DNA from: Amycolatopsis aidingensis
Lineage (GTDB): Bacteria > Actinomycetota > Actinomycetes > Mycobacteriales > Pseudonocardiaceae
DNA: 64,000 bases
Assembly: GCF_018885265.1 (NCBI RefSeq)
Contig: NZ_CP076538.1
Coordinates: 3,260,001-3,324,000 of the forward strand
Direction: 5' to 3'
In this document: piece after piece, positions 1 through 64,000 of the stretch
How the letters are laid out: each line of letters begins with the position of its first letter
Numbering within the stretch: the stretch's first letter is position 1
Notes under the pieces: generated by a model
Told to the model about the DNA's origin: nothing
Seen by the model: only the letters and a program-made list of their open reading frames with translations
The model's database searches: none
Translations under genes and position numbers: made by a program

Positions 1-2
1 GC

Positions 3-1016
3 GCCAACCTGGCGCGCGGGCTGCTGCTGACCGCTCTGGCGCTGGCCGTGCTGCTGGATCTCGGCTCGATCTGGGCGCTGTACCTGGTGGCGCTCGGTCT
101 CGGCCTTGCCGAGACACTGCACGACACCGCGGCGCAGTCGATCATGCCGCAGCTGGTGCCCGGCGAGCAGCTGTCCCGGGCGAACGGGCGGCTGTACGCG
201 GTGGAGCTGACCGCCAACGAGTTCGCGGGCCCGCCGCTGGCCGGGTTCCTGGTGGCCACCGGAGCGGTCCTCGCGCTGGCGGCGCCCGGTGTGCTCTGGG
301 TACTGGCCGTCGGCGTGCTGCTGCTGGTGCGTGGCCGGTTCCGGATCGAGCGCGAGCGCGGCACCACGCTGCGCGCCGATATCGCCGAGGGGCTGCGCTT
401 CCTGTGGCGGCACCGGCTGCTGCGCACGCTCGCCGCGATGACCGGAATGATCAACTTCGCCAGCACCGCGATGACCAGCCTGCTGGTGCTGTACGTGGTC
501 GGGCCCGAGTCCCCGATGGGGCTGTCCGAGCGGGCCTACGGGGTACTGCTGGCCACGGTGGCCGCCGGGAGCCTGCTCGGCTCCTTCGGCACCGCCTGGT
601 TCGAGCGGCGGCTCGGCAGGGCCCGCTGCCTCGTACTGTCCATTGTGGTCTCCGCGCTGCTGGTCGGCATACCGGCCGCGACGGCGGACCCGTACCTGAT
701 CGGTGCGGGGTTCTTCCTCGGTGGCGCCGGGATCATCGGCTGGAACGTGATCGTGGTCTCGCTGCGCCAGCGGATCACCCCCGAGCGCCTGCTGGGCCGG
801 GTGAACAGCGGGTGCCGCCTGCTCGCCTGGGGCGCCATGCCACTGGGTGCCGCCGCGGGCGGGCTGCTGGCGGAGCTGCTCGGGTTGCGCGCGGTGTTCG
901 CCGTGATGGCGGCGGTGGTGCTCGCCGCGCTCGCCGGTATGCGGATCGTGACCGATGCCGCGATGCATGCCGCCGAGCGCGACGGGCGCGAGGCCGCCGT
1001 TGCCGTTCCAGGCTAA
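3..1016 (+). CDS. MFS transporter, 5' end outside window
   Basis: C-terminal part of a major facilitator superfamily permease, probably an exporter of small molecules. The frame is open from the first bases of the window, so the true start lies upstream; the GTG at 48 is internal. The visible part has about nine hydrophobic segments and an Arg-rich cytoplasmic loop (about residues 100-125) of the kind that joins the two six-helix halves. The N-terminal part of the visible protein resembles the enterobactin-exporter/MFS_3-like group often found in actinomycetes. The stop overlaps by three bases the stop region of the convergent methyltransferase gene. The substrate cannot be read from the sequence. 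Confidence 0.8.
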   Translation, partial: ANLARGLLLTALALAVLLDLGSIWALYLVALGLGLAETLHDTAAQSIMPQLVPGEQLSRANGRLYAVELTANEFAGPPLAGFLVATGAVLALAAPGVLWVLAVGVLLLVRGRFRIERERGTTLRADIAEGLRFLWRHRLLRTLAAMTGMINFASTAMTSLLVLYVVGPESPMGLSERAYGVLLATVAAGSLLGSFGTAWFERRLGRARCLVLSIVVSALLVGIPAATADPYLIGAGFFLGGAGIIGWNVIVVSLRQRITPERLLGRVNSGCRLLAWGAMPLGAAAGGLLAELLGLRAVFAVMAAVVLAALAGMRIVTDAAMHAAERDGREAAVAVPG

Positions 1017-1843
1017 GGCCTGTTCCGTCCGAAGTGGACTGTCTTGGTGGCCAGCAGGAACAGGTCGGCCCGCCGGTCGATGCCGTCGGGATCGTCCGGA
1101 TCGAGCAGCCGGTCCAGTGTGGTCAGGTCATCCTGGTCAAGGGACTCGGCCAGCGCCTCGCGCATCCGCTGGAACCACAACCGCACCCACCGCCGCGGTT
1201 GCTCCGCCAGCGGAGCCGGATGCTCCACCAGGAAGCTCTTGCTGTAGGTACCGGTGAGTCCGGCCGCCCGCAGCAGCCGCGGCCAGTGCTCCACCACCGG
1301 GACCGATCCTGGCAGCTCCGCCCGCATCCGGTCGAACGCCTCGGCCATCGCGGCGTCCAGCCTTGCCTGCAGGCCGGGCCGCCCGAAACCGAGGTCGCGC
1401 GGCAGCCAGCGGGACGGCAGTCCACCCTCGGCGATGGCCAGCACCCCGCCGGGCTCCAGCAGCCCGGCCAGCCGGTTCAGCGCGTCCTGCTGGTCGGCGA
1501 CGTGATGGACCGTCTGCCCCGACCACACCAGGTCGGCGCGCGGGAGGCCGGCGAGGTCCGCGGGGAACTCCGCGACGCTGGTGCGCAACCGCACGCCGAG
1601 CCGGTCCGCTCGCCGCTCGGCGCGGGCCAGCAGCTCCGCGGAGCCGTCCACCGCGGTGACCTCGGCCCGCGGGAAGGCGGCGGCCAGCTCACAGGCGGCG
1701 ACCCCGGGGCCGCTGCCGACGTCCAGCACCCGCAGGGGGTCGTGTTCCCGCAGCTGCCCGATGGCCTGGTGCAGGTAGTGGTCATGTGCCGCGCCCTCGA
1801 GCTCCAGCAGGTCGGCCATCGCGGCCCAGTCGTGCTCGTTCAT
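1013..1843 (-). CDS. Class I SAM-dependent methyltransferase
   Basis: A 276-residue methyltransferase. The SAM-binding motif I reads LDVGSGPG, near residue 40, followed by an acidic residue at the end of the second strand (AVDGS) and a motif IV region (ADLVWSGQTVHHV). This is the arrangement of the UbiE/Methyltransf_11-like families. The start is the ATG at 1843, preceded by GGAGGG at good spacing; a longer open frame extends upstream to 2272 but would run through the divergent regulator. The substrate is unknown. It is divergent from the XRE-cupin regulator gene and may be controlled by it. Confidence 0.85.
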   Translation of the reverse strand: MNEHDWAAMADLLELEGAAHDHYLHQAIGQLREHDPLRVLDVGSGPGVAACELAAAFPRAEVTAVDGSAELLARAERRADRLGVRLRTSVAEFPADLAGLPRADLVWSGQTVHHVADQQDALNRLAGLLEPGGVLAIAEGGLPSRWLPRDLGFGRPGLQARLDAAMAEAFDRMRAELPGSVPVVEHWPRLLRAAGLTGTYSKSFLVEHPAPLAEQPRRWVRLWFQRMREALAESLDQDDLTTLDRLLDPDDPDGIDRRADLFLLATKTVHFGRNRP

Positions 1844-1902
1844 CCGTCCCTCCAGCACATCGGTTCTCGCCCGAAACCGATCCTGCGCGCGGCCCGGCCG
1901 GC

Positions 1903-1931
1903 TTGACAAAGCTTGTTGCTGTTTCTGCAAT
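1903..1931 (+). promoter_or_regulatory. Sigma70-like promoter of the XRE-cupin gene, leaderless
   Basis: TTGACA (1903-1908), a 17-base spacer and TGCAAT (1926-1931). The start codon at 1938 lies six bases after the -10 box, about where transcription would start, so the mRNA is probably leaderless. No Shine-Dalgarno sequence of normal spacing can fit. Confidence 0.55.
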
Positions 1932-1937
1932 AAAGGG

Positions 1938-2507
1938 ATGGAAGACGTACTCGCCGGCGTCGGGCCGCGGCTGAAGCACATCCGCCAGCAGCGCCGGTGC
2001 ACACTCGCCTCGCTCTCGGAGACCACCGGGATCTCCGTCAGCACCCTGTCCAGGATGGAGTCCGGACAGCGCAAGCCCAGCCTGGAGCTGCTGCTGCCGA
2101 TCGCCAAGGCCCACCAGGTACCGCTGGACGAGCTGGTCGGTGCTCCGCCGGTCGGGGACCCCAGGGTGCGGCTGAAGCCGGTCCGGCGCGGGGACTTCAC
2201 GGTGGTGCCGTTGACCCAGCAGCCGGGCGGGCTGCAGGCGTACAAGATGGTGATCGGGACCCGTCGCCGCACTCCCGATCCACAGGTGCACGAGGGCTAC
2301 GAGTGGTTGTACGTGCTCAGCGGCAAGCTCCGGCTGTTGCTTGCCGACCACGATGTCGTGCTCGGCGTGGGTGAGGCCGCGGAGTTCGACACCCGCCTGC
2401 CGCACTGGTTCGGCAGCACCGGGGAGGCACCGGTGGAGATTCTCAGCCTGTTCGGGCCGCAGGGGGAGCGCATGCACGTGCGGGCCAAGCCGCGCATGCG
2501 ATCATGA
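1938..2507 (+). CDS. XRE-family regulator with C-terminal cupin
   Basis: A 189-residue DNA-binding protein. Residues about 8-65 form a Cro/C1-type helix-turn-helix (TLASLSETTGISVSTLSRME). Residues about 110-180 are a cupin barrel with the motif HEGYEWLYVLSGKLRLLL. This two-domain layout is common in regulators that sense a small ligand in the cupin pocket. Four bases separate its stop from the Nudix start, so the two are probably co-transcribed. It is divergent from the methyltransferase gene. The ligand and targets are not visible. Confidence 0.88.
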   Translation: MEDVLAGVGPRLKHIRQQRRCTLASLSETTGISVSTLSRMESGQRKPSLELLLPIAKAHQVPLDELVGAPPVGDPRVRLKPVRRGDFTVVPLTQQPGGLQAYKMVIGTRRRTPDPQVHEGYEWLYVLSGKLRLLLADHDVVLGVGEAAEFDTRLPHWFGSTGEAPVEILSLFGPQGERMHVRAKPRMRS

Positions 2508-2511
2508 CGCA

Positions 2512-3135
2512 ATGCCGCTGGGTGGGGACGAGGGTGAGCCCGCCACCGGGCCGTGGGTGCGCCGCGCAGGCCGCATCCTGGCCGCGGCCCCGCCGTGGGC
2601 CACGCTGCACCTGGACAGTGTGCTGCGCCCGGACGGCTCACCGGGGGAGTACGCCTGGGTCGAGGCGCCGGACGTGGTCCGTGTCCTGCTGTTGTTGCCC
2701 GGCCGCATGGCCGTGGTGGTGCGGCAATGGCACTACCTCACCGGCCCGGCGTGGCAGCTGCCCGGCGGCACCGTGGACCCCGGACTGGACGGCGAGGCCT
2801 CCGGTGCGCGGGCACATGCCGCCGCGCGGGAGCTCGCGGAGGAGACCGGGATCCGTGCTGAGCGGCTGATCCCGCTCGCCAGCTGGGAACCGGCACCCGG
2901 CCTCACCCCGATGCGGGTGCACGTCTATCTCGGCAGCGGGGTGGCGGGCACCGGCACGGCGCGGCCGGAGCCGGGCGAGGCGGACCTCGAGGTCCACCGG
3001 GTGCCGCTGGCCGAGCTGGTTGCCGCCACCATGGACGGCAGGCTGCGCTGCGCCGCCAGCGCGGCCGCCGTGCACGCGGCGCACGGCGGCCACCTTCCGC
3101 CCGGTTCCCGGCTCCCGGATGCCGGCGGTCCGTGA
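2512..3135 (+). CDS. Nudix hydrolase
   Basis: A 207-residue Nudix-fold hydrolase. The Nudix box starts near GGTVDPGLDGE and ends with AARELAEETGI, giving the conserved REx2EE core. It has a four- to five-residue insertion between Gly and Glu that is common in the ADP-ribose pyrophosphatase-like branch. The preceding motif (VVVRQWHYLTGPAWQLPGG) is also typical of ADP-sugar pyrophosphatases. The chosen ATG at 2512 follows the upstream stop by four bases; an earlier in-frame start would lie inside the XRE gene. It probably cleaves a nucleoside diphosphate derivative, but the substrate is inferred from family only. Confidence 0.85.
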   Translation: MPLGGDEGEPATGPWVRRAGRILAAAPPWATLHLDSVLRPDGSPGEYAWVEAPDVVRVLLLLPGRMAVVVRQWHYLTGPAWQLPGGTVDPGLDGEASGARAHAAARELAEETGIRAERLIPLASWEPAPGLTPMRVHVYLGSGVAGTGTARPEPGEADLEVHRVPLAELVAATMDGRLRCAASAAAVHAAHGGHLPPGSRLPDAGGP

Positions 3136-3143
3136 CCGGCGGG

Positions 3144-4294
3144 CTATCCCGCTCCGGCAGCCGTTGTGCCTTCGCTGATGTGCAGGATCGCGTCCGCGGA
3201 TCCGACGGTCGCCTCCTCCAGCGGGAAGTAGCCGCGTTCCGGACTGGTGTCGTCGCGCCGGTGGGCTGTGCCGACGGCGTCGGCCGTGCTCAGTCCCCAG
3301 CCGCTGGTCCGGGCCTGTAGCAGGCCCTCATAGGTATCCGGCTCGGGATCCGGCAGGTCGAGTGCCGCACTGCGGCCGAGGCTGCCCGCGATGAAGGTGT
3401 ACTGCTCGCCAACCAGTGAACCCACGATGGCGCCCGCGCAGAACCAGTCCAGGTCCAGCTCCGGCATCCGCATGCGGCTGCTGCCTCGCTGCAGGTGCAG
3501 GTTGTGCGCATAGACCAGTGTCGGCCCGCGCCGGGCCTCGATGCGCCGGATGTCCAGCAGGTTCTGGGCCATGAGCGCATCCCGGACGGCAAGCAGGCGG
3601 GACACCCGCGCGCTGTGCTCCAGGGGCTGTGCCGCCTGCTTGTGGTACCGCAGCAAGCCGAGGCCCGCGGTGAGATGTGTTTCGGCCCGGAACCATTCGG
3701 CGCGTGAGGTCGCCGCGATCAGCTCCGGGGCGCGTATGTAGAGCTCGGTGCGCAGGTCGTCGGCGACCGAGCGGAGCTGCTGTGCCTCGGCCGTGGCGCC
3801 CACCGACCTGGCCGGGTCCAGGATCGCCTCCTGGCGGTTCCAGCGTTCGTCCGCACCGGTGAGGCTCGCGAGGTCGAGGTCGAGCCGCAGGTAGTCGCGG
3901 GCATGTTCGAGGTAGCTCCGCGGCTGGGTGCGGTGGTGTTCTCGGTCGGAGCGTCGAAGCCGTGCAAGGTGACCTGTTCGGCAGGCGGCCGGTTCCGGTT
4001 GTACTCGCGTATCCAGCTGACCAGCTGCCGGTTGGCCGCCAGTTCGCCGAAACCGTGGGAGAAGCCTTCGCTCATCGCCGTCTCGAGGGTCCCGGAGCCG
4101 TCCCGCACGAAGTCGTTCACGGTGAGCGCGGCCACGCGGTCGGTTTCCAGCGCGATCGACCGGAAGCCGTGCTCGACCAGCGAGGCGAACAGTTCGTTGC
4201 GGATCCGGGGGAAGGCGGGTTCCTGGTGGGTGGGTTCGCCGAGCGCCAGCAGTTCGCCGGAGCCCGTGCAGAAGTGTCGGATGTCCTGGCTCAT
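3144..4294 (-). pseudogene. Erythromycin esterase family gene, frameshifted
   Basis: The two halves of an erythromycin-esterase-like protein lie in different frames. The N-terminal half starts at the ATG at 4294 and contains LGEPTHQEPAF, the segment with the catalytic His of this family, and SIALETD. It runs in frame to about 3920 (GFDAPTEN). The continuation (RSYLEHARDYL onward, then the remaining domain to 3144) is in another frame. Adding one C in the AGCCGCGG stretch near 3920 restores a protein of about 383 residues. Family members hydrolyse the macrolactone ring or other esters. Either the gene is inactivated or the base is a sequencing error. It is divergent from the MerR-type regulator, with a 13-bp inverted repeat between them. 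Confidence 0.8.
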
Positions 4295-4320
4295 GTGGCT
4301 CAATCGTATCGTTGAAAGAA

Positions 4321-4374
4321 CGGTTGAGACTTTCATCGCGTTGAACCTGGGATTGTGCAATAAAGTCTCAACCG
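4321..4374. promoter_or_regulatory. Inverted repeat operator between esterase and tandem MerR gene
   Basis: CGGTTGAGACTTT at 4321-4333 is repeated as its exact reverse complement at 4362-4374, with a 28-base spacer. The repeat sits in the divergent intergenic region, just before the regulator start and about 30 bases upstream of the esterase start. This suggests autoregulation and control of the esterase gene by the neighbouring regulator. Confidence 0.65.
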
Positions 4375-4384
4375 GGTGATCGAC

Positions 4385-5092
4385 ATGAGACCAGCTGACC
4401 TTGCGCGAGGGCAGGGCATCTCGACCCAGGCGGTCCGCAACTACGAGCGGAACGGGTTCATCCCGCCCGCCGGGCGCACTCCTGCCGGCTACCGGGTCTA
4501 CACCGAGGTGCACGTGGCGGCGCTGGCCGCTTTCCGCGCGCTCGCGGCCGCGTATGGGCACGCGGCGGGCGGCCAGATCATGAACGCGGTCGGGGATGGC
4601 GAGCTCGACCGCGCGCTGCTGATCATCGACCGGGGTCACGGCCAGTTGCTCCGCGACCGCGAAACCCTCGATACGGTCCGGAAGGCGGTGAATCACCTGG
4701 CGGCGGGGCCGGAGGCGGCCGGCGCGGTGGGGGATGCCGAGACCCGGACCATCGGCGAACTCGCGCATCGGTTGCGGGTAACCCCCGCGACCCTGCGCAA
4801 GTGGGAAGAGGCCGGCATCCTCGTCCCCGAGCGGGACCCGGCCACCGGGTACCGCCGGTACCGGGCAACCGACATCCGCGATGCCGAACTCGCCCATCTG
4901 CTTCGCCGCGGTGGCTACCTGCTGGACCACATCTCCACCGTGGTGCGGCAGGTCCGGACCGCGGGCGGCACCACGGCGCTGGCCGCCGCCCTCGATGACT
5001 GGCAGGCACAGCTCACCGCGCGGGGACGTGCCATGCTCGACGCGGCCGCCCGGATCAGCCAGTACCTGAACCTGCTCAGTGAGCGGGCGTGA
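4385..5092 (+). CDS. Regulator with two tandem MerR DNA-binding domains (TioE-like)
   Basis: A protein of 235 residues with two MerR-type winged helix-turn-helix domains. The first (about residues 1-70) has QAVRNYERNGFIPPAGRTPAGYRVY; the second (about 120-190) has ATLRKWEEAGILVPERDPATGYRRY. A normal MerR protein has one such domain and dimerises. Here both could sit on one chain, as in the TioE group of regulators. I chose ATG 4385 because it starts directly at the first domain and leaves the 13-bp inverted repeat outside the gene; a GTG at 4376 is also possible. It is divergent from the esterase-like gene, which it probably controls. No cysteine-based metal site was seen, so the inducer may be organic. 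Confidence 0.85.
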   Translation: MRPADLARGQGISTQAVRNYERNGFIPPAGRTPAGYRVYTEVHVAALAAFRALAAAYGHAAGGQIMNAVGDGELDRALLIIDRGHGQLLRDRETLDTVRKAVNHLAAGPEAAGAVGDAETRTIGELAHRLRVTPATLRKWEEAGILVPERDPATGYRRYRATDIRDAELAHLLRRGGYLLDHISTVVRQVRTAGGTTALAAALDDWQAQLTARGRAMLDAAARISQYLNLLSERA

Positions 5093-5112
5093 CCGCGGCC
5101 GCCCGCTAGGCC

Positions 5113-6582
5113 CAATACCGCTTAGTTTGGTTGGTTTGGGTTGTAGGGTGGTGGGTGCCCAGGCCAGGACAGAGCAGGTCGTCGTCGGATGAGCGGCTGC
5201 CGGATCGGATCGCGATCGGGGTGCTGACGAAGGCGTTTCCTCCGGAGTTGGTTGACGAGGTGCTGGCTGTGACGGGGCGGGGTGAGCAGCGGAAACGATT
5301 GTTGCCTGCCCGGGTGGTGGTGTATTTCGTGCTGGCGATGTGCCTGTTTAGCCGGGAGGGCTATGAGGAGGTCACCCGGCTGTTGACGCAGGGGCTGGCG
5401 TGGGCGCGGCGGTGGCGGGGCCAGTGGCAGGTGCCCACGACGGGGGCGTTGTCGCAAGCACGGGCCCGGCTGGGGCCGGAGCCGTTGAAGGCGTTGTTCG
5501 CCCGGGTGGCCGCTCCGGTGGCGACCGCGAGCACGGTCGGGGCGTGGTATCGCGGCTGGCGGCTGGTCGCCGTGGATGGCACCACGTTCGACCTGCCCGA
5601 CACGCCGTCCAATGTGGATCACTTTGGTCGTCCCGGTAACTCCCGCGGCGAAGGACAAAGTGCCTATCCTCAGGCGCGGGTGGCGGTGTTGGCCGAGTGC
5701 GGCACGCATGCCATCTTTGCCGCCACGGCCGGGCCGCTGGCCACCCACGAGACCGCCCTGGTCCGGGAGTTGTTCGGCGAGCTGGCCTCCGGGATGTTGC
5801 TGGTGGCCGACCGGGCGTTTCTGGGCTTCGACCTGTGGCGAGCCGCCGCCGGCACCGGAGCCGACCTGCTGTGGCGTGTGCGTGCCAACGCGGTCCTGCC
5901 CGTGGTCGAGCAGTTCGATGACGGTTCGTATCTGTCGGAGATCGTCGCCGCCCGCGACCAATATCGGCGTGCTGATCCGATCACGGTCCGGGTCGTGGAA
6001 TACACCCTCGGCACCGACGAGACCGTCTATCGGCTGGCGACCACCATCCTGGACCCCCAGTCCGCTCCGGCAGCGGAACTGGCCGCGCTGTATGCCCAAC
6101 GCTGGGAGATCGAGACCGCCCTGGATGAGGTCAAAACCCACCAAGGCGGCTCGAACTTCGTTCTGCGCTCCCAACACCCAGGCGGGGTCGAGCAAGAGAT
6201 CTACGGGTTCCTGCTCACCCACCACGCCCTGCGGTCACTGATGCACGACACCGCCCACGCCGCCGAGATCGACCCTGACCGGCTCTCCTTCCTCCGCACA
6301 CTGCGCATCGCCCGCCGCCAGGTCACCGACCAGGCGGGTTTTTCCCCCGACACATCTGAAACGATCACTACAAGCGGCCCGTGACGAGATCCTGCGCTAC
6401 CTCATCCCACCGCGCCGCCGACGATCGAATCCCCGCGTGATCAAACGCAAAATGTCCAACTGGCGCCTCAAACACATCCACCACCGGAACCCGCCACCAC
6501 CGGCCGACCCTGAGATCACCATCGTCGCCGCCACCAAACCCCACCGAACCCCACGAAATCACCTAAATAAGCGGTATTGCAC
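5113..6582. mobile_element. IS4-family insertion sequence
   Basis: The terminal inverted repeats include CAATACCGCTTA at 5113-5124 and its complement at 6568-6579. The sequence CTAGGCC flanks the element at 5106-5112 and 6583-6589, a possible 7-bp target duplication. The right copy is also the tip of the adjacent MITE-like element, so the IS4 copy seems to have inserted into that tip. The exact right end is uncertain by about three bases. Confidence 0.75.
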
Positions 6583-6586
6583 CTAG
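5155..6586 (+). pseudogene. IS4-family transposase, frameshifted near C-terminus
   Basis: A DDE transposase with the motifs AVDGTTFDLPD, ADRAFLGFD and the YREK-type region ending QRWEIETALDEVK. The main frame runs to a stop at 6384. A conserved C-terminal part (HLKRSLQAARDEIL and a basic tail) continues in the +1 frame to a TAG at 6584-6586. The shift falls at the homopolymer TTTTTCCCCC (about 6340-6349). It is either a one-base insertion, a sequencing error or, less likely, programmed frameshifting. GTG 5155 is the likely start; an upstream TTG at 5131 is also in frame. Confidence 0.75.
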
Positions 6587-6753
6587 GCCGTGTTTAAGAA
6601 GGCGCGCGGTCGCCGAACCCGTCTACGGGCCGCGACTCGGTCATGGCTGGTGCGCCGGGTGGGCAGGCGGCCCGCAGCCGGGTTCGCGAGGCCTGCGGCC
6701 GGACGCGCGCCCGCGCATCACCTCAGGCAGTCACCTTCTTAAACAGCGCCTAG
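6583..6753. mobile_element. MITE-like non-coding element with 20-bp inverted ends
   Basis: The left end reads CTAGGCCGTGTTTAAGAAGG (6583-6602). The right end (6734-6753) is its reverse complement with only two mismatches. It contains no gene. CTAG bounds both sides and may be the target duplication, as reported for some IS5-family elements. Total length is about 170 bp. A mobilising transposase is not in this window. Confidence 0.65.
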
Positions 6754-7847
6754 TGTCCTGCGCCTGAAATGCGTTGTAGATATCGGGCGAGGGAGTCGAG
6801 GATCTCTTCGGCGGTCTTGCGCCAGACGAAGGGTTTGGGGTCGGCGTTCCACCGCTGGATCCAGTCGCGGACGTCCTTCTCCAATCCCGCCACACTGGTG
6901 TGGGCTCCGCGGCGGGTGAGCTGGTCGGTGAGGTAGCCGAACCAGCGCTCCACTTGGTTGACCCACGACGACCCGGTCGGGGTGAAATGCACATGGAAGC
7001 GCGGATGCCGTGCCAGCCACTCGTTGACGATCGGTGTTTTGTGGGTGGCCAGGTTGTCGCAGACCAGGTGCACGTCGAGGTCGGCGGGCACCGCCTTGTC
7101 GATGCTGGTGAGGAACTTCTTGAACTCGGTGGCGCGGTGGCGGCGATGCAACTCGGTGATGACCGTGCCATCGGCGATGTTGAACGCCGCGAACAGGCTG
7201 GTCGTGCCATGGCGAGCGTAGTCGTGGGTGCGTCGCTCCGGCATGCCCGGCATCATCGGCAGGACCGGCTGGGACCGATCCAACGCCTGCATCTGGGACT
7301 TCTCGTCGACACACAGCACCACCGCCCGCTCGGGCGGATTGTGATACAGCCCGACAACATCCACGACTTTGCGCACGAACAGCGGATCCGTCGAGAGCTT
7401 GAACCCGTCCACCACATGGGGCTTGAGGTCGAAACGCCGCCAGATCCTGCCCACAGTCGAGCGCGACAGCCCGGTGCGCTCGGCCATCGAAGCCCGCGAC
7501 CAATGCGTGGCGTTGCGCGGCGTCTGTTCCAGAGTCAAGGCAACCACTTCCTCGACCTGGTCCAGCAGGATCGACGGCGGACGCCCCGGCCGCGGCTCGT
7601 CAGCCAACCCGGCCAAGCCATGCTCGATGAACCGACCCCGCCACTTGGCCACCGTCGGCACCGACACCCCCACAGCGGCAGCCACATCCTTATTGAACGC
7701 ACCCGGCTCCGCACACGCCAGCACAATCCGACACCGCAACGCATACGCCTGCGTCGACGTCGCCGCCCGCGCCCCACGCACCAACTCCCGACGATCAGCC
7801 TCGCTCACCGTCAACTCAGCCTTCTTCGGCCGACCGATCCGCGCCAT
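6750..7847 (-). CDS. IS630-family transposase
   Basis: A 365-residue transposase. Residues 1-130 hold helix-turn-helix domains (NKDVAAAVGVSVPTVAKWRGRF and the later SRSTVGRIW). The catalytic DDE triad is visible as LCVDEKSQ, HLVCDNLATH and GSSWVNQVERWF. Length and motifs are normal for the family, so the protein looks active. The ATG at 7847 (MARIGRPKK) matches the common N-terminus of the family; an ATG at 7862 is also in frame. The stop TAG uses the CTAG at the target junction. Confidence 0.9.
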   Translation of the reverse strand: MARIGRPKKAELTVSEADRRELVRGARAATSTQAYALRCRIVLACAEPGAFNKDVAAAVGVSVPTVAKWRGRFIEHGLAGLADEPRPGRPPSILLDQVEEVVALTLEQTPRNATHWSRASMAERTGLSRSTVGRIWRRFDLKPHVVDGFKLSTDPLFVRKVVDVVGLYHNPPERAVVLCVDEKSQMQALDRSQPVLPMMPGMPERRTHDYARHGTTSLFAAFNIADGTVITELHRRHRATEFKKFLTSIDKAVPADLDVHLVCDNLATHKTPIVNEWLARHPRFHVHFTPTGSSWVNQVERWFGYLTDQLTRRGAHTSVAGLEKDVRDWIQRWNADPKPFVWRKTAEEILDSLARYLQRISGAGH

Positions 7848-7891
7848 CCCCGAACCATACATTTACACAAGCCAATTCAGGCGCAGGACAC
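6753..7891. mobile_element. IS630-family insertion sequence, apparently intact
   Basis: The terminal inverted repeats GTGTCCTGCGCCTGAA (6753-6768) and its complement (7876-7891) are perfect for 16 bp and continue imperfectly. TA dinucleotides flank them (6751-6752 and 7892-7893), the usual IS630 target duplication. The element contains one full-length transposase gene. Confidence 0.85.
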
Positions 7892-8682
7892 TAGGGCTCC
7901 ACGCCGCGCAGCACCGCCTGCTGGGTGGCCCGCAGCTGCTCGCCGGGTTCCAGGCCCAGCTTGTCGATCAGGGTGCGGCGCACCCGCTGGTAGGCGGCCA
8001 GTGCTTCGGCCCTGCGCCCGCACCGCCAGTGCGCGACCATCAGCTGCAGGTGGATCGACTCGCGGAGCGGGTGCCGCCGGCACAGGCTCTCCAGCTCGTC
8101 GGCCACCGCCGCATGCCTGCCCAGCCGCAGGTCGGCCTCGATCCGGCGCTCGATGACCGAGAGCCGGGTGCAGTCCAGCGACTCGGCGTACCTGCCGAGC
8201 AGCCCGATATCGGTGAGATCGGCCAGCGCCGGGCCACGCCACAGCACCAGCGCCTCGTCCAGCAGGCTCGAGGCGCGTTCCGGTTGCCCCGCGGCGAGGG
8301 CCCGGTCGCCCTCGGCGGCAAGGCGCCGGTAACGGTGCAGGTCGATCTGCTCCGGCGGCACCCGCAACAGGTAACCGTTCGAGCAGGTCTCGATCAGCTG
8401 TGCCGGCCCGGCGGATCCCGCCCCCGCACGGGGTAGCAAGGCTTTGCGCAGCGCCGCGATGTACACCTGCACCGCGGCCACCGCCCGCGCGGGCGAGCGA
8501 TGTTCCCACAGGTCGTCGACCAGCCGGTTGACCGGGACGAACTCGTTGGCGTGCAGGATCAGCAGTGCCAGTACGGCGCGTTGCTTGGGTGCGCTCGGCG
8601 TGCATGGCCTGCTTGCCCGGTACACCTCAACCGGGCCGAGCACCCGGAACTCCAGTTGTCGGCGATTCGGCTGTTCGGGCAT
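7891..8682 (-). CDS. SARP-family regulator
   Basis: A 263-residue Streptomyces antibiotic regulatory protein. Residues about 10-100 are the winged-helix DNA-binding domain (LEFRVLGPVEVYRASR ... QRAVLALLILHANEFV). Residues about 105-255 are the bacterial transcriptional activation domain with TPR-like helices, ending near LGLEPGEQLRATQQAVLRG. This is the full length of a small SARP. GGGGGA precedes the ATG at 8682. The stop TAG lies in the CTAG where the IS630 element begins, but the protein does not look shortened. It is divergent from the RiPP-like operon and is its likely activator. Confidence 0.9.
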   Translation of the reverse strand: MPEQPNRRQLEFRVLGPVEVYRASRPCTPSAPKQRAVLALLILHANEFVPVNRLVDDLWEHRSPARAVAAVQVYIAALRKALLPRAGAGSAGPAQLIETCSNGYLLRVPPEQIDLHRYRRLAAEGDRALAAGQPERASSLLDEALVLWRGPALADLTDIGLLGRYAESLDCTRLSVIERRIEADLRLGRHAAVADELESLCRRHPLRESIHLQLMVAHWRCGRRAEALAAYQRVRRTLIDKLGLEPGEQLRATQQAVLRGVEP

Positions 8683-8941
8683 ATGTTTTCCCCCAAGCGG
8701 CCCCAGACGCGCGGTCTCGCGTTTCGCTGGAATTGTCGAGCATTCGCGACGGCGACGCTAGCGGTTCTTAATCGTGCCTTTGGGGCGTTTCCCTAGATTC
8801 GTACCGTCCCGAGACGCACCGCTCGACCGATCTTAACGGCTGCGGAGTCCGGGCGGTTGGTCTCCAACCACGCCCCTGCATAGGCGACAGGTAAAAAATC
8901 TGTCGGTTGATGGTTCAACATAAGTAAGGGAGGTGAATGAC
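8683..8941. promoter_or_regulatory. Divergent control region of SARP and RiPP-like operon
   Basis: A 259-base region without a gene, less GC-rich than its surroundings near 8885-8935. It should hold both promoters. The short palindrome GTTGATGGTTCAAC (8906-8919) lies about 20 bases before the precursor start. No clear SARP heptamer repeats or good -35/-10 pair could be assigned by eye. Confidence 0.4.
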
Positions 8942-9094
8942 GTGAGCCGGAGCAGCACTTTGGCGCAGGCGGCGGCTCAGCCGTCGACCATGCCGATGGT
9001 GAAAACGATTGGCTGCATCTTCTGCTGGAGCCGACACTACCGGCCGTTCGTGCGTGCCTGTGGCAGGCCGAACCCGGTCCTGGTCGCAGCCTGA
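8942..9094 (+). CDS. Candidate RiPP precursor peptide, 50 residues
   Basis: A 50-residue peptide starting at GTG 8942, with GGGAGGTG seven bases upstream. The first part (residues 1-20) is Ser/Ala/Gln-rich and leader-like. The second part holds Cys25, Cys28 and Cys40, several aromatic residues (Phe27, Trp29, Tyr33, Phe36) and basic residues: the core around GCIFCWSRHYRPFVRACG. It is followed by a strong hairpin and then by a radical SAM/SPASM enzyme gene, a normal place for a precursor. I do not recognise the family. It was too short for standard gene finding, and its coding status rests on the ribosome binding site, composition and context. Confidence 0.7.
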   Translation: MSRSSTLAQAAAQPSTMPMVKTIGCIFCWSRHYRPFVRACGRPNPVLVAA

Positions 9095-9115
9095 CCGGAT
9101 GACCCGTCAACAACT

Positions 9116-9147
9116 CGTCTGCTGGGCGGTGCACCGCCCAGCAGACG
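9116..9147 (+). terminator. Perfect hairpin between precursor and radical SAM gene
   Basis: CGTCTGCTGGGCGG (9116-9129) pairs exactly with 9134-9147 around a TGCA loop. No U-tract follows. It could act as an mRNA 3' stabiliser or partial terminator that makes more precursor than enzyme, and it lies only four bases before the ATG at 9152, so it may also limit translation of that gene. Confidence 0.65.
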
Positions 9148-9151
9148 GCCC

Positions 9152-10543
9152 ATGACAAGGAAACGGGGCGTGGTACTCATGTCAGCCACTGTGGCCGGGC
9201 AGCGGCCACCCGAACTGGACGGCGAGCACACCGAGCACGGTGCGGTGCGGCCGGACAACTGGGGAATTCACCTGCAACCAAACGGCGGAATCTTCGTCGA
9301 TCGCACCAGCCTCTACTACGTGCGAATGAGCGGGCTCGCGTTGGAGCTTGCCCTGCAATTGGCCCGTATCGGCACCGTCGCCGACCTGGCCCGGTTACGT
9401 AGCCGGCTCGACCGGGAACCGCTCGAGGACACCCGGCGCTATCTGGATGCGCTATTGAGTAGCCATCCGGTCACGGAAAGCTGGCGAACCGGCGCGCTGG
9501 CAGGCGGAATCCGCGTGACCGGTTCGACCGAGGCGTACCTTCCGTTGAATGCGTCGCTGCAGTTGACCAATGGATGTAACCTGCGCTGTTCCTTCTGTTA
9601 CGCCAGTTCGGGCGACCCTTTTGCTTCCGAATGTTCCGCGGATGATTGGACCGGTGTGCTGGAACGGCTGGCCACCGCGGGTGTCGCGGCGGTGACCCTG
9701 ACCGGTGGCGAACCGACCATCGTCCCCGAGTTCCCGCGGATACTGGCCACGGCGAGCGCGTTGATCGACAACGTGGACATCTTCACCAACGGCCTGGCCT
9801 GGTCCGAGGCCGCGGTGGACTTCGCGGCCGCGCTGGGCAACGTGCGGATCCAGGTCAGCGTGGACGGCCGTGCCGAACACCACGATCTGTTGCGCGGCAA
9901 GGCAGGCTCGTACCGGCGGGCGCTCGGTACCATCCGCAGGCTGACCGATGCCGGGGTCACGGTGTTCGTGGCGATGACCGTCACCCCGGCCAACTATGCC
10001 GATGTCGGCGTGGTGATCGAGCAGGTGGCCGAGGCGGGGGCGCGGCTGTTCCGGGCCGGGCGCACGGTCCCGGTCGGCCGCGGGGACGCCGCCGAGTTCG
10101 TGCTGAGCAGGCCGCAGGTGGACGCGGTGACCGAGCAGTTCGTCCAGGTGCGCGGCAGGGGCATGGACATCGAGGTGGCAGGCTGGGATCAGTGCGCCGA
10201 TCCGGACCAGGAGTTCGCCGCCACCGGGCTGGCGGTGGAGTTCCTGACCCCCGGCTACCTGAGCTGGCATATCCGGGCCGACGGCCTGGTGACCCCGTGT
10301 CAGGTCGAGGAGACCCCGTTCGGGGACATCCGGACGGACTCCCTGGTCCGGATCGGTGACCCACGGCGGCTCGCCACGCTCCGCACAGAGGTGGTGGGCT
10401 GCGCATGCGTGCGCAACATCCGGTTGGACGAGACGGCGGATCTGCCGTTCGGGCTCCGTCCAGGGCCTGCGGCCGCGGAGTGCGCCGGAGTCTGCGCCGG
10501 GGCCACGCGATCGGGTGCGGGACAGGGGTGTGGCTGTGGTTGA
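9152..10543 (+). CDS. Radical SAM/SPASM-like peptide maturase
   Basis: A 463-residue enzyme likely to modify the upstream peptide. Residues about 38-100 resemble a PqqD-like peptide-recognition (RRE) domain (GIFVDRTSLYYVRMSG then GTVADLARL). The radical SAM core carries Cys142, Cys146 and Cys149 in CxxxCxxC, which bind the SAM 4Fe-4S cluster, and GGEP at 185-188. The C-terminal region has eight cysteines (348, 383, 417, 419, 444, 448, 460, 462), consistent with SPASM-type auxiliary clusters; the last two are in GCGCG at the very end. Possible starts are ATG 9152, GTG 9170 and ATG 9179. It overlaps the protease gene by eight bases. The reaction (thioether, C-C or other link) cannot be told from sequence. 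Confidence 0.85.
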   Translation: MTRKRGVVLMSATVAGQRPPELDGEHTEHGAVRPDNWGIHLQPNGGIFVDRTSLYYVRMSGLALELALQLARIGTVADLARLRSRLDREPLEDTRRYLDALLSSHPVTESWRTGALAGGIRVTGSTEAYLPLNASLQLTNGCNLRCSFCYASSGDPFASECSADDWTGVLERLATAGVAAVTLTGGEPTIVPEFPRILATASALIDNVDIFTNGLAWSEAAVDFAAALGNVRIQVSVDGRAEHHDLLRGKAGSYRRALGTIRRLTDAGVTVFVAMTVTPANYADVGVVIEQVAEAGARLFRAGRTVPVGRGDAAEFVLSRPQVDAVTEQFVQVRGRGMDIEVAGWDQCADPDQEFAATGLAVEFLTPGYLSWHIRADGLVTPCQVEETPFGDIRTDSLVRIGDPRRLATLRTEVVGCACVRNIRLDETADLPFGLRPGPAAAECAGVCAGATRSGAGQGCGCG

Positions 10544-12068
10544 GCTGATCGCGCTCGGGCTGAGTGCCCCGTTGCTGGTGTGGTTGTTCCTGCGCTACCG
10601 GGCCTGCGCATACCCCGCGGTGGCCCCGCGCGGGCTACCGGGCAGGCAGGAGGCCTTGCGGCAGGCACGGCACGCGGTGCTGCGGCTGTGCGGGGTCGAC
10701 GTACGGGACTGGCGGGCGTTCGCCACGCTGTGGTTCGACGACGAGACCGTGGAGAAGCTGCACCAGATCGGCGCGGTGGAACGCCAGCGTGGGTTCCTGC
10801 ACGACTGGGGCCTGCGTGGCTCGTGGCGGGTGCGGTTCGTCAGCAACGACGCCGGCGCACGCGGCAGCATCATGGTCGGGCTCTCCGCCCGCGGGGCGGT
10901 GCTGCTGTTCGACATCGACGGCCCGGTTCGGCAGCTCGTCACCCATGGGGCCGCCGCGAAGTCCGCCCCCGGCTCCGCGCCGGGTGGCGGGGAACTGCTG
11001 GCCAGCCTCGACGGCGCGGACGGTGCACTGTGGACCACGACGAGGCCGAGCGGGCACGGCGAGCTCGACCTCGGCGAAGGGACCGTCGAGTACCTGCACC
11101 GCTTCCGCGCCGCCACCGGGGAGGTACGGATCGACCTGAGCGTGGAGACCGTCGGCGATGTGACGCTCCGGGTGGACTCGGTGGTCGACGTGGTCGCGCA
11201 GGATGTGCGGGCGGTGGAGCGGGCCGAGCAGCGCGAGGCGCTGGCCAGTGTGGGCGGCCTGCTCGGGGCGGTGCTCGCCCTGGTCACCGGGGTGGCCATC
11301 CTGGCCTTCGCAGGCGGGCGGGCCGAGCCGTACCTGGTGCTCGCGCTGGCCTGCCCGGTGCTGCTGGCGGTGCTGGCCAACGAGCGGGCTGCGCTGCAGA
11401 ACTCGGCGGTGAACGCCTACGACGGCAGGCTGTCGTGGTCGACGTTCCGCACGGTGAACGTGCTGATGTCGGTCGTCACGGCGATCGTGTCCACGGCGGT
11501 GGTGGTGATCGCCTCGCTGGCCGGTGTGGTGGTCGCGGACCGGATCGGCCTTGGGCTGCTGGACGAGCCGGGCAGCCAGCTGCTGTGGGGCAGCTGGATC
11601 GGCTTGGTGTGGCTGGGTTTCGGGGCCGCAGGCTACGCGCTGCTGCGCAGGGCCGGGGTGGCCAAGGTGTCCGCGGCGCCGGACCGGAGCGCGCTGCGGC
11701 ACGCCGGGGTGGGCGTCGGTGGCCTGCTTGGCGTCACGGTGCAGAGCGCGGTCAGCGAGGAAGTGGTGTTCCGGCTGCTGGGCGTGGCGGTGCTGGTGTG
11801 GCTGACCGACAACACACTGGTGGCCGCGGTGGGCACCGCGGTGCTGTGGGCGGCCATGCACAGCGGTTCGGCCGTCACCCCGCGTTGGCTCCGGATGGGT
11901 GAACTTCTCCTGGTGGGGGCCGTACTGGGTGTAGTGATGGTGGAACTCGGGTTGCTCGCGGCATTACTGGCCCATGCGGTCTTCAACGGGGTCTCGCTGG
12001 TCGCACCACTGCTGGCGCGGGACCGTGCGGCACCGGTGCCGCGGGGTCACGGGGTGGCGGTGACCTGA
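10536..12068 (+). CDS. CPBP-family intramembrane protease with large N-terminal domain
   Basis: A 510-residue membrane protein. The C-terminal third has CPBP (CAAX protease and bacteriocin-processing) motifs: SEEVVFR (EExxxR, near residue 408), a His in AAMHSG (near 441) and HAVFNG (near 480), in hydrophobic segments. Before it lie several other membrane helices and an N-terminal soluble region of about 220 residues that I do not recognise. In RiPP clusters such proteases can remove leaders or give self-protection. It overlaps the radical SAM gene by eight bases and ends two bases before the ABC gene, so the three are translationally linked. GTG 10536 was chosen over 10530 for ribosome-binding-site spacing (AGGGG at 10524). 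Confidence 0.8.
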   Translation: MVELIALGLSAPLLVWLFLRYRACAYPAVAPRGLPGRQEALRQARHAVLRLCGVDVRDWRAFATLWFDDETVEKLHQIGAVERQRGFLHDWGLRGSWRVRFVSNDAGARGSIMVGLSARGAVLLFDIDGPVRQLVTHGAAAKSAPGSAPGGGELLASLDGADGALWTTTRPSGHGELDLGEGTVEYLHRFRAATGEVRIDLSVETVGDVTLRVDSVVDVVAQDVRAVERAEQREALASVGGLLGAVLALVTGVAILAFAGGRAEPYLVLALACPVLLAVLANERAALQNSAVNAYDGRLSWSTFRTVNVLMSVVTAIVSTAVVVIASLAGVVVADRIGLGLLDEPGSQLLWGSWIGLVWLGFGAAGYALLRRAGVAKVSAAPDRSALRHAGVGVGGLLGVTVQSAVSEEVVFRLLGVAVLVWLTDNTLVAAVGTAVLWAAMHSGSAVTPRWLRMGELLLVGAVLGVVMVELGLLAALLAHAVFNGVSLVAPLLARDRAAPVPRGHGVAVT

Positions 12069-12070
12069 CC

Positions 12071-13939
12071 ATGGCGACGACCGCGGAACGCGAGGTGACC
12101 ATGATCGGTGCTCGGGGCAGGGCAGGCGGGCGCGCCGGGGAGCAGGAGATCGACTGGTCCGCAGGGCCCCCGGGGCTCGGCGCCGAGGACGGGCCCCGGG
12201 CCCGGCTGCGGGACCTGTGGCACTACCTGCGTTCGCAGCGTGGGCCACTGCTGGTCGCGCTGGTACTGGGGCTGGTGGCGGCGGTCCTCTCCCTGGTGCA
12301 ACCGCTGCTGGTGATGCAGGTGATCAACGACATCGGCGGGGATATCACCTGGTTGGTGCTCGTGCTGGTCGCGGTGTTCCTGACCGAGGCAGTGATCGGT
12401 GGGGTGCAGAGCTTCCTGCTGCAACGCTCCGGCGAGGCCATGGTGTTCGGGGTGCGCAGGCGGCTGATCGGCCACCTGCTGTACCTGCCGGTCCGCGAGC
12501 ACGACCGGCTGCGTTCCGGGGATCTGCTTTCCAGGGCCGGTACGGACACCACGCTGCTGCGTGAGGTGGTGTCCTCCGGGGTGGTGGAGGCCGTCACCGG
12601 CGTTGTGGCCCTGGTCGGGTCGGTGGCCCTGATGGTGTGGCTGGACTGGTTGATGTTCCTGCTGGTGCTGCTGACCGTGCTGGTGGCGCTGCTGCTGGTC
12701 GGCGCGGCCCTGCTGGGCATCCGGCACGCGTCCGAACATGCCCAGGACCGGGTGGGCGCGATGACCGCGGACCTGGACCGGGCGCTCGGCGCCTTCCGGA
12801 CCGTGCTGGCCAGCCGCGCCCAGCAGCGCGAGGTGGACCGGATCAGTGGACGTGCCGAGGAGGCGTACCGGGCCGGGGTGCGTGCGGCCAGGCTGGACGC
12901 GCTGGTGGGTCCGACGATGATGCTGGCCGCCGATGGGTCGTTCCTGCTGGTGCTTGGCATCGGCGGGGCCAGGGTGGCGAATGGTTCGATGGACCTCGCC
13001 GAGCTGGTGGCGTTCCTGCTGTACCTGATGATGCTGGTGATGCCGCTGATCATGATCCTGCAGGCGGCCACCACCGTGCAGCGCGGGCTCGGTGCGCTGC
13101 AGCGGATCCAGGACACGCTGGCCCTGGACACCGAGCCACACCCCGAATCGTGCCCGGAATCGCACCCCGAGCCTGCGGCAGGGGCGGCGCGGGACGATGC
13201 GGTCGCGGCCGAGCTGCGGCTGGACGGGGTCTCATTCGGCTACACGGCGGAACGACCGGTGCTGCACGAGGTCTCGTTCGCGGTGCCAGCGCATGCACGG
13301 GCCGCGCTGGTCGGTCCGTCCGGGGCGGGCAAGTCCACCATTTTCGCGCTGCTGGAACGTTTCTACGCACCAACTGGGGGCACGATCCGGCTGGGTGGGC
13401 GTGACATCGGCACCATGGCACTGGGCGACCTACGCGGCCGGATCGGGTACGTGCAACAGGAGGCACCGATCCTGTGGGGCTCGCTGCGCTCGAACCTCTG
13501 CTATGCCGCGCCGGAGGCGACCGAGGACGAGATCGCCGACGCGCTGCGGATGACCAACCTGACCGCGCTGGTCGACCGGTTGCCGGACGGCCTGGACAGC
13601 GAGGTCGGTGACCGGGGAGTGCTGCTGTCCGGCGGGGAACGGCAGCGGGTGGCGATCGCCCGCGCGTTGCTGTGCCGCCCGGCACTGCTCCTGCTGGACG
13701 AGCCGACCGCCCAGCTGGACGCGGCGAACGAGGAGGCGCTGGCCGCGACCGTGCGGCGAGTGACGCGGCGCTGCACCGTGCTGGTGATCGCGCATCGGAT
13801 CTCCACGGTCCGGGACGCCGATCTGATCGTGGTGCTGGACGAGGGGCGCGTGGTCGGTACCGGCAGGCACGAGGAGCTGGCGCAGTCGAGCCCGCTGTAC
13901 CAACGTTTCGCCGGGCAACTGGTGCCTCCGATGACCTGA
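12071..13939 (+). CDS. ABC transporter, fused membrane and ATPase domains
   Basis: A 622-residue half-transporter of the ABCB/exporter type. Residues about 55-350 hold six membrane helices. The ATPase has Walker A GPSGAGKST (near 416), signature LSGGE (near 519) and Walker B LLLLDEPT (near 539), followed by the H-loop IAHR. A Pro/Glu/His-rich linker (PHPESCPESHPEP) joins the domains. There is no N-terminal C39 peptidase domain, so leader removal must be done elsewhere, perhaps by the adjacent CPBP protease. It starts two bases after that gene and probably exports the mature peptide and gives immunity. A long hydrophilic N-terminal extension of about 45 residues precedes the first helix. Confidence 0.9.
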   Translation: MATTAEREVTMIGARGRAGGRAGEQEIDWSAGPPGLGAEDGPRARLRDLWHYLRSQRGPLLVALVLGLVAAVLSLVQPLLVMQVINDIGGDITWLVLVLVAVFLTEAVIGGVQSFLLQRSGEAMVFGVRRRLIGHLLYLPVREHDRLRSGDLLSRAGTDTTLLREVVSSGVVEAVTGVVALVGSVALMVWLDWLMFLLVLLTVLVALLLVGAALLGIRHASEHAQDRVGAMTADLDRALGAFRTVLASRAQQREVDRISGRAEEAYRAGVRAARLDALVGPTMMLAADGSFLLVLGIGGARVANGSMDLAELVAFLLYLMMLVMPLIMILQAATTVQRGLGALQRIQDTLALDTEPHPESCPESHPEPAAGAARDDAVAAELRLDGVSFGYTAERPVLHEVSFAVPAHARAALVGPSGAGKSTIFALLERFYAPTGGTIRLGGRDIGTMALGDLRGRIGYVQQEAPILWGSLRSNLCYAAPEATEDEIADALRMTNLTALVDRLPDGLDSEVGDRGVLLSGGERQRVAIARALLCRPALLLLDEPTAQLDAANEEALAATVRRVTRRCTVLVIAHRISTVRDADLIVVLDEGRVVGTGRHEELAQSSPLYQRFAGQLVPPMT

Positions 13940-13994
13940 TCGATGATCGGCCGAAGGGTTGTGCCGCGCTGTCCGGCTGGGTTAGACATCTCCC

Positions 13995-14732
13995 ATGACG
14001 GAGACACCAGCCGGTGACCGGCCCCTTCCGCAGATCGCCGATCGGCAGACCTGGCAGGCGAAGATCGACGAGCTCCGGGTCAGGGAGAAGGCCCACACCC
14101 GGGCCGGGGATGCGCTGGCCGCCGAACGCCGCCGGCTGCCGATGGTCGAGGTCGATCCGCGGACTCCGCTTATCGGAGCCGATGGCCCGGTGCCGTTGGT
14201 CGACGTTTTCGACGGCCGGTCCCAGCTGGTCGCCTACTTCCAGATGTGGCACACCGGAAGGCCCGCCGCGGAGCAGTGCGAGGGCTGCACCTTCTCCACC
14301 GCCCATATCAACGAGCTGTCCTACCTGCACTCGCGGGACGTCAGCTACGCAACCTTCTGTCAGGGACCGTACGAGGAGAGTTCGCGCTATCGTGACTTCA
14401 TGGGCTGGACGGTGCCCTGGTACTCGGTGCCGCAGGAATCCGTGGACCGGTTGGTCGCGGACCGCCATTTCGGCATCCTGGTCAGCTATCTCCGTGACGG
14501 TGACCAGGTCTACGAGACCTACTGGACCACCGGCCGCGGCAACGAGGTGATGGCACCGTCGTACGGACTGCTGGATCTGACCGTCTACGGCCGGCAGGAG
14601 ACCTGGGAGGACTCGCCGGAAGGCTGGCCGCAGCATTGGGGTTCCAAAGGCGGCCAGTTTCAGCTGGACGGCCGCCCGACCTCCCAGTGGTCCCGGATCA
14701 AGGCCGGGCACAACGACGACCTCGGCACGTAG
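13995..14732 (+). CDS. DUF899 thioredoxin-like protein
   Basis: A 245-residue protein of the DUF899 family, which has a thioredoxin-like fold of unclear role. The typical segments are FDGRSQLVAYFQMW, the cysteine pair in EQCEGCTF, and FMGWTVPWYS. The C-terminus (QFQLDGRPTSQWSRIKAG) also fits the family. It follows the ABC gene by 55 bases on the same strand but is not an expected RiPP function, so it is probably independent. It converges on the HNH gene with a 14-base gap. Confidence 0.85.
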   Translation: MTETPAGDRPLPQIADRQTWQAKIDELRVREKAHTRAGDALAAERRRLPMVEVDPRTPLIGADGPVPLVDVFDGRSQLVAYFQMWHTGRPAAEQCEGCTFSTAHINELSYLHSRDVSYATFCQGPYEESSRYRDFMGWTVPWYSVPQESVDRLVADRHFGILVSYLRDGDQVYETYWTTGRGNEVMAPSYGLLDLTVYGRQETWEDSPEGWPQHWGSKGGQFQLDGRPTSQWSRIKAGHNDDLGT

Positions 14733-14746
14733 CCGATGACATGCAC

Positions 14747-15994
14747 TCATTCCGCACCTCCTTGTCGGTGGAGGAGGTTGCGTCTGGGTCTTCGCTCCGG
14801 GTCCAGAAACGCGGGTGGGATGAACTCGGGTAGTCCGTTGCGCATTCTGACTTGCCAGTCGGTGTGGTGGATGAGGTTGTGGTGGTACCAGCACAGCAGG
14901 GTGAGGTTGTGCAGGGCGGTGGGTCCCCCGTTGGCCCAGAACACGACATGATGCGCGTCACATTGCTTGGGTTTTCTCCGGCATCCCGGGAAAGCGCATC
15001 CGCGATCCCGCAAAATCAAAGCCCTGCGGATGGCCAGCGGCACCGCGCGTGTGCGTTGTCCGATGTCGAGGGTCTCGCCTCGCCCGCCCAGGACGGCGGG
15101 CACGAGGTAGGAGTCGCAGGCCATGCGGCGGATTTGTGCGGCGGAGTAGGACTCCTGCCCGTGCAGGAGTCCGTATCCGGTGCCGTGTTTGAGGTCGTCG
15201 AGGGTGATGGTGACCATGACGGTGAAGGGTTCGCCGGCCTCGGTGGGTCCTTCTTCGGGGCATCCGGCTGCCACGCGCAGCACGTCGGCGAACGCGTCCC
15301 CCTGGCGTTGGAACTTGCTGCGCCGGTCCGGTTCGTCTTTGGTGCTGGAGGGTTTCGCTCTCGGTTCGATCAGCCCGGTCAGTACCGCGGCGGTTTCGGC
15401 GTCCAGCTCGAAGCTGCCCCGTAACCGCCCACCCCGGGTTTCGCGCCAGTCCAGGTAGCGTTCCGGGCGGGCCAGCTCCTCTTCGGTGGGTGGATTCCCG
15501 TCTTGGTCCAGGCGGGCCAGAATCTCTTTACCCAGCGCGGACACGGTGTGGGGTTCGTACTCCCGCGCGGCCTTGGTCAACAGGGCCTCGGCATGCTCCC
15601 GGTCCGGCAGGCTGACCGGCTGCGGGAACCGCGCTACCGTCGCCCGGATGGTCTCGATGTGCTCCGGCCCGATTACGCCCTCGGCCGCGGCGGCGCCCAC
15701 CTCGGGGAGGTCGGGTTCCAGGGGTATCCCACCCGGGCCGTAGCGCCGCACCACCGCCCGCGCATGGGCCACCCGTTGGCGGGCGTCAGACGGGTTGACC
15801 CGCAGTATCTCCCGGGTCAACGTCGGCAGGTCCCGATACCCCTTCCGGCTCGCGGTGCCGCGGCCGTCCAACTCGGCCAGGACCGCCAGCTCCCGGGCGT
15901 ACAGAGCTCGCCGCTGCTGTTCGAGGTCGCCCAGCGCGGTCAGGAGTTCCTCCTCGCTCATGCGGGAGGTGTCGATGCCGAAGGTCCTGGTCAC
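14747..15994 (-). CDS. DUF222/HNH endonuclease-like protein (13E12 repeat family)
   Basis: A 415-residue protein with an N-terminal DUF222 helical domain and a C-terminal HNH nuclease motif (CDAHHVVFWANGG ... LLCWYHHNLIHH). Such genes occur in many copies in actinomycete genomes and in mycobacterial 13E12 repeats; their role is unknown. Cysteines around the HNH motif (FPGCRRKPKQCDAHH) suggest a structural metal. GTG 15994 is the start. Multi-copy status cannot be tested here. Confidence 0.85.
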   Translation of the reverse strand: MTRTFGIDTSRMSEEELLTALGDLEQQRRALYARELAVLAELDGRGTASRKGYRDLPTLTREILRVNPSDARQRVAHARAVVRRYGPGGIPLEPDLPEVGAAAAEGVIGPEHIETIRATVARFPQPVSLPDREHAEALLTKAAREYEPHTVSALGKEILARLDQDGNPPTEEELARPERYLDWRETRGGRLRGSFELDAETAAVLTGLIEPRAKPSSTKDEPDRRSKFQRQGDAFADVLRVAAGCPEEGPTEAGEPFTVMVTITLDDLKHGTGYGLLHGQESYSAAQIRRMACDSYLVPAVLGGRGETLDIGQRTRAVPLAIRRALILRDRGCAFPGCRRKPKQCDAHHVVFWANGGPTALHNLTLLCWYHHNLIHHTDWQVRMRNGLPEFIPPAFLDPERRPRRNLLHRQGGAE

Positions 15995-16133
15995 AACCCC
16001 AGACTACCGCGACTTCGCTCATATGTTCGATACACGATCGAGTGAGGGTCGGGTTGCCGGGCAACCGGCAACGTGCCTGGTCACGAGCTACCGGCTGAGT
16101 CGTTAGAATGCGCTCGGTTCGGAGGTGAGTGTG

Positions 16134-16652
16134 GTGCGCAAGGACATGCGATCGGGCTGCCCGGTCAATCTGTCCCTGGAGATCCTGGGTGATCGCTGGA
16201 CGTTGCTGGTGCTGCGCGACATCATCTTCACCGGCGCCCGGCGGTTCCGCGAGCTGCTGGATGGCCCCGAGCGCATTTCATCGAACATCCTCGCCGACCG
16301 GCTCGGCACCCTGGTCGAGTGCGGCCTGCTCACCAGGGCCGGTGACCCCTCGCACAAGCAGAAGATCACCTACAGCCTCACCGAGCAGGCGATCCAGCTC
16401 GTGCCCGTCTTCGTCCAACTGAGCGCCTGGGGCGTCCGGCACCTACCGGTGGCTGAGGAGTACGCCGCCAGGGCGCGGGTGCTCGCGGACGGCGGCCCGT
16501 CGCTGTGGGAGGAGTTCATGGACGAACTCCGCGAGCTGCACCTGGGTTCGCACGCCCGCCGGGCCCCGGCGCCAGCGGGGCCATCCGTCGCCACCCGGCT
16601 GGAGGCTGCGTACACGGCCGCGCTCGACCCCGGCGAGGTCAGCCCGCAGTGA
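16134..16652 (+). CDS. HxlR-family transcriptional regulator
   Basis: A protein of 172 residues with the HxlR winged helix-turn-helix. The N-terminal Cys in GCPVN, then LEILGDRWTLLVLRDI and FRELLDGPERISSNILADRL, are family hallmarks; some members sense thiol or aldehyde stress through that Cys. GGAGGTGA at 16121-16128 favours GTG 16134 over GTG 16125 and 16131. The C-terminal 60 residues are an acidic helix and Pro/Ala-rich tail beyond the usual HxlR domain. No clear target gene is adjacent. Confidence 0.85.
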   Translation: MRKDMRSGCPVNLSLEILGDRWTLLVLRDIIFTGARRFRELLDGPERISSNILADRLGTLVECGLLTRAGDPSHKQKITYSLTEQAIQLVPVFVQLSAWGVRHLPVAEEYAARARVLADGGPSLWEEFMDELRELHLGSHARRAPAPAGPSVATRLEAAYTAALDPGEVSPQ

Positions 16653-16810
16653 CCGCGCGATCCCTGTTTCCTGCCTCGGCTGGAAACGGGAAACGCATTG
16701 TTCGGTCAATCGTGGCCGGTCATCCTTTGGTCAAGGAAAAGTTTCAGGTAATGATTTTCGACCAAACCGGCTCGCGGTGACTCGTCGACCGGACAGGAAG
16801 GTAGTTTCCC

Positions 16811-16990
16811 ATGAAGGTGCTGGTCTCCATTTCCTCGATGGTCCGGATCGCGTTCTGGCTGATGCTGATCGCCGTCGTGTTCGGTGCGGTGCTGGCGAGC
16901 GGATCACCACGGGCGGCCGAAGGGGCTGGTCCGGCCTGGTCAGGCCGGGTGCCCTCGGTCGCAACCGGTTCCGCGTCCGGCACCGGCTGA
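16811..16990 (+). CDS. Small membrane or secreted peptide, 59 residues
   Basis: An ATG with AGGAAGG nine bases upstream opens a 59-codon frame. The product has a hydrophobic segment at about residues 12-29 (IAFWLMLIAVVFGAVLA) and a Gly/Ser/Ala-rich tail, like an uncleaved signal anchor or a short secreted peptide. It lies between the HxlR gene and the XRE-NB-ARC-TPR gene on the same strand. I do not recognise a family; it is a supported but hypothetical gene. Confidence 0.5.
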   Translation: MKVLVSISSMVRIAFWLMLIAVVFGAVLASGSPRAAEGAGPAWSGRVPSVATGSASGTG

Positions 16991-17146
16991 CCGCACTCGC
17001 TCGACCGAGGGGGAGGTGCGGGGCGGCCGGCCGGAAACCCCGGCCGGCCGCCCCATCCGTTGACCGCTTTTCCGCCACCTGTGGGGTACCCGCCGCGATG
17101 CGTCGCCAGCCATACTTGGGCGTGACGTGTGGGGGAGTGGCTTCGG

Positions 17147-19441
17147 ATGAGCGGGACGAGCGGGCGGCGGGACACTTTCGGCGCCGAGCTACGCAGGTTG
17201 CGGCTCGCCGCGGGTCTCTCGCTGAGCGCCCTCGCAGAGCGGGTGCACTACAGCAAGGGTTACCTGAGCAAGGTGGAAACCGGCGCCACCGCGCCGAACA
17301 TGTCGCTTGCGCTGCTGTGCGACGCCGAGTTCGGTACCGCCGGAGCGCTGGCCGAACTCGTACCCGCCAGCACGCGGCGGCAGCAGGTACCACGGCCGCC
17401 CGCGCCGTCGCTGCCCGCGCCCCCTCCGGTCACCGCGCACTTCACCGGCCGGGAACGGGAGTTCGAGGAGATCCGGACGGTGCTGCTGGACGACACCCCG
17501 GCCGCGCCGCCGGTCTGCGTGCTCAGCGGGATGGCCGGGGTGGGCAAGACCACCCTGGCCGCACGGATCGCGCATCGGCTGGAGGCCAGGTTCAGCGACG
17601 GCTGCCTGTTCCTGGACCTGCGCGGTCATACCCCGGACGCCACCGAGGTGAGCGCCGCGGAAGCACTCGACCGCTGTCTGCGCGCCCTCGGTATGCCGGG
17701 GGAGGAGATCCCCCGTGACACCGATGATCGCGCCGGTGTCTACCGGAACCGGTTGCGTGGCAGGCGTTTCCTCATCGTGCTGGACAACGTGCGCAGTGCG
17801 CGGCAGGTGCTGCCGCTGCTGCCGGCCGAGCCGAACTGCCGGGTGCTGGTCACCAGCCGGAACCGGTTGCACGCTTTGGACGACGCGCACCACGTCCTGC
17901 TGGACACCATGCCAGAGGCGGATGCGGCGGCGCTGTTCCGGCGCATCGCGGGCACGGCCCTGCCACCGGCAGGCGCGGACCAGCACACCGACCGGCTGCT
18001 GACCCGGATCGGGGACCGGTGCGGCAGGCTGCCCCTTGCGGTGCGGATCGCCGCCGCCCGGTACCGCGGCCACGCCGGCTGGACCCCGGACGAGCTGGTC
18101 ACCCGGCTGGCCGACGAGCAGGCCAGGCTGGACCTGCTGGACGATGGGGAGCGCAGCGTCACCGCGGCCTTCCGCCTGTCCTACCACGACCTGCCCGAGC
18201 AGCAGCGGCATATGTTCACCGTGCTGGCCCTGCATCCGGGCCAGGACATCGACCTGCGCGCCGCCTGCGCCCTTGCCGACACCGACCTGCCCGCGGCCGA
18301 GCGCGCGCTCATCGGGCTGCAGGACGCCAACCTGCTCATCCAGCGGGCGCCGCGGCGATACCAGTTCCACGACCTGCTTCGCGCCTTCGCCACGCACGGT
18401 GCGGTGGACGCGGTGCCGCAGGCGGGACGGCGGGCCGCGGTCAGCAGGCTGATCGACTTCGCGCTCGCCGGGGCGGAGCGTGCCTCCATCCTGCTGGCTC
18501 CGCACCGCAGCAGGCCCGCGTTGCACCTCGGCCGCCTGCCCCTGGAACCCACGCCACTGCCGGATATCGACGCCGCACTGGCCTGGTTCACCGCGGAATG
18601 GCCCAACCTCGTCGCGCTCTGCCGGCTGGCCGCCGAGCAGGGACCGCGGCAGCGGTGCTGGCAGCTGGCGTTCAGCCTGCGGGACTTCTTCTTCCTGACC
18701 AAGCTGCGGCAGCCCTGGATCGAGACGCACGCCCTCGCCGTGGCCGCGGCGAAGGAGGCAGGGGACACCCGTGCCCGCGCGGGCAGCCTGAACAATCTCG
18801 GCGTCCCGTACCTCGAGCTCGGGGACCTCGACTCGGCTGCGGCCTGCTACCAGGAGGCCCTCGGGCTGTTCCACGAACTCGGCGATGGGCTGGGCATCAG
18901 CAGCGCACTGGCCAATCACGCCTGGGTGACACATCACCGCGGCGAGCACCAGGCCGCCGTGCGGGACCTGCGCCACGCGCTGGAGTTCTACGAGCGGCAG
19001 GGACTGCCGCGCAACGCGGCCATCACGTTGCGCGGTATCGCCTTGATCGAGGCCGAGTCCGGCGCCCTCGACGACGCCGTGCCGCATGCCCTCGCCGCCC
19101 TGCGGTCCTGCCAGGAGCTCGGGCTCGACCTGGACGCCGCGATGACGCTCAACTGCCTCGGCCTCGCCTACTACCGATCCGGGCGGTGGGACCAGGCGGC
19201 GCGGGCCTACCAGCAGGCTCGCACGCTGGGTGCGGGTGTGGGGAGCCTGCATGAGACGGCCCGCGCGGAGACCGGCCTCGGCAACCTCGCCGCCGCGCGC
19301 GGCGACCGGGCCGCGGCGCAGTGGCACTGGGCCAGGGCCGGGGAACACTACCCCGAGCTGAGCACGCTCCGGGTGGCCGAGGCGCGGGACCGGCTCGCCG
19401 AGCAGGCCCGCACCTCCTCAGCCGGGGCAGGCCAACCCTGA
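17147..19441 (+). CDS. XRE-NB-ARC-TPR STAND protein
   Basis: A 764-residue signal-transducing ATPase. Residues about 5-65 are a Cro/C1-type helix-turn-helix (GLSLSALAERVHYSKGYLSKVE). The NB-ARC ATPase follows, with Walker A GMAGVGKTT (near 128) and kinase-2 FLIVLDNV (near 208). TPR repeats fill about residues 530-755 (GSLNNLGVPYLELGDLDSA and similar). This is the AfsR-like layout with an XRE domain in place of the SARP domain. GGGGGAG at 17131 supports ATG 17147. It ends three bases from the end of the convergent TIR gene. It may be a regulator or a defence sensor. Confidence 0.88.
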   Translation: MSGTSGRRDTFGAELRRLRLAAGLSLSALAERVHYSKGYLSKVETGATAPNMSLALLCDAEFGTAGALAELVPASTRRQQVPRPPAPSLPAPPPVTAHFTGREREFEEIRTVLLDDTPAAPPVCVLSGMAGVGKTTLAARIAHRLEARFSDGCLFLDLRGHTPDATEVSAAEALDRCLRALGMPGEEIPRDTDDRAGVYRNRLRGRRFLIVLDNVRSARQVLPLLPAEPNCRVLVTSRNRLHALDDAHHVLLDTMPEADAAALFRRIAGTALPPAGADQHTDRLLTRIGDRCGRLPLAVRIAAARYRGHAGWTPDELVTRLADEQARLDLLDDGERSVTAAFRLSYHDLPEQQRHMFTVLALHPGQDIDLRAACALADTDLPAAERALIGLQDANLLIQRAPRRYQFHDLLRAFATHGAVDAVPQAGRRAAVSRLIDFALAGAERASILLAPHRSRPALHLGRLPLEPTPLPDIDAALAWFTAEWPNLVALCRLAAEQGPRQRCWQLAFSLRDFFFLTKLRQPWIETHALAVAAAKEAGDTRARAGSLNNLGVPYLELGDLDSAAACYQEALGLFHELGDGLGISSALANHAWVTHHRGEHQAAVRDLRHALEFYERQGLPRNAAITLRGIALIEAESGALDDAVPHALAALRSCQELGLDLDAAMTLNCLGLAYYRSGRWDQAARAYQQARTLGAGVGSLHETARAETGLGNLAAARGDRAAAQWHWARAGEHYPELSTLRVAEARDRLAEQARTSSAGAGQP

Positions 19442-19444
19442 CAG

Positions 19445-20521
19445 CTACCTGCGGGACTCCAGCCTGCGGATCATCTGGTGCCAGATCCGCTCGAGCAGCT
19501 CCTCCGTGGCCAGGGTCAGCTCGCCCGGCTCGCCCCCGAGCAGTGACCGGTCGGACAGCAGCACCGCGACCGTGCCGTCCCGTTCGCCACGGCAGGGGCG
19601 GGCGGTGGCGTCCACCGCGGCCTCGTTGCCAGGCTGGTGCCGGTCGAGGCCGAACAGCAGGGTGCCGTCCTCCTGCTCGGTTCGGTCGATGTCCAGCGCG
19701 TACACGGTGCGGCCGTGCCGGGTCACCCTGGCCACCACCGCGGTTTCGGACCGCTCGACCGACTCCGCCAGGCCGACCCGCCGCAGCCGGGGCAGTTCCC
19801 TCGCCAGCAGGCTGCCGAGGCGGTCCAGCAGCAACGCCGACTGCTGCCGGGCGTCCGGCTCGAGGGGCCGCAAGTCCGGCAGCGGCAGGTCGGCCAGCCC
19901 TGGCGAGATGATCTCGCTGATCTCCCTTGGCGGGTGGTGCGCGCTGCCCGTGCTGCTCCGCACCTTCCGCCAGAGTTGCGTGGCGAGTTGCTCCGGGGTG
20001 TGGTCCTCGGCCCGCAACACGCCGGTGTGCGGATGCAGCCGGTGCGCGGGCACCAGTGGGCTGCCGATCAGCACCGGCAGGATGTAGCCGCCCCCGCGCT
20101 CCATGCCCGTCCACATCGCGGCCTCGAACTCGTCGGAGGGCACCTGCTTGGCGAAGTACTCCGCGGAGATGAACGGCACGAAGTACCGGGTGCGCCTGCC
20201 GTAGACCAGGCGTTGCGCGGCCACGAAGTTGCGGCCCCACCATTCGTTGGTCTTGTCCCGGTCGTAGAAGACACGCATGCCGAGCCGGTCGCAGGCGAGC
20301 TTCGTGCGCTCCACATAGCTGCGGTGCTCGCCCGCGAAGGAGAACGCGAGGTCGTATTCGATCTCCCCGTCGTCCCGCCCGGTCTCCGGCCGGTGGGGCA
20401 GTGGCCCTGGTGGTTCCGGGTCGCCGTGGCCGATCGAGTTTCCGCGCACCACATTGCGGTCCCCGATGGCCGAGTTGTTCACCGGCCCGTAGCTGGTGTG
20501 TCCCGAATTCCTCCGCGGCAC
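19445..20521 (-). CDS. TIR-domain protein with N-terminal amyloid-like motif
   Basis: A 358-residue protein. Residues about 50-190 are a TIR-type fold (EYDLAFSFAGEHRSYVERT, then MRVFYDRDKTNEWWG and YFVPFISAEYF), which often cleaves NAD or makes cyclic ADP-ribose messengers. Residues about 5-32 carry the motif NSAIGDRNVVRGNSI, closely like the C-terminus of the protein encoded just upstream. The C-terminal 150 residues are unrecognised. GTG 20521 is chosen for spacing to GGAAGGG; GTG 20530, overlapping the upstream stop, is possible. It is co-transcribed with the membrane protein gene. Confidence 0.8.
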   Translation of the reverse strand: MPRRNSGHTSYGPVNNSAIGDRNVVRGNSIGHGDPEPPGPLPHRPETGRDDGEIEYDLAFSFAGEHRSYVERTKLACDRLGMRVFYDRDKTNEWWGRNFVAAQRLVYGRRTRYFVPFISAEYFAKQVPSDEFEAAMWTGMERGGGYILPVLIGSPLVPAHRLHPHTGVLRAEDHTPEQLATQLWRKVRSSTGSAHHPPREISEIISPGLADLPLPDLRPLEPDARQQSALLLDRLGSLLARELPRLRRVGLAESVERSETAVVARVTRHGRTVYALDIDRTEQEDGTLLFGLDRHQPGNEAAVDATARPCRGERDGTVAVLLSDRSLLGGEPGELTLATEELLERIWHQMIRRLESRR

Positions 20522-20526
20522 CGGAC

Positions 20527-22191
20527 TCACCCCTTCCGGATCCGGTTGCCGGAAACCCGGTTGTTGCTGCCGACCGCGGAATTGTGCACATCTCCCGCGA
20601 TGTAGGTGTTGTTCGCGACCACTTCCTGGGCCTGCCGCATGAACTCCACCACCGAGAGGTCGCGCTCCTCGAGGAACATCCCCACTGCCCGGAACAGCCG
20701 CCTGCGCAGCAGCCGCAGGTAGCGTTCGACATCGGCGAGCTGGAAGTAGTTGAGCACGTCCGTGCTCGCGGCGAGCTCGCGGAGGCTGCAACTGGCGCCG
20801 TACTTGGCGGGCAGCATCATCCCCGGGGTGTCGGGCAGCGGTTGGATGCTGGTGCACAGGCCGCCCAGCCTGCCGATCAGCGCCGCGGGTAGTTGCACCG
20901 CGCCCAGCAGGGAGGCCTGGATCGGCCTTCCCGGCCCGGCGGGCAGCTGGTCCACCGTACGGTAACCCTCCCGCACCGGCAGCAGCACGCACGGAGTCCA
21001 CTCCAGATAGAGCGTGCGCTCGTTCATCCCGAGATGGAGGTACACGGACACGGTGATGTCCCGGTTCCACGCCTCCACCTCGAACACCCGGTAGTAGCGC
21101 AGCCATTCCAGCGGCGCCTCGGCGAGTTCGGCCATCCTGCGCGGCGGCAGCACCTGGTTCGGCGGCTGGTCGAGGCTCGCCAGCACCTCCCGTGCCGCGG
21201 GATCGCCAAGGTTGGCCAGCAGCTCCTCGGCAGGCGCGATCACCTCCGCCCGCTCGGTGAGCCCGCTCAGCCGGTCGCTCGGTGCCAGCGAGGGCGAGTG
21301 CCGCAGGGTGCGCAGCTCCGCCGAGATGGCGTCGTACAGCTCACTCAGGGCGAAGCCGCGGGGCAGCGGCAGCTCCCCGGCGCGCGCCTGGCCGTTGGTC
21401 CCCGCGGCGTGCTCCTCGCTGTCCTCAGCGGGCTCCAGCATCACCGTCATGGAGAACGGCCGGTGCCGGATGCCCGCCCCGACGAACGGTTCGTATCCGC
21501 GGTATGCCACCAGGTTCGCGTTCCGGTCCGCCTCGGCCACCCGCCGCAGGTCGGCGGTGTAGCGTTCCCGCCCCAGCCGCCGGACCAGGCGCTCGCCCGG
21601 CCAGCGATCGACCGCTGGCGCCGGGGTGAACGAGCCCCGCCGGAAGCTCTTGGTCAGCAGGCACCACAGCACGAACTCCTCGGCCGCCACCACGGCGATG
21701 GCGGCAAGGCCGAGGACCACCTCGGCCGGTCCCAGGGTGAGTGCGGGCAGCGCGGTACCGGTGGCGAGGAGTTCCGCCAGTGCGGTGGGCAGGAAGCCCA
21801 GGGCCAGTAAGGCGGCGCCGAGCCAGATCCAGGGCAGGTAGCGCCTGGCCGTGGCGTGTTCGCGTGCCAGTACCGGCCAGCGCACCACCAGGGCGGTAAC
21901 CAGCCACAGCAGGGCCAGCACGATGTTGCTGATCGCGAAGGCGAGCAGGATCGCCAGCAGGGTCCAGTCCCGGATCTGCCTGCGCGCCCTGGCGGCCACG
22001 GCTTCCCGCAGTACGGCGCCCGCGTTGACCGCCGTGGACGGCGGGATGACCCGCAGCGATTCGGTGAGGAACTCCCGGATGGCGTTGTCGCAGAAATTCT
22101 GATCTTGATGTGCCGCGGCGCAGAGGTATCGGGTCGCCTCGTCGCGCGATTGCGTGATTTCCGGACGGGACGATTGTTCGGTTGTGGTCAT
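20527..22191 (-). CDS. Membrane protein with C-terminal amyloid-like motif, partner of TIR protein
   Basis: A 554-residue protein I do not recognise. An N-terminal helical part (about 1-70) is followed by three or four membrane helices (about 75-195) and a large soluble domain (about 200-520). The last 30 residues hold NTYIAGDVH and NSAVGSNNRVSGNRI, an Asn/Gly/Ser-rich motif repeated at the N-terminus of the downstream TIR protein. GAGGAG precedes the ATG at 22191; an upstream ATG at 22251 has no good ribosome binding site. The shared motif suggests the two proteins assemble, with this one placing the complex at the membrane. Confidence 0.75.
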   Translation of the reverse strand: MTTTEQSSRPEITQSRDEATRYLCAAAHQDQNFCDNAIREFLTESLRVIPPSTAVNAGAVLREAVAARARRQIRDWTLLAILLAFAISNIVLALLWLVTALVVRWPVLAREHATARRYLPWIWLGAALLALGFLPTALAELLATGTALPALTLGPAEVVLGLAAIAVVAAEEFVLWCLLTKSFRRGSFTPAPAVDRWPGERLVRRLGRERYTADLRRVAEADRNANLVAYRGYEPFVGAGIRHRPFSMTVMLEPAEDSEEHAAGTNGQARAGELPLPRGFALSELYDAISAELRTLRHSPSLAPSDRLSGLTERAEVIAPAEELLANLGDPAAREVLASLDQPPNQVLPPRRMAELAEAPLEWLRYYRVFEVEAWNRDITVSVYLHLGMNERTLYLEWTPCVLLPVREGYRTVDQLPAGPGRPIQASLLGAVQLPAALIGRLGGLCTSIQPLPDTPGMMLPAKYGASCSLRELAASTDVLNYFQLADVERYLRLLRRRLFRAVGMFLEERDLSVVEFMRQAQEVVANNTYIAGDVHNSAVGSNNRVSGNRIRKG

Positions 22192-22409
22192 GATCTCCTC
22201 GGTCGGATTGCTCGTCGATTCGTGCTTGCTTCGCGCGAAACGAGGGATCATAGGCCGGTGTCGATGATCGTCGAGTCCAGCCGGTCAATCGTTATGCGAA
22301 CCGATGCCCAGTCGGGCCCGGAACGCGGACATCGTCCAGAAAATGTCCAGAAATAGTCCAATAACAAATGATTTGCCCACGGGGTGAATCACCAACCCCG
22401 CACAGCGGA

Positions 22410-22448
22410 CGGCCCCGGGTCGCGCGCGGTGCGCGCGACCCGGGGCCG
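22410..22448 (-). terminator. Strong hairpin terminator after the cupredoxin gene
   Basis: An 18-bp perfect stem (22410-22427 with 22431-22448) and a three-base loop start 14 bases after the cupredoxin stop. It probably ends the laccase-ThuA-cupredoxin transcript. No U-run is seen, as is common in actinomycetes. Confidence 0.7.
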
Positions 22449-22462
22449 TGGCCGGAACAGGC

Positions 22463-24325
22463 TCAGGCGGCGATGCCGGAGCGCTTGGCGGCCTTCATGA
22501 TGCGCCGCTTCTCCTGGCCGGAGATCACCCCTTCCCGCTTGAGTTCCTTGGTGACCTGCCGGACGTGCTTGACGAACTGCTTGTGCCCTGCGTACTGACC
22601 GCCCTCGTCGATCAGGTCGTTGATGGTGCAGCCGGAGTCGTTCTCGGTGTTCGGCACCGTGGTGTCATGGCCCGCGATGATCACCGTGTCCCGCACGTCC
22701 GAGCCGGGGCAGGCGTCGGTGGCCGAGGCCACCACCGTGAAGGTGAGCTTGCCGTCCACCGAGCGGTTACCCGCCTGGTCGGTGGCGTGGTACAGCACCG
22801 TGTGCGCACCGGGGCCGGTGACCTCGAAGGGCTCGCCGTAGGCGGTGTAGGAACCGCCGTCCAGGGAGTAGCGCAGGAAGCGCACCCCGGACCCCTGGTC
22901 ACTGGCGGAAAGGCTCACCGTGGCGGTATCGACATAGTTCCACTGGGCGTCCTGCGGGCCGACGACCTGTGCGGTGACCTCCGGCGGGGTGGTGTCACCA
23001 GGGTCGGCCTCGGCCACGGTGAAGGTCACCGACCCGATATCGGAGAGGTTCCCCGCGTTGTCGGTTGCCCGGTAGCGCACGGTGTGCGCACCGGGCTCGG
23101 TGACCTCGAACGGCTCGTCATACGGGCCGAAGGAACCGTCGTCCACCGCGTACTGCACCGATTCCACCCCGGAGCCGGCATCGCTCGCCGCAAGGGTCAC
23201 CGTGGCCGCACCGACGTAGTTGCCGTCGCCGTCCTTGTCCCCGGTGACCTCGGCGGTGACCTCCGGCGGGGTGGTGTCGCCAGGGTCGGCCTCCACGATG
23301 GTGACGATGACCGAACCCTCCTCGGAGGTGTTGCCGGAGTTGTCGGTCGCCCGGTAGACGACGGTGTGGTCCCCGTTGCCCTGGACGGTGATCGGCTCGG
23401 TGTAGGCCTGGAACCCGGCCTCGTCGAGGTCGTACTCGATGCCCTTGACCCCGGATCCGGTGTCCTGCGCGTCAAGCGTGACGGTGGCGGAGCCGATGTA
23501 GTTGCCGTCGTCGTCCTGGTCGCCGGTGACCTCGGCGGTGACCTCCGGCGGGGTGGTGTCCCCTGGATCCGGCTCGACGACCCGGAAGGGCACCGAACCG
23601 GGCTCGGAGGTGTTGCCGGCCATGTCCGTGCCGCGGTACTGCACCGTGTGGTCACCGGGTTCGTCGATCCGCACCGGCCCGGTGTACGGCTGGAACCCGG
23701 TGTCGTCCACCTCGTACTCGACACTGTCCACCCCGGATCCGGTGTCCTGCGCGTCCAGGGTGACGGTGGCGGAGCCGATGTAGTTGCCGTCGTCGTCCTG
23801 GTCGCCGGTGACCTCGGCGGTGACCTCCGGCGGGGTGGTGTCCTCGCCGCCACCGTCCTCGGTCACCACCAGCACGCCCGCCATCTGCCCGTGCCCGGGG
23901 ATGGCGCAGTAGAACCGGTACTTTCCGGGGGTCAGCGTCACCTCGGCCTCATGCCGCCCGCCCTTGGCGTCGTTCGGGCCCGCCAGGATGTTCAGGTCCA
24001 CATCCTGGTTATACTCCGGCGAGGACGTGTCGAAGGTCAGCGTATGGGTCATGCCGGTGGTGTTCCCGGTTGCCGCGCTGTTCTCGAACACGATGGTCGC
24101 CGGACCCGCCGTGGCCGTGGTGGTGACCGAGGCGTATTCGGTGATGCTGTCGTCCGCGGTCCAGGTCAGCACCTGCTCCTGGGCGGTGCCGGGGGAGTCC
24201 GGTGCCGGCGCCGCGGACACCGGCACCAGCCACAGTGCCAGCAAGCTCGTGCCGAGCCCGGCCGCGGTCAGCGCGCGGGCCGGTCTCGGGCGGCCCCGGA
24301 AGGCCGCGAGTAGCCGTTGGATCAT
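22463..24325 (-). CDS. Secreted cupredoxin with four Ig-like repeats
   Basis: A 620-residue exported protein. Residues 1-38 are a signal peptide. Residues about 45-155 form a blue-copper (plastocyanin-like) domain with ligands in GMTHTLTF and FYCAIPGHGQMAG (His, Cys, His, Met). Four Ig-like repeats of about 90 residues follow (about 160-530), each starting DTTPPEVTAEVTG and containing YRATDNAGN-like ends, as in OmpL47/HYR-type surface repeats. The last 60 residues (CTINDLIDEGGQYAGHKQF onward) match a module in the neighbouring ThuA protein. It is the last gene of the laccase operon. It may shuttle electrons or copper at the cell surface. Confidence 0.85.
   Translation of the reverse strand: MIQRLLAAFRGRPRPARALTAAGLGTSLLALWLVPVSAAPAPDSPGTAQEQVLTWTADDSITEYASVTTTATAGPATIVFENSAATGNTTGMTHTLTFDTSSPEYNQDVDLNILAGPNDAKGGRHEAEVTLTPGKYRFYCAIPGHGQMAGVLVVTEDGGGEDTTPPEVTAEVTGDQDDDGNYIGSATVTLDAQDTGSGVDSVEYEVDDTGFQPYTGPVRIDEPGDHTVQYRGTDMAGNTSEPGSVPFRVVEPDPGDTTPPEVTAEVTGDQDDDGNYIGSATVTLDAQDTGSGVKGIEYDLDEAGFQAYTEPITVQGNGDHTVVYRATDNSGNTSEEGSVIVTIVEADPGDTTPPEVTAEVTGDKDGDGNYVGAATVTLAASDAGSGVESVQYAVDDGSFGPYDEPFEVTEPGAHTVRYRATDNAGNLSDIGSVTFTVAEADPGDTTPPEVTAQVVGPQDAQWNYVDTATVSLSASDQGSGVRFLRYSLDGGSYTAYGEPFEVTGPGAHTVLYHATDQAGNRSVDGKLTFTVVASATDACPGSDVRDTVIIAGHDTTVPNTENDSGCTINDLIDEGGQYAGHKQFVKHVRQVTKELKREGVISGQEKRRIMKAAKRSGIAA
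23478..23843. repeat. Identical 84-bp copies inside the Ig-like repeats
   Basis: The segment 23478-23561 is identical to 23760-23843. It encodes the junction between two Ig-like units (GDQDDDGNYIG region). The identity at DNA level points to recent duplication or gene conversion within the repeat array; such runs are also prone to assembly error. Confidence 0.85.
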
Positions 24326-24362
24326 CAGAATTCTCCACTCCTCGTGGTGCGGGTGCCCGTAC

Positions 24363-27300
24363 CTACAGCTCCCGCACCCGGATGTTGCGGAACTCGACCA
24401 GGTCGCTGTTGCCGTGGTTCTGCAGGCCGATGTAGCCGTTGACGAACTGGCGCAGGTCGCTCGCCGGGTCACCGTCCCGGATGGACTGCTTGCCGGGGGT
24501 GTTGTCGAACTCGTTGATCACCACACCGTTGCGGATGATCGTGTAGTGCTGCCCGACGACCCTGATCTCGTAGTCGTTCCACTCGCCCTTCGGGGTCACC
24601 CCGGCGCGGCCGTAGTAGACCTGGTCGAAGTTGTAGACCGAACCGGTCTTCTGCGGCTCACCGGAAGCCCCGTCGTAGATCTGGATCTCGTGCCCGCAGT
24701 AGATCCCCACCCAGGCCTGCGAGTCCCGCGCGGAGCCACGGGTGCCGCAGCTGCTGGCCGGTCGCTGGTCCAGCGGGGTACGCGGATCGGGGAACCGGAC
24801 GAACACCCCGCTGTTGGCCCGATGCTGCTCCGGCGCGATGTCCTTGAACTGCAACTTCAGCGAGAAGTCCTGGAACGGCTCCGCCGAGTACCAGAGCATG
24901 CCGAGGCCGCCGGAACTGCGGATGGAGCCGTCCGGCCGCAACTCGAAGTTCCCGCTCGGGGCCTGCTGCCACCCGTCGAGGGAGCGCGCGGTCCCGTCGA
25001 AGATGGCCTCGTACCCGGAGTCGCCCTCCTTGCCGATGTCGGACTGCCGCGCGGCCGTGACCAGCGTCGAGCGCTCCTGCCTGGTGAGCACGCCGTCCCG
25101 CTGCAGCTGCCGGGTCACGGACCCGACGTGCCGCACGAAGGACCGGTGGTCCGGCCAGCTGCTCTCGTCGTCGATCAGGTCGTCCACCGTGCAGGCGCCT
25201 GCCGCCTGGTGGTTGCGCACGGCGGTGTCGGTGTCCCGGAAGTGCACGTAGCGGTTGGAGTCCGGCACCGCGCAGTCCACCGTCACCTCGGTACTGGTGG
25301 TCACCTGCTCGCCGTCGGCGTAGGTCACCGTCAGCGTCGCGGTGTAGGTGCCCACCCCGGCGTAGGTGTGCCGGGGGTTGGCCTCGGTGGAGGTGCTGCC
25401 GTCACCGAAGTCCCACTGGTAGGAAACGCCGCCGGAGCGGGAGCCGTTGAATGCCATGGTCAGCGGCTTGTTCTGCACGGCGGTGGCCGAGACCGACGGC
25501 GCCGGGGTGGCAGGTCCGCCCTGGTAGGTGACCCGGATCAGCTTCTGGTTGTCGTCGAGGCTGAAGAAGCCACCCGCGTAGTCCAGCAGGTACAGTGCGC
25601 CGTCCGGGCCGAACTTGGCATCCATCCAGCTCTGTAGCTCGTTGTCACCGGTGCCTGCCCGGACGATGTGCCGCAGGCTCTCGGCGAAGGCGGGCGGCTG
25701 CTGCTGCGGAACGCCTTCCGGATTCACGGTCACCGCGACCCGGTTGTTGGGGTTGGACTGGTCGCCGATGAACCACTTGTTGTCCCAGTACTCCGGCCAC
25801 GCGACCCCGCTGTCCACGTTCACCCGCGAGCGGTGGTATGTCGGTCCGTCCATCACGGCCTGGCCGCCGCCCTTGAGGTAGGGCTGGGTGTAGCTGACGT
25901 CCTCCTCGTCGTAGGTCGGCACGCCGCTGCCGTCACCGCGGTCAGGGAACACCGGGCCACCGCCGCCGGGGGAGTACCAGATCATGTTGTCCCGCGCGGG
26001 CGGGATGTCCACCAGGCCGGTGTTGCGCGGCGAGGTGTTCTTGAGGTTGTCGCAGTCATACCAGCCGGTCAGCACGCTGGCGTCGGTGTTGCTGCGGTCG
26101 CGGTAGGGCTGCCGGTTACCCATGCAGTACGGCCAGCCCTGGTTGCCTGCCGAGGTGATGATCGTGGCCGTCTCGTACTTCGCGGGCCCGAGTTCGGGGC
26201 TCGGCGAGAACGCGTCCGGCCCGACCCAGGCCGCGGTCAGCCAGTCGTTCTTCTTGTCGTAGTGGAGCCGGGAGATGTTGCGCACGCCCATCACGTAGAT
26301 CTCCGGGCGGGTCTTGTCCCCTGGATCCTCGGCCTCGGGGAACAGGTTCCCCTCGGGGATGGTGTAGGAACCGTCGTCCTCGGGATGGATTCGCAGGATC
26401 TTGCCGTTCAGGTCGTTGGTGTTACCCGAGGTGCGGCGGGCGTCCTGGAAGGAGAGGCCCTTGTAGTCCTTGGTCCAGTTGTTGCCCGAGTAGCCCTCCG
26501 AACCCTGGGAGGAGTTGTTGTCCCCGGACCCGATGTAGAGGTTGCCCTCGTTGTCGAAGGCCATGCCACCGCCGGCGTGGCAGCAGCTGTGGATCTGGGC
26601 GTCCCACTGCAGCAGGTCCTTGCGGGTGTTCTTGTCGATGGACTGCGCGGCGGCGTCGTAGGTGAACCGGGAGATGGTCCGCTTGCCGATCCGGTTCTCC
26701 TTGTCGATGGAGGCATGCGGCATCCAGTAGGCGTAGATCCACCCGTTCTCGGCGAAGTCCGGGTCCAGGGTGATCCCCACCAGGCCCTCCTCGTTCTTCA
26801 CCAGCTCGCCGCCACTGCCGCGGTTGCCCATCACCTCGAGCGTGGTGAGCAGCTTGACCTGCTTGGTCTCCGGGTCCCACTGGTGGATGGTTCCGCAGCC
26901 GAGGCCCACGTTCGGATCCTCCCAGCTGGGGATGGGCCCGGAGGCGCAGGCGGCCTTGCCGATGTAGAACACCGTGCCGTCCTCGGCGATGGTCAGGCCG
27001 TGCGGCTCGCCGATCTGGTCGAGCTGGCCTTCCTTGTTCTCCGCGGTGAGCCGCTCGATCCGGTAGTTCGACCCGATGGTGGCCTGGCAGTCGCCACGCA
27101 CCATGCCGGTGGTCCACTGGATGGCGCCGAGCAGATGGCTGCGGAACCGCTCCTCGGAGTAGCTGTCGGCGGTGCCGCCCATCCCGGTGTAGAAGGAGCG
27201 GCCACCGTCGTAGTCCCGGCACCAGGAGATCGGATGGAAGGCGCCGTTCGCGCCCTCACCCGGGTCGTAGGTGTGTTCCTGAACCTGTGCGACCGTGTGT

Positions 27301-28382
27301 ACCTCGCCGATCGGGTTCGGGCTCCAGTTGAGCCACTTGTCCGTGCGGGTCCAGGTCAGCGGAAGCCCCTCGTTCGCGGGGTGCTGCCGGTCGACCACGC
27401 TGACCGTGGCCTCCTGCGGCTGTGCCTCCGGCGGCGGCTCGGTCTGCCCGTCCCCGCTGAACAGTTGCAGTTCGGCCAGCTGGGTCGCGGACTCGCCGCT
27501 GTTGGCCGTGATGTCCAGCCGGTAGTGCTGGTAGGTCTCGGTGTTGCCGAGGCTGTACTCCTTGGTCTGGAACCGGTCGGGGAAGTCCTGGTCGGTGCGG
27601 GTGTCAAGGTTGGTCCAGTTCTGCCCGTCGGTGGAGCCCTGCAACGTCCAGTTCTTCGGGTCCCTGCCCGCGAAGTCGTTGGCCGAGGTGAGCGCGTAGC
27701 CGTTCACCGCGGCGGCCTCGGCAAGGCGCAGGGTGATGGTCGCGGCCGAGTCGAAGGCAAGCCACTTGGTGTCGGTGTCGCCATCGACCAGCTTGCTCGC
27801 CACCTCGTTCGGCGGGTTCTCACCGCTGGCGGTGACCTCGGCGACCTCCTCGGGGTCCGGGAGGCTGCCGACCGGGCGGCTGCCGATCAGGCCGGTGAAC
27901 CATTCCGAGCGTTCCTGCGCCCGCGCGGCGTCCCGCACGCCGAGGAACCCGCCGCCGCCCTGGACGTAACGCTGTAGCGCGGCCTCCTGCGTCGCGTCCA
28001 AAGTGGTCTCCTTCGCGGAGAGGAAGACCACACCCCGGTACTGCCGCAGGTTCCGCCGGTTGAAGTCGGCGGGATCGGTGGATTCGTCCACGGTGAAGCC
28101 GCCTGCCGCGCCCAGTTCCCGCACGGCCTCGGTGGCCCGCTCGACCGGGTCGGCCTGCTCGGCCGCCGCACCGTGGAAGACCAGTACCTTCACCTCGGAG
28201 TCCGCCGCATCGGGTTGCGCCGGGCCGCCCGGGGTGTCCGGTCGTCCCGGCTGGCTCGATGCGGGTGTGGTGGCCAACCCGAGCGCCAGCGTCGCGGTCG
28301 TGGCCAGCACCAGCGCGCGCCGCCACGGGGCCCGGTGTCCCGGGTGGCGGCGAGGTGGCCGGAACAGCCCTCTTCGTGCCAT
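24363..28382 (-). CDS. Giant secreted ThuA/discoidin/sugar dehydrogenase/PKD/DUF1080 protein
   Basis: A 1339-residue exported protein with several fused domains. After a signal peptide (1-43) comes a ThuA-like domain split by a discoidin (F5/8C) carbohydrate-binding domain at about 184-311. The ThuA fold resumes to about 430. Residues about 440-950 are a PQQ-dependent glucose/sorbosone dehydrogenase-like beta-propeller (IGEPHGLTIAEDGTVFYIGK; NRIGKRTISRF). A PKD domain spans about 955-1035 (YQWDFGDGSTSTEANPRHTY). A helical module at about 1062-1116 matches the end of the cupredoxin protein. A DUF1080 (3-keto-glycoside hydrolase-like) domain ends the protein. It probably binds and oxidises sugars outside the cell. 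It sits between the laccase and cupredoxin genes. Confidence 0.85.
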   Translation of the reverse strand: MARRGLFRPPRRHPGHRAPWRRALVLATTATLALGLATTPASSQPGRPDTPGGPAQPDAADSEVKVLVFHGAAAEQADPVERATEAVRELGAAGGFTVDESTDPADFNRRNLRQYRGVVFLSAKETTLDATQEAALQRYVQGGGGFLGVRDAARAQERSEWFTGLIGSRPVGSLPDPEEVAEVTASGENPPNEVASKLVDGDTDTKWLAFDSAATITLRLAEAAAVNGYALTSANDFAGRDPKNWTLQGSTDGQNWTNLDTRTDQDFPDRFQTKEYSLGNTETYQHYRLDITANSGESATQLAELQLFSGDGQTEPPPEAQPQEATVSVVDRQHPANEGLPLTWTRTDKWLNWSPNPIGEVHTVAQVQEHTYDPGEGANGAFHPISWCRDYDGGRSFYTGMGGTADSYSEERFRSHLLGAIQWTTGMVRGDCQATIGSNYRIERLTAENKEGQLDQIGEPHGLTIAEDGTVFYIGKAACASGPIPSWEDPNVGLGCGTIHQWDPETKQVKLLTTLEVMGNRGSGGELVKNEEGLVGITLDPDFAENGWIYAYWMPHASIDKENRIGKRTISRFTYDAAAQSIDKNTRKDLLQWDAQIHSCCHAGGGMAFDNEGNLYIGSGDNNSSQGSEGYSGNNWTKDYKGLSFQDARRTSGNTNDLNGKILRIHPEDDGSYTIPEGNLFPEAEDPGDKTRPEIYVMGVRNISRLHYDKKNDWLTAAWVGPDAFSPSPELGPAKYETATIITSAGNQGWPYCMGNRQPYRDRSNTDASVLTGWYDCDNLKNTSPRNTGLVDIPPARDNMIWYSPGGGGPVFPDRGDGSGVPTYDEEDVSYTQPYLKGGGQAVMDGPTYHRSRVNVDSGVAWPEYWDNKWFIGDQSNPNNRVAVTVNPEGVPQQQPPAFAESLRHIVRAGTGDNELQSWMDAKFGPDGALYLLDYAGGFFSLDDNQKLIRVTYQGGPATPAPSVSATAVQNKPLTMAFNGSRSGGVSYQWDFGDGSTSTEANPRHTYAGVGTYTATLTVTYADGEQVTTSTEVTVDCAVPDSNRYVHFRDTDTAVRNHQAAGACTVDDLIDDESSWPDHRSFVRHVGSVTRQLQRDGVLTRQERSTLVTAARQSDIGKEGDSGYEAIFDGTARSLDGWQQAPSGNFELRPDGSIRSSGGLGMLWYSAEPFQDFSLKLQFKDIAPEQHRANSGVFVRFPDPRTPLDQRPASSCGTRGSARDSQAWVGIYCGHEIQIYDGASGEPQKTGSVYNFDQVYYGRAGVTPKGEWNDYEIRVVGQHYTIIRNGVVINEFDNTPGKQSIRDGDPASDLRQFVNGYIGLQNHGNSDLVEFRNIRVREL

Positions 28383-28411
28383 GCTTGCTCCTTCTCCTCG
28401 TCCGATGTGGA

Positions 28412-29431
28412 CTAATGGTCGTTTCCGTGCCCGCGGTAGCGGTCGATGGCCTCTTGCGCGCCGGGCGGCATGCTGCCGTCCTCGTTACGCACCAGGAAGA
28501 TGCCCGCCATCCCTTGATCGGAGTGGAACTGCACGTGGCAGTGGTACATCCAGGCGCCGGGGCCGACTCCCTCGCCCGCGATCAGCTGGAAACCGTAGGA
28601 GCTGCCGGGGTTGAGGTCCTTGTTGTCGATCGAGGGGGTGGGATCGTCCGGTCCGCTGAGCATGCCGGTGCGGTTGTCCACCCAGCGGTGCGCGTGGATG
28701 TGGAAGGTGTGGAACTGGTCGCCGTGCCCGATCGCGATGAACTCGACCCGCTCGCCGAGCCGTGCCTCGAACATCGGGGCGTGTGGGGCCATCTTGTTGT
28801 TGATGGTCATATCGTTGAACACCACGGTGTACTGCCGGTCGGGCAGCACATCGCCCTCGCGCCGGACGATCAGGGCGCCGTACAGCCCCTTGCGCAGGCC
28901 TTCGGTGCCGTGCGGGGTGCCCATGGCGTGGTCGTGGTAGTGCCAGTAGCCCGCGTTGCCCGGCATCCAGGTGCCGCCCTTGGCCTGGTATGGGGCGCGG
29001 GTGCGCCAGGTGTAGAAGCGCCGCTCACCGGGCCGGTTGAAGGAGTCGTTCATCGGGGATCCGTCGGAGTCGACGCTGTAGTCCACCCCGTGCGGGTGGA
29101 TGGACAGCTGCCGGTCGGTGTTGTTGATCAGCTCGATGTCCAGGGTGTCCCCTTCCCAGATCTCCAGGATGGGGCCCGGCACGGTGGCTCCGCCGGGGGT
29201 GAGGCCGTAGCCGATCAGGCCGCCGGGCAGTTCCTCGGCGTACATCGTGATCCGGCGCAGCGCGCCGCCGGAGGATTTCCCGCGTGGCTTGGCGGTCGCC
29301 GCGGGTGCGGCCGTGCCGACGACGGCGGGCGCGACGACCGGAGCCACCGCACCCATCGCCGCCGATGTGAGCATCGTGCGGCGCGAGAAGTTCCTGCCGG
29401 ACAAGCCTTCCTGAGCGTGGTGGTCAGTCAT
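28412..29431 (-). CDS. Two-domain small laccase (multicopper oxidase), Tat-exported
   Basis: A 339-residue laccase of the small trimeric type known from Streptomyces. The N-terminus SRRTMLTSAAMG is a Tat signal. Copper ligands are visible as HPHG, HYHDHA, HTFHIHAH and YHCHVQFHSDQGMAG, the full set for the type 1 and trinuclear centres, with Met as axial ligand region. Such enzymes oxidise phenols and reduce O2 to water. GGAG five bases upstream supports ATG 29431. It is the first gene of the operon with the ThuA-fusion and cupredoxin genes, which suggests extracellular redox work on plant or wall polymers. Confidence 0.92.
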   Translation of the reverse strand: MTDHHAQEGLSGRNFSRRTMLTSAAMGAVAPVVAPAVVGTAAPAATAKPRGKSSGGALRRITMYAEELPGGLIGYGLTPGGATVPGPILEIWEGDTLDIELINNTDRQLSIHPHGVDYSVDSDGSPMNDSFNRPGERRFYTWRTRAPYQAKGGTWMPGNAGYWHYHDHAMGTPHGTEGLRKGLYGALIVRREGDVLPDRQYTVVFNDMTINNKMAPHAPMFEARLGERVEFIAIGHGDQFHTFHIHAHRWVDNRTGMLSGPDDPTPSIDNKDLNPGSSYGFQLIAGEGVGPGAWMYHCHVQFHSDQGMAGIFLVRNEDGSMPPGAQEAIDRYRGHGNDH

Positions 29432-29690
29432 GGTTCTCCATTCGGGATTCCCCAGGGCCTGCGCGCGGACAGGGAGCGCCGCCGTACCCTCTGCGCCGGT
29501 CTCACGACATACGCCCCAGTCCACTTCGCCCTCAGTGCTTGGCGGAACGTGCGCGGCCGCACCGGACGCGCGTTCCTCCGCTCGCCACCACAGGTCCGGG
29601 CCGCTCCCGGACGCTCTGTCGGTGCCGAGGATTTGCGGTTGGGACGTTAATCACTTCTGGTGGCGGCGTAAACATCTAAGGTCGACATGT

Positions 29691-29722
29691 GCCAACTTCT
29701 GTCTTGTCAATGCAGAAGTGGC
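29691..29722 (-). promoter_or_regulatory. Inverted repeat and possible -35 box upstream of the laccase operon
   Basis: GCCAACTTCTG (29691-29701) faces CAGAAGTGGC (29713-29722). Between them lies TGTCAA, which is TTGACA on the minus strand (29705-29710). A third related CACTTCTG occurs at 29652. The rest of the 297-base gap upstream of the laccase gene shows no gene. The site may bind a regulator of the operon; a matching -10 box is weak. Confidence 0.4.
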
Positions 29723-29728
29723 TAATCC

Positions 29729-30709
29729 TTATGGAGTAGCGGATGCGCCCGTCCGGCCGAAGCGCTTCCGGTAGTCCGCCGGGGAGAGCCCGGTGTGCCT
29801 GCGCAGCTGCGCGCGCAGGTTGGCGGTGCTGCCGAAGCCGCTCGCGCCGGCGATCCGGTCCAGCTGGAGGTCGCCGCGTTCGAGCAGCCGGCAGGCCAGC
29901 GCGACGCGCTCGGTGGTGAGCCAGGCCAGCGGGGTGGTGCCCAGCTCGGCACGGAACCGCCGGTGCAGGGTGGCCGGGCTGGTGGCCGCCCGCGCCGCCA
30001 GGTCGGCGACGGTGAGCGGGCGGTCCAGCCGCTCCTGTGCCCAGGCCAGCACCGGAGCGAGCGAGGTGTCCGCTACGGCGGGCACCGGGCGCTCCACGAA
30101 CTGGCGCTGCCCGCCGTCGCGGCGGCCGGTGAAGATCAGCCGCCTGCTGACCGCGTTGGTGACCTCCGCCCCGTGGTCGCGCTGGATCAGGTGCAGGCCC
30201 AGATCCAGCGCCGCGGCGCTACCCGCCGCGGTGAGCACCCGGCCGTCGTCCACGAACAGCACATCGGGTTCCAGCCGGACCCGTGGATAGCGGTGCGCGA
30301 ACTCCGCCGCCCACCGCCAGTGTGTTGTCGCCCGCCGCCCGTCCAGCACCCCGGCCTCGGCGAGGGTGAAGGCGCCGGTGCAGAAACTCACCAGCCGCGC
30401 GCCGCGCCCGGCGGCGCGGGCGATCACGGCCAGCACCGCGGGCGCGGCGGGATGGAGCGGATCCGGCCGGTTGGGCACGATCAGCGTGTCCGCCGCATCC
30501 GCGGCGTCCAGGCCCGCGACCTCGGAGAGCGTGAACATACCGAGGTGCATCCGGACGTTCGGCGCCGCGGCGCAGAGCGTGAACTCGTACCAGGGCCGGT
30601 TCAGCTCGGGACGGCGCAGTCCGAACAGCTCGGTGGCCACACCCAGTTCGAAGGGGTTGGAGCCCTCGTCGACGAGCACCGCGACCCGATGCGAGAAATC
30701 TTGCGACAT
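29729..30709 (-). CDS. GlxA-family AraC-type regulator
   Basis: A 326-residue regulator. Residues about 8-175 are a DJ-1/PfpI amidotransferase-like domain (VAVLVDEGSNPFELGV; FCTGAFTLAEAG, where the nucleophile-elbow Cys is present). Residues about 215-320 are an AraC helix-turn-helix pair (LTVADLAARAATSPATLHRRFR; LDRIAGASGFGSTANLRAQLRRHTGLSPADYRKRF). It is divergent, with a 52-base gap, from the cupin-RraA genes and may control them. The inducer is unknown. Confidence 0.92.
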   Translation of the reverse strand: MSQDFSHRVAVLVDEGSNPFELGVATELFGLRRPELNRPWYEFTLCAAAPNVRMHLGMFTLSEVAGLDAADAADTLIVPNRPDPLHPAAPAVLAVIARAAGRGARLVSFCTGAFTLAEAGVLDGRRATTHWRWAAEFAHRYPRVRLEPDVLFVDDGRVLTAAGSAAALDLGLHLIQRDHGAEVTNAVSRRLIFTGRRDGGQRQFVERPVPAVADTSLAPVLAWAQERLDRPLTVADLAARAATSPATLHRRFRAELGTTPLAWLTTERVALACRLLERGDLQLDRIAGASGFGSTANLRAQLRRHTGLSPADYRKRFGRTGASATP

Positions 30710-30761
30710 ATGCGATTCCTAGCACTGGTGGCCGGCAGGGGGCCAGCCGCAGGATGAACGT

Positions 30762-31169
30762 ATGAGCAGTCAACCCATCGACCTCGCGACGGCCCTTGCC
30801 GGCTTCGACGCGATCTGGAGCCCGCGCATCGTCGCGCGGATCAACGACTACGAGGTCCGGCTCGCCCGGTTCTCCGGCGAGCATGTCTGGCATGCGCACG
30901 AGCACACCGACGAGTTCTTCCTCGTGCTGGACGGCGAGATCGACATCGCGCTGCGCGAGGAGGGCGGCGAACGGGTGGTCACCCTGCCCCGCGGCTCGGC
31001 GTTCGTGGTGCCCCGCGGGGTGTTCCACAAGCCGTCCGCGCGGGCCGAGGCCGCGGTGCTGCTGGTGGAACCGGCGGGCACGCTGTCGGTGGGCGACCGC
31101 CACGAGGAGGTTCCCCGGCATGTCGAGGTCACCACCGGGCACCCGGTACGGAACGGCGGGCAGCCCTGA
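30762..31169 (+). CDS. Small cupin protein
   Basis: A 135-residue single-domain cupin. The metal-binding motifs are HAHEHTDEFFLVLDGEIDI and PRGVFHKPSA. Such proteins can be isomerases, dioxygenases or ligand-binding proteins. The stop overlaps the start of the RraA-like gene (TGATG), so the two are translationally coupled and may act in the same degradative step. The GlxA-type regulator is divergent. Confidence 0.85.
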   Translation: MSSQPIDLATALAGFDAIWSPRIVARINDYEVRLARFSGEHVWHAHEHTDEFFLVLDGEIDIALREEGGERVVTLPRGSAFVVPRGVFHKPSARAEAAVLLVEPAGTLSVGDRHEEVPRHVEVTTGHPVRNGGQP

Positions 31170-31879
31170 TGAAGCAGGTGGAACTCGCGCCGAGGTTCGC
31201 CGCCCTCGGCACCGCCCACCTGGCGGATGCCTGCCTGCGTGCCGGGATCCGGGTGCGGTGCGCGCCGGCGCCGCTGCACCCCGTGGTACCCGCCGGCGGC
31301 CGGGTGGCCGGCCGGGTGGCGCCCGCCCGGCATGCCGGGAGCGTGGACGTGTTCCTGGAAGCCATCGAGCAGGCCGCGGCCGGTGATGTGCTGGTGGTGG
31401 ACAACGGAGGGCGTACCGACGAGAGCTGTGTGGGCGATCTGGTCGTGCTGGAGGCCAAGGCCGCGGGTCTGGCCGGGGTGGTGATCTGGGGGTTGCATCG
31501 TGATACCGCGGACATCCGGGCGATCGGGCTGCCGGTTTTCAGCGCGGGCAGCCTGCCGACCGGGCCGTTGCGGCTGGACGAGCGCGCCGCGGACGCGCTG
31601 GAGTCGGCAAGCGTGGGGCAGTGGCGGGTGGACCGGATGGACCTGGTGGTGGCCGACGAGGACGGGGCGCTGTTCCTGCCGACCGCCGAGGCGGCCGGGA
31701 TCTGCTCGCTGGCGGAGATGGTCCGGGACACCGAGCGCGGCCAGGCCGAGCGGATCCGGGCCGGGGTCTCGCTGCGCGAGCAGGTGCGGTTCGGCGATTT
31801 CCTCGCCCGGCGCGAGCGGGAGCCATCCTGGACCTTCCGGGATCACCTGCGGGCCGTGGGCGGGGCGATCGAGGAATGA
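31169..31879 (+). CDS. RraA-like/HMG aldolase-type protein
   Basis: A 236-residue member of the RraA family, which includes 4-hydroxy-4-methyl-2-oxoglutarate aldolases. The active-site pattern VVDNGGRTDESCVGDLV and VIWGLHRDTADIR is present (Gly...Arg-Asp). Its genomic pairing with a cupin and a GlxA regulator suggests catabolism of a small organic acid rather than RNase E control. It overlaps both neighbours (TGATG upstream, ATGA downstream). The substrate is unknown. Confidence 0.8.
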   Translation: MKQVELAPRFAALGTAHLADACLRAGIRVRCAPAPLHPVVPAGGRVAGRVAPARHAGSVDVFLEAIEQAAAGDVLVVDNGGRTDESCVGDLVVLEAKAAGLAGVVIWGLHRDTADIRAIGLPVFSAGSLPTGPLRLDERAADALESASVGQWRVDRMDLVVADEDGALFLPTAEAAGICSLAEMVRDTERGQAERIRAGVSLREQVRFGDFLARREREPSWTFRDHLRAVGGAIEE

Positions 31880-32058
31880 CGACCGGGATCCGGCCGGACT
31901 TCCTGCGTGCCGCGCGCTCGGCCGCGACTCTGCTGCGCGCCCGCGTGATGGAACTCGCGGGGCGTTCCGACGACCTGGCGGTCAGCGTGGAAGTGGTGCG
32001 TGCCCTCAGCAGGGCCGAACTGTCCCTGTCACCATCTCCGCCTGCGGGCGCCCCGTAA
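31876..32058 (+). CDS. Hypothetical 60-residue protein
   Basis: An ATG overlapping the RraA-like stop (ATGA) opens a 60-codon frame with GAGGA just upstream. The product is helical and Arg/Ala/Leu-rich (FLRAARSAATLLRARVMELAG) with a Pro-rich end. No family is recognised. Translational coupling to the RraA-like gene is its main support. Confidence 0.45.
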   Translation: MTTGIRPDFLRAARSAATLLRARVMELAGRSDDLAVSVEVVRALSRAELSLSPSPPAGAP

Positions 32059-32090
32059 CCGGCTGCCAGGGACCGGTGCCGTCGATCCGG

Positions 32091-35000
32091 TCAGAACCGC
32101 TGGATCTCGGATCCGGAGCCGAGTTCGGAGAGTCCGCGGACCGTTTGACCCCGGTTCACCAGAATCCGCAACTGGCGGCCTGTCAGCGGGGCGAGATCCA
32201 GGCCGTGACCGCAGTCGCGCAGGTCCAGCCGTCCCAGCCGGGGCAGCCGGGCGAGTGCACCGATATCGATCCGGGCCCGGCAACCACGCAGGCCGAGAGA
32301 CTGCAAACTCGTCAGTGCGGTGATGGCCCCGAGATCCGCGTGCTCGGCGAGGTTGGTGATCTCCAGTCGGGTCAGGCCGGTGATCGCGGCCAGGAAGTCC
32401 AGGTCCGCCATCGGCTCGCCAGGGCTGAGCACCAGCTCCGCGACCGATGGTAATCCGGCCAGTGTGGACAATCCGGTGAACCGGCCCGCACAGTTGAGGT
32501 TGAGGTAGCCCAGATGGGGTTGCCCGGCCAGGGGAGCCAGGTCGCAGTCGCCGGTGACGCCGGCCAGCAGCCCGTGCAGGTTCCGCGTTCCGGCGAACAC
32601 GCTCAGGTCGTCCAGCCGATCCGGGAGTAGCACGTGAACCTGCTCGACCTGACGAAACCGGTTCAGATAGGGCAGCCAGGCCGGTTCCCTGATGTCCACG
32701 CTGTGATCGAAGAACGGTGCCTCGGCGAGCACCCGCGCGGTGTACTCGTCGAGGTCGAAATACCTGGCACAGGTCATGAGCTCGTCCTGGACCTCCCAGC
32801 GTCGATCCCGCGCGTAACGGCGCAGCATGTCCAGGGCGCCGGGCTCGTTCGAGAGGGCCACGGTGCGCACCATGAGCACCGCGCTGAGCGGGGCCATGTC
32901 CTGCAGCCTCGTCGGCAGCGCCCGGAAAAGCGCGGACCCCACGGTGGCGAGGGTGTTCACCTCGTCGTAGCTGACCGGCGGCAGCAGTTCGGTCACGCAC
33001 TGCTTGACGCGGGTGATCACCGTGGCTGAAACCTCGACGGCGATCTCGAGGCAGGCCGCGGCAAGCAACATCAACTGGCGGCGCTCGTTCATCTCCGGGG
33101 TGCGGTACAGGGCATAGGCGTTGTCGAGAATCCCGCTAAGCAGCCGATCCCGTTGCGGGGCCGTGGCGTGGGCGCAGGCCATCAGCACCGTCTCGCGCCA
33201 GAGATCGGAGCCCGCGTTGCTGATCAACATGTCGATGCTGTCGCGTTCCACAACCTCCTTCGCTGCCAGGAACTCCTGGAAGGTGCGGTGCACGAAGTCA
33301 ACCCGGCCCAGTACCGGCTGCCGGAGCAGTCCGCTACGTTCGAGAAGGTAGGTGAGCACGTCCGCGGGCGGCTGGGTCACCCCCGGCATCGTGCCGATCT
33401 TGAGCCGCAGCTGGTAGATCGCTTCCTCGCGGGACATCTCGGTGCGCCGGTTCTCGTTGAGCCACCATGCCAGCGCGCGCAGCAGGGCTCGTTTCTCTAC
33501 TGCGGTCAGCTGGATCTCGCTTCCCGCAAGCACCTGCTTCTCGGCGTCTCTGCGCTCTAGCAGCATGTCCAACGCCGCGTCGTACAAAGTCATCCTATCC
33601 CGGGGGAGATTGGCCCTGCGGTCCAGGTTCAATGCGCAGATCATGGCGCACAGCAACGGATTGCGGGCCAGGGAGCGCAGGTGCGGCCGGGCGGCGAGAT
33701 GCGCCAGCAAGGACCGCTGGTGTTTCGGCACATCCGCTCGTGGGCAGGGCAGGACCATCGCCTGGCCGCCCGAGGAGTCCAGCAGGGCGCTGTGCCACCT
33801 GTCCACGAACACCCCGACGTCATCGGTCGTCATGGGCTCCAGGGTGGCCAGGTGGAACCGGTCCTTGGCGAACCAGCGCTCGATCAGGTCGGAGGGGCGC
33901 GAGGTCACCACGATCCGGCTCTCGGGGTAGCGCGCGACGATCGTGCGCAGCCAGGACCGGACAGCTGCCCGGTCCTGCTCGGGTAGCTCGTCGACACCGT
34001 CGATCAGGAAGAGGGCCTCGCCCGCCTCGGCGGTCCGGCGTACCCAGCCCTCGGGAACGATCCCCCATTGCGGGGCGTTGGCATGCAGCAGGATTTCGTC
34101 GTCGTCCGGAAGCCGACGGTCGGCGAAGTCACGCAGCCGGATCAGGAACGGCACGAGGCCGTTCCAGGCACCGAGCGAGCCGAGGAACCGCTGCCGGACC
34201 GCGGTGACGGCCAGCCACTGCAGCAGTGTGCTCTTGCCTGCCCCGGCGTCGCCCTGGATGAGCACCCGTTGCTTGTGCCCGAGCGCGTCCTCGACCCGAA
34301 CCACCTGTGAGCGCCGCTCGGCCGGGTCCAGCCGGTGCGAATCGGGCAGCGGGTTCTCTCGCACCCGCGACTCGGTACCGCCGGTGGTGGCTGTGAGGCT
34401 GAGGTAGGCAACGGTGAGGGTGACCGAGGGTTCGTAGTAGTTCGTTGTGATCCCCAGGACGTCCAGCCGATCGTAGAGCGAGCTCACCAGCTCGCCGTAG
34501 CGGTTGCGGAACTCCTCGTCGGCGCCGATGCCGGTGACGCGGTCGAGCGAGGCTACCGGGAGACGTTCCAGTACCTCGCCTATCTGCCTGGCGATTCCGG
34601 ATAACCTGGACAGGGTCTCCACCGCAGCGCGGGGCTGGAACTCGGGCAGCTCGCGGACCAGGTGGGCGAGGTAGTAGCAGGTCTGGTCGAGCACAAGGCC
34701 GAACAGTTCGGCGGCGGCCTCGGACAGCGCTGCCTGGCGGGCCACCAGCGGCACCTGGAACCGAATCTCCCTGGCCAGCGCGACGGGGTCGAGATCGAGG
34801 CGGAATATGGTTTCGTCGGAGAGTTCGGCCTCCTCGATGGCATCCGCCACTGCGATGAGCGCGGCGATCCGTTCCTCGTCCGCCAGCCCGGGAAACTCCC
34901 GCTCGCACAGTGGCAGGAGCCGCTCGCTCACCTGATCCTCGATCTCCTCGATCCGGCGGCGGAACTCCCTGCGATGTCGAAGCAGCGGGTAGCGGTGGGC

Positions 35001-35180
35001 GATCAGCTCGGTCAGGTCGCTGCCGCGCCGCTGGTCGGCGCTGCGGCCGTTCAGCCACGCCCGCGCCGCGCGGCCGGCCATGGTGCCACCGATCTTGAGA
35101 AGTGCCTCTTCCAGCCCGACGATGACGTCCTCCCTCGGTGCGCCGACCCGCGCCCGGTTCTGGCTCCGGAGTGTTACCAA
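32091..35180 (-). CDS. NACHT-LRR protein (bacterial NLR-like)
   Basis: A STAND NTPase of about 1000-1030 residues. The N-terminal 280 residues are helical (GLEEALLKIGGTMAGRAARAWL) and resemble NACHT-associated N-terminal helical domains. The NACHT ATPase has Walker A QGDAGAGKST (near 310), Walker B FLIDGVDELP (near 390) and the downstream sensor segment VVTSRPSDL. The C-terminal 190 residues hold leucine-rich repeats (GLSTLAGLPSVAELVL; ALTSLQSLGLRGC). Bacterial NACHT proteins of this kind act in phage defence. The start is uncertain: TTG 35180 keeps the conserved N-terminus, while ATG 35081 has a weak ribosome binding site and would remove it. Confidence 0.85.
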   Translation of the reverse strand: MVTLRSQNRARVGAPREDVIVGLEEALLKIGGTMAGRAARAWLNGRSADQRRGSDLTELIAHRYPLLRHRREFRRRIEEIEDQVSERLLPLCEREFPGLADEERIAALIAVADAIEEAELSDETIFRLDLDPVALAREIRFQVPLVARQAALSEAAAELFGLVLDQTCYYLAHLVRELPEFQPRAAVETLSRLSGIARQIGEVLERLPVASLDRVTGIGADEEFRNRYGELVSSLYDRLDVLGITTNYYEPSVTLTVAYLSLTATTGGTESRVRENPLPDSHRLDPAERRSQVVRVEDALGHKQRVLIQGDAGAGKSTLLQWLAVTAVRQRFLGSLGAWNGLVPFLIRLRDFADRRLPDDDEILLHANAPQWGIVPEGWVRRTAEAGEALFLIDGVDELPEQDRAAVRSWLRTIVARYPESRIVVTSRPSDLIERWFAKDRFHLATLEPMTTDDVGVFVDRWHSALLDSSGGQAMVLPCPRADVPKHQRSLLAHLAARPHLRSLARNPLLCAMICALNLDRRANLPRDRMTLYDAALDMLLERRDAEKQVLAGSEIQLTAVEKRALLRALAWWLNENRRTEMSREEAIYQLRLKIGTMPGVTQPPADVLTYLLERSGLLRQPVLGRVDFVHRTFQEFLAAKEVVERDSIDMLISNAGSDLWRETVLMACAHATAPQRDRLLSGILDNAYALYRTPEMNERRQLMLLAAACLEIAVEVSATVITRVKQCVTELLPPVSYDEVNTLATVGSALFRALPTRLQDMAPLSAVLMVRTVALSNEPGALDMLRRYARDRRWEVQDELMTCARYFDLDEYTARVLAEAPFFDHSVDIREPAWLPYLNRFRQVEQVHVLLPDRLDDLSVFAGTRNLHGLLAGVTGDCDLAPLAGQPHLGYLNLNCAGRFTGLSTLAGLPSVAELVLSPGEPMADLDFLAAITGLTRLEITNLAEHADLGAITALTSLQSLGLRGCRARIDIGALARLPRLGRLDLRDCGHGLDLAPLTGRQLRILVNRGQTVRGLSELGSGSEIQRF

Positions 35181-35211
35181 TCTTAGCCGCGCCGTGCCGG
35201 TGCGGGACGGG

Positions 35212-35973
35212 TCAGACCGTGATGGTGCGCGGCCCGGCGTTGGCGATCTCCTCCAGCGTCGCGGGGTCGACATCGCTGTCGGTGATGAAGGTGTCGATGT
35301 CCTTGAGTTCCGCGAAGCGGGTGAAACAGTCATTGCCGACCTTGGTGTGGTCGGCCAGCAGCACGCAGCGCCTGCTGCTGGCGATGGCCGCGCGTTTGAT
35401 CATGGCTTCGGCGGCGTCCGGCGTGGTCAGGCCGCGTTCGGCGGAGATGCCGTTGGTGGCGATGAACGCGACGTCGACGAAGGTCGCGTCGAGTGCCTGC
35501 AGGGCCCAGGCGTCCACGGTGGCGAGGGTGCGGCTGCGCAGCCGCCCGCCGACCAGCATCAGGGTCAGGTTCGGCCGGGCGGCGAGGCTCAGCGCGATGT
35601 TGACCGAGTGTGTGACCACGGTCAGTTCCCGGTCGTTGGGCAGCTCATCGGCCAGCCGGGCGGTGGTGGACCCGGCGTCGAGCAGGATGCTGCCCTCGGC
35701 CGGAAGTTCGGCGAGCGCCGCCTTGGCGATGCGGACCTTCTCGGTCATCATCACGCCCTCGCGGGTGGCGAGGGCGGGTTCGAAGCCAAGCCGTTCCACC
35801 GGAATCGCCCCACCGTGCACCCGCCGGAGCACGCCGTGCCGTTCCAGGATGGTGAGGTCGCGGCGGATCGTCTCGGTGGTCACGGTGAACTCGTCGGCGA
35901 GCGCGGTGACGTCCACCCTGCCATTGGCACGGGCTCGTTCGAGGATCACCTGCTGCCGCTCCTCGGCATACAC
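35212..35973 (-). CDS. DeoR-family sugar regulator (FruR-like)
   Basis: A 253-residue repressor. Residues about 5-60 are the DeoR helix-turn-helix (VDVTALADEFTVTTETIRRDL and LRRVHGGA). The C-terminal sensor domain has SILLDAGSTT and the TPDAAEAMIKRAAI region, typical of DeoR sugar-phosphate sensors. GGAAGGAG eight bases upstream supports GTG 35973. The 1-phosphofructokinase gene lies nearby in the opposite direction, so it may respond to fructose 1-phosphate and control that gene. Confidence 0.88.
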   Translation of the reverse strand: MYAEERQQVILERARANGRVDVTALADEFTVTTETIRRDLTILERHGVLRRVHGGAIPVERLGFEPALATREGVMMTEKVRIAKAALAELPAEGSILLDAGSTTARLADELPNDRELTVVTHSVNIALSLAARPNLTLMLVGGRLRSRTLATVDAWALQALDATFVDVAFIATNGISAERGLTTPDAAEAMIKRAAIASSRRCVLLADHTKVGNDCFTRFAELKDIDTFITDSDVDPATLEEIANAGPRTITV

Positions 35974-36198
35974 CCCGATCGCTCCTTCCAGCCGTGCTGA
36001 TCGTATCGGGCGGTGTGGCCCCGGTGCACGGGTGACTCGCCGTCGGCCGCCACGCCCGCCGAGGTCGTAGTGGCCGGGAACTGGCGAAAACACCAGTACC
36101 GCAGTCGGAACAATTCGGTTCCGGGCCGGCTCATCGGCGGTCGCGGGTGACGGCCCGGGATTCGGCAGGAGCAAGTGCGACATGAGGAGATGGTCGCC

Positions 36199-36408
36199 GT
36201 GGCCGGTGTGCGAGTCGTGCTTTCGGGTGGTCCCGCGCGGTTGCCCCAGTCGGTGCGCGTGCAGGAGGTAAATGATCTGACCGAGAAGGTGAAGATTGTT
36301 TTCGCCTCTGGGTACGAGCACTTCACCGACAGTGGGGAAATGGTGGAAATCGACGGGGACCGGCTGCCCGTTTTCGAATGGTGTGGCCGGACGATGATGG
36401 CGGAGTGA
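36199..36408 (+). CDS. DUF5988 family small protein
   Basis: A protein of about 69 residues with the DUF5988 pattern VVLSGGPARLPQ, then KVKIVFASGYEHF and a short acidic end. Members are small actinomycete proteins, often near secondary-metabolite genes; function is unknown. The start is uncertain: GTG 36199 has GAGGAG nine bases upstream, but ATG 36190 and GTG 36175 are also in frame. The 225 bases before it hold the divergent DeoR promoter and nothing else recognised. Confidence 0.65.
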   Translation: MAGVRVVLSGGPARLPQSVRVQEVNDLTEKVKIVFASGYEHFTDSGEMVEIDGDRLPVFEWCGRTMMAE

Positions 36409-36470
36409 CCGCGGGCTCGCCCCCGTGGCCGGGCGGGCGCACTAGCCCGGGGCACGTGCCCGGATCCCAA

Positions 36471-36493
36471 CAGATACAACACAAAACCAGATA
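36471..36493. promoter_or_regulatory. Direct repeat before the fruK-like gene
   Basis: CAGATA occurs at 36471-36476 and 36488-36493, 17 bases apart, in an unusually A-rich stretch of this GC-rich region. It lies about 120 bases upstream of the 1-phosphofructokinase gene and is a possible operator or promoter site for the nearby DeoR regulator. This is weak evidence. Confidence 0.25.
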
Positions 36494-36615
36494 AGCAGTA
36501 GTGAAACCCTTGCAAGCAGAAGGTAGCGTGCCCTACCGTGCTCAGTTGAGCGCGAGTGTGCGCATGCTGCCCGTGGGGTGCGTACTCCGAACGGTGCGAG
36601 GCAAGGGGCGGATGC

Positions 36616-37560
36616 ATGATCGTGACGGTGACCCTGAACCCGAGCGTCGACCGGACGATCGAGGTGGAAGGGTTCCGGCGGGGCACCCTGCTGCGGGGCA
36701 CCGGTGGCCAGGTCGAGTCCGGTGGCAAGGGCATCAATGTGACGAAGGCGCTCTCGGCCAACCGGGTGGACTCGGTGGCGGTGCTCCCGGTCGGTGGTGC
36801 CGAGGGCAGGCACCTCGGCGATCTGCTTGCCGCCGAAGGGGTTCCGGCCGTCCTGGTGCCGGTGCGGCCGCCCACCCGGTCCAATGTCAGCGTGGTGGAG
36901 CCGGACGGCACGGTCACCAAGCTGAACGAGCGCGGCGGCGGCCTCTCCGGGCCGGAACTGGCCGCCATCCGCGACGCGGTCGTGGGCCACCTGCCCGGTG
37001 CGGCCTGGGTGGTGCTCGCCGGCAGCCTGCCTGCCGACGTCCCGGACACCAGCTACGGCGACGCGGTGCGCAGGCTGCGGGAGGCCGAGGTCCCGGTGGC
37101 GGTGGACACCAGTGGGAGCGCGCTGGTCGAGGCGATCAAGAACGGCCCGAACCTGGTCAAGCCGAATCTCGTCGAACTGGAGAGCGTGGTGCAGCGGCGG
37201 CTGGCGACCCTCGGCGAGGTGGTGGCGGCGGCACGCCTGGTGCAGGGGGCCGGTGCGGGCACGGTGCTGGCCAGCCTCGGCTCGGACGGGGCGGTGCTGG
37301 TCGAGCCGGACGGCCGGGCCTGGCACGGGGAGGCGGTCGCGGCCCGGTGCAGCGCGGTCGGTGCCGGGGACGCGCTGCTGGCCGGGTTTCTCGCCGCGGG
37401 TGCGGTCGGGCCGGACGCGCTGGGTGAGGGGCTGCGCTGGGCCGCGGCAGCGGTGTCGCTGCCGGGCAGCAGGATGCCGGAGCCGGACGACATCCAGCGG
37501 GTGCGGGTGCAGGTGCATCCGGAGTACGCGCCGCACCGGCGGCTGGTGGACCGCAGCTGA
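36616..37560 (+). CDS. fruK: 1-phosphofructokinase
   Basis: A 314-residue PfkB-family sugar kinase that would phosphorylate fructose 1-phosphate to the 1,6-bisphosphate in the cytoplasm. Signature 1 is GGKGINVTKAL; signature 2 is SAVGAGDALLAGFL with the catalytic Asp. The N-terminus VTVTLNPSVDRTIEV is characteristic of 1-phosphofructokinase. ATG 36616 follows AGGGGCGG at good spacing. No fructose PTS gene is adjacent, which is unusual for a fru locus. Tagatose 6-phosphate kinase activity is a possible alternative within the same family. Confidence 0.88.
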   Translation: MIVTVTLNPSVDRTIEVEGFRRGTLLRGTGGQVESGGKGINVTKALSANRVDSVAVLPVGGAEGRHLGDLLAAEGVPAVLVPVRPPTRSNVSVVEPDGTVTKLNERGGGLSGPELAAIRDAVVGHLPGAAWVVLAGSLPADVPDTSYGDAVRRLREAEVPVAVDTSGSALVEAIKNGPNLVKPNLVELESVVQRRLATLGEVVAAARLVQGAGAGTVLASLGSDGAVLVEPDGRAWHGEAVAARCSAVGAGDALLAGFLAAGAVGPDALGEGLRWAAAAVSLPGSRMPEPDDIQRVRVQVHPEYAPHRRLVDRS

Positions 37561-37599
37561 CCAGCACCCAGCCAAACTAACATGAATCCAAGGAATCGG

Positions 37600-37628
37600 T
37601 TGTAAACCAACATCCACCTGCTTACACT
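37600..37628 (+). promoter_or_regulatory. Promoter of the first LAL regulator gene
   Basis: TTGTAA (37600-37605), a 17-base spacer and TACACT (37623-37628). The spacer and -10 region (ending CTTACACT) closely match those of the second LAL gene at 44244-44272, where 18 or more of 23 bases from 37606 agree. The shared sequence may also be a regulator site. Confidence 0.6.
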
Positions 37629-37709
37629 CCGGATCCGGAGAAGCCGTTCTCGTGACTCGCTGCCCGGAGGATGCCGCGGCAGACGGCGATGGGAGGCGCG
37701 GCAACGGAC

Positions 37710-40553
37710 ATGGATGTTGATTTTCGTGGGTTCCTGCTGGAACGGGACCACGAGCTGGCCTGGGCGGCCGGGGCACTCGATGCTGCCGCGGCCGGAACGG
37801 GTGGGGTGGTCGTGATCGGCGGGCCACCCGGCGCCGGGCGGTCCGCGCTGCTGGACGCGCTCGCCGGGGCCGAGCAGGCCGCCCCGTTCCTGCCGCTGCG
37901 GGCGAACGGCTCCGCCGCGGAGGCCGACCATCCCCTCGGCCTCGCCCGGCAACTGCTGCGGCCGGTGCTCGGCACGGACCAGCGCCCCGAGCCGGAGGGC
38001 TGGCCGCGCGGAGCGGCGGGCCACGCGCGGCGGCTGCTCGCCGCCGTACCGGGCACGATGACCGACGCTCGCCGCGAGGTTCTGCTGCACGGGCTGCATG
38101 TGCTGATCGGCGAGCTGGGCAGGGACCGTCCGGTGCTGCTGCTCGCCGATGACCTGCAGTGGGCCGATCCGCCGTCGCTGCGCTGGCTCGGCTACCTCGC
38201 CAGACGGATCGTCCGGATGCCGATCCTCATCGCCTGCACCATCGCGGAGGACTGTGCGAGCACCGATCCCGCGCTGCTACGGGAGCTCGCGGCAACCGCC
38301 AGCCGCACCCTGCGGCCGGGCCCGCTGTCGCCGCCCAGCGTGCACCGGATGGCCGAGCGGGTGCTCGGCGGTGCCTGCTCGGAGGATCTCGTGCTGACCT
38401 GCCTGCGGGCGACCGGTGGCAACCCCGGTGCGCTGGTGGCGGTGCTGTCCGGCCTGCGGGATCGGCATCCCCGGCCCGCGCGGCGGTGGGCGGACGTGCC
38501 TGCCGAGACCGTCCAGGTGCTGTTGCGGGACTGGCGGATGGCCTGCCTCGCGGTGCAACCGGAACCCGTGCGTGCCCTCGCCGGGGCGGTGGCGGTGCTC
38601 GATACCGACGCGGGCCCGGAACTGCTGCGCGACCTCACCGGCATGACGAGGGAGGAGTACAAGTCGGCCATCCAGGCCATGGACCGGACCGGCCTGCTGG
38701 CAGGCACCGGCGCGCCGCGCCTGGCGCATTCCACCGTGCGGGCGGCGGTGATGGCCGAGCTGAGTGCCGAGGCGACCGGCCGCCTGCATGCCGGGGCCGC
38801 CCGGCTGTTGCACGAGGCCGGGTACCCCGCCGAGCGGGTGGCCGCACACGTACTGGCGGCCGGTGGCGGGCAGGGGCCCACCGAGCGCAAGGTGCTGCGC
38901 CGCGCGGCCGGCGCGGCCCTGGACCGGGGCGCCCCCGGCGAGGCCGTGCGGTACCTGCGTGCGGCGCTGGCCGAGGAGTCCCTGACCGGGCTCTCCAGGG
39001 CCCGCCTGCTGGTTGACCTCGCCGTGGCGGGGCGCGGGCTCGACCTCGCCACGGCGGCGCGGGACCTGGTGTCGGCCGTGCCGAGGCTGGGTTCCGCGGC
39101 CGAACGCGCCGCGGCCGCACTGTGGCTGCCCCCGGCGTTCGCCGCTACCGACCCCGCCGCCGGCGCGCTGCTGCGGCGGGTCGCGGGCGAGCAGGGCGTC
39201 GACCGCACCGGCATCGGCCCACCCGGCCGCGCGGACTCCTGCGGGCCGTCGGAGGCCGGGTGGCGGCTGGAGGCACGGCTGCGCTGGCTGGCCATCCAGG
39301 AACCCGCGCCGCCGTCGGAGTGCGCCACCCGGCTGCGATGGCTGCGGGACCAGGAGCCGGTGCTCGCCGACGGTGGGGGCCGCGAACTGCTGACGGTGCT
39401 CGCCTACCGGGCACTGCTGACCGGGACGCTGCCCGCGGCGGAGCTGGCGGATGTCCTCGACCGCGTGCTGGAGCGGGAACCGGCGAACGCGGCGCACACC
39501 TACACCGCCCTGCCCGCGCTGGCCCACCTCGCGGCCGGGACGGACTCGGTGACCGCCCTGTCCGGCTGGCTGGACCTGGCCGCGATCGCCGTGGCACAGC
39601 AGGAGTCCGCGGGCGCGCGGGCGGTGGTCAACGCCGAGCGGGCGGTGCTGCTGGCCGGGACCGGGCACCTTGCAGGCGCCAGGGACCTCGCGGAAGGCGT
39701 GCTGGACGGGGCCGATCCTGCCTGGCCGGAGGCCACCACCCTGGCGGTGCTGGCGCTGGCGACGGTCGCCCTGCGGACCATGGACCCCGAACCCGGCCCG
39801 CGGATCCGGCTGGCCGTGCGGCACTCCGGCGACCTGCGGGCGATCACCGCGGACCGCATGGTGCGCGGGATGGCGGACCTGGTGCGGGGCGACCCCCGGG
39901 CCGCGCTGGACCGGTTCCTCGACTGCGGGCGGCAGCTGGCCTGCTACCAATGGGCGGGCCCCGCTTTCTCCTGGTGGCGCTGCTGGGCCGCGGCCGCCCA
40001 GCAGCGGCTCGGCGATTCCGCCGCCGCGCTCGCGCTGGCCGATGCGCAGTACCAGGCGGCGCTGGCCTGGGGCAGCCCGATGGCCGTCGGGCAGGCGCTG
40101 CGCCTGCGCGGCACCCTGACCGAGGGTGCGGCCGGGATCGAACTGCTGCGCGAGGCCGTGACAGTGCTGCGCGCCTCCGCCGACCAGATCGAGCTTGGCG
40201 CGGCGATCCTGACGCTGGGCAGGCGGCTGGACGCCACCGCGGCGCCAGGGGCCGCCCGCCTGCTGGCCGAGTCCGACCGGATCGCGGCCGACCGCGGCGC
40301 CCGCTGGCTGGAACCGGCCCGGCCCGGCGCGGTCACCTTCCCGGTACCGCGGATCACCCCGGCCGGGCGCGGCGCACTGACCGGCACCGAGGACGCCGTG
40401 GTCGAACTGGTGCTGCGCGGCTGGAGCAACCAGCGGGTCGCGGACGACCTCGGGGTCACCCGGCGAGCGGTGGAGAAGAACCTGACCCGGGTGTACCGGA
40501 AACTCGGTGTGTCCGGGCGGGCCGGGCTGATCGGCAGGCTGGGTGCGGGGTGA
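37710..40553 (+). CDS. LAL-family LuxR regulator 1 (polyene cluster)
   Basis: A large ATP-binding LuxR-family regulator of about 947 residues. The N-terminal ATPase has a changed Walker A, GGPPGAGRS, in which Arg44 replaces the usual Lys, and a normal Walker B (VLLLADDLQWADP). A long helical middle region follows. The C-terminal 65 residues are the LuxR helix-turn-helix (SNQRVADDLGVTRRAVEKNLTRVYRKLGVSGRAGL). Regulators of this class control nystatin, amphotericin and pimaricin clusters. ATG 37710 is preferred, but 37671 and 37689 are also in frame. The PAS-LuxR gene follows after 160 bases. It is paralogous to the gene at 44418. Confidence 0.85.
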   Translation: MDVDFRGFLLERDHELAWAAGALDAAAAGTGGVVVIGGPPGAGRSALLDALAGAEQAAPFLPLRANGSAAEADHPLGLARQLLRPVLGTDQRPEPEGWPRGAAGHARRLLAAVPGTMTDARREVLLHGLHVLIGELGRDRPVLLLADDLQWADPPSLRWLGYLARRIVRMPILIACTIAEDCASTDPALLRELAATASRTLRPGPLSPPSVHRMAERVLGGACSEDLVLTCLRATGGNPGALVAVLSGLRDRHPRPARRWADVPAETVQVLLRDWRMACLAVQPEPVRALAGAVAVLDTDAGPELLRDLTGMTREEYKSAIQAMDRTGLLAGTGAPRLAHSTVRAAVMAELSAEATGRLHAGAARLLHEAGYPAERVAAHVLAAGGGQGPTERKVLRRAAGAALDRGAPGEAVRYLRAALAEESLTGLSRARLLVDLAVAGRGLDLATAARDLVSAVPRLGSAAERAAAALWLPPAFAATDPAAGALLRRVAGEQGVDRTGIGPPGRADSCGPSEAGWRLEARLRWLAIQEPAPPSECATRLRWLRDQEPVLADGGGRELLTVLAYRALLTGTLPAAELADVLDRVLEREPANAAHTYTALPALAHLAAGTDSVTALSGWLDLAAIAVAQQESAGARAVVNAERAVLLAGTGHLAGARDLAEGVLDGADPAWPEATTLAVLALATVALRTMDPEPGPRIRLAVRHSGDLRAITADRMVRGMADLVRGDPRAALDRFLDCGRQLACYQWAGPAFSWWRCWAAAAQQRLGDSAAALALADAQYQAALAWGSPMAVGQALRLRGTLTEGAAGIELLREAVTVLRASADQIELGAAILTLGRRLDATAAPGAARLLAESDRIAADRGARWLEPARPGAVTFPVPRITPAGRGALTGTEDAVVELVLRGWSNQRVADDLGVTRRAVEKNLTRVYRKLGVSGRAGLIGRLGAG

Positions 40554-40713
40554 TGGTGCCGGTACCGAACGCCATCCCCCTGCGGGGTCCGCATCCTCCG
40601 AACCAGTACCGGGGAAACCCGCAGTGTTGGCGCGATCCCGGCGCCGCGCCCGGATCTCTTTCCTATGCTCACCTGAACGATCCGACCTTGAACAAGATAC
40701 GAGGAGCGGTCGA

Positions 40714-41382
40714 ATGACGGACGAGAACCTGGACCCCACGCCTGCCCCCGAACTTCCCGGCGGCAACGGGGTGTTCCGGGCCTTCTTCGACCGGACCGGA
40801 ATTCGTGCGGCCAATCTGGACGATCAGCTCCGGGTGGTCGAGGCGAGCGTCGACTTCGGCAAGGAGTTCGGCGTCTCGGTACCGTCCCTGCGCGGCGAGC
40901 CGCTGCCGGACCTGCTGCACCCCAGCGTGCGCGGCAGTGTGGCGCAGCAGTTCAGCTGGCTGGCCGAGGGGCAGCGGCCACGGTTCGTGGAACGGGTGCT
41001 GGCGATGCGCTCCGGCAACTCGGTGTTCGGCGGGGAGCTGACCGGCTTCGCCGTGTACGGCCCCGCGGGCCAGGTGGACAGCCTGATGGCGCTGCTACGG
41101 CCCGAGCAGGGGGATCGGGGCAACCATGTGGTGGTCGGCCGCAAGAAGCTGCTGACCGAACTGGACGCCCGCATTCTGGAGGGGGTGGCCGCGGGCGCCT
41201 CCACCGTGCAGCTGGCCGCGCTGGTCTATCTCAGCTGCGGCGGCGTGGAGTACCACCTCACGGCGCTACTGCGGATGATGAAGGTGCGCAACCGTTCCGC
41301 CCTGGTCGCCAAGGCGTTCTCGATGGGCCTGTTCGGCGTCGGCGGCTGGCCTCCCCGGGTGCTGCCGGAGTACGTGCACTGA
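40714..41382 (+). CDS. PAS-LuxR regulator 1 (PimM-like)
   Basis: A 222-residue regulator. Residues about 18-130 are a PAS-like sensor (AFFDRTGIRAANLDDQLRVVEAS; LLHPSVRG). Residues about 150-205 are a LuxR-type DNA-binding domain (ILEGVAAGASTVQLAALVYLSCGGVEYHLTALLRMMKV). PAS-LuxR proteins such as PimM, NysRIV and AmphRIV activate polyene macrolide genes through a 16-bp palindrome. GAGGAG seven bases upstream supports ATG 40714. It follows LAL regulator 1 and is paralogous to the gene at 46993. Confidence 0.88.
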   Translation: MTDENLDPTPAPELPGGNGVFRAFFDRTGIRAANLDDQLRVVEASVDFGKEFGVSVPSLRGEPLPDLLHPSVRGSVAQQFSWLAEGQRPRFVERVLAMRSGNSVFGGELTGFAVYGPAGQVDSLMALLRPEQGDRGNHVVVGRKKLLTELDARILEGVAAGASTVQLAALVYLSCGGVEYHLTALLRMMKVRNRSALVAKAFSMGLFGVGGWPPRVLPEYVH

Positions 41383-41413
41383 GAGCCTGCCCCGGAACTG
41401 GGCCAGGGCGTCC

Positions 41414-42472
41414 TCACCCCGCGCGGTAGAACTCGCGGATCCGGCCGATGATGTGCTCCTGCTCGCTCACCGCCATCCCGACGTAGGTCGGCAGCAGCAA
41501 CCCGTCCGTGGCGAACCGGGCGGCGTTCAGCGCGGGCCATTCCTGGTCGAAGTACGGCGGTTGCCTGCTCATCGGCTGGAAGAACGGCCGGGTCTCGATC
41601 CCGTCCTCGGCGAGGAACTCCCGCAGCTGCGGCATCCGGCTCGCCCGCAGATCGTAGGTCCACAGCACGTCCCGGGGCGGCATCAGGGTGAGCCCTGGCG
41701 TTCCCGCCAGTCCCTCGTCGTACCGGCGCTCGATCTCCGCGCGTTGCCGAAGCATCTCGTCGAGCCGTTCCAGCTGTGCGAGCGCCACGGCGGCCTGCAT
41801 GTTCGTCATCCGGAAGTTGAAGCCGAGCTTCTTGTGCAGGAACCGGAGGTCGCGGGAGTAGGCCCAGCTGTGCAGGTGTGCCAGCTGACCGGCCAGCCGG
41901 GGGTCGTCGGTCAGGCAGATCCCGCCCTCCCCAGCAGTCATGATCTTGGTGGCGTCGAAGGAGAAGCAGGCGATGTCCGCCACCGGCCGGATGCCGTGCG
42001 CCTCGGCGGAATCCTCGACCACGCGAAGGTTGTAGTCGAAGGCGATCCGCATGATCTCGTCCATATCGCACTGCCTGCCGTAGATGTGCACCGGCATGAT
42101 CACCTTGGTGCTAGCGGTGATCTTGTCTTCGACCGCGGAGACGTCGATGTTCAGGTCCGCGCCGCAGTCGACGAACACCGGGGTCGCGCCCACGTGGGTG
42201 ACGGCCCAGGCGCAGGCGATCATCGTGAACTCGGGAACCAGTACCTCGTCGCCGGGGCCGATCCCCAGCGCGCGCAGCGCGAGCGCGAGTGCGGCGGTGC
42301 CCGAGGCGCAGGCGACACCGTGCCGCATGCCGTTGTAGGCGGCGAAATCTTGTTCCAGCCGTGGTACGTAGGCTCCATGCGAGGAGATCCAGCCCTCGTT
42401 GATCGCGTCGCTCACGTACGCCAGCTCGTTTCCGGCGAGGCTGGGCTTGGCAACCGGGTACTTCACAGTCAT
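41414..42472 (-). CDS. Sugar aminotransferase for mycosamine (NysDII/AmphDII type)
   Basis: A 352-residue DegT/DnrJ/EryC1 aminotransferase. The PLP-binding Lys is K176 in FSFDATK, and D154 (VEDSAEAHG) would hold the pyridine nitrogen. Length and motifs are complete. In polyene clusters the homologue converts GDP-3-keto-6-deoxymannose to GDP-mycosamine. It follows the glycosyltransferase gene by 61 bases on the same strand and is probably co-transcribed with it. Without the cluster context, the family could act on other keto-sugars; the neighbouring dehydratase and transferase make mycosamine the best reading. Confidence 0.85.
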   Translation of the reverse strand: MTVKYPVAKPSLAGNELAYVSDAINEGWISSHGAYVPRLEQDFAAYNGMRHGVACASGTAALALALRALGIGPGDEVLVPEFTMIACAWAVTHVGATPVFVDCGADLNIDVSAVEDKITASTKVIMPVHIYGRQCDMDEIMRIAFDYNLRVVEDSAEAHGIRPVADIACFSFDATKIMTAGEGGICLTDDPRLAGQLAHLHSWAYSRDLRFLHKKLGFNFRMTNMQAAVALAQLERLDEMLRQRAEIERRYDEGLAGTPGLTLMPPRDVLWTYDLRASRMPQLREFLAEDGIETRPFFQPMSRQPPYFDQEWPALNAARFATDGLLLPTYVGMAVSEQEHIIGRIREFYRAG

Positions 42473-42533
42473 GGTTTCCTCGTTCGTCCTCGTCCGGGTG
42501 GTCCAGTGTGGTGCGATGTGCGGGCTGGGCCGG

Positions 42534-43937
42534 TCAGCCGAGTGCGGGCAGGGCCTGTAACAGGTCGGCGGCCGCCTCCCTCCCGCCCGCCGCGCGCATC
42601 AGGTTCCGGTAGTGCTCCGCGCGGGCGCGGAAGGTGCGGTCCCGCAGCACGCGGGTGAGTTTGCCGGTCACATCCTCCGGCACGAGGTCGTGCGGGTGGT
42701 CCAGCGTCAGGCTGACGCCCCGCTGCCTGCCGCGTACCGCCTGGTCCGGCCCGTCCGCCCACAATGGCCGGATGACCATCGGCTTGCCGTGCCGGAGGCT
42801 CTCGTGGAAACCGTTGCCGCCTCCATGCGTGAAGAACACCCGGACCTTGGGATGTGCCAGCACATCATGCTGGGACGGCACCCAGGACTCGATCCGGAGG
42901 TTGCCGGGGAGGCTCGCCGCCGGTGGTAAGAACTCCCGCTGCCCCGCGGGCAGCTTCCACAGGATCGAGTGCCTGCCGTCGAGCCTGCGCGCGACCTGCA
43001 CCATCGACCGGACCTCGTGCGGGGCCAGCCTGGTGACCGTGCCGAGTCCCATGTAGACGACCGAGTCCTGCCGGTCCAGCCATGCGGTGAGCTCCCCGCC
43101 GTCCCCGGACGCCTCCGGCAGGGGCGGCAGCAGCGCGCCCACGGTGCGCAGGTGCGCCGGGTAGCGGAAGGGGTACTCCAGCTCCGGCAGCGAGTAACAC
43201 AGGATCAGCTCCGCCCGCTCGGCCTTGGCAAGGAACCGTCGTGCCTGCGGCGCGATCCCGAGTTCCGCGCGGGTGCGGTGCTCCCGCGCCAGCACCCGGA
43301 GCATGCGCGGTTTGGCGAAGGTGGCCATCGTCCGTAGCTTGAACAACTGGTTGGCCAGTTGCTCGCGTGCGGTCATCGGGTAGGGCAGGCCGGAGTTCGG
43401 CGCCGGGAACCATGGCGAGGTGTGGCCCCGGCCGAACGGGACGTAGGTGGTCAGCCACACGCTGGGCAGGAACGTGGTGCTCAGCACGTAGGGGATCTTC
43501 TTGGTGATGGCCAGGTCGATCCCGTACTGGCACATGCTGTCGATCACCAGCAGCGCCGGCTGGATCTTGTCGGCGGCCGACTCCAGCGCGCGGTACTTGG
43601 CGGCCTGCAGGCTGGGATCGTAGCCCTGCTCGATCTGTGCCTGGTGCGCCTTGAAAAGGTCGGCCTGGGTGGCCGCCCGGTAGGTCCGCTCGTCCCAGGT
43701 CGCCGCCGATCGTTCCGGGATCGGCTCGCCGAGCGAGGCGAACTCGACCGGGTTGGTGGCGGAGATGCCCGCCACGTCCGCCCGCCGGTACTCGTCGGTG
43801 GCGAACCAGAGATCCGGCACCCCGCGGCGGGCGAGCTCGGCGGCCAGCACGCGCAGTGGGTTCATCATTCCGGGTTCCGGAAAACAGACGAAGAGGATCG
43901 GGCGGCGGGTGGACGTGGATTGGCTACCAGCCGTCAC
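42534..43937 (-). CDS. Mycosaminyltransferase-like glycosyltransferase (NysDI/AmphDI type)
   Basis: A 467-residue GT-B fold glycosyltransferase of the UGT/GT1 superfamily. The N-terminus (PILFVCFPEPGMMNPLRVLA) and the donor-site segment (WVPSQHDVLAHPKVRVFFTHGGGNGFHESLRHG) are clear. Length fits polyene mycosaminyltransferases. It would transfer mycosamine from GDP to a hydroxyl of the macrolactone. The start is GTG 43937 with AAAGG upstream. It heads an operon with the aminotransferase gene. A near-match to the PimM operator lies 90 bases upstream. Confidence 0.82.
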   Translation of the reverse strand: MTAGSQSTSTRRPILFVCFPEPGMMNPLRVLAAELARRGVPDLWFATDEYRRADVAGISATNPVEFASLGEPIPERSAATWDERTYRAATQADLFKAHQAQIEQGYDPSLQAAKYRALESAADKIQPALLVIDSMCQYGIDLAITKKIPYVLSTTFLPSVWLTTYVPFGRGHTSPWFPAPNSGLPYPMTAREQLANQLFKLRTMATFAKPRMLRVLAREHRTRAELGIAPQARRFLAKAERAELILCYSLPELEYPFRYPAHLRTVGALLPPLPEASGDGGELTAWLDRQDSVVYMGLGTVTRLAPHEVRSMVQVARRLDGRHSILWKLPAGQREFLPPAASLPGNLRIESWVPSQHDVLAHPKVRVFFTHGGGNGFHESLRHGKPMVIRPLWADGPDQAVRGRQRGVSLTLDHPHDLVPEDVTGKLTRVLRDRTFRARAEHYRNLMRAAGGREAAADLLQALPALG

Positions 43938-44025
43938 GGAACTGCCTTTCTCAGCCTGAGTCGATTCCGGGATCGCCGTAAAATGCGCCGCGAAACCCGG
44001 TCCCCGCGACCCTACGGGTCAAGGA

Positions 44026-44041
44026 CTAGGGAATTGCCGGA
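44026..44041. promoter_or_regulatory. Degenerate PimM-type operator before the glycosyltransferase
   Basis: CTAGGGAATTGCCGGA matches 13 of 16 positions of the PimM consensus CTVGGGAWWTCCCBAG; the left half is perfect and the right half poor. It is 89 bases upstream of the glycosyltransferase start. Confidence 0.4.
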
Positions 44042-44243
44042 TTCTTGTGGTCACCCAGAGTGTCCAATCAGGCGGCATGTGAATCAATCAAGTAGTGACT
44101 TATAGTGATATGAATGTTACTAATAGTGGCGAATAGGTGGGGTTTCGGCTTGGCGTCGGATGTGACGGCCCGTGAAAACTCCTGTTCAAGCTAGCTTCGC
44201 CAAGTGGCTGCCAAACAGACACAGGTAAACCAACGCAAATCCC

Positions 44244-44272
44244 TTGCTAACCGACATCCGGGTACTTACACT
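44244..44272 (+). promoter_or_regulatory. Promoter of the second LAL regulator gene
   Basis: TTGCTA (44244-44249), a 17-base spacer and TACACT (44267-44272). The spacer starts ACCGACATCC and ends CTTACACT, nearly the same as the LAL 1 promoter. It places the transcription start near 44280, which excludes the in-frame start at 44244. Confidence 0.6.
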
Positions 44273-44417
44273 TTCGTGTTACCTGGGCCACAGTCCCGCC
44301 GGGCCCTCCCGGTGCGGCAAATGGGGTGCGGCGTGGCCACGATTGCCAGCCGCCCGCGTGAAGAATGCTTTCAACAATCGCCGTTGGCCGGAAAACGATG
44401 GGGAGGCGGTGTCTGCT

Positions 44418-46940
44418 GTGTCTGCCGCGTCGGTGCCACCGGACCATGTCGCCCCGCTTGCCTGCCGGGACACGCGGCTGGACCCGTTGGAGCAGCGGGT
44501 GCGCGCGCTGGCGGCCCGGCGCGATTCGGCCGCGGTCACCCTGACCGGCCAGGGCGGCAGCGGCCGGACCACGCTGCTCGAACGCGCCGCCCGCACGGCA
44601 CGGGAGCACGGCCTGACCGTCGCCCTCGCGCGATGCACCCCGGCCGAGGCGGAACTGCCCTATGGGGTGGTTTCGCAGCTGGCGGCCCAGTTGCGGCACC
44701 GGCCCGCGGGGCGGCCGTCCCTGGATGCGCTGAGCCGAGGCGGGCCGGACGGCGCGGCGGTGGCGGCGCTGTGCGCGGAGTTCCTCGACCTCGCCCGGCA
44801 TGATCCGATGGTGCTCGCGGTGGACGACGCGCACTGGGCCGATCCGGCTTCCCGCCGCTGGCTGCGCGCACTCGCCGCCCGCCTCCGGCAGGCACCGCTG
44901 TTGCTGGTGCGGACGCTCGCGGCGGGAGCGGTTCCGGCCGACCGGTACCCACCGGGGATCGAGCAGATGCTCCCGATGCCCACGCCCGCCGCTGATGCGG
45001 CGTCGATGGCGACCGGCTCCGGGCAGGGAGATCGGGTGGTGCGGGCCGTGGACGGGCTGCCGCCGGACGCGCTGGCCCTGCTGCGCGCCATCGCGGTCGC
45101 CGGGGACGAGGTCGATCCCGCGCTGCCGCGCGCCCTCGCGCCGCCCCGTGTCCTGCCCGCTCCGGCCGTGCTCGAGCTGCTGACGAGCCTCGGCCTGGTG
45201 GCTGGGGCAGGACGACCGCGACCGAGCACGCCCGCGGTACGTACCCACGTGCTGGCCGCGATGCCCGCGGCGGAACGGGATCGGCTGGCCCGCCGCGCGG
45301 CGGACCTGGCACACCGGATGGCCCTGCCGGACGAGCAGGTCGCCGGCCTGCTGCTGGCCGCGCCGCCCGCGGGCACCGGATGGGGCGCGCGGCTGCTGCG
45401 CCGGGTCGCCTGCTCGGCCAGGAGGCGGGGCGAACCCGGCCACGCGGCGGCGCTGCTGAACCGCGCGCTGCGCGAGCGGCCCGGTGCCGAGCTGCGCAGG
45501 GACCTGCTGACCGAGCTCGCACTGATCGAGGCGCCCCGCGCCCCTGAGGCCGCAGCCCGCAGGCTGCGGCAGGTGCTGACCGAGGCCGGACCGGAGGCCG
45601 CGCTCGCACCACTGGTGCGGGCCGCGGACCTGCTGCAGGCGCTGGGCGAGGGGGCGGCGGCCCGGCAGGCCATCGCGGACGCCTGCGCGCGCAGGGCCCC
45701 CGGCGCGGCCGGGCCGCTGGCCGCCATCGGCCTGCTGGCGGCGGGGGACACCGTCACCGGCCCGGTGCTGCCGGAGCACCAGCTGCCCGCAATCACGGAC
45801 CCGCAGCCCGACCCGGTGCGAGCGGGTGTGCTCGCCTGGCGGCTGGCGCTGCGCGGCGGCGGGCGAGCCCGGGCAGCCGAACTGGCCGGGACCGCGCTGT
45901 ACCCGGCTGGCGGGGACCGGCCGTTCGGACCGCGGATTCACGCCTGCCGGGCGTTGCTGTACGCCGAGGAACCGGGCGAGGCCGTGCTGGGGCTGGAGCA
46001 GGTGCTACGGGAGGCGCGCGGCCAGGGCGCCGCGCTGCCCGCGGCGCTCGCGCTGCTCGAGCGGGCCCGGTGCGAGCTCGTCCGCGGCAACCTCGCGCTG
46101 GTGGCCGAGGACCTGGCCGCGGCACGCGCCCAGCTGCCCCCGGAGTCCTGGCCGCCCAGGGTGCTGCCCGACCTGCTCGCCATGCAGGCGAGCCTGCACC
46201 TTGCCAGGGACGAGGTGGAGGAGGCCGAGCGGGTGCTGGCCGCGCCGCTGCCTGCCGCCGCGGCCGAGGGCATCGGCTGGGCACACCTGCAGTACACCCT
46301 TGGCAGGCTGCGGATGGTGCTGGCCGACCCTGGCGCGGCGCTGCCCCGGTTCCTGGAATGCGGGCGCGCGTTGCTGTCGCGGAACTGCCACAACCCGGCG
46401 GTGTCGGCATGGCGTTCCCAGGCTGCGGCCGCGCAGACCGCGGCAGGCGAGCACGCCGCGGCCGATCGGCTGGTGCGCACCGCGGTCCGGCTGGCCCGGC
46501 GCTGGGGCGCCCCTGGAACCCACGGCGCGGTGCACCTGCTCGCCGCGGGTTCCGGCTGTGCCGCCCAGGAGGGTCACCTGCGTGCGGCGGTACCGCTGCT
46601 GCGTGCCTCGGCGGTGGCCCAGCCCCGGGTGGTGGCGCTGGCCGAATCGGCGCTGACCCTGATCGCGGCGGGGGATCGGCGCGGCGCCACCCTCGCGCTG
46701 GCCGCCGCGAGCCCCGGCGCGGTGCCCGTGCCCACCGGCGCACACGGCTCGCTGTCGGCGCAGGAGCGGCGGATCGCCGCCCTCGCGGCGGCGGGCTGGT
46801 CCACCGCGCGGATCGCCGGGCTGCTCTCGCTCGGCGGCCGCACCGTGGAGCAACGGCTCACCGGTGTCTACCGCAAGCTCGGGCTGCGCGGCCGGGCGCA
46901 GCTCGCCTCCACCTTCCACCCGGTGGCGATGGCCGGGTGA
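44418..46940 (+). CDS. LAL-family LuxR regulator 2 (polyene cluster)
   Basis: A protein of about 840 residues, paralogous to the LAL protein at 37710. Walker A reads GQGGSGRTT, again with Arg (R50) where Lys is expected; Walker B is MVLAVDDAHWADP. The C-terminal LuxR domain is QERRIAALAAAGWSTARIAGLL ... GRTVEQRLTGVYRKLGLRGRAQL. It likely controls the polyene genes. GTG 44418 has GGGAGG 11 bases upstream; GTG 44409 is possible. The second PAS-LuxR gene follows after 52 bases and is probably co-transcribed. Confidence 0.82.
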   Translation: MSAASVPPDHVAPLACRDTRLDPLEQRVRALAARRDSAAVTLTGQGGSGRTTLLERAARTAREHGLTVALARCTPAEAELPYGVVSQLAAQLRHRPAGRPSLDALSRGGPDGAAVAALCAEFLDLARHDPMVLAVDDAHWADPASRRWLRALAARLRQAPLLLVRTLAAGAVPADRYPPGIEQMLPMPTPAADAASMATGSGQGDRVVRAVDGLPPDALALLRAIAVAGDEVDPALPRALAPPRVLPAPAVLELLTSLGLVAGAGRPRPSTPAVRTHVLAAMPAAERDRLARRAADLAHRMALPDEQVAGLLLAAPPAGTGWGARLLRRVACSARRRGEPGHAAALLNRALRERPGAELRRDLLTELALIEAPRAPEAAARRLRQVLTEAGPEAALAPLVRAADLLQALGEGAAARQAIADACARRAPGAAGPLAAIGLLAAGDTVTGPVLPEHQLPAITDPQPDPVRAGVLAWRLALRGGGRARAAELAGTALYPAGGDRPFGPRIHACRALLYAEEPGEAVLGLEQVLREARGQGAALPAALALLERARCELVRGNLALVAEDLAAARAQLPPESWPPRVLPDLLAMQASLHLARDEVEEAERVLAAPLPAAAAEGIGWAHLQYTLGRLRMVLADPGAALPRFLECGRALLSRNCHNPAVSAWRSQAAAAQTAAGEHAAADRLVRTAVRLARRWGAPGTHGAVHLLAAGSGCAAQEGHLRAAVPLLRASAVAQPRVVALAESALTLIAAGDRRGATLALAAASPGAVPVPTGAHGSLSAQERRIAALAAAGWSTARIAGLLSLGGRTVEQRLTGVYRKLGLRGRAQLASTFHPVAMAG

Positions 46941-46992
46941 ACGGATTATCGGGCCGGTTCGGCCGCAAGCCCGTACGGAGAGGAGTTCTGTC

Positions 46993-47670
46993 ATGAGTGT
47001 TGTCGCCGAGCACGCCTCCTACACCACGGAATGCGCTCAGGTCTGGCGGCCGGAGACCGGCCGGGACGTGTTCCGCTCCTTCATCGAGCGTTCGGGTATC
47101 GGGTTCGCCCGGCTCGACCGGGGGACCAGGGTGGTGCGGGCCAACCCGGACTTCGCACGGCAGTTCGGGCGTTCGCAGGACGACCTGTGTGGCCGGGAAC
47201 TGTGCGAGCTGCTGCATCCCGACGCGCGGGACCGGGTCGCGCTGCGGCTGGCCGCGTTGACCGGGGACGTGCGGGGGCGGTTCACCGAGCGATCGGTCAC
47301 CGTGCGCCGCGGCGGCACCGCCGAGCTGACCGGCCTCGCGGTACCCGACCACAGTGGCCGGTTCGAGGGCGTACTGGTACTCGTGGAACCGGAGAGCCGG
47401 GACGCCGACACCCGGCAGGCCGCCGGGCGCAAACAACTGCTCAGCGAGGTGGACGCCCGGATCGTCGAGGGCATCGCCGCCGGGGTGTCCACCGTGCAGC
47501 TCGCCGCCCGGCTGTACCTCAGCCGCGGCGGGATCGAGTACCACGTGACGAACCTGCTGCGCCGGTTCAAGGTGAAGAACCGGCCCGCGCTCATCTCCAA
47601 GGCCTACTCCATGGGCGTGTTCCGCGCGGGGTCCTGGCCGCCGCGGGTGCTGCCGGACTTCGTCAAGTAG
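46993..47670 (+). CDS. PAS-LuxR regulator 2 (PimM-like)
   Basis: A 225-residue paralogue of the protein at 40714. The PAS part (RSFIERSGIGFARLDRGTRVV; FGRSQDDLCGRELCELLHPDARD) is more typical than in copy 1. The DNA-binding part is IVEGIAAGVSTVQLAARLYLSRGGIEYHVTNLLRRFKVKNRPAL, and the C-terminal SMGVFRAGSWPPRVLPDFVK matches copy 1 almost residue for residue. AGGAG upstream supports ATG 46993. It probably activates promoters with PimM-type operators, two of which lie about 1.1 kb downstream. Confidence 0.88.
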   Translation: MSVVAEHASYTTECAQVWRPETGRDVFRSFIERSGIGFARLDRGTRVVRANPDFARQFGRSQDDLCGRELCELLHPDARDRVALRLAALTGDVRGRFTERSVTVRRGGTAELTGLAVPDHSGRFEGVLVLVEPESRDADTRQAAGRKQLLSEVDARIVEGIAAGVSTVQLAARLYLSRGGIEYHVTNLLRRFKVKNRPALISKAYSMGVFRAGSWPPRVLPDFVK

Positions 47671-47698
47671 CTCCGGAGGAGGTGCCGCGCCCGCCGCC

Positions 47699-48727
47699 TC
47701 ACCAGGCGGGCGCGAGGGGTGGCCTGGCCCGCGACCGTTCCCTGCCGGTCTCCCGCAGGTCCTCCTCCACCATCAGCCGGATCAGTTCCTCGAAGCTGGT
47801 GCTGCTGCGCCAGCCGAGCTCATCGCCCGCGCTGGCCGGATCTGCGCACAGCGTGTCCACTTCGGCCGGACGTACCAGCGCGGAGTCCACGACGACGTGG
47901 TCACGCCAGTTCATCCCGGCCGCGTCGAAGGCGACCTCCAGTACGTCTCGCACCGTGTGCATCCGGCCGGTGCCGATCACGTAGTCGGTGGGCGTTTCCC
48001 GCTGCAGCATCAGATGCATGGCCCGCACGTAGTCCCGCGCGTAGCCCCAGTCCCTGCGCGCCTCGAGGTTGCCGAGGTGCAGCTTCTCCTGCCTGCCGTG
48101 CCGGATGTTGGCCACCGCCAGGGTGATCTTGCGGGTGACGAAATGCGGCCCGCGGCGGGGCGACTCGTGGTTGAACAGGATCCCGGACACCCCATGCATG
48201 CCGAAGGACTCCCGGTAGTTGCGGGTGATGAAGTGCCCGTAGGTCTTGGCCACCCCGTACGGGCTCCGCGGGTGCAGGCGGGTCGCCTCGTGCTGCGGGG
48301 TCTCGGCGACCTTGCCGAACATCTCGGAGGAGGAAGCCTGGTAGAACCGGATCTGGCCGTCGGCGGTGCGCGAGGTGTCCAGGCCGCAGACCGTGCGGAT
48401 GGCGTCCAGCATGCGCAGCACCCCGGTGCCGTTGACATCGGTGGTCAGCTTCGGTTGCTGCCAGGACAGCGGCACGAACGACATCGCGCCGAGGTTGTAG
48501 ACCTCGTCGGGCTGTGCGATGTCCACCGCGGCCACCAGGCTGCCCTCGTCGGTCAGGTCACCGCGCACGAACGACACCTCGCCTGCCAGATGCCCGATCC
48601 TGGACCGCTGCGGGTCGGACTGGCCCCTGATCATGCCCCACACCTGGTACCCGAGCTCGAGCAGGTGTTCGGCGAGATAGGAACCATCCTGCCCGGTGAT
48701 GCCGGTGATCAAAGCACGTTTGGACAC
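47699..48727 (-). CDS. GDP-mannose 4,6-dehydratase (NysDIII/AmphDIII type)
   Basis: A 342-residue short-chain dehydrogenase/reductase-type enzyme that converts GDP-mannose to GDP-4-keto-6-deoxymannose, the first step to GDP-mycosamine. The NAD(P)-binding Gly motif is GITGQDGSYLAEHL, the catalytic Ser/Thr-Glu region SSSEMFGKV, and the Tyr/Lys pair YGVAKTYGHF. The length is slightly short for primary-metabolism Gmd but right for polyene clusters. GTG 48727 has AAGGGG upstream. The gene is divergent from the P450 gene, with two PimM-type operators between them. Confidence 0.9.
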   Translation of the reverse strand: MSKRALITGITGQDGSYLAEHLLELGYQVWGMIRGQSDPQRSRIGHLAGEVSFVRGDLTDEGSLVAAVDIAQPDEVYNLGAMSFVPLSWQQPKLTTDVNGTGVLRMLDAIRTVCGLDTSRTADGQIRFYQASSSEMFGKVAETPQHEATRLHPRSPYGVAKTYGHFITRNYRESFGMHGVSGILFNHESPRRGPHFVTRKITLAVANIRHGRQEKLHLGNLEARRDWGYARDYVRAMHLMLQRETPTDYVIGTGRMHTVRDVLEVAFDAAGMNWRDHVVVDSALVRPAEVDTLCADPASAGDELGWRSSTSFEELIRLMVEEDLRETGRERSRARPPLAPAW

Positions 48728-48771
48728 GAATTCCCCTTCCGCGCAGGTTTCGCCATTGAACGTCTTCCGGA

Positions 48772-48787
48772 CTGGGGAATTCCCGCG
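48772..48787. promoter_or_regulatory. PimM-type PAS-LuxR operator, site 1
   Basis: CTGGGGAATTCCCGCG agrees with the PimM consensus CTVGGGAWWTCCCBAG at 15 of 16 positions. It lies 45 bases upstream of the GDP-mannose dehydratase start, where it would overlap or adjoin a promoter on the minus strand. Confidence 0.72.
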
Positions 48788-48814
48788 ACGGCGCCGGCCC
48801 TTCCGCGGCAGGCA

Positions 48815-48830
48815 CTAGGGATTTCCCGAC
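48815..48830. promoter_or_regulatory. PimM-type PAS-LuxR operator, site 2
   Basis: CTAGGGATTTCCCGAC agrees with the same consensus at 15 of 16 positions. It lies 62 bases upstream of the P450 start on the plus strand, a position that could be near -35. The two sites are 43 bases apart, centre to centre, so each may serve one divergent promoter. Confidence 0.75.
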
Positions 48831-48892
48831 CGCGCTTGCACGAGACTCGGCTGCTGCCGGCTGAGCTGTGACGAGAGAAGGTAGGACGAGTC

Positions 48893-50086
48893 ATGACCGT
48901 GTCGGAGGATCTGCCCACCCTGGAAGCCCTGCGTTCGCCCGCGCTCGGGGACAACCCGCACCTGCGCAGGATGCAGGCGGAGAAGCCGCTCTGGCGGGTG
49001 CGCACGGCCACGGGCGACGAGGGCTGGCTGGTGCTCGGGCACTCCGAGATCAAGCAGCTGATGCTCGACCCCAGGCTCGGCCGCACGCACCCGAACCCGG
49101 AGCAGGCGGCGCAGGCCGCCAAGAACCCGATCTTCGAGCTGATCGCGTCCACCGGCGCGGGCAGCGATCCGCACGAGATGCACCAGCAGGTACGGGCCCT
49201 GCTCATCCCGTACTTCACCAGCAAGCGGATGAAGGAGCTGCGCCAGGGGATCGAGCGCATCGTGCATGAGGCCGTGGACGAGCTGCTCACCATGACCCCG
49301 CCGGTGGACCTGCAACCCGCGTTCTCCCTTCCGGTGCCGCTGCGCGTGCTGTGCGAGCTGATGGGGGTGCCCGAGGAGGAGCGGGACCAGCTGGCCGTGT
49401 TGCTGGACGGGATGCACGGCACCGGGGAGAACTCCTCGGCCGAGGGGGCGGCTGCCTTCTTCGCTTACCTTTCCGACCTGGTGGACCGCAAGCGGGCGGA
49501 TCCGGGGGACGACCTGATCTCGGGGATCTGCCCCCAGCTGGAGAACAACCAGCTCGTGGTGGTGATCGTGTGCCTGCTGCTGTTCGCGGGGCACGAGAGC
49601 ATCGCCACCCATATCGGCAACGGGATGGCCCGCCTGCTCACCCGGCCGGACCTGCGCGAGGCCGTCACCGGCGACCCGGAGCTGATGCACACCGCGGTCG
49701 AGGAGATGTTGCGCACGGCCAACTTCGGCGGCGGCTGGCAGCCGCACTACGCGCTGGAGGACATCGAGCTGTGCGGGGAGAAGATCAGCGCGGGTGACCT
49801 GGTGCTGCCCGACTTCGCGATGGCCAACTTCGACCCCCGCTCCTTCGCCGAGCCGGAACGGGTGGATTTCCACCGCACCCCGAATCCGCACCTCACCTTC
49901 GCGCACGGCGCCTGGTACTGCATCGGCGCCCCGCTGGCCCGGCTGGAGCTGAACATCGCGTTCACCGCGCTGCTGACCAGGATCCCGACCCTGCGGCTGA
50001 CCGTGGAGCCGGAGGAGCTGACCGATCCGGAGAAGGTGCGGACGCGGCTGTCGGCGACCCTGGCCTGGCTGCCGGTGGCCTGGTGA
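48893..50086 (+). CDS. Cytochrome P450, likely methyl-to-carboxyl oxidase of polyene pathway
   Basis: A 397-residue bacterial P450. The heme-binding segment is FAHGAWYCIGAPLARLEL with the ligand Cys. The I-helix segment is AGHESIATH, with Ser in place of the usual Thr. The ExxR segment is EEMLR. In polyene clusters, the NysN/AmphN/PimG/CanC-type P450 oxidises a macrolactone methyl to the carboxyl, and the downstream PKS has a methylmalonyl module at the right place. A hydroxylase or epoxidase role is possible. No ferredoxin gene follows in the 63 bases before the PKS, so its redox partner is elsewhere. Confidence 0.85.
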   Translation: MTVSEDLPTLEALRSPALGDNPHLRRMQAEKPLWRVRTATGDEGWLVLGHSEIKQLMLDPRLGRTHPNPEQAAQAAKNPIFELIASTGAGSDPHEMHQQVRALLIPYFTSKRMKELRQGIERIVHEAVDELLTMTPPVDLQPAFSLPVPLRVLCELMGVPEEERDQLAVLLDGMHGTGENSSAEGAAAFFAYLSDLVDRKRADPGDDLISGICPQLENNQLVVVIVCLLLFAGHESIATHIGNGMARLLTRPDLREAVTGDPELMHTAVEEMLRTANFGGGWQPHYALEDIELCGEKISAGDLVLPDFAMANFDPRSFAEPERVDFHRTPNPHLTFAHGAWYCIGAPLARLELNIAFTALLTRIPTLRLTVEPEELTDPEKVRTRLSATLAWLPVAW

Positions 50087-50149
50087 CCGGCGCGGCGGTG
50101 GGTACGGCACAAGCACAGTCTCGAGCACCGTCCGGAATGGGCGATAACC

Positions 50150-64000
<13,851 letters not shown>

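What the first reader, a model, noticed from the sequence alone, without database searches (positions are those of the whole stretch)
19445..22191. TIR protein and membrane protein joined by a shared amyloid-like motif
Seen: the membrane protein ends with NSAVGSNNRVSGNRI and the TIR protein, encoded a few bases downstream, begins with NSAIGDRNVVRGNSI (nine identical residues of 15 plus one V/I pair; similarity continues on both sides). The codons differ widely, so it is not a fresh DNA duplication. Known: bacterial amyloid signalling motifs (BASS) and RHIM-like motifs occur in pairs on adjacent genes, at the end of one protein and the start of its partner, and transmit activation by templated assembly. 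Inference: a membrane sensor or effector recruits and nucleates the TIR enzyme, perhaps as an abortive-infection system.
Basis: partly seen in the sequence, partly recalled or inferred. Interest (0 to 1): 0.85.

Follow-up and report, generated by a model that had tools for sequence, protein, structure and literature searches.

The report
Membrane protein paired with TIR enzyme
A membrane protein and the enzyme encoded right behind it end and begin with the same short tag, and in related bacteria the tag differs from place to place but nearly always matches between the two neighbours, which suggests a lock-and-key signalling device that does without the usual immune receptor.

Summary
The membrane protein (MEM, 20527-22191, minus) ends with a ~22-residue motif, predicted disordered, that recurs at the start of the TIR protein (19445-20530), whose GTG start overlaps the MEM stop. 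MEM belongs to an undescribed family. Searching six frames with the MEM tail, the best match lies directly downstream in 63 of 70 loci, and in 35 of 40 further loci from other orders. The motifs are very diverse, yet each tail fits its own neighbour far better than others': 0 of 100,000 random pairings reach the observed total in either set, orphans included, and own beats crossed in 6 of 6 tested genomes with two MEMs. The partner's other end varies: TIR, SEFIR/TIR, nucleoside phosphorylase, EAD1, mostly a small helical domain. So MEM most likely is a membrane receptor recruiting interchangeable effectors through a private homotypic motif, like NLR/BASS amyloid signalling but without an NLR and with polarity reversed. 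Amyloid formation, enzyme activity and defence are untested. A RHIM/BASS3 label is not supported. Verdict: real; new variant of a known kind.

The parts
20527..22191 (-). MEM: 554-aa membrane protein of an undescribed actinomycete family
   Evidence: ORF; no family in pfam, padloc or phrogs, one chance-level ncbifam row at E 0.14; 155 database proteins at E<=0.001, the query itself included; AF2 model pLDDT 88.9, pTM 0.87
21664..21972 (-). MEM transmembrane region (hydrophobic helices within residues 74-107, 119-143, 155-176; probably four helices, both ends cytosolic)
   Evidence: family-mean hydropathy and charge pattern, helices in the model; number of helices and topology are inference
20653..21495 (-). 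MEM cytosolic domain, residues 233-513; weak resemblance to helix-grip (Bet v 1/START) folds
20530..20595 (-). C-terminal motif of MEM (GDVHNSAVGSNNRVSGNRIRKG); residues 530-554 have pLDDT below 50
19445..20530 (-). TIR partner protein, start codon overlapping the MEM stop
   Evidence: TIR_2 E 8.4e-6, 26.7 bits, just under the 28-bit cut-off
20423..20488 (-). N-terminal motif of the TIR protein (GPVNNSAIGDRNVVRGNSIGHG)
20057..20344 (-). TIR domain with conserved D130/E131 (numbering of P0121); E131 is the likely catalytic glutamate
   Evidence: profile match to PDB chain 4lzp_B, E 4.2e-4
19448..20056 (-). C-terminal region of the TIR protein, shared with stand-alone homologues of about 300-310 aa, missing in several shorter motif-bearing homologues

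Best explanation
MEM is a membrane-anchored receptor or hub whose cytosolic domain senses an unknown signal. On activation its free C-terminal motif self-assembles and, by homotypic templating, captures the matching N-terminal motif of the co-translated partner. Here that clusters and switches on a TIR enzyme, expected to cleave NAD+ or a related nucleotide and to arrest or kill the cell. Different copies use different motif sequences as private addresses, so that receptors and effectors do not cross-talk. Shown by sequence: the paired motif, its co-variation, interchangeable partner domains, a tail predicted to be disordered, a conserved TIR glutamate. Inferred: cross-beta assembly, receptor role of MEM, direction of the signal, enzyme output, biological purpose.
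For: Best six-frame match to the MEM tail lies directly downstream in 63 of 70 loci (62 by the script's limit, L070 at -37 nt added by me) and in 35 of 40 loci from other orders (one of them, L166, doubtful). With the partner defined by position alone (three frames of the 300 nt after the MEM stop) and orphans kept: first set 41 dereplicated loci, own mean 67.8 against 31.9 for others; second set 37, own 66.9 against 37.4; 0 of 100,000 random pairings reach the observed total in either. Partial Mantel r 0.53 controlling for MEM body similarity, 0 of 2,000 (on pairs chosen by motif match). Two MEMs in one genome: own 57-94, crossed 21-44, 6 of 6 tested. Identical residues share codons in 58% against 50-51% expected, so the likeness is kept mainly at protein level. 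The partner's other end varies: TIR, SEFIR/TIR_2, PNP_UDP_1, EAD1, small helical. The motif has low pLDDT in both AF2 models.
Against: No amyloid assay or predictor was available. Four of 70 MEM loci have no recognisable partner (L049, L051, L053, L068), and 5 of 40 in the second set gave no downstream top hit. The own partner ranks first in only 25 of 41 and 19 of 37 rows and within the top four in 36 and 31, probably because motif classes recur. Among close relatives (bodies at least 50% identical) the true pairing beats the swap in 25 of 29 and 39 of 43, not always. The common partner is a small helical bundle of unknown activity. Which protein is the receptor is not shown. The setting near housekeeping genes in some genera fits a stress or developmental role as well as defence.
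Confidence: 0.62

Rival explanations
1. The shared motif is an ordinary, non-amyloid docking element: the two tails form a small beta-structured heterodimer or help co-translational assembly of a stable complex, with no templated polymerisation.
For: Co-variation, the 4-nt gene overlap (first start codon at -4 in 38 of 63 partners) and predicted disorder of the isolated motifs are equally expected for paired docking.
Against: In a docking pair the two sides usually differ; here both sides carry the same motif (12 of 22 identical in the window), as homotypic stacking predicts; some partners seem to carry two copies (by eye); the N/G/S/V-rich style resembles published motifs (by eye).
Confidence: 0.25
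2. Concerted evolution: repeated DNA duplication or gene conversion across the gene junction keeps the two ends alike without a protein-level function.
For: The copies lie within about 100-200 nt of each other; codon sharing at identical residues is a little above expectation (0.58 against 0.51).
Against: The excess is small; in the window 3 of 12 identical residues share a codon; matched motifs occur in deeply diverged families.
Confidence: 0.05
3. MEM is the effector (for example a membrane-permeabilising or lipid-acting protein) and the partner is the sensor or adaptor that triggers it.
For: In BASS systems the C-terminal motif sits on the membrane effector (Bell) and the N-terminal motif on the sensor (PMC7889193, passages). 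EAD1 partners and the small helical partners could be adaptors.
Against: MEM is the constant part and some partners are enzymes typical of effectors (TIR, SEFIR, phosphorylase), so the variable end looks like the output.
Confidence: 0.2

Closest known systems
BASS motifs of bacterial NLR/Bell gene pairs (Dyrka et al. 2020, not read; described in PMC7889193 and PMC8086366, passages read)
   Same: Adjacent or overlapping genes; short motif shared between the end of one protein and the start of the other; many motif families; TIR known among effectors; filamentous actinobacteria among the hosts.
   Different: No NLR: the effector's partner is a membrane protein of another family. Polarity is reversed (motif C-terminal on the constant protein, N-terminal on the effector). 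Motif classes were not matched to BASS1-10, whose models are not held here.
RHIM / BASS3 / fungal PP motif
   Same: Hydrophobic-G-x-x-N core in the window pair.
   Different: RHIM tetrad absent; similarity to the published Frankia BASS3 peptide is at chance for MEM (3086 of 5000 shuffles as good) and weak for TIR (535 of 5000).
Effector-associated domain (EAD) conflict systems (PMC7159879, PMC8195603, passages only)
   Same: Swappable effectors (TIR, phosphorylase) joined through a homotypic adaptor; two partners here carry EAD1 itself.
   Different: The adaptor here is a ~20-25 residue motif predicted unfolded, not a folded EAD; the passages I searched describe no such membrane protein.
Stand-alone bacterial TIR proteins of ~300-310 aa (e.g. 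P0125, Streptomyces canus)
   Same: Same TIR domain and C-terminal region; P0125 47% identical over 84% of the query.
   Different: They lack the N-terminal motif; their neighbours were not examined.

Membership tests
BASS amyloid-signalling gene pair | Same short motif in the end of one protein and the start of the next, in adjacent genes | tested here: met
BASS amyloid-signalling gene pair | One partner is an NLR carrying the motif at its N-terminus | tested here: not met
   MEM matches no Pfam family; the nearby NB-ARC-TPR gene 17129-19441 is convergent and not among the six best matches to the tail in the window
BASS amyloid-signalling gene pair | Effector (Bell, CHAT or TIR) carries the motif at its C-terminus | tested here: not met
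   The TIR protein carries it N-terminally; Bell could not be tested, no model held
BASS amyloid-signalling gene pair | Motif forms amyloid and propagates it to the partner | not testable with these tools
   needs peptides
RHIM/BASS3 | [VI]Q[VILC]G tetrad (pattern recalled) within the motif | tested here: not met
   in 4 of 120 MEM tails and 0 of 120 TIR N-termini, not in the window pair
RHIM/BASS3 | Similarity to a published BASS3 motif peptide above chance | tested here: inconclusive
   MEM 3086 of 5000 shuffles as good, TIR 535 of 5000; one peptide only
TIR domain enzyme | TIR fold by profile | tested here: met
   TIR_2 8.4e-6, just under the curated cut-off, for the window protein; PF13676 precomputed for it and all 120 listed homologues; 4lzp_B E 4.2e-4 (the PDB entry is named putative uncharacterized protein, that it is a TIR domain is recalled)
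TIR domain enzyme | Catalytic glutamate | tested here: met
   E131 invariant in the 32 sequences aligned, and aligned to an E of 4lzp; that it is the catalytic one is inferred
Helix-grip/START fold (MEM cytosolic domain) | Fold similarity | tested here: inconclusive
DUF5955 (small partners) | Pfam PF19380 above its cut-off | tested here: inconclusive
   best 26.5 bits against 27.1 (L067); others lower or none

The most novel reading that the evidence does not exclude
A widespread, NLR-independent class of membrane receptors in actinomycetes uses many co-evolving short motifs as private addresses, each templating amyloid-like assembly of its own interchangeable effector (TIR, SEFIR, phosphorylase, EAD1 or helical domain), so that one cell can run several insulated prion-like signalling channels at its membrane. 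The FHA-domain membrane protein of Crossiella suggests that further receptor types use the same scheme.
Probability: 0.45. Interest if true: 0.88.

Novelty: new variant of a known kind. Interest (0 to 1): 0.8.

Why it matters
A 2021 review (PMC7889193, passage seen) asks outright whether signalling amyloids exist in fungi and bacteria in pathways that do not depend on NLRs, and notes that past searches were biased to NLR/executor pairs. This family offers a concrete, testable case: 110 loci were compared here, and they give many natural motif pairs for measuring specificity. It also names a family of uncharacterised membrane proteins as the likely receptor, and gives small helical proteins of unknown function a context. 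DUF5955 is in none of the papers held. MEM has no name to search by; the topic searches (open-licence papers only) showed, by titles and starts of abstracts, nothing on an NLR-free membrane family of this kind.

Tried and rejected

Rows dropped or chosen: L031, L032, L038 dropped as duplicates of L054, L064, L098 before the count of 70; L001-L030 and L134-L163 (short versions) not used; the 40 loci of the second set are 40 of the places listed, mostly the best, from 36 genomes, 23 of the 40 in genus g93; the tail was 45 residues and 55, with limits -30..250 and -60..250 nt. In one search the 64 pairs were chosen because tail and neighbour matched (L101 added by hand), which flatters them; one search repeats the test without that choice. 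The first part is void: the region still held the last residues of MEM itself; one search masks them. L046 enters with the wrong tail because its MEM is frame-disrupted. L166 dropped. Two-MEM genomes: 6 tested; G529 and G450 were left out because one of their loci has no recognised partner; other multi-copy genomes were not fetched.

Full report
What is there. On the minus strand, MEM (20527-22191, 554 aa) is followed with a GTGA overlap by a TIR protein (19445-20530). MEM has no family in Pfam, PADLOC or PHROGs and only a chance-level NCBIfam row at E 0.14. The TIR protein matches TIR_2 at E 8.4e-6, 26.7 bits against a 28-bit cut-off. Its D130/E131 are invariant in the 32 sequences aligned, and a profile of them finds PDB chain 4lzp_B (a TIR domain, by recall) at E 4.2e-4.

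The shared motif. The tail of MEM and the start of the TIR protein share 12 of 22 residues, 38 of 66 nucleotides and 3 of 12 codons at identical residues. The score is 57, against 37 for the next of 828 segments in the 64 kb; 0 of 20,000 shuffles reach it. Of 209 other adjacent same-strand ORF pairs taken from the MEM loci none reaches 45.

The family. A protein search gave 155 MEM proteins at E<=0.001, the query included, 120 listed, from a capped candidate list. In whole genomes MEM was found in 33 of 298 of the order (single sequence query), 51 of 394 of the class (profile, 19 of 138 genera) and 8 of 198 of the phylum (these samples overlap). 52 named loci came from Lentzea, Amycolatopsis, Crossiella, Kutzneria, Actinokineospora, Nocardia and others.

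The pairing test. For 70 loci (the window, 20 unnamed minus 3 duplicates, 52 named) I compared the last 45 residues of MEM with every six-frame segment of at least 50 residues of the same locus. The best match lay directly downstream on the same strand in 63 (62 by the script's limit; L070 starts at -37 nt). By inspection L101 and L046 also have matching partners and L036 a weak one; L049, L051, L053 and L068 have none nearby. Many of the 70 are close relatives, Lentzea above all. A second set of 40 loci outside the order, chosen by the MEM profile, gave 35 of 40; failures were L180, L183, L191, L195, L197; L166 is doubtful and L184 and L190 are weak; 23 of the 40 are from one genus.

Co-variation. 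The motif is not one motif: for example NSAVGSNNRV, APINTGxNxGSM, VGNQAVG, GDNSAPITQTG, GPVISSNIGTSGKARTG, GSTFAVG, TGGTFNGPVAAG, SMSGGAIATG. The fairest test defines the neighbour by position only (three frames of the 300 nt after the stop, MEM's own residues masked) and keeps loci without partner. First set, 41 loci with bodies under 75% identical: own mean 67.8, others 31.9, own first in 25 of 41 and in the top four in 36; worse are L036, L046, L049, L051, L068. Second set, 37 loci: 66.9 against 37.4, first in 19, top four in 31; worse are L172, L180, L184, L190, L195, L197. In both, 0 of 100,000 random pairings reach the observed total. Where bodies are at least 40% identical the true pairing beats the swap in 128 of 133 and 98 of 103 combinations; at 50%, 25 of 29 and 39 of 43. 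On the 36 dereplicated pairs chosen by motif match, a partial Mantel test controlling for body similarity gives r 0.53, 0 of 2,000. In six genomes with two MEMs own scores are 57-94 and crossed 21-44. Identical residues share a codon in 58% (612 of 1055, 70 pairs) against 50-51% expected, so the likeness is mainly kept at the protein level.

Interchangeable partners. Of 63 partners, 56 are short (67-140 aa) and 7 long. Long ones: the window's TIR; SEFIR/TIR_2 in L086 (L087 by likeness); PNP_UDP_1 in L044 (L050 by likeness); L096 and L097 of about 220 aa, which look to me like degenerate nucleotide cyclases (recall; no family hit). Two partners of the second set carry EAD1 well above its cut-off (L189, L194). 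Of the short ones scanned, some match DUF5955 weakly, all below its cut-off, others not at all; the AF2 model of one (27 sequences, pLDDT 74.2) is a four-helix bundle with the motif at low confidence.

Mechanism. The simplest account of a constant receptor-like protein, a variable partner and a matching, co-evolving, apparently unfolded motif on both is homotypic assembly as in BASS, HET-s and RHIM systems. Whether it is amyloid is not shown. For the window copy the output would be TIR enzymatic activity. Defence is plausible from the effector types, but in Lentzea, Umezawaea, Kibdelosporangium and Actinokineospora the locus lies among genes that read as release factor, Rho and ribosomal protein genes (clusters; names by recall from the sequences), so a general stress or developmental death pathway is equally possible.

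Compared with what is known. The published bacterial systems pair NLRs with Bell, CHAT or TIR effectors (PMC7889193, PMC8086366, passages). PMC12261475 (parts 2 and 3 of 6 read) builds a motif finder; those parts describe a fungal proteome scan and no NLR-free bacterial membrane protein. PMC8195603 and PMC7159879 were searched for passages only; PMC9815663 and PMC7885112 were seen in listings only. The original BASS paper was not available, so MEM may appear in its supplements. The window system does not meet two defining features of a BASS pair (NLR partner; polarity) nor the RHIM tetrad, so I do not file it as BASS3; it works like a BASS pair.

Noticed in passing
L104 1477-2844 (-); L103 1480-2703 (-) (Crossiella genomes): An FHA-domain protein with two C-terminal hydrophobic segments holds an internal motif (GGAINIGPGEQHVAGRDQ) that recurs at the start of the next gene, a DUF5955-like protein (GTNVNIGPGQQYVAGRDQ): the same scheme with another receptor, seen by eye.
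   Followed up: partly
L177, L185, L190, L198, L200, L201: The partner seems to carry two copies of the motif in tandem (by eye), reminiscent of the two pseudo-repeats of fungal HET-s.
   Followed up: no
L037, L052, L069, L091 and others, directly upstream of MEM: A ~220-aa protein with an N-terminal anchor, Thr/Ser-rich linker and presumably outside domain precedes MEM on the same strand in 13 loci of 6-7 genera; it may be the outside sensor. Not in that cluster for the window.
   Followed up: partly
L046: MEM is split between two frames while the downstream partner has a matching motif.
   Followed up: no
L051, L053, L068, L049: MEM genes without a recognisable neighbour partner.
   Followed up: partly
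window 17129-19441 (+): HTH, NB-ARC and TPR protein convergent with the TIR gene; not among the best motif matches.
   Followed up: partly
window 22463-24472 (-): Secreted-looking protein with repeated Ig-like units and a cupredoxin-like start (read from the sequence); not tested further.
   Followed up: no
P0212, P0216, P0218, P0220, P0222-P0224, P0226, P0227, P0229-P0232, P0234-P0238, P0240: TIR homologues with other N-terminal modules instead of the motif: a recurrent module of about 110 aa, or a kinase (P0212, P0220, P0223).
   Followed up: no
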